From Halobacteriales archaeon QS_8_65_32 (GTDB taxonomy: Archaea > Halobacteriota > Halobacteria > Halobacteriales > Halococcaceae): DNA of 38,549 nucleotides. This document shows positions 1 through 38,549 of the stretch, in pieces. The translations under genes and the position numbers were made by a program. A model generated the notes under the pieces. That model was not told where the DNA came from, searched no databases, and saw only the letters and a list, made by a program, of their open reading frames with translations. How positions within the stretch are numbered: position 1 is the first letter of the stretch; each line of letters begins with the position of its first letter. The DNA is taken from contig PXRY01000021.1 in the NCBI GenBank assembly GCA_003022925.1, positions 1-38,549 of the forward strand, given 5' to 3'.

Positions 1-4
1 CGCA

Positions 5-253
5 ATGGCAGAACAAAGCGGGTCGAACATCGACATCGACGAGGGACAGGTCAGATCGGTAGCGGAAGACGCCGGGAGCGATCCGATAGTGCTCGCCTCA
101 GGCATATCGATTCTGCTCTCGCTGTACCTCTTTTACGTAGAGGGGAACAAACAGCAGGGCGTCTTCGTAGGTCACTGGGCACCGACGTTCCTTGCGATCG
201 GAAGCTACCTCCGACAGAAAGACGTCGACGAACAGCTCGACCGAGCGGTCTAA
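5..253 (+). CDS. Small hypothetical membrane protein
   Basis: This 82-residue ORF starts at ATG. It has an acidic N-terminus (about residues 1-25), one hydrophobic stretch around residues 27-46 (IVLASGISILLSLYLFYV), a short polar turn, and a second weaker hydrophobic segment (WAPTFLAIGSYL). A small membrane-associated protein with one or two segments fits. The C-terminus is charged (RQKDVDEQLDRAV), as in many small haloarchaeal orphans. I do not recognise a family. Its promoter lies outside the window, so the start cannot be confirmed from a TATA element. The antisense ORF over the same bases is Arg-rich and looks like a shadow. Confidence 0.6.
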   Translation: MAEQSGSNIDIDEGQVRSVAEDAGSDPIVLASGISILLSLYLFYVEGNKQQGVFVGHWAPTFLAIGSYLRQKDVDEQLDRAV

Positions 254-433
254 TTGCGTCTGTCGGGACGTCGCGACGTTCCCACGTCCATCACATCGGG
301 TCGGATCGATCGAACGGTCGAACCGACGATACCGTCGAATCGAATCCATGACCGACGTGCCCGGCAGTTATACCGTATCGATCGACACGCCGATCGAATC
401 GCCCGACCCCCAGCGAACGCGATCGACCGACAG
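254..433. other. Intergenic stretch between convergent genes
   Basis: These 180 bases separate the ends of two convergent genes. They contain several GATCGA/TCGATC-type short palindromes but no convincing ORF, promoter or RNA gene. Confidence 0.4.
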
Positions 434-1018
434 CTATTCCGGCAGGAAGAAGTCGGGATCGTCCCCAGTGAAGGTAATCACCCGATCGCGCCGGAGCCGA
501 CGGACGTAGGTGAAAAAGACCCCTTCGCGCTCAGCCCGCTCACGAAGCGCGCTCGCCTTTTCGCTCTCGTAGTACGCCGGCACGCACACCGTACGCTCGG
601 TCGCCTCGTCGGTGAGGACAACGAGCAAGAAGACGACCCCGTTTTCGGTCGTTCGGTAGACCTCGTAGGAGCCGAACCTCGCCCCTTCCTTGATCCAAGA
701 CTCCAGTTGCTCGAACTCGGGGTCGGGGACGAGCACCTCTAAGCCGAACCGGTCGGTATCGGTATCGCTGGCAGTGTCGGCACCGTCCGTATCGTCGCCG
801 CCGTTTCCGCCGTCGCCTCCGGCCTCGCCCTCGCTCTCATCCCCGCCGGTACCGGCCTCGCGGCCGCTGCCGTCGAGCGTGGCGACATCGCCGGGGTGTA
901 ACTCCAGGACGTCCCACTCCGCCTCGCGGAACTCCGCCGCGATCGCTTCCATGTCCTCGATAACCCCCTCCCAGGGCTCGACGACGCGATCGAACGGGTT
1001 CGGAACGTCTTCGGACAC
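434..1018 (-). CDS. Uncharacterised haloarchaeal protein (DUF7529-like)
   Basis: The ORF track begins at a TTG (1045). An internal GTG at 1018 ([16 protein letters not shown]) is better placed, because the AT-rich element ctatttg is centred 27 bp upstream, as expected for a leaderless mRNA. That gives 194 residues. The N-terminal part ([29 protein letters not shown]) is helical. A D/G/T/E-rich linker of about 40 residues follows, then an alpha/beta C-terminal domain with a hydrophobic strand ([13 protein letters not shown]), ending FFLPE. The pattern resembles a widespread haloarchaeal domain of unknown function. That family name is from memory and no biochemical role is known to me. It is divergent from the peptide transporter ATPase. 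Confidence 0.75.
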
Positions 1019-1108
1019 GTTTCGATACCCGACGTTCCGTCCCAAATAGTTTGCGTCCCGGTGGCCCGAGCCGACAGGACCACGACGCCACGGGGGCCGA
1101 CGCCAAGC

Positions 1109-1117
1109 GTATATACG
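1109..1117 (+). promoter_or_regulatory. TATA-like promoter of the peptide ABC transporter ATPase
   Basis: The AT-rich gtatatac lies in GC-rich DNA, centred about 26 bp before the GTG at 1138. This spacing fits a leaderless transcript and argues against the upstream TTG at 1051 as the start. Confidence 0.6.
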
Positions 1118-1137
1118 GCGGCTCCGAACGCCCCGGC

Positions 1138-3747
1138 GTGAGCGACAGGAGTCTGCTCTCGATTTCGGATCTGCGGACGCACTTCGATTCCGATCGGGGC
1201 ACGGTGAAGGCCGTCGACGGGATCGACCTCGCGATCGGCGAGGGCGAGACGGTGGGACTCGTCGGCGAGTCGGGCTCGGGCAAGTCGGTGACCGCGCTGT
1301 CGGCGATGGGGCTGATCGACCGGCCCGGCCGGATCACGGGCGGCGACGTGACGCTTCGCGCGCCCGATCTCGCCCGCGAGTTCGCTAATCGCCGCAAACG
1401 AGCGGGGGAGTTCGTCGATCTCGAAGCCGGGACGGTCTCGCTGACCGACGCCCCCGAAGAAGCCCTGCGGCGGGTTCGCGGCGCGGAGATGAGTATGATC
1501 TTTCAGGACCCGATGACCTCGCTCAACCCCGCGGTCACCGTTGGCGAGCAGGTAGCCGAAAGCCTCCGCCTGCACCGTTACGGCAGCCGGAAACGCGACT
1601 CCTGGCTGAACGCGCTACGCGAAATTACGCCGCGGATCGGGGGTGGGACCGACGAAGCGGTCACCGCCGAGACGATCGAGGCGCTGTCGGCGGTCGGCAT
1701 CCCGGAGCCGGCCTCGCGGATCGACGAGTACCCCCACGAGTTCTCGGGGGGGATGCGCCAGCGGGTGCTCATCGCCATCGCGCTCGCCTGCCGGCCTCGG
1801 CTGTTGATCGCCGACGAACCCACCACCGCCCTCGACGTCACGATCCAGGCCCAGATTATCGATCTGATCGACGACCTCCAAGAAGAGATGGGGATGTCGG
1901 TACTGTTCATTACCCACGACTTGGGTGTGATCGCCGAGGTCGCCGACCGCGTCGCCGTGATGTACGCCGGCGAGATCGTCGAAGAAGGGCCGGTCGACGA
2001 GATATTTTCGAACCCCTCTCATCCTTATACGTACGCGCTGCTCAAGTCGATCCCCCGCGAGGACTCCGGCCGACTGACCCCGATCGAGGGCAACGTCCCC
2101 GATCTAGTCGATCTCCCCGAGGGGTGTCACTTCGCGCCGCGGTGTCCCTGGGCGAAAGCGGAGTGTCGCGAAGGCGAGATTCCCTTTCTGGACCACGGTC
2201 CCGAGACCGTCGACCATCGCGCGAAGTGCGTGCTCGAGGAGTTCGACACGGCGGCGTATGCCGACGATCGTAACGGACTACCCGCAGGCGAGCGCGGCGC
2301 TTCGAGTGCCCGGGACACCCGGAGCGCTCGGAGCGGACGCACGCAGGACGAGCCGCTGGTCGAAGTCAAGGGACTGAAAAAACATTTCTCGCAGGCCGAC
2401 GACCTGTTCGACGAGTGGCTCTCGCGGGAGCGAAGGCCGGTCAGGGCCGTCGACGGCGTGGACTTGGCCGTCTACGAGGGCGAAACGTTGGGCCTCGTCG
2501 GCGAGTCGGGCTGTGGGAAATCCACCACAGGACGGACGATCCTCCGGCTGCTCGATCCCACCGAGGGAACCGTCCTGTTCGCCGGCGAGAACGTGGGGGA
2601 TCTCGATCGCGAGGGGCTGCGTGAAAAGCGCCGGGAGATGCAGATGATCTTCCAGGACCCGCTATCGAGCCTCGATCCCCGGATGACCGTCGGGAAGACG
2701 ATCGCAGAACCGCTTTCGATCCACGACCTGCCTGAAGACGGCGAGGCCGACGCCGACGGGAAATCGAAGGGAGAATGGCGACGGGATCGGGTCACCGAAC
2801 TCATGGAGGCGGTGGGGTTGGAACCGAGCCAGTACGGCCGCTACCCCCACGAGCTGTCGGGTGGTCAGCGCCAGCGCGTCGGCATCGCGCGGGCGCTCGC
2901 GGTCGATCCGGACTTCATCGTCTGTGACGAGCCGGTGAGCGCGCTCGACGTCTCGGTCCAGGCCCAGATCCTCAATCTACTCGAAGATCTCCAGGCGGAG
3001 TTCGGCCTCACCTACCTGTTCATTGCCCACGACCTCTCGGTGGTACGTCACATCTGCGATCGCGTGGCGGTGATGTACCTCGGCGAGATCGTCGAAACCG
3101 CTGAGACCGCCGAGTTGTTCGCCGATCCTAAACACCCCTACACGCGAGCGTTGCTGTCGGCGATCCCCGAACCCGATCCGGGCGCGGCGAGCGAGCGCGT
3201 GACCCTCGAAGGCGACGTCCCAAGCCCGATCGACCCGCCGTCGGGCTGTCGCTTTCGGACGCGGTGTCCGTCGGTCATTCCCCCCGACAACCTCGATATC
3301 TCCCAGGCGGCCTATCGCGAGGTGATGAACTACCGACAGCGCGTCGAAAGCGGTTCGATCGACGTCGAGGCGATCGTCGCCGAAAGCGAGGCGGAAGGCA
3401 GACCGACGCTGCAGGCGGGCGCCGACGGCGGTCGCGCGAGCGACGATCCGGTCGACAACGGTGGCCGCGTCGATGGTGGGCGAGCGGACAGCGCCCGCGG
3501 GGCGACCGGGACGGGCGAGGTGACCGGCGAGGCGCTGTTCGAGTTCTTCTTTACCCACGACCTCTCCGGCGAGGCGCGAACGGCCGTCGAGCGGTCGTTC
3601 GAGCACCTCGTTGGAGGCGACGCCGAGGCTGCCGCATCGGTGCTCCGTGACCGCTTCGAGAGCGTCTGTGAGCGGGACCGACCCGTACTGGGTGACGAAG
3701 CCCATCCCGCGGCGTGTCACCTCTACGAGCAACCCGACGATCGATGA
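1138..3747 (+). CDS. Dipeptide/oligopeptide ABC transporter, fused two-domain ATPase (DppD-DppF type)
   Basis: This 869-residue cytoplasmic protein should power peptide import through the permeases encoded at 5892-7938. NBD1 has Walker A GESGSGKS (about residues 43-50), signature FSGGMRQR and Walker B LLIADEP. Its C-terminal module ([15 protein letters not shown]...C) has the four cysteines typical of the oligopeptide/dipeptide ATPase tail. NBD2 has [18 protein letters not shown] and FIVCDEP. Its own tail starts normally (GCRFRTRCP), but the remaining CysXnCys (SVCERDRP...ACHLYE) follows only after a long insertion. Bacterial DppD and DppF are usually separate; here they are one chain. NBD1 also carries an insertion between Walker A and the Q-loop ([11 protein letters not shown]...). 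The GTG at 1138 was chosen over the TTG at 1051 from the TATA spacing. The substrate is inferred from family, not shown. Confidence 0.93.
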
Positions 3748-3780
3748 CGTTCCGATCGGTCGTGTTTAGTGTAGCAGCTT

Positions 3781-3985
3781 TCGGGAAAGGAGTTGTCGAG
3801 ACCGTCTTGGAAGGCCCTCGACACGCTCGGCGTCGCCGGGCAGGTCTGCTGCCCGGCTGCAAGCGATTTCTTCGGAATCGCCCTGGCTGCGAACCACGCT
3901 GCGCGCGCCGTCGGCGTGCTTGCGGGTTCTCGCTCGCCGACTGGTCGGCCTCTTTCAGTCCCGCCCGAACCGGTTCCAGTTGGCC
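3781..3985 (+). repeat. Dispersed intergenic repeat, copy A
   Basis: The left edge reads gagaccgtcttggaaggccc then cgacacgctcggc. The right edge reads ggtcggcctctttcagtccc then gcccgaacc. Both edges match copy B in the same order and orientation (gagaccgtccaaaaagcccc; ggtcggccccttccagtccc). The middle differs in sequence and length, so only the ends are conserved. Confidence 0.6.
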
Positions 3986-4045
3986 TTCATCGCTTCGCTA
4001 AACACTGCCGTCCGACCGGCGCTTGATTGTAACACAGTGGTTCGA

Positions 4046-4074
4046 TACAATTATTACCACGGTCTCTGGAGGGG
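4046..4074 (+). promoter_or_regulatory. TATA-like element and Shine-Dalgarno-like site before the binding protein
   Basis: The AT-rich tacaattatt (4046-4055) precedes GGAGGGG (4068-4074), which ends 5 nt before the ATG at 4080. The purine run matches an anti-SD core, which is uncommon in this window. The TATA spacing by itself would predict a nearly leaderless mRNA, so the two signals compete. Confidence 0.45.
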
Positions 4075-4079
4075 TATCC

Positions 4080-5792
4080 ATGTCACGTGGTGACGACATC
4101 GATCGACGGAGCTTCCTGAAAGCGGCCGGTGCCGGCGCGGCGGCGGTTTCGCTCGCCGGTTGTTCCGGCGGCGGTGGCAACGGCGGCAGCGGTGGCAATG
4201 GCAGCGGCGGCGGAGGCGGGGACGACGGTGGTGGCGGCGGGGGCAGCGGCCAGGGCGGCACGCTCGTCTACGCCCGTGGCAGTCACTCGCCGACGCTCGA
4301 CTTCCAGAACTCGACGAGCGGCGAGGTCGCGAAGGTAACCGAACAGCTCTACGAGGCGCTGATCGGCTTCGTCCCCGGCGAGGCCACGCTCACCGAGGAA
4401 CTGGCGACCGAGTACAGCCTCGATGGGCAAGAAGTGACGCTCACGCTGCGGGAGGGCGTGACCTTCCACAATGGCGAGGAGTTCACGGCGCAGGACTTCG
4501 TCGCCACTGTCCGGCGATTCACCGATCCGAACTACGAGTTCTACGGCGGCGACGACTACGTCTCGGCGTACGGCCCCTTCACGTTCGGCGAGTGGATCGA
4601 CGACATCTCCGCCGAGGGCGATTATAATATCACTATCTCGCTCACACAGGAGTACGCCCCCTTCCTGCGGAACCTCGCGATCTTCGCGGCGGGTATCCAC
4701 TCCCAAGCCGCGATCGAAAACGGAAACGTCGATCTGAGTAACCAGCCCGTTGGCACGGGACCGTTCGAACTCGCGAACCTGGACGACGGCAACGAAGTCA
4801 TTCGCCTGTCGGCGTTTGGGGAGTACTGGGGCGAGGGGCCACAGGTCTCGGAGGTGGTCTTCGAGACGATCGGGCAGAACTCCACGCGCGCCCAGTCGCT
4901 TGCCAACGGCGAGGTCGACATCGCCGACGGCCTCGGCGCACAGGCCTCCCAGCAGGTCCAAAGTGCCGGCAGCGCCGAACTCCGGTCAGTCGAAGGTATC
5001 AACACCGGCTACATGGCCTTCAATTTCAACTACGAGCCGTTTCAAAGTAAGCAGGTCCGTCAGGCCATCAGTTACGCGATCGACACCCAGGCGATCGTCG
5101 AGAACATCTACGCCGGCTTCGCGAGCCAGGCCGCCCAGCCGGTGCCGCCGAACGTGCTCGGCCACAACGAGGAACTCCAGCCCTATCCCCGAAACCTGGA
5201 TCGCGCGCGCTCGCTGCTGCAGGAAGCGGGGTACGGCGACGGCTTTGCGTTCGAACTCGCGACGTTCCAGAACCCGCGTGGGTACAACCCCTCGCCGCTG
5301 CCGACCGCTCAGACCGTGAAATCGAATCTCTCGGAGGTCGGGATCGAGGTAACGATCAATCAGCAATCCTTCGATCCGTTCCTCGAATACACCGCCCAGG
5401 GCCAGCACGACGCGTGTTTCCTGGGGTGGTACACCGACAACGCCGATCCCGACAACTTCCTGTACGTCCTCCTCCATCCCCAGGTCGAAGACAGCGAACT
5501 CACCGAAGGACAGGACTGGGTGAGCTTCGACACCGAGGGGTACAACACCTCGAATCGAGCGGCATGGGCGAACCGGGAGTTCATGGGGCTCGTCGAGGAG
5601 GGTCAATCGACCTACGACGAGGCGACCCGTCGGGACCGGTATACCCAGGCCAACGCGCTGGCCCGCGAGGAAGCCCCGTGGGTGTTCATCGACCACGCAC
5701 AGGAACTGCGCGGCGTTGCGAACCGCGTGAACAACTACACCGTCGCGGCTATCGGCGGTCCGTACCTCGGCCTCGTCACGCTCGGCGGATAG
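4080..5792 (+). CDS. Peptide ABC transporter substrate-binding lipoprotein (SBP family 5)
   Basis: This 570-residue protein is exported and lipid-anchored, and should capture peptides outside the cell for the adjacent permeases. The N-terminus has a Tat signal (DRRSFLKAAG) followed by a hydrophobic stretch and the lipobox LAGC, with Cys28 as the probable anchor. A Gly-rich linker (residues 29-60) is typical of haloarchaeal Tat lipoproteins. The mature part has family-5 hallmarks: GTLVYARGS, LYEALIGFVPG, LREGVTFHNGEEFTAQDFV, QPVGTGPFEL, VRQAISYAID, and a closing WVFIDHAQELRGV. The ATG at 4080 was chosen over the ORF-track start at 4023 because it begins the Tat signal and follows GGAGGGG. The ligand is not determinable from sequence. 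Confidence 0.95.
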   Translation: MSRGDDIDRRSFLKAAGAGAAAVSLAGCSGGGGNGGSGGNGSGGGGGDDGGGGGGSGQGGTLVYARGSHSPTLDFQNSTSGEVAKVTEQLYEALIGFVPGEATLTEELATEYSLDGQEVTLTLREGVTFHNGEEFTAQDFVATVRRFTDPNYEFYGGDDYVSAYGPFTFGEWIDDISAEGDYNITISLTQEYAPFLRNLAIFAAGIHSQAAIENGNVDLSNQPVGTGPFELANLDDGNEVIRLSAFGEYWGEGPQVSEVVFETIGQNSTRAQSLANGEVDIADGLGAQASQQVQSAGSAELRSVEGINTGYMAFNFNYEPFQSKQVRQAISYAIDTQAIVENIYAGFASQAAQPVPPNVLGHNEELQPYPRNLDRARSLLQEAGYGDGFAFELATFQNPRGYNPSPLPTAQTVKSNLSEVGIEVTINQQSFDPFLEYTAQGQHDACFLGWYTDNADPDNFLYVLLHPQVEDSELTEGQDWVSFDTEGYNTSNRAAWANREFMGLVEEGQSTYDEATRRDRYTQANALAREEAPWVFIDHAQELRGVANRVNNYTVAAIGGPYLGLVTLGG

Positions 5793-5891
5793 CTCCCGGA
5801 TACGCCTGACGAGTGACTGCGACGCGGCGGCCGACCGGCGATCCGATTCCCGGCGCAGCGAGCGGGACGTTTTTAGCCCTCCCGTTCGCGG

Positions 5892-6953
5892 GTGAGCGTA
5901 GTGATCTCGAAGCGGTTCGTCGCGAAGCGGCTGTTGCTCCTCGTTCCCGTGCTGTTCGGGGTCGCGACGCTCGTCTTCGCCATTCTCCAGCTCTCGCCGG
6001 GCAACCCCGCACGCGTGATCGCCGGCCAGCGCGCTTCGGAGGAGTTCGTCAGACAGATCGAACGCGAACTCGGACTGAACGACCCGATTTACGTGCAGTA
6101 CGGCCGCTTTCTGCTCGACGCCGCGCAGTTCGACTTCGGAAACTCCTACACCATTCAGCGAAACACCCCGGTCCGGCAGATCCTCCGGAACAAACTGCCC
6201 GTCACGCTCGAACTCGCGCTGTACGGCCAACTGATCGGCATCCTCCTTGGGATTCCTCTCGGCATCATCAGCGCCGTCAAGCAGGACACGATCACCGATC
6301 ACCTCACGCGTGTCGGCGCACTGTCGGGCATCTCGATCCCGATCTTCTGGAGCGGGCCCTTAGTGATCCTGGTGTTCGCGCAGTTCTTCGGGTGGCTGCC
6401 GACGAGCGGGCGGATCGACGCCCAGCGGTTTTCGATCGAACAGGTCACCGGGCTCATCACGGTCGATACGTTCGTCCAGGGCGTCGACGCGACGCTTTCG
6501 AGCGGCTTCGCGGTCTCTCACTTCGCGCCCTTCTTTTCGGCGGTCGAGCACATGATCCTGCCCGCAGCGACGATCGGCATCTACTCGATGGCGCTGATCT
6601 CGCGGATGATGCGCTCGTCGATGTTAGAAGTCACCAGACAAGATTACATCCGGACCGCCCGCGCGAAGGGCCAGGGTGCGAAGATCACGCTCATGAAACA
6701 CGGCCTTCGCAACGCCCTCATTCCAGTTATCACCGTCATCGGCATCCAGTTCGGCTCGCTTCTGGGCGGGGCAGTTCTCACCGAGACCGTCTTCGGCATC
6801 GCCGGGATCGGCACGCTTCTCGTCCAGGCGATCGAGGTCGGCGATTACCCCGTCGTCCAAGGCACGGTACTGGTCTTCGCGTTTCTCTTTACGCTCGTGA
6901 ACTTGGGGGTCGACGTCACCTACTCCGCGCTCGACCCGAGGATCGATCAATGA
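5892..6953 (+). CDS. Peptide ABC transporter permease (DppB type)
   Basis: This 353-residue inner-membrane permease is the first of the pair that forms the peptide channel. The N-terminal FVAKRLLLLVPVLFGVATLVFAIL and the following PGNPARVIAG...LNDPIYVQYGRFL are the usual DppB opening. Six hydrophobic segments are visible. The cytoplasmic EAA loop, which contacts the ATPase, reads DYIRTARAKGQGAKITLMKHGLRNALIPV. The protein ends with TYSALDPRI, as expected. The start may be GTG 5892 or GTG 5901; a tttttag element centred near 5873 fits 5901 slightly better. It lies 99 bp after the binding protein and 52 bp before the second permease. Confidence 0.94.
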   Translation: MSVVISKRFVAKRLLLLVPVLFGVATLVFAILQLSPGNPARVIAGQRASEEFVRQIERELGLNDPIYVQYGRFLLDAAQFDFGNSYTIQRNTPVRQILRNKLPVTLELALYGQLIGILLGIPLGIISAVKQDTITDHLTRVGALSGISIPIFWSGPLVILVFAQFFGWLPTSGRIDAQRFSIEQVTGLITVDTFVQGVDATLSSGFAVSHFAPFFSAVEHMILPAATIGIYSMALISRMMRSSMLEVTRQDYIRTARAKGQGAKITLMKHGLRNALIPVITVIGIQFGSLLGGAVLTETVFGIAGIGTLLVQAIEVGDYPVVQGTVLVFAFLFTLVNLGVDVTYSALDPRIDQ

Positions 6954-7005
6954 ACACGAATGTATACACGAACGCGAGCGCGAAACCGAACGGACGGGCT
7001 CGACG

Positions 7006-7938
7006 ATGAGCACCGAAACCGATACCGGAGCCGAAGCCGGCAGGCGACAGGCGCGCGGGGTCGTCGAGCGGGTGCGCGCCTCGCCGTTTCTCTCGGACCT
7101 GCTCTCGAATCGGCTCGCGCTCGTCGGCCTCGGGATCATCCTTGCGATGATCGTGATAGCGGTCTACGCGCGGCTGTTCGTCGACTTGGAGGCGATCTCG
7201 CTCACGCAGTTCGGCACGAACCCACCCCAAGCGGCCCCGAGCGCGGAGTACCCCTTCGGCACCGACGGGCAGGCCCGTGACATCTTCCCGCGGGTGCTGT
7301 ACGGCGCGTGGTACGCCGTGCTCTATGGTACTATCACGGTCGGGGTCTCGACGATCGCCGGCGTCGGCCTCGGCACGCTCGCGGCCTACTTCGGCGACGT
7401 CACCGACAACGTCGTGATGCGATCGATGGACGTGTTGCTCGCCTTCCCGTCGCTCTTGCTTGCACTCGCGCTGGTTGCGATCTTCCCCGACGGCCTCGGC
7501 CTCTGGCGGGCGGTCGCGGCGCTCACGCTCGTCTACACCCCCCGGTTCGCCCGCGTGATCCGGGGCGCGGCGCTCGCCGTGTTGGAGGACGAGTACGTCG
7601 ATGCAACGGTGGCACTCGGCGCGGCCGATCCGCGCGTGATCGTCCACCACGTCCTGCCGAACTGTCTCGCGCCGATCACAGTACAATCGACCCTCAACTT
7701 CGGGCTGGCGATCATCGACCTCGCCGCCCTCTCATTCTTAGGGTTCGGCGCGCCGACGGGCACGCCCTCGTGGGGACTAATGCTTTCGAACGGCGTGGAG
7801 TTCGGCCTGCTCACGGGGATCTGGTGGTGGTCGTTTTTCCCGGGCCTGTTCCTCGCGATCACGGTATTGGGGTTCAATCTCTTGGGCGATGGCATGCGCG
7901 ACGCGCTCGACCCCCGGATGCGCGACGCCATCGACTGA
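7006..7938 (+). CDS. Peptide ABC transporter permease (DppC type)
   Basis: This 310-residue partner permease of the peptide importer has a charged N-terminus, then SDLLSNRLALVGLGIILAMIVIAVYA as TM1 and the DppC-type YPFGTDGQARDIFPRVLYGAWYAVLYG. The EAA loop is DEYVDATVALGAADPRVIVHHVLPNCLAPI, followed by LSFLGFGAPTGTPSWGLML. The C-terminus LLGDGMRDALDPRMRD is classical for DppC. It is the fourth gene of the transporter cluster, with short spacing to DppB. The fused ATPase upstream should serve both permeases. Confidence 0.95.
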   Translation: MSTETDTGAEAGRRQARGVVERVRASPFLSDLLSNRLALVGLGIILAMIVIAVYARLFVDLEAISLTQFGTNPPQAAPSAEYPFGTDGQARDIFPRVLYGAWYAVLYGTITVGVSTIAGVGLGTLAAYFGDVTDNVVMRSMDVLLAFPSLLLALALVAIFPDGLGLWRAVAALTLVYTPRFARVIRGAALAVLEDEYVDATVALGAADPRVIVHHVLPNCLAPITVQSTLNFGLAIIDLAALSFLGFGAPTGTPSWGLMLSNGVEFGLLTGIWWWSFFPGLFLAITVLGFNLLGDGMRDALDPRMRDAID

Positions 7939-7951
7939 TCGGGGGACGATC

Positions 7952-8329
7952 GTGAGCGCCGACGAAGACGGATCACAGGGTTCGAATCGCGGCCGGCGCG
8001 AGCGACTGTCCAGAATCCGTCTCGTCGGATTTGCCGGTGCAGTCGGGCTCGCGCTCGGTGTGTTCGGTACCCTCGTCGTCGCGACGACCGGAGCGGACGG
8101 GCGGGGAGCGAGTACCCTCGTGTTCTCGCTCGGCGCGCTCGCGTTCGGGTTCGCCCTCTTGGGGTGGTCCGGGTCGGTCGCGGCCGGCCGGTCGATCGAG
8201 GCGACGCAGGCCCACCTCGATACCGACACCGGCTGGACCGAAAGTGGGTCGCGGCGAGCGATGGCCCGCATAGGTGGGTTCGGCGCGGGCGTGATGGTCG
8301 GCGCGTCGGTCACTACGCTTCTGGTTTGA
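7952..8329 (+). CDS. Small haloarchaeal membrane protein attached to the peptide transporter operon
   Basis: The GTG at 7952 lies 13 bp after dppC and gives 125 residues beginning VSADEDGSQGSN. The longer ORF-track start would overlap dppC out of frame. Three hydrophobic segments are visible: LVGFAGAVGLALGVFGTLVVA, LVFSLGALAFGFALLGWSGSVA and GGFGAGVMVGASVTTLLV, separated by short charged stretches. The spacing suggests co-transcription with the transporter. I do not recognise a functional family. An accessory role in the importer is only a guess from position. Confidence 0.7.
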   Translation: MSADEDGSQGSNRGRRERLSRIRLVGFAGAVGLALGVFGTLVVATTGADGRGASTLVFSLGALAFGFALLGWSGSVAAGRSIEATQAHLDTDTGWTESGSRRAMARIGGFGAGVMVGASVTTLLV

Positions 8330-8352
8330 GCCGCCGCCACGCTCGGTCGTTC

Positions 8353-9765
8353 TCAGTCGTCGTTCGCCATCGTACGGGACGATGAACGGACGTTCTCGCC
8401 GATCGCCTCCCCGAACCGCTCGTCACTGTCACCACCGTCGCCGTCACCGCTGCCGCCGTCGCTACTGCCGTCGACATCCCAGGACTCGTCGTCCGTCCGC
8501 TCGTAGATGACCTGCCCTCGCACCATCGTCCACTCCGGAAACACCCCCTCGGAGCCCTCGAAGGGTGTCCAGCCGGCTTTCGAGTGTCGCTCCTCGCCCC
8601 TGATCTCGCGTGCCGTCTCGGGATCGAAGAGCGCGAGATCGGCGTCCTTCCCGGCTTCGACGCGCCCCTTTCGCGGGAGGTCGAAGATCGCTGCCGGGTT
8701 GGCTGCGGTGAGGTCGCGGACCCGCTCGTAGGACAGCTTTCCCTCGCGTGCTTCGGCGAGCAAGAGGGGCAAAAGGGTCTCGACGCCCGGCACGCCGCTC
8801 GGCGCGTTCCAGACGTCGGTGTCTTTCTCCGTGCGAGTGTGGGGCGCGTGGTCGGTCGCGATCACGTCGACTGTGCCGTCGGCAACGCGCTCGTAGACCG
8901 CCTTCCGGCAGTCTTCGCTTCGTAGGGGCGGGTTCATCCGACCACAGGTCCCCAACTCGTCGAGATCGGCTCGCGAGAGAAACAGGTGATGAGGCGTCAC
9001 CTCACAGGTCATTCCCGCATCCTTCGCCCGATCGATCCCTTCTGGAGTGCTCGCGTGGGCAATGTGCAGTTGTGCGCCGAGTTCCGCGCCGACCGTACAT
9101 GCCTGGGCGATCGCCTCTACCTCCGCCTCGATGGTTCGAAAGGCGCTCCAGCCGTCAACGTCGTCGCCGTCGCGCTCGCGTGCGGTCTCCGAAAACAGCG
9201 CGGCGTCCTCGGCGTGAACGGTCGTCGCGACCCCCCGCTCGGTCGCTTCCCGCACGGCGGCCTCGAACAGGTCGGCGTCGATTCCCATCTCGCCCGTCGA
9301 GTCGGCGAGGAAGATTTCACCGAGCGCGAACAGCGGCCGTTCGAGTAGTTCTCCGGGCTCCCACTCGGGCGTGACGCCGCCGTTGATTCCGTAATCGACG
9401 AGCGAACGGGTCGCCAGTTCGGCCTTCGCGTCGAAGCGCTCTCCGTCTATCGTCGGCGGGTCGGTATTGGGCTGGTCGACGACCGTCGTTACCCCGCCGG
9501 CCGCCGCGCTTGCAGAAAGCGTCTCCCAGGTCTCCTTGTACGGAAAGCCTGGCTCGCGGGCGTGGACGTGGACGTCTATCGCGCCGGGCAGGAGGAGCTT
9601 TCCGGTCGCGTCGATTACTCGCTCTGCCTCGGCTTCGTCGTCGTCCCGTCCGTTTTCGGTCCCACCCTCCGCGGAGAGCCGGCGGCCGACGGCGTCGATC
9701 CGCTCGCCACGGACCTGGACGTCGCGTCGCCGGCCGTCGGCGAGCGTCGCGTTGCGAACGAGCAC
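8353..9765 (-). CDS. pyrC: Dihydroorotase
   Basis: This amidohydrolase catalyses the reversible cyclisation of carbamoyl aspartate to dihydroorotate in pyrimidine synthesis. The metal-binding DVHVHAREPGFPYKETW, with HxH in a class I dihydroorotase context, lies near residues 63-79. QPNTDPPT follows, then VHAEDAALF and HIAHASTPEG, which hold further metal-binding His residues, and the catalytic Asp in VIATDHAPHT. The length of 470 is longer than usual because of an acidic insertion near residues 34-47 (NGRDDDEAEAE) and a D/G-rich tail. The GTG at 9765 has a TATA-like element about 27 bp upstream. Allantoinase is the main alternative, but DVHVHAREPG and the archaeal context favour PyrC. Confidence 0.9.
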   Translation of the reverse strand: MLVRNATLADGRRRDVQVRGERIDAVGRRLSAEGGTENGRDDDEAEAERVIDATGKLLLPGAIDVHVHAREPGFPYKETWETLSASAAAGGVTTVVDQPNTDPPTIDGERFDAKAELATRSLVDYGINGGVTPEWEPGELLERPLFALGEIFLADSTGEMGIDADLFEAAVREATERGVATTVHAEDAALFSETARERDGDDVDGWSAFRTIEAEVEAIAQACTVGAELGAQLHIAHASTPEGIDRAKDAGMTCEVTPHHLFLSRADLDELGTCGRMNPPLRSEDCRKAVYERVADGTVDVIATDHAPHTRTEKDTDVWNAPSGVPGVETLLPLLLAEAREGKLSYERVRDLTAANPAAIFDLPRKGRVEAGKDADLALFDPETAREIRGEERHSKAGWTPFEGSEGVFPEWTMVRGQVIYERTDDESWDVDGSSDGGSGDGDGGDSDERFGEAIGENVRSSSRTMANDD

Positions 9766-9927
9766 AGTCGCTGCACGCCGCCGGTCGGCCTAAAGCTCTC
9801 GACTGCGAATGACCGACCGCCGTCGCAAGCAATTGGTATCGACCTCGGGAAGCTTATACGGTGAGAACTATCCGGCGAGTGAACGTGAGTCGCTGGATTT
9901 AGAGCGACATAGCGAGTCGGGGAGACA

Positions 9928-11553
9928 ATGAGACGGTCCCGGGTAGCGATCGGTAGTGTAATCGGCTGCGTGCTCGCGGTTCTCGCTCATCATGACGTCC
10001 TGGGTTACTGGTTTACCGGCGACGATACCATCCCGCTCATCGAAACGAGTCGCGTCACCTCCGGCCAGGACCTCGTTGCCGTCTTCACCAGCCCGCTGCT
10101 GCGGGGCACGCGGTTCGCAGCGGAGTTCGCGGCGTTCTATCGACCGCTCGCGAACCTCTCGTACGCCTTCGATTTCTGGATGTGGGGACTCGACCCGTTC
10201 GGCTACCACCTCACTGACCTGTTCTTACACGCTACTGCTGCAGGCCTCGTGGTCGCCTTCGTCAGCACGGCGACCGACGACGACCTCGCGGGTCTTCTCG
10301 CCGGGTGTCTGTTCGCGATTCACCCGATCACCGCCGAGATCGTGCCGATACCCGCCCGCCGACACGACGTACTCGCAACGGTCTTTCTGTTGTCTTCGCT
10401 GCTGTTGTTGCTGAAAGGACGGGACCTCTCCGACGAGAGCACTCGTCGCTACCTCGGGGGATCGGTTCTCGCCTACCTGTTCGCGCTCGCCTCGAAGGAA
10501 GTCGCAATGATCCTTCCGGGACTTCTCGCCGCATGGCTGTTGCTCGCCGCCGTTCCTTCGGTTACCGATGGCGACGCCGATATCGGAAGCGAGCTTCGAG
10601 ACGGCGCGAAGACCCTCGCGCCGTACGTCCTGGTTACGTTCGGGTATCTCGTCGTTCGAATCCGCTTGCTCGGCGGAATCGGCGGATACAGGCAGACGCC
10701 CGAGATCACCCCGGAAGCGCTCGGTACGGTTCTCGCCGACTACGTCATCAGTCTGGTCTATCCGGTCGATATCCTCGGTGTCGTCCCTGATACCGACGCC
10801 GCGCTGGTGTCGATCGTGTTATTGGCTTCCGCCGCGGTCGTCGTTGGCGGGACAGCGTACGCGGCGTTTCGGGCCGGCGGGCTACGACGCCTGCTCGCCT
10901 CGCGATACGGCCGGCTGGTCGGGTTCGCCGGCGCGTGGTTGATGGCACACGTCCCGCTGTTCCTCATGTCGCCCGGGCGCTATTCGGCGCGACACGGGTA
11001 CGTCTCGCTCGTCCCGTTCGCAGCACTCACGGCCGTAGCTCTCGTCGTTGCGGGGCGCGAACTCCGCTCGTCCGACAGCACCATCGACGTCGGGGCTGGC
11101 AGCGTAGCCGTCGTCGCTGGTCTCCTCGTCGTCTCGCTGTTGGCCGTTTCGCCGTTGATCCATCCCTACGACGGGTGGAAGTGTGCTGGCAGGATATCCG
11201 AGAGCGCGCTGGAAGGTGCCGCCGACGGGGCGGGTGATCTCCCGTCGAACGCGGTCATCGCTATCCTCGGTCTTCCGACCGACGTCGATCGGCCGCCGTC
11301 GACCGCCGAACCCAAGGTGAAGACGGTGAGTTACTTCCGTTCGTATACGGTCGCGTCCTGGATTCGGCTGCAACACCCCGATAGTTCGGTCGCGACGTAC
11401 CCGATCGGACCACCGATAGAGATCGACGGTGGCGCGGAGGTGACCGCGAACGTAGTCAGGCTGGAGGACAGGCGGTTCCCCAGGTTGTTTCTCGAATACG
11501 AGTCGCAGTCGCCGCGCTGCCTGAGCGCGGCTTCGTCCGAAGCGAACCCATAG
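9928..11553 (+). CDS. TMTC/PMT-like polytopic membrane protein, putative GT-C glycosyltransferase (paralogue 1)
   Basis: This 541-residue protein has about ten hydrophobic segments. The first external loop has YWFTGDDTIPLIE (Asp32-Asp33) and then FYRPLANLSYAFDFWMWGLDPFGYHLTDLFLHA. This matches the RPL...NPFGYHLxNLLLHA signature of the TMTC/O-mannosyltransferase superfamily, where an Asp in loop 1 is catalytic. A second signature, GCLFAIHPITAEIVPIPARRHDVLATVF, corresponds to the HPVxxEAV...GRADLLA motif. No tetratricopeptide repeats follow; instead there is a compact C-terminal domain of about 90 residues (VKTVSYFRSYTVASWIRLQHPDSSVATYP) shared with the paralogue at 30521. A TATA-like element (gatttaga) is about 29 bp before the ATG. 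The sugar and acceptor are unknown. It is followed 46 bp later by a propeller protein. Confidence 0.75.
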   Translation: MRRSRVAIGSVIGCVLAVLAHHDVLGYWFTGDDTIPLIETSRVTSGQDLVAVFTSPLLRGTRFAAEFAAFYRPLANLSYAFDFWMWGLDPFGYHLTDLFLHATAAGLVVAFVSTATDDDLAGLLAGCLFAIHPITAEIVPIPARRHDVLATVFLLSSLLLLLKGRDLSDESTRRYLGGSVLAYLFALASKEVAMILPGLLAAWLLLAAVPSVTDGDADIGSELRDGAKTLAPYVLVTFGYLVVRIRLLGGIGGYRQTPEITPEALGTVLADYVISLVYPVDILGVVPDTDAALVSIVLLASAAVVVGGTAYAAFRAGGLRRLLASRYGRLVGFAGAWLMAHVPLFLMSPGRYSARHGYVSLVPFAALTAVALVVAGRELRSSDSTIDVGAGSVAVVAGLLVVSLLAVSPLIHPYDGWKCAGRISESALEGAADGAGDLPSNAVIAILGLPTDVDRPPSTAEPKVKTVSYFRSYTVASWIRLQHPDSSVATYPIGPPIEIDGGAEVTANVVRLEDRRFPRLFLEYESQSPRCLSAASSEANP

Positions 11554-11599
11554 ACGGGGGCGTCCTCGGACCGATGTCGGTACCGTTATTCCGGGGCCC

Positions 11600-12940
11600 A
11601 TGTTGTCCGAGGGCATGGGTCGTCGGCGACGGATCACCGTGCTCACCGTGGTGTTCTGCTGTTGTCTGGCCTTTCTCGGCGTACAAGCGCTAATGAACGA
11701 CTCCGCCGGGAGCGTACGTGCCACTGAGGGCGAGACGTATCCGGGGAACACGCTCATTAGCGTCCAGGGCTACGGCGAGCGGAGTCCCGGCGAGAGCGGC
11801 CGACTGATCGAAGTCACACCCGAAGGCGAGGTCGTCTGGGAGTTCGCTCCACCGAACTCGCGCGTGTTCGAAGCCGACGTCCTCGATAACGGGAACGTCT
11901 TGGTCGCGGTCGGCACCAGAGTTCCCGCAGCGGAGTGCCCCGATGAGCACCTCCAACGGGAGGACGACCACTGTATCCGGAATCGCGCCATCGAACTCGA
12001 CGGCGACTCCCTCGAAAGCCAGCCCCAGATCGTCTGGGAGTACGACTGGGTAGACGAACAGATGTTCGCTCACGAGGTTCACGACGTCGTTCGCCTCGAC
12101 GACGGCCGGACCGCGATCATGGACATGGGTAACGATCGTGCAATCATCGTCGATAGGCGAGGGGAGATCACCTGGGAGTGGCGTGCCGAGGAACACCTTA
12201 CCGCCGGGACGCCGTTCTACAAGGAGTACGGCGGGCCCGAGCCGCCCGAAGACGGCGTCGACTGGACCCACGCTAACGACATCGAGCAACTCGAAAACGG
12301 CAACCTCCAGATGTCGATCCGGAACTTCGATACGGTGATCGAAGTCGATCGTGAGACCGGCGAGATCGTCGATACCGTCGGCCGGCCCGGCGATCACGAG
12401 GTCATGCAGGAACAACACGCCCCCAACCGTCTCGAGAACTGGGGAACGATCGTCATCGCCGACAGTGACAACAACCGAATCGTTGAACACGACGTAGAGA
12501 CCGAAGAGCCCGTCTGGACCTATGGAGGACAGGACCTCCTTCACTATCCACGAAGCGCAGAACGCCTGCCCAACGGCAATACGCTCATCGCAGACTCGTT
12601 CAACGACCGCGTGATCGAGATCGACGAGCAGGGGGAGATCGTCTGGGAGTACGAGGGTGTACCGTTCGTTTACTCCGCCGAACGGGTCGCAATCGAGAAC
12701 GGCCAGCGCGTCTCCGAACCCGGGGAAGGCGACGAGACGGTCCCTGGCTGGCAACTCGAAGGGGAGACTGCCGACCCAGGTGCCGTGGTCGGGAACCTCC
12801 GGCTACTCGAAGCGTGGGCTGCGTTCGTCCTTCCGGCGTGGATCGCCTTTCCGGAACTGATCGCACTGCTCGTCGGCACGCTCGCTGGAGTCGGTCTCGT
12901 CGTCCAGAGCAGCATAGCCTGGTGGGGCAAGTACAGGTAG
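11600..12940 (+). CDS. Arylsulfotransferase (ASST)-like beta-propeller protein, membrane anchored
   Basis: This protein of about 446 residues begins with a signal-anchor segment (ITVLTVVFCCCLAFLGVQAL). A propeller of about six blades follows, each ending in a strand such as RLIEVTPEGEVVWEF, RAIIVDRRGEITWEW or RVIEIDEQGEIVWEYEG, with NGNTLIADS turns between them. Conserved histidines sit in AHEVHDV (158, 161), WTHANDIE (224), QHAPN (273) and LHYPR (315). This is the layout of the ASST-like family, whose bacterial members use a catalytic His to move sulfuryl groups. Two hydrophobic segments close the protein, which is unusual and suggests an external propeller tethered at both ends. The ATG at 11615 is an alternative start, better spaced from gttatt at 11584. 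Enzymatic sulfotransfer is inferred, and a structural or PQQ-like role is possible. Confidence 0.78.
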   Translation: MLSEGMGRRRRITVLTVVFCCCLAFLGVQALMNDSAGSVRATEGETYPGNTLISVQGYGERSPGESGRLIEVTPEGEVVWEFAPPNSRVFEADVLDNGNVLVAVGTRVPAAECPDEHLQREDDHCIRNRAIELDGDSLESQPQIVWEYDWVDEQMFAHEVHDVVRLDDGRTAIMDMGNDRAIIVDRRGEITWEWRAEEHLTAGTPFYKEYGGPEPPEDGVDWTHANDIEQLENGNLQMSIRNFDTVIEVDRETGEIVDTVGRPGDHEVMQEQHAPNRLENWGTIVIADSDNNRIVEHDVETEEPVWTYGGQDLLHYPRSAERLPNGNTLIADSFNDRVIEIDEQGEIVWEYEGVPFVYSAERVAIENGQRVSEPGEGDETVPGWQLEGETADPGAVVGNLRLLEAWAAFVLPAWIAFPELIALLVGTLAGVGLVVQSSIAWWGKYR

Positions 12941-13229
12941 CGTGCGCATCTACCTTTCATATTAGGTCTACCTTCCATGCTAAATGTGCCGTGTCGATCG
13001 GGATGGAACCGATGGGACCCGTATTCGCGCTGCCGGAGCGCTGGAAGGGTCGATCCTACGGACACGACTCCGCACGAACGGGAGGGACGTCGCCAAGTAT
13101 TGCGCATCCAGCGTCGAGAACCGGCACCTTCGAGCCCTCCCTGATACCGAGCGCGTTCGACCGTTCGACTCCCGGGACGGCGTCGATTCGAAAGGGTAGG
13201 CACTTAGCGCCGGATCAGTAAGAACCGGC
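12941..13229. other. Intergenic region with a short tandem duplication
   Basis: Directly after the ASST-like gene, tctacctttcatattagg is followed by tctaccttccatgctaaa, an imperfect 18-bp tandem pair at 12949-12984. The rest has no credible gene. The ORF from 12984 is Arg-rich with no recognisable features. The end contains the probable pelota promoter (cacttag, centred about 26 bp before the ATG at 13230). Confidence 0.5.
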
Positions 13230-14300
13230 ATGCGAGTGAATGGCCGGACGCGCGTCGAGGGCGGACGTGAGCGAGTCACGCTCGTCCCCGAGAGCCTCGA
13301 CGATCTCTGGCACCTCACCTACCTCGTAGAACCCAGCGACTCGGTGTCGGGCGACACTACGAGACGGATTCAACGCGCCGACGACCGGGTGCGTGACACT
13401 GGCGGCGAGCGCGAACCGATGAGTGTCACCATCGAAGCCGAATCGGCCGAGTTCGACAAGTTCGCGAACCGTCTACGGATTTCGGGCACCATCGAGTGGG
13501 CGTCGCGGGAGGATCAGATCGGCGCACACCACACGCTGAACGTCCAAGAACGCGCCGAGATCGATATCGAGAAACATTGGAAACCCGATCAGGAACAACG
13601 GCTCGAAGAGGCCATCGAGGCGACCGACGCGCCCGATGTCGCGATCGCCACGGTCGAGGAGGGCGCGGCGGCGGTTCACACCGTTGCCCAGTACGGCGCG
13701 GAAGAACGTGTCTCGCTCACCGGTCCGACCGGCAAGGGCGAGTACGCCCGCGATCGCTCCGAACTGTTCGCCGAGCTCGCCTCCGTGCTCTCACGTATGG
13801 ACGTCGACGCAATTCTCCTGGCGGGACCGGGATTCACCAAGCGTGACGCCCTCGATTTCATCGAACGCGAACGGCCCACCGTCGCCGAACGGATCACGAC
13901 GACGGTCGATACGAGCGCGATCGGCGATCGGGGCGTCCACGAGGTCTTGAAACGCGGCGCGGTCGCGGACGTCCAAGCCGAGACCAGGATCGCCGCGGAG
14001 GCCGAACTGATCGACGAACTCACGGCGAGGATCGCCCGCGAGGAGCCCGCGACCTACGGCGTCGGTGAAGTCGCGAAGGCCGCGGAGTTCGGCGCGATAG
14101 AACGGCTGTTGATCCTCGACGAACGCCTCCGCGAGGAACGCGGCGAGGGCGGCGAGTGGGAGGCAGACGTCGATACGGTCATCGAGAACGTCGAACACCA
14201 GGGCGGGAACGTGACCGTGTTTTCGAGCGAGTTCGCGCCCGGAAACCAATTGGATAGCTTAGGCGGGATCGCCGCACTGTTACGCTATCGGCTGTCCTGA
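13230..14300 (+). CDS. pelA: mRNA surveillance protein Pelota (archaeal Dom34)
   Basis: Pelota is an eRF1-like factor that enters the A site of stalled ribosomes and, with aEF1A and ABCE1, splits them. The 356 residues show the expected domains. The N-terminal Sm-like domain has [22 protein letters not shown] and [24 protein letters not shown]. The central domain contains [24 protein letters not shown] and the characteristic [16 protein letters not shown]. The C-terminal domain has [24 protein letters not shown] and ends with [11 protein letters not shown]. The length is normal for archaea. The GGQ loop of eRF1 is absent, as it should be. The start ATG has a TATA-like element at the leaderless distance. 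Confidence 0.95.
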
Positions 14301-14344
14301 GGCGGACAGCTCCTACTTACCGCCGTGTCACGTCGCTCGCCCCC

Positions 14345-14445
14345 TACGTGTCGGTTCCGGGTCGGCTCCGGGTCGGTTCCCGGTCGATCTCGAGTTCGAT
14401 CCTCGGTCGGCTCTCGATCGGTCCTCGGTCGGTTACTCGGTTCCT
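14345..14445. repeat. Degenerate short tandem repeat at the methyltransferase 3' end
   Basis: Units of about 11-12 bases (gtcggttccgg, gtcggctccgg, gtcggttcccg, gtcggctctcg, gtcggttactcg) follow each other with drift. The array runs from the pelota 3' side into the last few codons of the minus-strand methyltransferase. Confidence 0.5.
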
Positions 14446-15116
14446 CGTCCGTTCGATGCCGGTCCCCGGAGGTAGGTCTGGGACGGGCCGTTTGACCGGC
14501 GGGCGACGAGGCTCGCTCGTGCGCCGGTTCGTCCGTCGCAGTCTTCGAGGCGTTCCTCGTAACGAAGCACTGTCAGATCGAGACAGGCTCTGAGGAGGTC
14601 GTTCGAACCCAGGCGGAACCGGTCGGAACTCGGGCCGCTCTCGACCGGCGTTGCCGACCGGAGGTGGTGTTTGTACATCAAGACGCCGCCGGGCGCGAGC
14701 GCCGCCTTGATGTCGGTGAGCCGATCGAGATCGTAGTAGAAACTCACGTTGATGGCGTCGTACGTCGAGACCGGGAAGTCGTAGTCGTCGATGTCGGCCC
14801 GGATCCACTCGATGTCGAGCGACCGGTCGCCACCGTCCGTCCCCTCTTCGTCCTTGCCTTTGCGGTTGCGTTCGCGCTCGTGTCGGTGTCGTTCGGCGCG
14901 TTCAAGCGCCCGTTCGGAGACGTCGATCGCGTCGACGTCGTACCCGTTTTCGGCGAGGTACAACGCGTTGCGCCCGGTACCGGTCGCGACGTCGAGCGCA
15001 CGGCCGTCCGGCAGTTCGTCGAGGTACGATCGCAATAGCGGCGACGGGGTTTCCGGCGGCTCGAACTCGCCGGTACGGTACAGTTCATCCCACCGGTCGC
15101 GCTCCGCGCATGTCAT
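14433..15116 (-). CDS. Class I SAM-dependent methyltransferase (TehB-like)
   Basis: This 227-residue cytoplasmic protein opens with a short helical cap (RDRWDELYRTGEFEPPETPSPLLRSYLDELP). Motif I follows as RALDVATGTGRNALYLAENGYDVDAIDVSERAL, which binds SAM. A K/E/D-rich insertion (RHRHERERNRKGKDEEGTDGGD) comes before DIEWIRADIDDYDFP and the motif IV region DAINVSFYYDLDRL. A later segment is APGGVLMYKHHLRS. The N-terminus WDELY and motif I resemble TehB/thiopurine-type enzymes, but the substrate is not predictable. The last nine or so residues run into a tandem-repeat tract, so the natural C-terminus may have been extended. It is convergent with pelota. Confidence 0.82.
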   Translation of the reverse strand: MTCAERDRWDELYRTGEFEPPETPSPLLRSYLDELPDGRALDVATGTGRNALYLAENGYDVDAIDVSERALERAERHRHERERNRKGKDEEGTDGGDRSLDIEWIRADIDDYDFPVSTYDAINVSFYYDLDRLTDIKAALAPGGVLMYKHHLRSATPVESGPSSDRFRLGSNDLLRACLDLTVLRYEERLEDCDGRTGARASLVARRSNGPSQTYLRGPASNGRGTE

Positions 15117-15193
15117 GCGACGGTTCGGGCGTCTACGGAATGAGGTCTCACGGTTCGGATCAGCGTCGGGTTACGGGTCGTTCGAGTGTCAGG

Positions 15194-15469
15194 TCAGTCG
15201 GCACCGGCTTCGACGGCTTCGGCCTCGCCGCCGGCGTACGTCGCATTGAGGTGTTCCAAGATGCGTTCGGATTCGGCCATCGTGATCCCCCGTTCGTCGT
15301 CGACAAGGACCGGGACACCACGCTGACCCGAGACCCGCTTTACCTCGTCGCGCTTCGAGTGGAGGCCTTCGACCCAGACGCTCTCGTAATCGACGTCGAG
15401 TTCGTCCATACGCTCGTGGACGCGTTCGCAGAACGGACAACCTTCCAGTTCGTAAAGCGTGATGCTCAT
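15194..15469 (-). CDS. Glutaredoxin-like thioredoxin-fold protein
   Basis: A start at 15469 gives 91 residues, MSITLYELEGCPFCERVHERMDEL. The long upstream extension in the ORF track is rejected because a CTTTTGA element sits about 28 bp before 15469. The CPFC motif at residues 11-14 is a dithiol glutaredoxin active site. The cis-Pro loop is GVPVLVDDERGITMAESERILEHLN, the usual TVPxL and glutathione-site region. It is likely a cytoplasmic redox protein. Haloarchaea generally use gamma-glutamylcysteine rather than glutathione, so its thiol partner is uncertain. It is divergent from leuS. Confidence 0.88.
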   Translation of the reverse strand: MSITLYELEGCPFCERVHERMDELDVDYESVWVEGLHSKRDEVKRVSGQRGVPVLVDDERGITMAESERILEHLNATYAGGEAEAVEAGAD

Positions 15470-15631
15470 GGGAAAATGTAGACGCGCCAGCGTCAAAAGC
15501 GTGTCCCGTATCGAAGGTAGTGTTCGTCCAGCGACGTTCGGAGAACGGGCTACCACACCGTTCATGAAACCCCCAGCGAGACGTGCGACCAGACGGATGG
15601 GTATTTCAGGGACGACACCACAACTCCCCGT

Positions 15632-18600
15632 ATGGACTACGACCCCCAGGCTATCGAGGCTCGCTGGCGCGAGCGGTGGGCCGAGGCGGGGACCTACGAG
15701 AGCGACCCGCCCCGAGAGGCGGACGTCGGCGAGGACGAAGACGAAGACGAAAGCGGGGACGACGTCGATAGCGACGAGGTAACGGGAGCCAACGCAGGCG
15801 ACGGACGCGAGAAGACGTTCGTTACCGTGCCGTATCCCTATCCCAACGGCGGGATGCACGTCGGTCACGCCCGCACCTACACCGTCCCGGACGTCTACGC
15901 CAGGTACCGCCGACTCCAGGGCGACAACGTTCTGTTCCCGCTCGCCTGGCACATCACCGGTACGCCGATCATCGGCGCGGTCGAGCGGCTGAACTCCGGC
16001 GAGGAAGAACAGCTCTCGATCCTGCGCGACACCTACGGAGTGCCCGAAAACACTCTTCAGGAATTAGAGACCCCGATGGGCTTCGCGCGCTACTTCATCG
16101 AGGAGCACTACAAACGGAACCTGCAAGCGCTCGGCCTCTCGATCGACTGGCGTCGGGAGTTCACTACCAATGACGAGCGCTACTCGAAGTTCGTTACCTG
16201 GCAGTACGAGACACTACACGACCGGGGCCTGCTCGAAAAAGGCTTGAATCCGGTCAACTACTGTACGAACGAGCGCCAGCCGGTGACGACCCACGATCTC
16301 CTGGAAGGCGAGGAAGCCGAGTTCCAGGACTACACCCTCGTCGAGTTCGGCTGGAAGGGCGAAGGATCAACCGGAAGCGACGGCGGAGACGACGAAGACG
16401 ACCGGAACGACGGGGACAGCGAGGGCGGCGAACCCGAAGCCGACGAGGTGATCGTCCCAATGGCGACGCTGCGGCCCGAGACGGTGCGGGGAGTAACCAA
16501 CGCCTACGTCGATCCGGGTGCGGAGTACGTCCTCGCCGACGTGAACGGCGAGCGGTGGTTCGTCGCCGCGACCGCCGCCGAAAAGCTCGCGCTCCAGCAG
16601 CGCGACGTTTCGGTGATCGAGGAGGTAAGCGGCGAGCGCCTCGTCGGCGAGCGGGTCGAGAACCCGGTGACCGGCGAGGACGTGCTGGTCCTCCCCGCAA
16701 CGTTCGTCGACGCCGGAAACGCTACCGGCGTAGTCATGAGCGTGCCGGCACACAGCCCGGACGACTGGATCGCGTTGGCGGAAGCGAAGGCCGACGCCGA
16801 ACGCATGGAGCGCTACGGGATCGACACGGCTGAAGTGAAAGAGATCGAACCCCGAGCGATCATTGACGTTGAGGGCTTCGGGGAGTTCCCCGCAAAGAAC
16901 GCAGTCGAGGAGCGGAACATCGACTCCTCGAACGACCCTCGGCTCGTGGAGGCGACCCAGGACGTGTATAACCGGGAGTTTCATACCGGTGTCCTGAGCG
17001 CCGAATACGGCGAGTACGCCGGCGAGGTCGTCGAGGACGTCCGCGAGGAGCTACGCGAAGCCTACCGCGAGAGAGGGGCGTTCGACGCGATGTACGAGTT
17101 CACCGAGGAGGTCGTCTGTCGGTGTGGCGGCGCGGTCGAGGTTTCGATCCAGGAGACGTGGTTTCTGCGATACAACGACGAGGCTTGGATGGAAAAGACG
17201 CGGGAGGCGGTCGCGGACATGGAGGCGATTCCCGAGAACACCCGCGAGCAGTACTACCACACGATCGACTGGTTAGAGGAGTGGCCCTGTATTCGCAACT
17301 ACGGGCTGGGCACCGAGTTGCCGTGGGACCCCGAGTTCATCATCGAACCGCTGTCGGATTCGACGATCTACATGGCCTACTATACGATCGCCCACCGGTT
17401 GGACGAGATCCCGCCCGAGGAGTTAGATCGGGACTTCTTCGACGCGCTCTTCTATGGCCCCGAGGCAGTTTCCGACCCGGACGAGCGCGCGCTCGCGCTG
17501 CGCGAGGAATGGAACTACTGGTATCCCGTCGACTTCCGGTGTTCGGCGACCGATCTGATCCCCAATCACTTGATGTTCTTCCTCTATCACCACGCCGAGT
17601 TGTTCGATTCGACCGACTGGCCGGGCGGGATCACCGGGATGGGGATGGGCCTACTAGAGGGAAGCGCAATGAGTTCATCGAAGGGCCACGTCGTCCTGCC
17701 GAGCGACGCAATCGAACGGTACGGTGCCGATACGGTGCGATTCTTTTTGCTCAATAGCTCCGAACCCTGGCAGGACTTCGACTGGCGCGCCGAGCGCGTC
17801 GGCGACACCCGTCGGCAGTTAGAACGCTTCTGGAACCGAGCCGAAGAGCTGATCGACGGCGACGCTTCGGATGCCGAAGCCACTGACGGCGGCGAAGCGG
17901 TCGGCGTCGGCGGCGAGCGACTCGAGCTCGATCACACCGATCGATGGTTACTCTCGAAGCTCCAGACCACGATCGCGGAGGCGACTCGGGCAATGGACGA
18001 CTTCCAGACCCGGGCGGCGAGCCAGGCGACGTTCTTCCGGTTCGAAGAGCACCTGCGGTGGTATCGCCGTCGAACCGACCTCGATCGGCCGGCCGCGCGG
18101 TGGACCCTCCGAACGGTACTCGAAGCCCGGCTCGAACTGCTCGCCCCGTTCGTTCCATTCCTGACGAACGAACTGCACGAGCGGCTGACCGGCCGGCCGG
18201 CCGAGGACGCCGGGTGGCCAACGGTCGATCCCGACCTGCGGGACGACCGGCTCGAACTCGAAGAACGGTTGGTCTCGCGGCTGACCGACGACGTGCGGGA
18301 CATCGTCGAGGTGACCGGCACCGATCCTGAGACCGTCCGAGTATACGTCGCCGCCGACTGGAAGCAAAGGGTCTTCGAACAGGTGGTAGCGGCCGGTCCC
18401 GACCCCGACGTCGGGAGCGTAATGGGCGCGGTCATGGACAATCCCGATCTCAGAGAACGGGGCAACGAGGTCAACGAGTTGGTGACCTCCCTCGTCGACG
18501 TCGTTCGCGGGCGCGAAAGCGATCGCGAAGCCATGACCGCGGTCGACGAGTGTGGGACCTACGAGCGCGCGAGCGACTTCTTATCCCGGGAGTTCGACGC

Positions 18601-18694
18601 TGCTGTCGAGGTCTACCCCGAAGAGGATGCCGTCGATCCCGCGGACCGGGCGGAGAGTGCGCAACCGCTGCGCCCAGCGATCCACATCGAGTAG
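15632..18694 (+). CDS. leuS: Leucyl-tRNA synthetase
   Basis: This class I synthetase charges tRNA-Leu. The 1020-residue protein has the HIGH-type motif PYPNGGMHVGHARTYT (HVGH at 76-79) and the KMSKS-type MSSSKGH near residue 680. The editing (CP1) domain includes VPMATLRPETVRGVTNAYV. The C-terminal helical anticodon-binding region has WRLR-like TLRTVLEARLELLAPFVPFLTNELHE. Two acidic low-complexity insertions are notable: EDEDEDESGDDVDSDE near residues 34-49, and GSDGGDDEDDRNDGDSEGG at the edge of the CP1 domain. Such inserts are a haloarchaeal salt adaptation but are unusually pronounced here. tatttc about 28 bp upstream fits the ATG at 15632. The archaeal/eukaryotic type is clear from overall length and motif order. 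Confidence 0.97.
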   Translation: MDYDPQAIEARWRERWAEAGTYESDPPREADVGEDEDEDESGDDVDSDEVTGANAGDGREKTFVTVPYPYPNGGMHVGHARTYTVPDVYARYRRLQGDNVLFPLAWHITGTPIIGAVERLNSGEEEQLSILRDTYGVPENTLQELETPMGFARYFIEEHYKRNLQALGLSIDWRREFTTNDERYSKFVTWQYETLHDRGLLEKGLNPVNYCTNERQPVTTHDLLEGEEAEFQDYTLVEFGWKGEGSTGSDGGDDEDDRNDGDSEGGEPEADEVIVPMATLRPETVRGVTNAYVDPGAEYVLADVNGERWFVAATAAEKLALQQRDVSVIEEVSGERLVGERVENPVTGEDVLVLPATFVDAGNATGVVMSVPAHSPDDWIALAEAKADAERMERYGIDTAEVKEIEPRAIIDVEGFGEFPAKNAVEERNIDSSNDPRLVEATQDVYNREFHTGVLSAEYGEYAGEVVEDVREELREAYRERGAFDAMYEFTEEVVCRCGGAVEVSIQETWFLRYNDEAWMEKTREAVADMEAIPENTREQYYHTIDWLEEWPCIRNYGLGTELPWDPEFIIEPLSDSTIYMAYYTIAHRLDEIPPEELDRDFFDALFYGPEAVSDPDERALALREEWNYWYPVDFRCSATDLIPNHLMFFLYHHAELFDSTDWPGGITGMGMGLLEGSAMSSSKGHVVLPSDAIERYGADTVRFFLLNSSEPWQDFDWRAERVGDTRRQLERFWNRAEELIDGDASDAEATDGGEAVGVGGERLELDHTDRWLLSKLQTTIAEATRAMDDFQTRAASQATFFRFEEHLRWYRRRTDLDRPAARWTLRTVLEARLELLAPFVPFLTNELHERLTGRPAEDAGWPTVDPDLRDDRLELEERLVSRLTDDVRDIVEVTGTDPETVRVYVAADWKQRVFEQVVAAGPDPDVGSVMGAVMDNPDLRERGNEVNELVTSLVDVVRGRESDREAMTAVDECGTYERASDFLSREFDAAVEVYPEEDAVDPADRAESAQPLRPAIHIE

Positions 18695-18843
18695 TGCCGG
18701 TGTCGATCCCGGCCGACTCCAGCCGAGTTTGAGGATTCCGATCGGTCGCGGTTGACCGCGACCGACTGCCGATCGCAAACGGTCGAGAGCCGCGAACCGG
18801 TAATAGCCGTGAACGATTTGTCCTCCGGACGCCTACTAAAGCG
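18695..18843. other. Intergenic region downstream of leuS
   Basis: About 150 bases with no supported ORF. It should contain the original promoter of the broken small gene that follows; cctactaaag at 18831-18840 is the most AT-rich piece. Confidence 0.35.
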
Positions 18844-19062
18844 ATGAGCTAAACGGAAGACGACCCTGGAGCAGTGAAGAAAGCCATCAGAACGGTGACG
18901 CCCGGTTCGACGGGTCATCGGGATGCCGGCATGAACGCCATCGGCTGGGTGATACTCCTCGGTATCCTCGTCGTACTACTGCCGTTGATACCGATCGTCA
19001 TCGTCGGATGACTCCTGTTGAACATCACCGGATTCGTTCGGCGGAGCGTCCTCGGCGGTTGA
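18844..19062 (+). pseudogene. Small membrane protein gene (DUF7535-like) with two in-frame stops
   Basis: In one frame the DNA reads MS*TEDDPGAVKKAIRTVTPGSTG, then HRDAGMNAIGWVILLGILVV and LLPLIPIVIVG*LLLNITGFV, then RRSVLGG and a stop. TAA is at codon 3 (18850) and TGA at 19009. The MNAIGW-(hydrophobic)-LPLIP core and the TVTP segment are recognisable as a short haloarchaeal single-span membrane protein family, which from memory is DUF7535. The TGA falls where that family usually has Trp, so a TGG-to-TGA change is likely. Initiation at the GTG at 18874 could still yield a 45-residue product containing most of the membrane segment. None of this appears in the ORF track because of the stops. 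Sequencing error is an alternative. Confidence 0.7.
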
Positions 19063-19367
19063 GCGGGAGTAGTATCCGGTCGTGGGAGTTCCTGGCAAAG
19101 AGTCACTGAGACCGTCCAAAAAGCCCCCGACACGCTCGGCTCCCGCGGCTCGCTGCGGTCCTCGGCCTTCGGCCTGCGGTCCTTGCTTCGCCGGGGTTCT
19201 ACGAAGGACTCGCCCTGCTCGCCCTTCGAGCTCTCGTTCGCTCGTTCTACTCGCTTACGAGAACGCCGAGCGGTCGGCCCCTTCCAGTCCCACCCGAGAC
19301 GATCCGGACGAATCGAGAACCAGTCCACAGCCGACTGGTAGCGAACGGGATCGTCGGGAACTCCCGA
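19063..19367. other. Intergenic region occupied by a dispersed-repeat copy
   Basis: About 300 bases, almost entirely the repeat described next. The ORFs predicted here on both strands are translations of the repeat and should not be annotated. Confidence 0.6.
19084..19340 (+). repeat. Dispersed intergenic repeat, copy B
   Basis: It begins gggagttcctggcaaagagt, continues as gagaccgtccaaaaagcccc and cgacacgctcggc, and ends gagaacgccgagcggtcggc followed by ccttccagtccc. Inside are nested inverted repeats such as ccgcggctcgctgcgg and cctcggccttcggcctgcgg. Its ends match copy A and its right half matches copy C in inverted orientation (gctctcgttcgctcgt; gagaacgccgagcggtcgg). Confidence 0.65.
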
Positions 19368-20363
19368 TTATCGCGACCCGGTTCCAACGAGGTCGAACGC
19401 CATCCCGTTGCCCCGCTCGCGGGCGTGCTCGTAGACGACGTGAGCAGCGGCGATGTCCTGGATCGCCAGTCCCGTCGAGTCGAAGACCGAAACCCCGTCG
19501 GCGTCGGTTCTGCCCTCCCGTTCGCCGACGACGATCTCGCCGATCACCGCGTCGATGTCCGACTCGTCAATCAGGCCCTCCGTCCAGGCGATCGAGATCT
19601 CCCCCGAGTGGGTCGTCTGGTCGTAGTCGTCGATCACGAGTTTCACGTCGGTGAGGACCGTCGGGTCGAGTTCCTGCTTGTCGGCGGCGTCGGCACCCAT
19701 TGCGTTGACGTGGGTCCGTGACCCTAGATCCTCGGTCGTGACGATCGGCTCGGTGCTCGGGGTGACGGTCGAAAGGACGTCACACGAGGCGGCGTCGGCG
19801 ACCGATCCGCCCCGAACTGAAAGTTCCCCTTCGAACGCGTCGACGAACGCGTCGATACGTCCTTCGTTGCGGTCACAGACCACGACTTCCTCGATTTCCC
19901 GCACGGTCGCGATCGCTTCGAGTTGGGTGTACGCCTGCACGCCAGCGCCGATCAGACCCAAACTGTTCGCGTCCGGAACGGCGAGATGGTCGGTAGCGAC
20001 GGCGGCAGCGGCACCGGTGCGTTTCATCGTGAGTTCGGTGCCGTCCATGATCGCAAGCGGGAAGGCGTTCTCGGGGTCGGAGTAGATCATCGTGCCGAGA
20101 ACGGAGGGTAGGTCGTATTCGGCGGGGTTGTCGGGGTGGACGTTGACCCACTTGATCCCCGCGGCGTCCCAGTCGCCGGCGTCCATATAGGCGGGCATCG
20201 ACCGGAAGTCGCCGTTGTATTCGGGCAGATCGATGTAAGATTTGGCGGGCATCCGGACGTTTCCGCGCTCGTAGGCCGCGAAGGCGTCGCTCACGGCGGC
20301 GACGAGCTCTCCCATCGGGGTGTTCTCGTCGACGGCCTCGCTGTTCAATAGCAGGGTTTCCAT
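19368..20363 (-). CDS. Alanine dehydrogenase / ornithine cyclodeaminase family protein
   Basis: This 331-residue NAD(P)-dependent enzyme of the OCD/mu-crystallin family probably interconverts alanine and pyruvate, as the archaeal AF1665 protein does, or cyclises ornithine to proline. The substrate-binding part includes RMPAKSYIDLPEYNGDFRSMPAYM and the conserved Lys in AAGIKWVNVHPDNP (Lys71). The Rossmann segment SLGLIGAGVQAYTQLEAI holds the GxGxxA core (139-144), and VVVCDRNEGR has the Asp that usually selects NAD. MKRTGAAAAVATDHLA and the closing VFDSTGLAIQDIAAAHVVYEHAR are family signatures. A TATA-like element (aaagctaag) is 28 bp upstream of the ATG. The choice between alanine dehydrogenase and cyclodeaminase is not certain. 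Confidence 0.9.
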   Translation of the reverse strand: METLLLNSEAVDENTPMGELVAAVSDAFAAYERGNVRMPAKSYIDLPEYNGDFRSMPAYMDAGDWDAAGIKWVNVHPDNPAEYDLPSVLGTMIYSDPENAFPLAIMDGTELTMKRTGAAAAVATDHLAVPDANSLGLIGAGVQAYTQLEAIATVREIEEVVVCDRNEGRIDAFVDAFEGELSVRGGSVADAASCDVLSTVTPSTEPIVTTEDLGSRTHVNAMGADAADKQELDPTVLTDVKLVIDDYDQTTHSGEISIAWTEGLIDESDIDAVIGEIVVGEREGRTDADGVSVFDSTGLAIQDIAAAHVVYEHARERGNGMAFDLVGTGSR

Positions 20364-20560
20364 GGTGGCAAACCTTGCGCGCGCGGACTTAGCTTTCGCG
20401 GTGCAGGGCGCTAAGTTCCCTCTATACGGGAACGGGGTAGTTGTCTCCGGCGGCCATTCGGTCGGTTCGGGCGACTCGAATCCACATCACCACCGAACGG
20501 CCGCCGGTATCGCTACGTTTACCGAAGACACTTGCTGTCACGGGGACAATACGGCGGACG

Positions 20561-21454
20561 ATGGGGCGAACGGCGTGCTGTGTACTCCTCGCCTGTGCGC
20601 TCGTCCTCGCCGGGTGTAGCGGGTTCGTCGGTGACGAGCCCGGAGCGGAGGTCGGTGGCGAGGCGAGCGACGACGGTGGATCGGCCGCGAGCGTCACACC
20701 CGCACCGGTGCCGGCGGCCACGGGAACCGAGCGGCTCGCGCCGGGGCTCACTGACGCGGGCGTTACGAGCGCGAGCGAACTCGCCGTTGCCCACAACCGG
20801 GTGCTTCGAGACCGGTCGTTCACCCTACGGACGAACCGGACGACGACGTACGCGAACGGGTCCGCTCGGAGTCACACGGCCGGGATCGTTCGCGTCGAAC
20901 CCAACGGGGAGGCGATCGGAACGCGATACGAGAGAACCGGCGTCCCGTTGATACGACTCACCAGCGGCTCGACGATCGTCCGCAGCGAGCGGTGGTTCGG
21001 CGGCGAACAGGGGCTGGCCGCGGTCGCGTACGCCAACGGAACAAGGGAGTACTACCGACAGCCGGCCAACGATGGCTCGGTGATCCTCCGGTCGTTCACC
21101 AACGACGGCGAACGGTACGGGCGGCTGCTGAGCGGCGTCGAGACGCGCGTTACCGGCCGGGTCGAACGGGACGGGACGACGCTGTATCGGGTTCGGTCGT
21201 CCGGGCTGTCGTCTGGATTGGTCCAGTTTCCCCGGTTCGAGTCGGTCGGAAACGGGACGTTCGAAGGGCTCGTCGGTCCCGAAGGGTTCGTCTACTGCCA
21301 CCGTCTGACGTACACGGCGACGACGGAGAACGGATCGACGCTTCGGATCACGGAATCACGGCGGTACGAGGAGATCGGGGAGACGACCGTTTCACGGCCG
21401 CTGTGGTACGACGAGGCGCTGAACCGAACGAACGCGACCGACGACGATCGGTGA
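20561..21454 (+). CDS. Exported haloarchaeal lipoprotein of unknown function
   Basis: The ORF track starts at 20441, but the ATG at 20561 begins a proper signal: MGRTACCVLLACALVLAGCSG, with lipobox LAGC and Cys19. The protein is then 297 residues. There is no twin arginine, so export may be by Sec. After an acidic/Ser/Pro linker (GDEPGAEVGGEASDDGG...), the mature region contains repeated beta-strand patterns (SFTLRTNRTTTYANGS, TLYRVRSSGL, RLTYTATTENGSTLRITESRRYEEIG) and several NxT/NxS sequons. The pattern resembles a haloarchaeal family of lipoproteins with a LolA-like fold, annotated as unknown function. A role in surface lipid or protein handling is only a guess. Confidence 0.78.
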   Translation: MGRTACCVLLACALVLAGCSGFVGDEPGAEVGGEASDDGGSAASVTPAPVPAATGTERLAPGLTDAGVTSASELAVAHNRVLRDRSFTLRTNRTTTYANGSARSHTAGIVRVEPNGEAIGTRYERTGVPLIRLTSGSTIVRSERWFGGEQGLAAVAYANGTREYYRQPANDGSVILRSFTNDGERYGRLLSGVETRVTGRVERDGTTLYRVRSSGLSSGLVQFPRFESVGNGTFEGLVGPEGFVYCHRLTYTATTENGSTLRITESRRYEEIGETTVSRPLWYDEALNRTNATDDDR

Positions 21455-21682
21455 GGGCTCCGCGGTCGTCGGCCGACCGACCACCGTGTGCGTACGAGCC
21501 GTCACGGTCGGCGACGGCGGCGTCGATTCGAACGGTGACGTCGTCACAGTATCAGCCGATAGGCCGACGAACGGCTACCGACGGGCCGACGCCTCTGTGA
21601 TCCAAGCCCCCGACTCGGAGGGCAGGCGACAGCGGCTACTGCTGGCCTGCGGTTTTTACCGTCGGGAGACGCATAATCGCCT
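21455..21682. other. Intergenic region upstream of the small conserved protein
   Basis: About 230 bases without a supported gene. gcggtttttaccg (centred near 21655) is a TATA-like element about 28 bp before the ATG at 21683. Confidence 0.4.
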
Positions 21683-21961
21683 ATGAGTTCCGATTCACCG
21701 CCGGATTTCACCGAGGGAGCGTCGAACGTCGGCGCGCTGACGCGGCTCAACGTGTTCTCGTTGCTCGCACAGGCGGGCTACAATCTAAAGGAGGGAAACA
21801 CCGAGCGAGCCATGCTATTGTTCGGGGCCGCTGCGCTCGCGCCTCACTCCTCGAAGCTGTCGTACGCGATCCAGGGTGGGCTCGCGGCAAAAGACGTCCT
21901 GGAGAAGTTCACTGACGTACCCGAGCCATCGACCGGTGGCACCGACATCCCGATCGAGTAA
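21683..21961 (+). CDS. Small conserved haloarchaeal protein
   Basis: This 92-residue ORF has a well-placed TATA-like element (gttttta, about 28 bp upstream). After an acidic N-terminus (SSDSPPDFTEGASNVG) comes an amphipathic to hydrophobic helical region (LTRLNVFSLLAQAGYNLKEGNTERAMLLFGAAALAPHSSKLSYAIQGGLAAKDVLEKF) and a short polar tail. The spacing of small residues suggests two membrane-associated helices rather than a globular enzyme. I do not recognise a function. It is convergent with the TetR gene. Confidence 0.65.
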   Translation: MSSDSPPDFTEGASNVGALTRLNVFSLLAQAGYNLKEGNTERAMLLFGAAALAPHSSKLSYAIQGGLAAKDVLEKFTDVPEPSTGGTDIPIE

Positions 21962-22068
21962 CACACCGCGACGTGACGCGGCCGACCGACCCGTAGGACA
22001 TAACGGCGAACTCGATAGCGTGAGGACCGTCTGATTTCGGCCGTTGGATCGAAGGCGGCGCGCGCCGC

Positions 22069-22692
22069 TCACGACGCCCCATCGGTGAGCAACCGTAGTC
22101 GGACGTATTCGTCGAGTTCGGCGCGCACGGCTCGGATCGGTGCCTCCTCGGCGGTCGTCACCCGTCCGATCATCGCGCCGTTGATCGTCGTCAACAGCAG
22201 TTCGGCCGTTCGATCCGGATCGACGTCGCGGAACACGCCTTGATCGATGCCGGCCTCGATGATAGCCGCGATCCGTGCGTGAAAGAACCGGTCGCTCCTG
22301 GCGAACTGCTCGCGGAACGCCTCGTTGTGGGGGGCTTGTGCCCGGAGTTCGGTGATCGCACCCATCAGCGCGCGTCGTTCGTCGTCGATCGACGCCGAAA
22401 GCACGCGATCGAACAGCGCCCGCAGGCGAGCGCGGGCATCGTCGCGCTCGTCGAACGCGACGTCCGCTTCGAACCGATCGAGCATGAATTCGAGAAAGTC
22501 CACGAGCAACGCGTCCTTGCTATCGTAGTGGTGATACACCAGCGAGACGCTTTTCTCGAACTCCTCGCCGATACGCTCGATCGTGAGATCGGCGTAGCCG
22601 TGCTCGCTGAGCGCTTCGTACGTCGCCTTCATCAGCGCCACACGGGTTCCGTTCCCGTCTCCGAGGTCGCGGAACGGATCCATGTCCGGCAT
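22069..22692 (-). CDS. TetR/AcrR family transcriptional regulator
   Basis: A start at ATG 22692 (MPDMDPFRDLGDG) gives 207 residues. ATG 22683 is an alternative, and the ORF-track start at 22713 is a TTG. The N-terminal helix-turn-helix is TRVALMKATYEALSEHGYADLTIERIGEEFEKSVSLVYHHYDSKDALL (about residues 16-63), with the TetR hallmark SLVYHHYDSKDALL. The C-terminal ligand domain contains a helical dimerisation region (EQFARSDRFFHARIAAIIEAGIDQGVFRDVDPDRTAELLLTTINGAM). It is divergent from a drug-type ABC exporter and probably represses both, responding to an exported compound. The ligand cannot be predicted. Confidence 0.9.
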   Translation of the reverse strand: MPDMDPFRDLGDGNGTRVALMKATYEALSEHGYADLTIERIGEEFEKSVSLVYHHYDSKDALLVDFLEFMLDRFEADVAFDERDDARARLRALFDRVLSASIDDERRALMGAITELRAQAPHNEAFREQFARSDRFFHARIAAIIEAGIDQGVFRDVDPDRTAELLLTTINGAMIGRVTTAEEAPIRAVRAELDEYVRLRLLTDGAS

Positions 22693-22698
22693 ATCGAG

Positions 22699-22762
22699 TG
22701 AGTGTTTATTCAACAGCTATATGCGCTTTCCGCTTCTAGTTTTGTTAATGAGTGAGCGTTCC
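22699..22762. promoter_or_regulatory. Shared bidirectional promoter and candidate TetR operators
   Basis: The palindromic agctatatgc core (about 22715-22724) reads as a TATA box on both strands: about 27 bp from the TetR ATG (22692) and about 29 bp from the ABC ATG (22748). It is flanked by TGAGTGTTTATTCA (22699-22712, an imperfect dyad TGAGT-N4-ATTCA) and TGAGTGAGCGTTCC (22749-22762). These share TGAGTG-N4-TTC, 50 bp apart. Regulation by the adjacent TetR protein is inferred. Confidence 0.5.
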
Positions 22763-23911
22763 GACGGGTACCGAACCGGTACCGACGAGGCGTCCGGCGC
22801 GGGCGGGGCCAGCGCAGTTATGGAGAACCCGCCCTCGATCGAGACGTCCGGCCTCCGACTGACGTACTCCGACGGTACGGAGGCCGTCCGCGACGTCTCG
22901 CTGTCGGTCCCGGCGGGCGAGTTCTTCGGCTTCTTAGGGCCGAACGGCGCGGGGAAGACGACGGCGATCAAAGTCCTAGCTACCTTGCTGAAACCGACGG
23001 ACGGCAAGGTAGAGGTCAACGGCTTCGACGCCGAAAGCGAGCCCCGCAAGATCCGCGAGTCAATCGGCTATATGGCCCAGGAGATCGGCGTCGACGAGGA
23101 ACTCACCGCCCGCGAGAACCTCCAGTTCGCGTGTGCGGGCTACGGCGTCCCGCGGAGCGAACGGCCCGGACGGATCGACGAACTGCTCGATCTCGTCGAT
23201 CTGTTGGATGTCGCGGACCAGAAGGCCGAGAACTTCTCCGGCGGCATGCAAAAGCGCCTCGATGCCGCGACCGCGCTCGTCCATCGCCCGCCGCTCGTCT
23301 TCCTCGACGAGCCGACGACCGGCCTCGACCCGAAAGCCAGGAATCGCCTCTGGAAGTACTTCCGGGAGATCAACGACGAGGGGACGACGATCTTTCTCAC
23401 GACCCAGTACTTGGAAGAAGCCGACCAGCTCTGTGACCGCATTTCCGTTATCCTCGACGGCGAGATCGTCGCGACAGGGTCGCCGGCCGAACTCAAACAG
23501 CAGGTCGGCGGCGAGATCCTCGATATCGATGTCGAGACCGACGGCGAGAGCAGCGACGCCGGCGACGGTCGTGGCGACACCGACGGCGCGAGCGACGACC
23601 CGCGGGAGCAGGCGGCGGCGGTCGCCCGCAGCTCGGATCTCTTCGAGAACGGGGCGACGATCGAAAAGAGCGACGAGGGCATCAGCGTCACCTCCCAGCG
23701 GGCCCGGAGCCGCGGCACGGATCTGTTAGTGGCGCTTCGGGACGCCGGCCTCACAGTGACGGGCTTCAACGTGCGAGCACCGACGCTCGACGACGTGTTC
23801 CTTGCGATCACCGACGGCGAGGAACGCGAACCGGACCGAGAAACGGGAAGCGACGACGCCGACGAAGCCGCGGCGGCTCGCACGGCAACTGACGGGGGGC
23901 GGCGTCGATGA
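22748..23911 (+). CDS. ABC-2 type transporter ATPase (drug exporter type)
   Basis: This 387-residue cytoplasmic ATPase starts at ATG 22748, 29 bp from the shared TATA core; the longer ORF-track start crosses the promoter. Walker A is GPNGAGKTT (64-72), the signature FSGGMQKRLD, Walker B PLVFLDEPTTGLDPKARNRLW and the H-loop region is TIFLTTQYLEEADQLCD, as in DrrA/CcmA-type exporters. After the NBD an acidic linker (DVETDGESSDAGDGRGDTDGASDDPREQ) interrupts the usual C-terminal domain, which resumes with GISVTSQRARSRGTDLLVALRDAGLTVTGFNVRAPTLDDVFLAITDGEE. The stop overlaps the next start (ATGA), so the two are translationally coupled. The substrate is unknown. Confidence 0.93.
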   Translation: MSERSDGYRTGTDEASGAGGASAVMENPPSIETSGLRLTYSDGTEAVRDVSLSVPAGEFFGFLGPNGAGKTTAIKVLATLLKPTDGKVEVNGFDAESEPRKIRESIGYMAQEIGVDEELTARENLQFACAGYGVPRSERPGRIDELLDLVDLLDVADQKAENFSGGMQKRLDAATALVHRPPLVFLDEPTTGLDPKARNRLWKYFREINDEGTTIFLTTQYLEEADQLCDRISVILDGEIVATGSPAELKQQVGGEILDIDVETDGESSDAGDGRGDTDGASDDPREQAAAVARSSDLFENGATIEKSDEGISVTSQRARSRGTDLLVALRDAGLTVTGFNVRAPTLDDVFLAITDGEEREPDRETGSDDADEAAAARTATDGGRRR

Positions 23912-24816
23912 GCACCCCGACGGAGACGGCCGAGACGACCGAGACGGGACGAAGCGAGCGAACGGCGGAACGGGAGGTTCGCCGGTCGAGCAACTCCTTC
24001 GTGGGCGATATTTGGATCAACTTCAAGCGCTGGAACATCAAAGCCGTCCGCAACCCCTTCGTGCTCGTTACCTCCCTCGTCCAGCCGATCATCTTCCTGA
24101 TCCTCTTCACCCAGGTGTTCGGCGCGGTCGCGACCAACGCGATCAACGCCGGTGCCGGCTCGATATCCTACGAGACGTTCTTAGTGCCGGCGATCGCGAT
24201 CCAGGTCGCACTCGCGGCTGCCGTTACCTCCGGGGTTGGACTCGTCAACGACATCGAAGAGGACGTCTTCGAGAAGGTGCTCGTGATGCCGATGAACCGC
24301 GGGGCGGTCTTCGCGGGCAAATCCGCCGCCGAGATCCTCCGGATCGTCGTCCAGATCGCGATCATCCTCGGGCTCGGCGTCCTGTTGGGCGCGGAGATCG
24401 CAATGGGCGTGCTCGGCGCGATCGGGATCATGCTCATCGGATTGCTGTTTTCGATCTGGTTTCTCGCCTACTCGAACATCTTAGCCGTCCTCACCAAGGA
24501 CCAGGAATCGACGATCATCGGCGCGAACCTGCTACAGTTTCCGCTGTTATTTCTATCGAGTGCCTTCCTACCGCTCGGTTCGCTGCCGAGGTGGATCCAG
24601 GTCATCGCGGCGTTCAACCCCGTGACCTACGGCGTCGACGCCGCCCGGGCGTTGATGCTCGACCGTGACGTCATGACCGTTCTCGAGGTAACGGCGTTTT
24701 CGGGCATCTGGAACACTTTGGTGCCGGCGGTCGTCGTGTTGGTCGTGCTCGATCTCGCGTTCGGGGGCGTCGCGGTCTACCTGCTGACCCGCGCGACGAG
24801 TTCGGACGCTAAGTGA
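23908..24816 (+). CDS. ABC-2 type transporter permease
   Basis: This 302-residue permease pairs with the preceding ATPase; the 4-nt ATGA overlap indicates one operon. The cytoplasmic N-terminus (about 30 residues, T/E/R-rich) leads to INFKRWNIKAVRNPFVLVTSLVQPIIFLILFTQVFGAV, the standard ABC-2 opening. Six membrane segments follow, including FLVPAIAIQVALAAAVTSGVGLVNDIEEDVFEKVLVMPMNRGAVFAGKSAAEILRI, with the conserved coupling-helix pattern before TM3. GSLPRWIQVIAAFNPVTYGVDAAR is the usual signature before the last TM. Export of a drug or lipid-like compound is the probable role. Confidence 0.93.
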   Translation: MSTPTETAETTETGRSERTAEREVRRSSNSFVGDIWINFKRWNIKAVRNPFVLVTSLVQPIIFLILFTQVFGAVATNAINAGAGSISYETFLVPAIAIQVALAAAVTSGVGLVNDIEEDVFEKVLVMPMNRGAVFAGKSAAEILRIVVQIAIILGLGVLLGAEIAMGVLGAIGIMLIGLLFSIWFLAYSNILAVLTKDQESTIIGANLLQFPLLFLSSAFLPLGSLPRWIQVIAAFNPVTYGVDAARALMLDRDVMTVLEVTAFSGIWNTLVPAVVVLVVLDLAFGGVAVYLLTRATSSDAK

Positions 24817-25008
24817 CTCGAACGCCAAGTAACGACTGCCGACAGTTCGTCGGCCGACCGGCGAGCCTCCTGTTGCATACTGCGCTCGATCGGTCGGGCC
24901 CACGCACTGGTCGAGGCGTTCGGCCGGCGGACAAACCGGGACGTCTGAGGGAACCGTACGGGTCGATCGAGGGAGGTATCAAGAGGATGCACCCAAAAAG
25001 AACGGACG

Positions 25009-25323
25009 ATGACGGTCGTTGCATTACTCAGCGTCGCGCCGGTAACGGAAGAGAGCATGGGCGAGGACGTCGCAGACGCCGTTGCCGCCTTGGACGACTT
25101 CGACGTATCCTACGAGACGAACCCGATGGGGACCGTGATCGAAGCCGAGAACATAGGCGAGCTCTTCGCCGCGGCGAAGACAGCCCACAAGGCCGTCGAT
25201 GCCGATCGGGTCAGCACTTTCCTCAAGATCGACGACAAGCGTTCGAGCGACGACTCCGCCCGGTCGAAAGTCGACGCGGTCGAGGACGCCCTCGGCCGCG
25301 AGGCAAGCGGCGAGCGCGAGTAA
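25009..25323 (+). CDS. MTH1187-family thiamine-binding protein (UPF0045)
   Basis: This 104-residue protein has the compact ferredoxin-like fold sequence of the MTH1187/YkoF group: MTVVALLSVAPVTEESMGEDVADAVAALDDFDVSYETNPMGTVIEAENIGELFAAAKTAHKAVDADRVSTFLKIDDKRS. Conserved features are the N-terminal strand ending in P, the YETNPMGTVIE segment that lines the ligand pocket, and the FLKIDDKR strand. Family members bind thiamine or related pyrimidines without catalysis. It sits upstream of the Mch gene with a separate start, and a functional link is not established. The C-terminal tail (about 25 residues) is charged and probably disordered. Confidence 0.85.
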   Translation: MTVVALLSVAPVTEESMGEDVADAVAALDDFDVSYETNPMGTVIEAENIGELFAAAKTAHKAVDADRVSTFLKIDDKRSSDDSARSKVDAVEDALGREASGERE

Positions 25324-25459
25324 CGAACGACTGGTAAGCGAAGACCGACGACCAGCGACCAATAAGCCAAGCCCCTCGGTCATCGGTGGTTCGCGGCGCT
25401 CGACGGCCGACGGAGCGCAGTACCGACAGAGGATTGACGGCGCGGACACGATCGGCGAT

Positions 25460-26395
25460 ATGGAGAGCCTCAATCGGATGGCGACGGAAATCGTCGACGA
25501 GGCGATCGACTTCGCCGACGAACTCGGAATCGAGGTCTACGACCTCGCGAACGGGGCCCGGGTGATAGACTTCGGGGTCAATGCCCCCGGCGGGATCGAA
25601 GCCGGCCTGCTGTGTACCGAAATCCAGACCGCCGGGCTCGCAACGGCTTCGACCCGGCTCGGCGAGGTCGCGGGCGCGCCGATCCCGCAGGTCGAACTGA
25701 CGACCGACCGGCCGGCCCTGGCACTGTTGGGCGCACAGAAGGCCGGCTGGGAACTATCGGTCGGTGAGTTCGAAGGCCTCGGCAGCGGCCCGGCCCGCGC
25801 GCTAGTCGCTGGCGAGGACGTCTTCGAGCGGATCGGCTACCGGGACGACTTCGACTTCGCGGTGCTCGCGACCGAGGCCGACCGACTGCCCAACGAGGCG
25901 GTGGCCGAGCAGATCGCAGACGTCGCCGGCGTTGCGCCAGCAAGCGTGGCGATCTGCTCGTTCGCCACCGGCAGCGTCGTCGGCAGCGTCACCATTGCAT
26001 CCCGGGCCGCCGAACTCGCGATGTTTCGCCTCGCGGAACTCGGCTACGACCCCTCGAAGGTGCGATCGATCTCCGGGAGCGCGCCGGTCGCGCCGATCAG
26101 TTACAACGAGGACGTTGCGATCGGCCGGACGAACGACGCACTCGTCTACGGCGGCCACGTCCACCTCGTCGTCGAAGAGGACTCCGAGGGGTTCGATCGG
26201 GTCCACTCGGCGGCCGCGACGGAATACGGCCGGCCCTCCGAGGACGTCTTCGAGGAAGCCGACTGGGATTTTTCGGACGTGCCCGAGGGTTTCTTCGCCC
26301 CGGCGCAGGTCACGATCGATGTGATCGACGGCCCGACCCACGTTCAGGGAGACACTGACGAGAGCGTAGTCGCCGAGAGCTTCGAGATCGCGTGA
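25460..26395 (+). CDS. mch: Methenyltetrahydromethanopterin cyclohydrolase
   Basis: This 311-residue enzyme interconverts N5,N10-methenyl- and N5-formyl-H4MPT in C1 metabolism. The ATG at 25460 (MESLNRMATEIVDEAIDFADELGIEVYDL) was chosen because the upstream ORF extension is not Mch-like. Conserved blocks are VIDFGVNAPGGIEAGLLCTEIQTAG, GAQKAGWELSVGEFEGLGSGPARAL, VAICSFATGSVVGSVTIASRAAELAMFRLAELGYDP, APVAPISYNEDVAIGRTNDALVYGGHVHLVVE and the C-terminal PSEDVFEEADWDFSDVPEGFFAPAQVTI. Haloarchaea do not make methane. The family is known there and is thought to act on folate- or methanopterin-bound C1 units, so the actual carrier is uncertain. No other C1 gene adjoins it. Confidence 0.95.
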   Translation: MESLNRMATEIVDEAIDFADELGIEVYDLANGARVIDFGVNAPGGIEAGLLCTEIQTAGLATASTRLGEVAGAPIPQVELTTDRPALALLGAQKAGWELSVGEFEGLGSGPARALVAGEDVFERIGYRDDFDFAVLATEADRLPNEAVAEQIADVAGVAPASVAICSFATGSVVGSVTIASRAAELAMFRLAELGYDPSKVRSISGSAPVAPISYNEDVAIGRTNDALVYGGHVHLVVEEDSEGFDRVHSAAATEYGRPSEDVFEEADWDFSDVPEGFFAPAQVTIDVIDGPTHVQGDTDESVVAESFEIA

Positions 26396-26471
26396 GCGCC
26401 AGCCGGTGTCCCGGGCATCGTATCGAGAATCGAATCACGACCGCGACTGCGACTTCGACCACGACACCGCG

Positions 26472-27026
26472 ATGAGATTCAAGATCGTTCCCGAACCGCC
26501 TACAGACGGCGACGGCGATGGCGGTCCCGAGCGCAGCGGCGAGAACCCTGCAGACGACAGTGGCGACGTTATCGAGCGCGCGCGGCGGGCGATCCCCTTG
26601 GTGCCGGCGAGCGAGAGCGAGTGTTGTGCGCGGCTGCTCGATCGTCTCGGATTGGAGGCGCGCGACGCCGCCCGCGAGTGGCTCACTTTCGGTCGGGCGC
26701 TCGGGTTCGTCACCGAATCCGATTCGGGCTTCAGACGCCGGCGCGAGGAACCGATCGAGGAGGAGTTAGCTCCCACCTTCCGCGAGCGGGTCTACGGCGT
26801 CCGGGAGGTGCTCGCCGTTTTGCGCGAGGCGGACGAACCGCTGTCGGCCGAGGCAGTGGCCGAGCGGTTCGGCGACCACGTCCCTCAGTGGGAACGCTAT
26901 CGCTACCCCGACCCGGAGGCGATCTGGGGTGAGCGAGCGCGTCGAATCCTCGGCTGGACGGTGTATTTCGGACTCGTAGAGCGGGTGAACGAAGGATATC
27001 TCCCGGCTGAAGATCGGTCGGCGTGA
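26472..27026 (+). CDS. Hypothetical haloarchaeal protein, possible winged-helix domain
   Basis: A start at ATG 26472 gives 184 residues; the ORF-track extension upstream is not protein-like. After MRFKIVPEP and a D/G/P/S-rich linker (about residues 10-33) there is a helical region (VIERARRAIPLVPASESECCARLLDRLGLEARDAAREWLTFGRALGFV). A second region (RVYGVREVLAVLREADEPLSAEAVAERFGDHVPQWER) is spaced like a winged-helix unit. ERARRILGWTVYFGLVERVNEGYLPAE could be the recognition helix and wing. A DNA-binding or adaptor role is plausible but I do not recognise the family. It follows mch by 76 bp on the same strand. Confidence 0.7.
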   Translation: MRFKIVPEPPTDGDGDGGPERSGENPADDSGDVIERARRAIPLVPASESECCARLLDRLGLEARDAAREWLTFGRALGFVTESDSGFRRRREEPIEEELAPTFRERVYGVREVLAVLREADEPLSAEAVAERFGDHVPQWERYRYPDPEAIWGERARRILGWTVYFGLVERVNEGYLPAEDRSA

Positions 27027-27111
27027 CGGCGACGGACGTACACCGTGGAGCTTCCTGTCTCTCGGCTCGATTCGACTACCGTCGGTGAGCGGTGCAGGCA
27101 GTCGCTCCGGT

Positions 27112-27122
27112 ATTTTATATCG
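27112..27122 (+). promoter_or_regulatory. TATA-like promoter of the interrupted hydrolase gene
   Basis: gtattttatat is centred about 28 bp upstream of ATG 27145, a textbook spacing for a leaderless haloarchaeal transcript. The promoter looks intact although the gene is not. Confidence 0.55.
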
Positions 27123-27144
27123 TCGAGGCGTGGATTCAAAGTCA

Positions 27145-27765
27145 ATGAGTATCGAGGATGTGAAGCTCGACGTCGACGGCGAGCGCTACCTTGGACGGCT
27201 GGACGGTCCCGACGACCTGACTGAGCGGGGCGTACTGGTGATACCGGGTGCGGGCCACAGTCCCTTCGGCAACGTGTTCGACCGGTTCGCCGACGCGGCT
27301 ACGGAGGCGGGCTACTCCGTCGCTCGCTTCGAGACCTGAGAGGATTCGGACGACCTGGCTGAAAAGAGCGAAGCGGACTACGAGGCCGAGCTCGGTGCGG
27401 GCGTCGAGTTCCTTCGATCGCGGGGTTGTTCGAGCGTGGCGATCGTCGCGAAGAGCTTCGGCGGCCGTCTCGCGCTCACACACCTCCCGGAAGGGGTCGA
27501 TCGAATGGTGCTGTGGGCACCTGCGGTTCTCGGACCGTTCGCCGATCACGAACCGTCGATCGACGCCTCGGAGTTGGCGGAAATCGCGGTTCCGGTCCGA
27601 GTATTGCAGAGCGACGAGGACGAGGTGGTGACTGTCGGGAACGCGGCGAGCATCGCAGAACACCTGCCGAACGGTGACCTGATCGAACTGTCCGGCGAGG
27701 ACCACTCATTCTTGCACGACGAGAAGCGGATCGTCGAACTGACACTGGCGTTCCTGTCGGACTGA
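27145..27765 (+). pseudogene. Alpha/beta hydrolase (dienelactone hydrolase/TEX30-like) interrupted by TGA
   Basis: One frame from ATG 27145 to 27765 reads as a complete 206-residue hydrolase except for TGA at codon 65 (27337-27339). It reads GVLVIPGAGHSPFGNVFDRF, then EAGYSVARFET*EDSDDLAEK, later VAIVAKSFGGRLALTHLPEG and WAPAVLGPF, LQSDEDEVVTVGNAASIAEH and LSGEDHSFLHDEKRI. The nucleophile Ser in KSFGG (about 104), the Asp in SDEDE and the His in EDHSF form a full triad. Family members carry Trp at the TGA position (RFETWE), so one TGG-to-TGA change explains it. The ORF track therefore shows two pieces (27085-27339 and 27436-27765), neither functional alone. No frame change is seen. Sequencing error remains possible. 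Confidence 0.8.
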
Positions 27766-27913
27766 ACGCCGATCGAGCGCCGACCGCCGAGCGTCGGTGG
27801 CGGAGTCGCGTGGAGTCGACTGCGGCGATCGATCGTCGGCGTCGGTCGTTGCCCGCCGTCCGTCGCCGTTACTACGCTCGGCTTTTGTTCGCTGGGCACG
27901 CTGAACTAAAGTG

Positions 27914-28606
27914 ATGGACGAACCGGTAGAAGCCGTGCTGTTCGACGTCGATGGGACGCTCTGTGAGTACCGCCGGTCGGGGGCTGAACTACTCGCGGCC
28001 GCCTTCGAGCACGAAGGGGTCGAGCCATTCTTTCGGGTCAAGGCGTACTACGACCGGTTCGAGAAGTTCGCCGCACACCATGACGGGATCGACGACCTCC
28101 GGGCCGCGTGTTTCGCCGCGATCGCCGCCGACAGGGGCCGCGACCGGGCAATCAGGCACGCGCTCGCGGGACACTACGCCGCCGCGCGCGATCACGGCGA
28201 GGTCCGATACCTGCCGGACGCCCGTGAGGCGATCGACGCGCTGGCCGACGAGCATCGATTAGGCGTGGTAACCAACGGCAGGCCAAGTACCCAGAAGCCG
28301 AAGCTTGCGGCGCTCGGCCTGACCGACGCCTTCGGGACGGTGGTGTACGCGGGCCACGACGTTGCGCCGAAACCCGACCCCACGCCGTTTCACCGCGCGT
28401 TGGACGATATGGGTACCCGACCGGAGCGGACGGTCCACGTCGGGAACTCGCTCGACGCCGATGTCGCTGGAGCACACGCCGCGGGCCTCCGGTCGGTGTG
28501 GGTGCCGGACGATGCCGGAGCCGTCGAAATGGAGGGTCCCGACGACGAACGCGCTGACTACGTTCTCGACTCGCTCGAAGAACTGACGACCCCACCCTGG
28601 CAGTGA
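27914..28606 (+). CDS. HAD superfamily hydrolase (subfamily IA phosphatase)
   Basis: This 230-residue cytosolic phosphatase is predicted to start at ATG 27914, though the adjacent GTG 27911 is possible. Motif I is AVLFDVDGTL (Asp11, Asp13). A helical cap (ELLAAAFEHEGVEPFFRVKAYYDRFEKF...) follows. Motif II is GVVTNGRPSTQ, motif III the Lys in VAPKPDPTPFHRALDDMG, and motif IV VGNSLDADVAGAHAAGLRSVWV. The order and spacing are those of subfamily IA (phosphoglycolate phosphatase, haloacid dehalogenase). The substrate cannot be read from sequence. gcttttgt at 27881 gives a leaderless-type spacing of about 28 bp. Confidence 0.9.
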   Translation: MDEPVEAVLFDVDGTLCEYRRSGAELLAAAFEHEGVEPFFRVKAYYDRFEKFAAHHDGIDDLRAACFAAIAADRGRDRAIRHALAGHYAAARDHGEVRYLPDAREAIDALADEHRLGVVTNGRPSTQKPKLAALGLTDAFGTVVYAGHDVAPKPDPTPFHRALDDMGTRPERTVHVGNSLDADVAGAHAAGLRSVWVPDDAGAVEMEGPDDERADYVLDSLEELTTPPWQ

Positions 28607-28679
28607 GTAGGGTCGGTGTCAACAATCACAGCAACGACGACCGGACAGACGACGGTTGCCATACTCGTCGAACCGTCGA

Positions 28680-30281
28680 CTACTCGACGGGCGTTACGTC
28701 GGTCACTGTCCCCACGCCCTTCGATTGACCCTCGCGGAAGACGAACCGCTGGCCCTCGTGAACCAGGTACGGCCGGAACTTGAACCGAACCTGGACGGTG
28801 CCGGTGTCTCCGGGCAGCAGTTGACCCTCGTCCGGGTAGAACGCGGCGGCCTCGCTCACGGTCTCGACGTGGACGACCGGCTCGTAGCCGCTGTCGATCC
28901 GGGTGGGATGATTGAGCACCATCACCTCCGCGTCGAACTCCCGGACGGCGGTCGGCTCGGCGTCCCGCGGTAGGAGGGCCATCCCGCGCTCGACGTCGAT
29001 CTCCCGTACGCCCTTGAGCGCGATGCCGACGATGCGACCCGCAGTCGCCCGATCGACGCGGTGGTAGTGCATCTCGATCGAGCGGGCTTCGACCTCGCGG
29101 AAGTCGCCGTCGGGGAAGGGCCCAAGGAGAAGTTCGTCGCCGGCTTCGACGGTCCCCGACCGCACGGTTCCCGACGCGACCGCGCCGACCCCGGTGACGT
29201 TGTAGGTGCGATCGACGTACATCGAGAACGGCCCGACCCGCGTGCCGGTTTTGGGCAGGCGCTCGAACAGTTCGTCGAGAACGTTGAGCCCGTCGCCGGT
29301 CACGGCGCTCGTGCGAAGCATGGGCACGACGGTCTCGCCGATCTCCTCACAGGCGACATCGGTGCCGTGGCGCTCGATCGGCAGGGGGGTCTTGCCGACC
29401 TCCCGGAGCAGCCGTTCGACGTCCCCCTCGACCGCTTCGACCCGGGATTCGTCGACCATATCGGTTTTCGTGAGTGCGACGATCGTCGGGAGGTCGGTCG
29501 CGAGCAGTACTCCCAGATGCTCGCGGGTGGTCTTCGTCGGGCCGTCGTCGGCGGCCACGGTCAAGAGGCCGTAGTCGAGTTTCTGGCCCACGAGCCCCCG
29601 GATCGTGGTCCGGAGCCAGGGCTCGTGGCCCACGGTGTCGACGAACGAGACGAGCCGGTCGGCCTCTTCGACGATCCCGGCCCGGTCGGTCTTTCGGTGG
29701 GGGTTGTCCATTCGGAGGGGGCCTTCGCCGTCGAAGCCATAGACGGCATACGAGAGGTCCGCAGACAAGCCGCGTTCGACCTCGTGGGGCTGGACGTCGA
29801 GATACCCCCGGGTACCGCCCTCGCCGTCGTCGAGTTGACCGGTGACGAGTGATCCGACCAAGGTGCTCTTGCCGTGGTCGACGTGGCCGGCGGTCCCAAC
29901 GACGATGTGGTCGTCGTCGGCCCCTAAGATGGCTCCCTCGCGGATCGTCGCGACGCCGACGATGCCGCCCTTCGCGCCCCAGGTCTCGACCCCCTCGATG
30001 TGCGCGCCGGCCTCTTCGGCGAGCAAGGAGAGCACGTCCATCGATTCCGAAAAGTCGGAGGAACTGATTCCTGCGATCCCGCCGTCGTCGGTGACACCCA
30101 CCACGTAGGTTGCCTCGCCGTCGCCCGACAGTACGCGGTGGCGTAACTGAGCGGCGAGGCTTTCGAGACGGCCGTCGGCCAAGTGGAGTTCCTTCGTCAA
30201 GCGCTCTTTGAATTCGACGCTGCCGTTCTCGCGTTCGCCCTCGTCGAGCGCGCGTTCGAGAACGGCGCGGTCGGCGCTCAT
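28680..30281 (-). CDS. GTPBP1-like translational GTPase
   Basis: The ATG at 30281 (MSADRAVLERALDEGERENG) gives 533 residues. The longer ORF-track start is rejected because the gttttt element lies 27 bp before 30281. The N-terminal domain (about 15-115: GSVEFKERLTKELHLADGRLESLAAQLRHRVLSGDGEATYVVGVTDDGG) is like that of eukaryotic GTPBP1/2. The GTPase domain has G1 GHVDHGKST (132-140), G3 DTVGHE (215-220) and G4 TKTD (271-274). Two beta-barrel domains of the EF-1A type follow (GPFSMYVDRTYNVTGVGAVASGTVRSG; AEVMVLNHPTRIDSGYEPVVHVETVSEAAAF). It ends like EF-Tu domain III (FKFRPYLVHEGQRFVFREGQSKGVGTVTDV). GTPBP1 relatives act in ribosome rescue or mRNA decay; the archaeal role is inferred only. Confidence 0.9.
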   Translation of the reverse strand: MSADRAVLERALDEGERENGSVEFKERLTKELHLADGRLESLAAQLRHRVLSGDGEATYVVGVTDDGGIAGISSSDFSESMDVLSLLAEEAGAHIEGVETWGAKGGIVGVATIREGAILGADDDHIVVGTAGHVDHGKSTLVGSLVTGQLDDGEGGTRGYLDVQPHEVERGLSADLSYAVYGFDGEGPLRMDNPHRKTDRAGIVEEADRLVSFVDTVGHEPWLRTTIRGLVGQKLDYGLLTVAADDGPTKTTREHLGVLLATDLPTIVALTKTDMVDESRVEAVEGDVERLLREVGKTPLPIERHGTDVACEEIGETVVPMLRTSAVTGDGLNVLDELFERLPKTGTRVGPFSMYVDRTYNVTGVGAVASGTVRSGTVEAGDELLLGPFPDGDFREVEARSIEMHYHRVDRATAGRIVGIALKGVREIDVERGMALLPRDAEPTAVREFDAEVMVLNHPTRIDSGYEPVVHVETVSEAAAFYPDEGQLLPGDTGTVQVRFKFRPYLVHEGQRFVFREGQSKGVGTVTDVTPVE

Positions 30282-30520
30282 ACCCGAAGGAGGAGGGCTT
30301 CGAGCAAAAACCTTCGCCGATGTGCCATACTCACTCACGGGTAGGTCACGGGGTTTCGACCGTCGGGGCGTCGCTGCCGGGAGCGCGACACGGAACGCGA
30401 CCCGGACAGACCCGTGGGCCGTCATATAGGGAGGTCGCCGCGGACTGCCGAACCGAAACACGACCGAAGGCCTGCGCTCGCGGGCAAAAGAGTGATACTG
30501 GCGTGTTCGCACATCGATAC
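30282..30520. other. Divergent promoter region
   Basis: About 240 bases between two divergent genes. gcaaaaac (centre ~30308) serves the GTPase on the minus strand. gcaaaagagtgatact (30484-30500) is the best candidate for the membrane-protein gene on the plus strand. No other gene is seen. Confidence 0.4.
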
Positions 30521-32284
30521 GTGTCACTTCGCTCTTCGCTGGGCCGCGACGACGGGTCGGCGGGTCTCGTCGCGCTCGCCGCCGCCGGCCTCGTCTTCCT
30601 CGTCGCTATCGGCACCCACTACGAGGTGCTCTCGTACTGGTTCACCGGTAGCGACACCCTCACGCTCATCGAAAAGAGCCGAATGCGGACCCCAGCGGAA
30701 GCGTGGCAGGTGTTTTCGAGCCCGCTCATGTACGGGACGAACTTCTCCATCGTCGTCGCTCTCTTCTACCGGCCGGTGGCGAACCTCTCGTATGCCGTCG
30801 ACTTCGCGCTGTGGGGGCTCGATCCCTTCGGCTATCATCTGACCGACTTGTTGTTGCACGCCGCGGCGGCCGTGGGCACTTTTGCGTTCGTTCGCCGGAT
30901 CGGTAAGGACACCCTCGTCGCCTTCGGCGCGGGCTGTCTACTCGCGATCCACCCGATCACCGCCGAAGTCGTCCCCACCCCCGCCCGCCGTCACGACGTG
31001 CTCGCAACGATCTTCGTGCTCGGATCGGTGCTGTTGTTCGTCCGGGCGACGCGCGCCGATCGCTCTCGCTCTCGCCTCCGTCGGTGGGGCCTTATCGGCG
31101 GCTCCGTGCTCGCCTACCTGCTCGCCGTCGGCGCGAAGGAAATCGGGATACTCGCCCCGCCGCTCGTCGGGGCGTGGTTTCTGCTCGTCGCCTACGATCG
31201 AGACTACGGAATCGGGCGGACGCTGTGGCGCGGGGTGAAAATCACGATCCCCTACACCGTCGTGACCCTCGCGTACCTCTGGTGGCGCATCGAAGTGCTC
31301 GGCGGCCTCGGCGGGTATCGAGGCGGGCCCTGGAAGGTGAGCGAGCCGTTGCTCGCGATTGCGAGCAAGTACGTCTTGAGCCTCGTCTATCCGGTCGACC
31401 TCGCCTACTGGCTCTGGGGGATGCAAGTCGAACTCGTCCCCGGCGGTTTCTACGCGTTCCTCGCGGGCGCGTTCTGCCTCGTCGCATATGCGCTGTGGCG
31501 CGTCGAGGGCTACCGGGACGTCCTCGCGTCCGACCGGGGACGGCTCGCGGCGATGTCGATCGCGTGGTTGGTGATCTTGGGCGCAGTGTTCGTCAGGTTC
31601 GGCCGGTACTCCCTTCGCAGCGGGTACGTTGCGCTCGTCCCGACCGGAGCACTGCTCTCGCTGGTGCTGGTTTCGACCGGTCGGGAACTCGCCGGCAGGG
31701 TCGGGACCGGGAGCGACGACGCCGTCGTCGCCGGTGACGGAGGCGACGCCGAAGAACGAACTAATCCTGAGAAAGCGAGTACTGGAGAGTCGAGCGTCGA
31801 ACGCCGAACGATCGGCTTCGATCTCGGGACGATCGCGGTCTTCTGTCTCGTTGTCGTGCTTGTCGGCTCGCTCGTCTGGGTCTCGCCGTTTGTCTATTCT
31901 TACGACGACTGGGAGCGCGCCGGTGAGGTCGCTTCGGAGGGTTTGCCCGCCGCCGCGAGTGCCTACGAGGAGTCAGACGTCCCGCCACGGGCGGTAATCG
32001 CGATCGCCGGCATCCCGCGGCGGCCCGGTTCGCCCGGCGTGGCCGCACCCCGACCGCAAGCGCGGACGATCGCGTACTTCTATGCGAACACGATCGCCTC
32101 CTGGATTCGGCTCACTCAGCCCGATAGCAAGGTCGCGACGTACGTCGGGGGCCGGCTGGTCCCCCTCGGCGAGAAGCCGGTCGATGTCAACGCGACGATC
32201 CGGCAGACGGTCGACCGGCGTCACTACCGGATACGACTGCGATATCCGTTGGAGAACGCGACGAACGAAACGAGTGGTGCCTGA
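30521..32284 (+). CDS. TMTC/PMT-like polytopic membrane protein, putative GT-C glycosyltransferase (paralogue 2)
   Basis: The probable start is GTG 30521 (VSLRSSLGRDDGSAG), although the ORF is open to 30320; 587 residues. It parallels the protein at 9928 along its whole length. YEVLSYWFTGSDTLTLIEKSR, FYRPVANLSYAVDFALWGLDPFGYHLTDLLLHA and GCLLAIHPITAEVVPTPARRHDVLATIF match the paralogue nearly word for word. The first loop has GSD rather than GDD, leaving a single Asp. An extra loop of about 50 residues (GTGSDDAVVAGDGGDAEERTNPEKASTGESSVERR) lies before the last membrane segment. The C-terminal domain (ARTIAYFYANTIASWIRLTQPDSKVATYVGG) is shared. Unlike paralogue 1, no propeller gene follows. 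A glycosyltransferase role is inferred from superfamily motifs only. Confidence 0.75.
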   Translation: MSLRSSLGRDDGSAGLVALAAAGLVFLVAIGTHYEVLSYWFTGSDTLTLIEKSRMRTPAEAWQVFSSPLMYGTNFSIVVALFYRPVANLSYAVDFALWGLDPFGYHLTDLLLHAAAAVGTFAFVRRIGKDTLVAFGAGCLLAIHPITAEVVPTPARRHDVLATIFVLGSVLLFVRATRADRSRSRLRRWGLIGGSVLAYLLAVGAKEIGILAPPLVGAWFLLVAYDRDYGIGRTLWRGVKITIPYTVVTLAYLWWRIEVLGGLGGYRGGPWKVSEPLLAIASKYVLSLVYPVDLAYWLWGMQVELVPGGFYAFLAGAFCLVAYALWRVEGYRDVLASDRGRLAAMSIAWLVILGAVFVRFGRYSLRSGYVALVPTGALLSLVLVSTGRELAGRVGTGSDDAVVAGDGGDAEERTNPEKASTGESSVERRTIGFDLGTIAVFCLVVVLVGSLVWVSPFVYSYDDWERAGEVASEGLPAAASAYEESDVPPRAVIAIAGIPRRPGSPGVAAPRPQARTIAYFYANTIASWIRLTQPDSKVATYVGGRLVPLGEKPVDVNATIRQTVDRRHYRIRLRYPLENATNETSGA

Positions 32285-32438
32285 GCTACAGTGGTGTTTA
32301 GCCAAGGAGTTTCTCGGGGACTGAGAGGTGGCGCGATCACTTAGGAAGCCCCCGACCGCTCGGCGTTCTCGTGAGCGAGCGTTACGAGCGAACGAGAGCA
32401 GGGAGTGAAGTGACCGCGCTCGCGCGGAGGATCTTCGC
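32285..32438. other. Intergenic region with a partial dispersed-repeat copy
   Basis: About 150 bases between convergent genes. Most is copy C of the repeat in opposite orientation; no gene is supported. Confidence 0.5.
32300..32425 (-). repeat. Dispersed intergenic repeat, copy C (partial, inverted)
   Basis: Read on the minus strand it gives gctctcgttcgctcgt, then cacgagaacgccgagcggtcgg and gggcttcc, then ctctcagtccc. These match the right half of copy B (gctctcgttcgctcgt; tacgagaacgccgagcggtcgg; ccttccagtccc). The left half of the element is missing. Confidence 0.55.
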
Positions 32439-33100
32439 TCAGATGACGCCGAGGACGAAGCCGAGACCCATGAGGATCAACACGACGCCCGAGAGCACCG
32501 GGAAATACGTAGCGTACCGGCCGAGTCGGTCCTCGTAGCGTTCGAACCCGGCGACCAGAAGCAGGGTGAGGGTAACCAGCGCGGCGATCACCGCAAGCGC
32601 GTAGACGAGCATGAGCGAGAGACACCGATCGGTCGCGCCGGTACAAAAGCCCAAAATCTGGAACTCCTCCTCGTGGGCGAACCCGAGGACGAACGCCGCG
32701 CTTGCGATCCCTGCGAGGCCACGCTCGTCGGCCGCCCGAGCTAGGTCAGTGTCGTGACCGTGATCGTTGTCGTGATCGTGCCGTGGTCGCCTCCGTGCCC
32801 GTGGCCGTGGCCCAACTCGCGGATGCCGAGCAGGATCAGGAGGCCGCCGGCGACGTAGCGCAACCACCCTAAGTTCCCGGCGTCGAAGCCTGAGGCAAAG
32901 AGCAGGAAGACGCCGACGACGGCGATCGAACTGATCAGGTGGCCGATCCCGATGAGCAGGCCCGCGACCGTGCCGGCGAGCCAGCGGTGGGACTTATCGA
33001 GGGCGTAGGCGGCGGCGATCGGCCAGCCGTGACCCGGTTCGGCCCCGTGAATAAGACCGATGACGATCGCCCCGGCGAACACCGACGCCGCGTCTGCCAT
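32439..33100 (-). pseudogene. NicO/RcnA-like nickel-cobalt transporter, frameshifted in its His-rich loop
   Basis: From ATG 33100 the first frame reads MADAASVFAGAIVIGLIHGAEPGHGWPIAAAYAL and two more membrane segments, then GHGHGHGGDHG and the out-of-frame TITTTITVTT to a stop at 32741. The adjacent frame continues exactly where needed: HDHDNDHGHDTDLARAADERGLAGIASAAFVLGFAHEEEFQILGFCTG, then TM segments to FVLGVI. A loss of one base near 32780-32785 in cac-rich DNA joins the two. The HGAEPGHG motif, the His-rich cytoplasmic loop and the HEEEF motif mark the NicO/RcnA type, which moves Ni2+ or Co2+ across the membrane. Direction is not predictable. It is divergent from a NikR-like gene. A basecalling error in the repeat-like codons is an obvious alternative. 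Confidence 0.75.
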
Positions 33101-33209
33101 ACCGCTTCGAGGAGGTTCGGACCCCTGTGGGTTGTTATGTACGGTTCGCCGTGGCGGTACTACCCGATGACCGGGGGCCGTGATGTGACCGTGAACCGAA
33201 GACGACGCC

Positions 33210-33599
33210 ATGCGAACGAGCGTCCACCTCCCCGAAGCCGATCTCGAAGCGTTCGACGTGGTCTGGCAAGCGGAGGGATTCGACTCGCGCTCGCGCGCCG
33301 TCAGGGAGGCGATCCGCGAGTACGCCGAATCACACACGCGCCTCGAAGCGATCGAGGGGCCCATCGCGGCCGTGCTCGTGTTCGACTACGAACACCGGGC
33401 GGTCATCGAGGAGCTCCACACTACCCAACACGAGTTTCAGGACGTGATCGACACGACGAGTCATACCCACCAGAGCGAGTGGTGTCTCGAAGCGGTCTTC
33501 TGTCGCGGGGCGGCCGGCCGAGTTCGTGACCTGGTCTACCGCCTGCGCGACTTCGACGCGGTCGGTCGAGTGAAGGTCATGGCGCTCCAGGCGCAGTAG
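33210..33599 (+). CDS. NikR-like ribbon-helix-helix metal-responsive regulator
   Basis: This 129-residue protein has an N-terminal RHH domain (MRTSVHLPEADLEAFDVVWQAEGFDSRSRAVREAIREYAES, about residues 2-41) and an ACT-like C-terminal domain (AAVLVFDYEHRAVIEELHTTQHEFQDVIDTTSHTHQSEWCLEAVFCRG). Residues His74, His85, His87 and Cys92 align with the Ni-binding His76, His87, His89 and Cys95 of E. coli NikR. The spacing between the last His and Cys is one residue shorter here. This suggests a metal sensor, probably for nickel. It is divergent from the NicO-type transporter, which is its likely target. No clear GTATGA-type palindrome is visible in the 109-bp gap, so its operator is unknown. Confidence 0.83.
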   Translation: MRTSVHLPEADLEAFDVVWQAEGFDSRSRAVREAIREYAESHTRLEAIEGPIAAVLVFDYEHRAVIEELHTTQHEFQDVIDTTSHTHQSEWCLEAVFCRGAAGRVRDLVYRLRDFDAVGRVKVMALQAQ

Positions 33600-34055
33600 G
33601 GAAGGGGCCGAGGAACCCGAGAACTGGCGATCCAGGCACGAAATCGGCAAACGGACAGCGAGGAGACGGCGGCCGAAACACGCCGGCGAGTCGCACGAAA
33701 GCGACCCGCTCCTCGATCGAGCGTTACGACCGGTTCCGCTGAATCCGGGGATCGATCGCCAGTATCCCGACGGAACGTAGCGGCAGGTATTCGTATAACA
33801 CAGAACGGATTCGCTGTTCACAAGTCGTTAGGCACGTAGCGATCCCATCCCCAAGCGGACACGGAATCGACAGACATCGAGACGACACTCACCGGAGTGG
33901 CGGTCTTCCTTCAGGGGAGCGAACTCACCGGTAGGGTCGAGAACGCTTTCGCCGCGCTCACGGTGGGGCGAACGGATCGCACGGCGGTACGTCCCGCTCG
34001 AAAACTGAGGCGAGTTCCCCTCGCGACTGGTCCCAGTCCTGTAGCGGAACTCCGA
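33600..34055. other. Gene-poor region of about 450 bases
   Basis: Between NikR-like and methyltransferase genes (convergent). A minus-strand ORF (34143-33958) contains VGVPLQDWDQSRGELASVFERDVPPCDPFAPP, which is protein-like but continues from antisense of the methyltransferase 3' end and has no recognisable family. gcaggtattcgtataacaca (33782-33801) is AT-richer. I see no RNA gene or complete mobile element. Confidence 0.35.
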
Positions 34056-34790
34056 CTAACGGTGCCGTCGTCGCTTTCTGAGGGCCGCCAGGTACGTACT
34101 CGGGTTCTCGCCGGAAGCGTATTTCACCTCGGCGACCTCCCAACCAGTACCGACCGCCGCTTCCCGAAGTCGATCGGGGCTGAACAGCCGGAACAGGAGC
34201 GTCTCGTGTGCGTCCTCGTACGTCGAGTGATAGACGCGGTACGCGAGGCCGGGCGTCGGGTCCGCCCGGTAGCCGAGTATCTCTCCGGTCGCGTCCATCT
34301 CCGGGTCGTACCCGTGAACTGCGGCGCTCACGTCGGGTTTCGTCACGAACGCGAGATCGCCGAGGAACTCCCTGAGACCCTGTATTGACCCGGCCAAACC
34401 GATCTGTGTGCCGTAGACGAGCACCGATCGGAAACGATCGCGGTCGAACGCCTCACGCAATGCGAACATGTCGACCTCGCGAACGTCACGGACGCCGCGC
34501 TCGCGCATGGTCTCGACGAGGAACTCGCTCACGTCGGTTGCAATCGTCTCGAATCGGTCCTGGAAGTAAAGCGCGTCCCGCCCGGCTCCTGCGCCGATGT
34601 CGAGCAGCGGACCGTCGAGTTTCGATCGTACCCACGTGCCGCGCTCGCTTCCCGGATCGAACTCCCCGAAATAGAAGCGCTCGATCGGCTGTTCGCGCGT
34701 TCGAGCGCCGTCGCGGTCGACGAGCGGTTCCTCGCGTTCGCCGCGGTAGTGGTCGTAGATTGCACGACCGAGCGGATCAGTACCCCTCAC
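34056..34790 (-). CDS. Class I SAM-dependent methyltransferase
   Basis: The ORF-track start at 34988 lies inside a hairpin element and is rejected. The GTG at 34790 (VRGTDPLGRAIYDHYRGE) has a strong TATA-like element (tattatatt, centred about 25 bp upstream), giving 244 residues. The SAM-binding motif I is GPLLDIGAGAGRDALYFQDRFETIATDVSEFLV (about residues 60-92). Later pieces are VREVDMFALREAF and VLVYGTQIGLAGSIQGLREFLGDL. The C-terminal part has TPGLAYRVYHSTYEDAHETLLFRLFSPDRLREAAVGTGWEVAEVKYA. The substrate is unknown. The N-terminal AIYDHYRGE is shared by a family of haloarchaeal methyltransferases. Confidence 0.85.
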   Translation of the reverse strand: MRGTDPLGRAIYDHYRGEREEPLVDRDGARTREQPIERFYFGEFDPGSERGTWVRSKLDGPLLDIGAGAGRDALYFQDRFETIATDVSEFLVETMRERGVRDVREVDMFALREAFDRDRFRSVLVYGTQIGLAGSIQGLREFLGDLAFVTKPDVSAAVHGYDPEMDATGEILGYRADPTPGLAYRVYHSTYEDAHETLLFRLFSPDRLREAAVGTGWEVAEVKYASGENPSTYLAALRKRRRHR

Positions 34791-34808
34791 ACTCTGTGAC
34801 ACACCCTC

Positions 34809-34820
34809 AAATATAATAAA
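34809..34820 (-). promoter_or_regulatory. TATA-like promoter of the methyltransferase
   Basis: On the minus strand tttattatattt is the most AT-rich stretch of the neighbourhood, and lies about 25 bp before GTG 34790. It decides the start codon. Confidence 0.6.
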
Positions 34821-34906
34821 ACCGCCACGATCATCGGTACCGAATACCGCTCGAAGGAAATAACCGTAGTATCGCGATCGTCCGGGAGCTGTAGACGAAC
34901 CTGTCC

Positions 34907-35060
34907 TCAGAGCCGTTTCGAGACGTACGGACGCAGACTTTTGCCGCGTCCCGCTCGCTACACTTCGCTCGCTCGGGGACCGCGGCAAAAATCCTGCATC
35001 GAAAACTCGTAACGAACTCCGTCTTCGGCTGCTTTACAGTCGCTTCGAGACGTACGGACC
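34907..35060 (-). repeat. Hairpin element bracketed by a duplicated elp3 3' end
   Basis: ttttgccgcg (34939-34948) and cgcggcaaaa (34981-34990) form a perfect 10-bp inverted repeat with further pairing inside. On both sides lies a minus-strand copy of the elp3 terminus: the functional one at 35034-35060 (GPYVSKRL*) and a second at 34907-34933 (PYVSKRL*). The copies share gtccgtacgtctcgaa and then differ only at synonymous sites. Confidence 0.6.
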
Positions 35061-36710
35061 GTCCTGATAGTACCCTAATTTCTCCCGGTAGTACTCCCGT
35101 GCGCCGATCCCGCTGATCACGCTTAATTTCTCGTAGCCGTCGTCCACGGCCATCGCCTCGGCTTTTGCGAGCAGTTTTCGGCCGTATCCCTGGTGTTGGT
35201 AGTCCTGGCCCTCCTCGCCTTCGACGCCGACACCCACCTCGTTGCCGTAGACGTGTAGTTCGCGCACCAACGCGGCGTTTTCCAAGCCGCGCCGCGCCAC
35301 CTCGCCGGGGTACCGCAGTCGACAGAACCCGACCAACGCGTCGGTTTCCGGGTCAACGTAGCTCAGGAAGAATTCGGTGCCGCCAGAAGCGTCGTAAGTG
35401 AGCGTCCGTAATTCGATGTCCGCGGGGTCGGGTACCCTATTACGCATCCCGACTTCCCGACACCGGATACAGTCGCACTCCCAACCGTGTTTGGCCATCT
35501 CGCGGCGGGCGAGCTGGCGGAGATTGGACTTCCAGACCCCCGCGTCGATGAAGTCCGCCGGGATATCGCGCTGGACGCGCTGGAGCCGGACGTATCGCGG
35601 GAGCATCGCCTTGATCTCGGCGACCAGTTCGGCGGCCTCCTCGTTGCGAAGCGGCTCGTAGTCGTCGCGCCGCCAGGCGTCGTACACCCGCGTGCCCCGG
35701 ACGACGAGCGTGGGATAGATCTTGAGGTAGTCGGGCTTCCACTCGCTTTCCTCGAACAGCCTCCGGAAATCCTCGACGCACATCTCCCGGTCCATCCCCG
35801 GCTGGCCGGGCATCATGTGAAAGCCGACTTTGAAGCCCGCATCGCGCAGCCGGCGGTTCGCGTCCACGGAGGCCTGGGTGCCGTGCCCGCGGTGCATCGC
35901 CCGATTGATTTCGTCGAAAGTAGTCTGGACGCCCACCTCGACCTTCGTGCCGCCGAGCCGGAGCATGCGTTCGATCTGCTCGGGGTCACACCAGTCGGGT
36001 TTCGTCTCGAAGGTCGTCCCGATGTTACGAACGTCGGCGCGCTCGTTCTCCGCGATCACGTCCTCCACGTAGCGAAACTCGTACTCGTCGGGTTCTTGGG
36101 CGAAGCTCACCCCTTCTTTCGGTTCGGGCGTCCCTTCGGGTTCGTAGTCGTTCATCGCTTGCAGGGCGCGTTTGACGAACCATTCCTGGTAGTCGTGGCT
36201 CCGAGCGGTCATCGTTCCGCCCATGAGGATGAGTTCGACCTTGTCGACCGGATGGCCGATCTTCCGAAGCTGTTCGAGCCGCAACGTCACCTGGCCGTAA
36301 GGATCGTAGTCGTTCTGAACCCCACGAGAAGCGGCGGGTTCGTGGCCGGTATAGCTCTGAGCCGAGGAAAAGTCCGACGCCGGGCCGCCCGGACAGTACA
36401 GGCACTTGCCGTGGGGACACATCCGCGGTGAGGTCATGATCGCCACCGGTGAAACCCCCGATGCCGTGCGGACGGGCTTTCGGCGCACCACTGCGGCGAC
36501 CGCCTCCCGCTTCCCGTCGGGCGCGAAATCGAGTACTTCGGCGTTGGTCGGCACCTTCGGCGCGGAGTACTCGCTACAGACCTCACGTTTCGCGCCTTCG
36601 ATGTCCTCGCGTTCGAGATCGCCCTCCAAGACGCCCGCTACCAACGCCTCACAAGCACGCTCGAACGCCTCGGTTTCGGTCGGGTCGTCGGTCGTGGTGT
36701 CGCTGCTCAT
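35034..36710 (-). CDS. elp3: Elp3-type tRNA U34 modification enzyme (radical SAM/GNAT)
   Basis: Elp3 adds a carboxymethyl-type group to wobble uridine of tRNA using SAM and acetyl-CoA; archaea have Elp3 alone. The 558 residues start at ATG 36710. The basic/helical N-terminus has KVPTNAEVLDFAPDGKREAVAAVVRRKPVRTASGVSPVAIMT. The radical-SAM cluster is CPHGKCLYCPGGP (Cys98, Cys103, Cys106), followed by SAQSYTGHEPA. RLGGTKVEVGVQTTFDEINRAMHRGHG and KVGFHMMPGQPGMD belong to the TIM barrel. A zinc-type Cys cluster (CDCIRCREVG) precedes the GNAT domain, which includes YQHQGYGRKLLAKAEAMAVDDGYEKLSVISGIGAREYYREKLGYY. The final seven codons are duplicated downstream (see the repeat entry). Length and domain order are normal. 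Confidence 0.96.
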   Translation of the reverse strand: MSSDTTTDDPTETEAFERACEALVAGVLEGDLEREDIEGAKREVCSEYSAPKVPTNAEVLDFAPDGKREAVAAVVRRKPVRTASGVSPVAIMTSPRMCPHGKCLYCPGGPASDFSSAQSYTGHEPAASRGVQNDYDPYGQVTLRLEQLRKIGHPVDKVELILMGGTMTARSHDYQEWFVKRALQAMNDYEPEGTPEPKEGVSFAQEPDEYEFRYVEDVIAENERADVRNIGTTFETKPDWCDPEQIERMLRLGGTKVEVGVQTTFDEINRAMHRGHGTQASVDANRRLRDAGFKVGFHMMPGQPGMDREMCVEDFRRLFEESEWKPDYLKIYPTLVVRGTRVYDAWRRDDYEPLRNEEAAELVAEIKAMLPRYVRLQRVQRDIPADFIDAGVWKSNLRQLARREMAKHGWECDCIRCREVGMRNRVPDPADIELRTLTYDASGGTEFFLSYVDPETDALVGFCRLRYPGEVARRGLENAALVRELHVYGNEVGVGVEGEEGQDYQHQGYGRKLLAKAEAMAVDDGYEKLSVISGIGAREYYREKLGYYQDGPYVSKRL

Positions 36711-36976
36711 ACGGCGGGTAGTAACGGGAATCGCCCTCTCGCGCGAATAAGCGTGTCGTTCGATCGGATTCCGGCGTGATCGACGGTATTCATGATCGAC
36801 TTCTTAGTCACCGACTCCCTCATCACCACTACACACCCACCGAGCGGCGCGAAGATCCGTCTTCGCGCCTTCATTCCATGGGGAGAACAAACATCGAAAC
36901 TGCTGCAGGGCGAGGGAACAGTTGCCCTGTTCGGGACGGAACCGTCCGTGCAGGGTGTCGTTCGGTGTGAACGCAA
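36711..36976. other. Intergenic region between TFB and elp3
   Basis: About 270 bases on the 3' side of TFB and the 5' side of elp3 (both minus). It contains a strong stem-loop (36847-36868) and the short dyads gaacag-ttgcc-ctgttc and gacggaaccgtc. The elp3 promoter is probably the cttattcg region near 36747. The 72-residue plus-strand ORF at 36792 lacks protein-like features. Confidence 0.45.
36847..36868 (-). terminator. Perfect stem-loop downstream of the TFB gene
   Basis: gcgcgaaga-tccg-tcttcgcgc is a perfect 9-bp stem with a 4-nt loop, 109-130 bases after the TFB stop. No T-run follows on the minus strand, so it may be a 3'-UTR structure rather than a classical terminator. Confidence 0.4.
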
Positions 36977-37969
36977 CTACGCGTTTTCGTCGGTCGCTAG
37001 CAGTTCCTGATAGTGATTGCGAATCGTGACCTCAGTAATGTCGGTCACTTCACTGACGTCGCTCCGTGTAACGTGCTCGTCGGTGAGGAGACCAGCAGCG
37101 TATATCTCCGCAGCGGCCAGCCCGGTCGGACTCTCTTCACTGTACACCCCTTCGCCCTCTGCGGCTCGGAGCAGCTGACGGGCGCGGTGTTCGGTCTCGT
37201 CGCTGAGACCGAGGTCGGAGGCAAATCGCGGGACGTACTGGAGGGGATTCGCCGGTTCGATCTCGAGGTCGAGTTCGTGAACGATATAGCGGTACGTTCG
37301 CTTGAACTCGATCTCACTGATTCGGCTCACCGCAGCGAGTTCGTCGATCGTTCGGGGGGTGCCGGCCTGTTTGGCTGCGGCGTACAGCGCGACGGTAGCG
37401 ACGCCCTCGATCGACCGGCCCGGAAGCAGCTTTTCGTCCACTGCTCGCCGGTAAATCACGCTCGCGGTCTCCCGAACCGTCTCGGGCAACCCTAGTCCGA
37501 AGGCCATTCGCTCGATCTCACCGAGGGCCTGCTTGAGGTTGCGATCTCTCGAATCGCGGGTGCGAAAGCGCTCGTCCCAGGTGCGCAGCCGCTGCATTCG
37601 CCGCCGCTGGCGCGAACTCAGCATCCTCCCGTATGCATCGCGATCCTGCGGACCGATCTTCGTCGACAACCCCTTGTCGTGCATCATCCGCGTGGTCGGT
37701 GCCCCGACCCGTGATTTGCGGTCGCGCTCGGCTGCATCGAACGCTCGCCACTCGGGGCCACGATCGATCTCGGCCGCTTCGATAACGAGTCCACAATCCA
37801 CACAGGCCGTCTCGCCGTGTTCAGCGTCATGCTCCAGTCGTCCTCCACATTCCGCACAGACAGGCCGCTGGGTTTCCGGGTCTGTTCTGCCCTCTATCTG
37901 GACCTGCTCGTCAGAGGGTTCACTGGTCGATCGGGGTTGATCGTCGCTTGTTTGTATTTCGGTATTCAT
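36977..37969 (-). CDS. tfb: Transcription initiation factor IIB (TFB)
   Basis: This 330-residue archaeal general transcription factor bridges TBP and RNA polymerase at promoters. The zinc ribbon is VCAECGGRLEHDAEHGETACVDCG (Cys38, 41, 56, 59). The B-reader/linker is GPEWRAFDAAERDRKSRVGAPTTRMMHDKGLSTKIGPQDRDAYG. Two cyclin repeats follow: LKQALGEIERMAFGLGLPETVRETASVIYRRAVDEKLLPGRSIEGVATVALYAAAKQAGTPRT, and YVPRFASDLGLSDETEHRARQLLRAAEGEGVYSEESPTGLAAAEIYAAGLLTDEHVTRSDVSEVTDITEVTIRNHYQELL with the BRE-recognition HTH. The acidic N-terminal tail (about 30 residues) is halophile-like. Haloarchaea carry several TFBs for different regulons; which one this is cannot be told. A gttatcttt element lies about 26 bp upstream. 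Confidence 0.95.
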   Translation of the reverse strand: MNTEIQTSDDQPRSTSEPSDEQVQIEGRTDPETQRPVCAECGGRLEHDAEHGETACVDCGLVIEAAEIDRGPEWRAFDAAERDRKSRVGAPTTRMMHDKGLSTKIGPQDRDAYGRMLSSRQRRRMQRLRTWDERFRTRDSRDRNLKQALGEIERMAFGLGLPETVRETASVIYRRAVDEKLLPGRSIEGVATVALYAAAKQAGTPRTIDELAAVSRISEIEFKRTYRYIVHELDLEIEPANPLQYVPRFASDLGLSDETEHRARQLLRAAEGEGVYSEESPTGLAAAEIYAAGLLTDEHVTRSDVSEVTDITEVTIRNHYQELLATDENA

Positions 37970-38549
37970 TCAAAATATCTACTTAAGTGAAAAGATAACA
38001 ACCCGCTGTTTGTACGAACTGGAGGGAGTCGGTATCCCGACCCGGCGTAACCTACTTCGGGGCAACGGTGACTGCAATGACGTCCTCGGCGTCGGGGATG
38101 TCGAAGTCGGGGTGGCGCTCTTCGGCGAATTGGATCGGCTCGTCCTCGGCGGGGCCGACGTCCATCGCCATCGGGCCCTGGACGGGCTTTTGATCCGGGC
38201 CAGTGCCAGGCGCGGCATCCTCTTCGGTATCGGCGTCGCACAATCCGAGGTAGGTCGGTGACGTCGCCCTCGATAGGTTCGTCGCCGTCGTACAGCGCGA
38301 GGCCGTCGACGAAACAGTGTCACGACCGACCTGATCTCTCGAATTTTTGATTAGTCGTCCTACCGGAGGAGTGACTCATAGCTCGTGCGCCCACGGGCCA
38401 GGAGATCGGAGACGAACTATCGCGACTGGGACTCTCGAGTCGATCCCCTGCTCGAAAACCGTGCGACGACGTGTAGCGTATCGCTCGCTCGGTGTGGTTA
38501 CGTCGACGAAACGCCGTTACTTCGAGGATAGCTGATGGTTATATGAGTC
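37970..38549. other. Window end without a confident gene
   Basis: About 580 bases. The first 30 carry the tfb promoter. The middle holds the coding remnant listed separately. The last ~190 bases contain only short low-quality ORFs and, at the very end, gatggttatatgagtc, whose ttatat could be the promoter of the next gene beyond the window. Confidence 0.4.
38052..38316 (-). pseudogene. Coding remnant of unknown family, apparently frameshifted
   Basis: On the minus strand one frame reads HCFVDGLALYDGDEPIEGDVTDLP (about 38316-38245). The adjacent frame continues with LCDADTEEDAAPGTGPDQKPVQGPMAMDVGPAEDEPIQFAEERHPDFDIPDAEDVIAVTVAPK to a stop at 38052. Both pieces have the acidic, well-formed composition of real haloarchaeal protein, but no start or promoter is clear and a stop (TGA) precedes the first piece. 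It is probably the tail of a decayed gene. The family is not recognised. Confidence 0.4.

Follow-up and report, generated by a model that had tools for sequence, protein, structure and literature searches.

A hairpin between two copies of the elp3 3' end in haloarchaea: distribution, polarity and possible origin

Elements that replace the C-terminus encoded by a host gene are known from fungal mitochondria, where they were described in atp6 of Allomyces macrogynus and in atp6, atp9, cox2 and nad3 of Glomus (PMC3630166). Within the haloarchaea, SMR-A and SMR-B of Haloquadratum walsbyi are non-coding sequences of ~80-110 bp with inverted repeats and an enigmatic mobilisation (PMC3119063). The available text on Haloferax volcanii terminators reports T tracts and hairpins behind stop codons, a likeness to the locus treated here, and within that text duplicated gene ends or movement are not described (PMC7237163). 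A literature search, with most subscription journals outside its reach, returned no report of the present arrangement or of elp3 ends as an insertion site.

The window analysed here is a stretch of 38,549 nt from Halobacteriales archaeon QS_8_65_32 (contig C21 of an assembly of 127 contigs, 78% complete). A first-pass annotation of its letters had claimed that the end of elp3 is duplicated around a hairpin. This duplication is real, and the locus was divided into the following features.

35034..36710, minus strand: elp3 (tRNA uridine-34 carboxymethyl radical SAM/GNAT enzyme), open reading frame of 558 aa with its stop codon at 35034-35036
35034..35059, minus strand: copy 1, the elp3 3' end in use (GT + PYVSKRL + TAA)
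34933..35033, minus strand: insert between the copies, a 3'UTR-like spacer and hairpin
34985..35008, minus strand: T-rich leader of the hairpin, GAGTTTTCGATGCAGGATTTTTGC on the minus strand
34933..34997, no strand: full hairpin, from the RNA fold of 34900-35060
34981..34990, no strand: hairpin arm cgcggcaaaa
34939..34948, no strand: hairpin arm ttttgccgcg
34907..34932, minus strand: copy 2, the downstream elp3 3' end (GT + PYVSKRL + TGA)

The reading frame was assigned with NCBIfam model TIGR01211 (ELP3; 763.6 bits, cut-off 350). Its terminal PYVSKRL-stop sequence CCGTACGTCTCGAAGCGACTGTAA (35057-35034) recurs at an offset of 127 bp as CCGTACGTCTCGAAACGGCTCTGA (34930-34907), and these were the only two matches to PYVSKRL-stop in the 3.28-Mb assembly. 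As the annotation had stated, the 16-mer GTCCGTACGTCTCGAA is identical in both copies (35044-35059 and 34917-34932), and beyond it they differ by three third-codon-position changes (AAG/AAA, CGA/CGG, CTG/CTC) and by the stop codon (TAA/TGA), all synonymous. The perfect 10-bp inverted repeat between the copies was likewise found as described, within a stem that is far longer than 10 bp. Some 40 nt of further sequence lie between the elp3 stop codon and the ATTTTTGC arm, and the leader contains two T tracts in the layout of other elp3 elements. Folding of 34900-35060 as RNA gave -70.1 kcal/mol, with a z-score of -3.69 against shuffled sequences.

Copy 2 is homologous to the second copy in the sister genome G001. 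The neighbours of elp3 on both sides are non-syntenic between the window and three sisters, and what the window has in common with G001 is limited to elp3, some 50 nt ahead of it and the stretch that reaches through copy 2. Over 34850-36760 the flanking genes thus differ from those of the sisters, as if elp3 and cassette had moved as a unit.

For the distribution, 394 Halobacteriales genomes were searched with the DNA pattern PYVSK[RQH][LVI]-stop, which matched in 282 genomes and twice in 18. The second match always lay on the same strand, 96-295 nt downstream; in these 18 genomes none was found elsewhere. The reversed pattern gave a single match in all 394 genomes together. Given this control and the two matches in the window's entire assembly, the duplicated end is not due to chance. 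A protein search with the last 51 elp3 residues against 295 genomes placed extra ends only close behind elp3, and the other, weak second matches proved to be something else than elp3 ends, except in genome G094. There, two apparently complete elp3 3' ends are located on separate contigs (C40:9946 and C20:241093; L067 and L075).

Together with cases that the pattern missed (G002, G151, Haladaptatus DYF46 and others), 24 elp3 loci with the arrangement were collected from ~13 genera and 7 families. The annotation had named the same arrangement in distant species as a finding against its proposal; the arrangement does occur in distant species, and we read this as a recurrent event, not as an error. 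On an elp3 tree built without the last 30 codons, 25 positives among 158 genes required 20 state changes, against 21-25 for shuffled labels, counts that do not separate gain from loss. The trait therefore comes and goes with little clustering, in a patchy manner, and empty elp3 sites could be losses rather than sites never occupied.

The start of the downstream copy falls into few classes. It lies at -26 to -31 in 16 loci of six families, at -63 to -69 in four loci of three families, at -78 in three loci of two families, and at -42 in one locus. The three -78 loci share the same 17 nt before the start (junction gcgcaaaaggtcgtcgt/GGCATCGGCG), and AAAAGGT or a near form precedes the downstream copy nearly always. 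Junctions common to several families are expected if a unit of hairpin and copy is transmitted together with its left junction and its right part is replaced by the native end of the recipient.

Polarity was read from element-free relatives. In Halococcus thailandensis, copy 2 and its flank (CGTCTCGAAGCGGTTGTAAACGGAATT..) match the element-free elp3 end of H. morrhuae, whereas copy 1 (GTGAGCAAGCAGTTGTGAACAACG) differs from it at six positions in 18 nt and uses another serine codon. In the Halobacterium group, copy 2 of G151, flank included, corresponds to the undivided G102 end, and at elp3 of Haloferax the downstream copy and flank of L183 match the empty L178. A second Haloferax gene (ending ..RDVLADRPRHVFLA-stop) has the same polarity in G394 against the empty G196 and in G315 against the empty G395. 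On these comparisons the gene uses a newly arrived end in all three genera, Halococcus, Halobacterium and Haloferax, and the native end has been displaced. The annotation had suggested that the downstream copy is foreign; in all three genera it is instead the downstream copy with its flank that matches element-free relatives, and wherever polarity can be read, the end attached to elp3 is the newcomer. By analogy with these genera, copy 2 of the window would be the displaced native end. In the window's own genus, the only hint of polarity is weak and lies in CTCTGAGGACAGG, which follows copy 2, and CTCTGAGAACAGG, found at the undivided elp3 end of G003.

Codon differences between the copies of the 24 loci were 34 synonymous and 4 non-synonymous, with 26% synonymous expected without constraint; in this count, extension stops at non-synonymous codons with at least two changes, leaving a few such codons uncounted. 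The downstream stop codon was kept in 23 of 24 loci and was a different codon in 10. Both ends have therefore served as coding ends until recently, which fits recombination between related elp3 genes and not an old, decaying target duplication. The preference of the annotation for recombination over target-site duplication is partly supported, but not with the polarity it had proposed.

Other gene ends were tested at codon level for a downstream copy of the last eight residues and stop codon (1349 ORFs; 80 named loci/genomes). Such copies were found for elp3 in 7 of 80 and at none of ~1270 other genes, save ORFs in CRISPR repeats on one contig; the DNA-level test agreed. Outside Haloferax, a duplicated end as a general property of gene ends was rejected by both tests. 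Related hairpins are nevertheless dispersed in the window's genus, with 3 to 10 matches per genome, and behind other genes no duplicated end was seen at 20 of 21 such sites. In this genus the duplication is thus peculiar to elp3. Loci L265-L290 of the same genus, with hairpins of the form CAGATTTTTGC..GCAAAAAGGTGCGT and no duplicated gene ends, have their right end mostly within a few nt of the stop codon of an opposite-strand gene.

A search of Haloferax that required no repeat detected a hairpin (GGTCCAGATTTTTGC-stem-GGAAAAAGGTGG) at 36 positions, spread over 12 of the 15 genomes. Of the 30 loci read, 26 have the 3' end of the gene upstream repeated on both sides of the hairpin; two of the others repeat a gene's first codons and two are without repeat. 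The genes with repeated ends include elp3, pheT-like, thiolase-like, etfA-like and others, names judged from C-terminal sequences alone. The stem covaries strongly (22 cells changed on both sides, against 5.3 in shuffles), the unit number at one gene varies between species from 0 to 3, and the youngest repeats measure 38-50 nt and end in a TTTTT tract. At L242 and L260 (G395 C2:134496 and G396 C171:2379) the hairpin is flanked by a repeat of the first 43 nt of a gene on the opposite strand, start codon included, which indicates that gene 5' ends are duplicable too. At L292 and L296, where the gene ends in RDVLADRPRHVFLA, the upstream parts of the repeats are identical within a genome and different between species, pointing to concerted evolution of the repeats, and the last 15 nt stay different.

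We give an even chance to the reading that these loci hold a small hairpin cassette with gene-end copies on both sides, and that recombination at these copies accounts for its spread as well as its loss; no simpler model covers the observations. The cassette would be a non-coding hairpin of ~95-295 bp at the elp3 3' end, its right end fused to a copy of the elp3 end. Left recombination inside elp3 would provide the recipient with the cassette's last codons, stop codon and 3'UTR, and right recombination in the extra copy would place the native last codons, stop codon and flank behind the hairpin; the protein would be unchanged and the 3'UTR alone exchanged. Exchange between the repeats would lead to clean deletion or multiplication of the unit. 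Movement would rely on homologous recombination once mating or transformation has brought in DNA. Both interspecies DNA exchange and efficient gene conversion are known in haloarchaea. Founding at a new gene would take insertion of a hairpin with duplication of 27-50 nt (sometimes longer) of the gene end, and the Haloferax repeats of 38-50 nt ending in TTTTT fit either insertion with long duplication or a template switch.

Homologous recombination in many systems requires identity longer than 16-28 nt, and this requirement counts against the cassette model. Hairpin-free tandem duplications of the elp3 end count against it as well, since local duplication is possible alone; units of 19 nt in Haloferax larsenii (L163/L179) and of ~33 nt in G039 (L026) sit just behind the elp3 stop codon. 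Further points against it are that empty sites could be losses, that the other hairpin sites of the window's genus lack a duplicated end (20 of 21), and that neither donor DNA nor a free form was found: viral contigs and phages yielded no elp3 end and plasmids one annotated elp3 gene only. A bolder form of the model is tentative and, in our judgement, rather doubtful: a new class of non-coding mobile elements that would use a copy of the host gene's 3' end as homology arm and spread between species without an enzyme, targeting particular gene ends, elp3 above all, and swapping last codons and 3'UTR. A role of hairpin and T tracts as 3'UTR or terminator is plausible by analogy, because T tracts and hairpins are known at Haloferax 3' ends (PMC7237163).

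Several observations on Haloferax would also suit a non-autonomous mobile hairpin that some unknown transposase inserts at T tracts following stop codons, with a long target duplication (~40-50 bp in Haloferax and elsewhere up to 140 bp) and no incoming gene ends. Its arms stay conserved at many different genes, the repeat starts 24-41 nt ahead of the stop codon and extends to a TTTTT tract, and at gene g48 the occupied L184 differs from the empty L185 by a clean 48-nt repeat across the stop. Such an insertion may well have been the founding step. As an account of the whole we consider it unlikely: the repeat length is inconstant (27 to >140 nt), an old duplication should decay randomly, yet the differences are synonymous and the stop codons kept, and hybrid copies with a native downstream end occur. 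Purely local events, in which slippage or template switching at a hairpin would duplicate gene end and terminator and nothing would move, have in their favour the hairpin-free tandem duplications at elp3 (L026, L163), the last copies of L013 and L238, with the same hairpin's left half behind them, the clean 137-bp tandem repeat of L187, and unit numbers that vary in the manner of a minisatellite. Hairpin and spacer are, however, absent from empty relatives (L183 against L178, G315 against G395) and were therefore not duplicated from local DNA; the arms bear the same mismatches at unrelated genes, and identical junctions recur in different families. These points leave a purely local origin improbable.

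Tyrosine-recombinase elements classically integrate into the 3' end of a gene and restore that gene, and archaeal att sites of 40-50 bp, including sites in protein genes, have been reported (PMC8371274). The elp3 3' end could accordingly be an attB and its copies the attL and attR of an integrative element whose middle was lost, but almost all cases retain a hairpin that is laid out in the same way, the junctions differ, and viral contigs and phages contained no elp3 end, which makes such a scar very improbable. A large integrated element at elp3 was also sought; none was found at the site, and across the 394 genomes no second end is more than 295 nt away. The 127 contigs and 78% completeness of the window's assembly might suggest an artefact, a notion with virtually no probability left: artefact and chance are both refuted, since two sister species share the arrangement and it recurs in complete genomes from other genera.

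If the cassette reading is true, very short non-coding elements spread between species without a transposase, and the end of a conserved gene serves as their landing site while the protein stays intact. The last codons of some haloarchaeal genes would then have a history different from that of the rest of the gene. A natural series, with 0, 1, 2 or 3 units at one gene among sister species, present at several genes and in the easily handled Haloferax, would suit testing of recombination over very short homology in archaea.

Compared with known systems, the hairpin matched no family model of Rfam 15 up to E = 1. On either strand its T tracts precede the stem (TTTTTGC..stem..GCAAAA), whereas in a bacterial-type intrinsic terminator the T tract stands directly 3' of a GC-rich stem. 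An integrase gene between the copies, as in an integrative element, was not found, no copy lying more than 295 nt away in 394 genomes. Haloarchaeal MITEs and PATEs resemble the cassette in being short, transposase-free and palindromic (PMC3119063). MITEs have transposon-related ends (PMC3119063), and in place of their short target duplication of fixed length the repeats here range from 27 to >140 nt. PATEs are related to IS605 and cause no duplication (PMC3119063), whereas the cassette's duplication is long, is not constant and takes in the gene end. The SMRs are close in size and structure, repeat periods here being 92-295 nt with a hairpin of ~50-65 nt and long inverted repeats. They lack a target duplication and prefer other mobile elements (PMC3119063), in contrast to gene-end repeats of 27 to >140 nt (26 of 30 Haloferax loci) and hairpins behind core genes such as elp3. 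The fungal elements encode a homing endonuclease and measure ~1 kb (PMC3630166), and the elp3 insert is a non-coding hairpin of at most ~295 nt and has no endonuclease. In both, the host gene is joined to a foreign 3' coding end and the element comes next, and the native end, displaced downstream, matches relatives, with largely synonymous differences (PMC3630166); a displaced native end with a foreign end in use is what the comparisons in Halococcus, Halobacterium and Haloferax point to.
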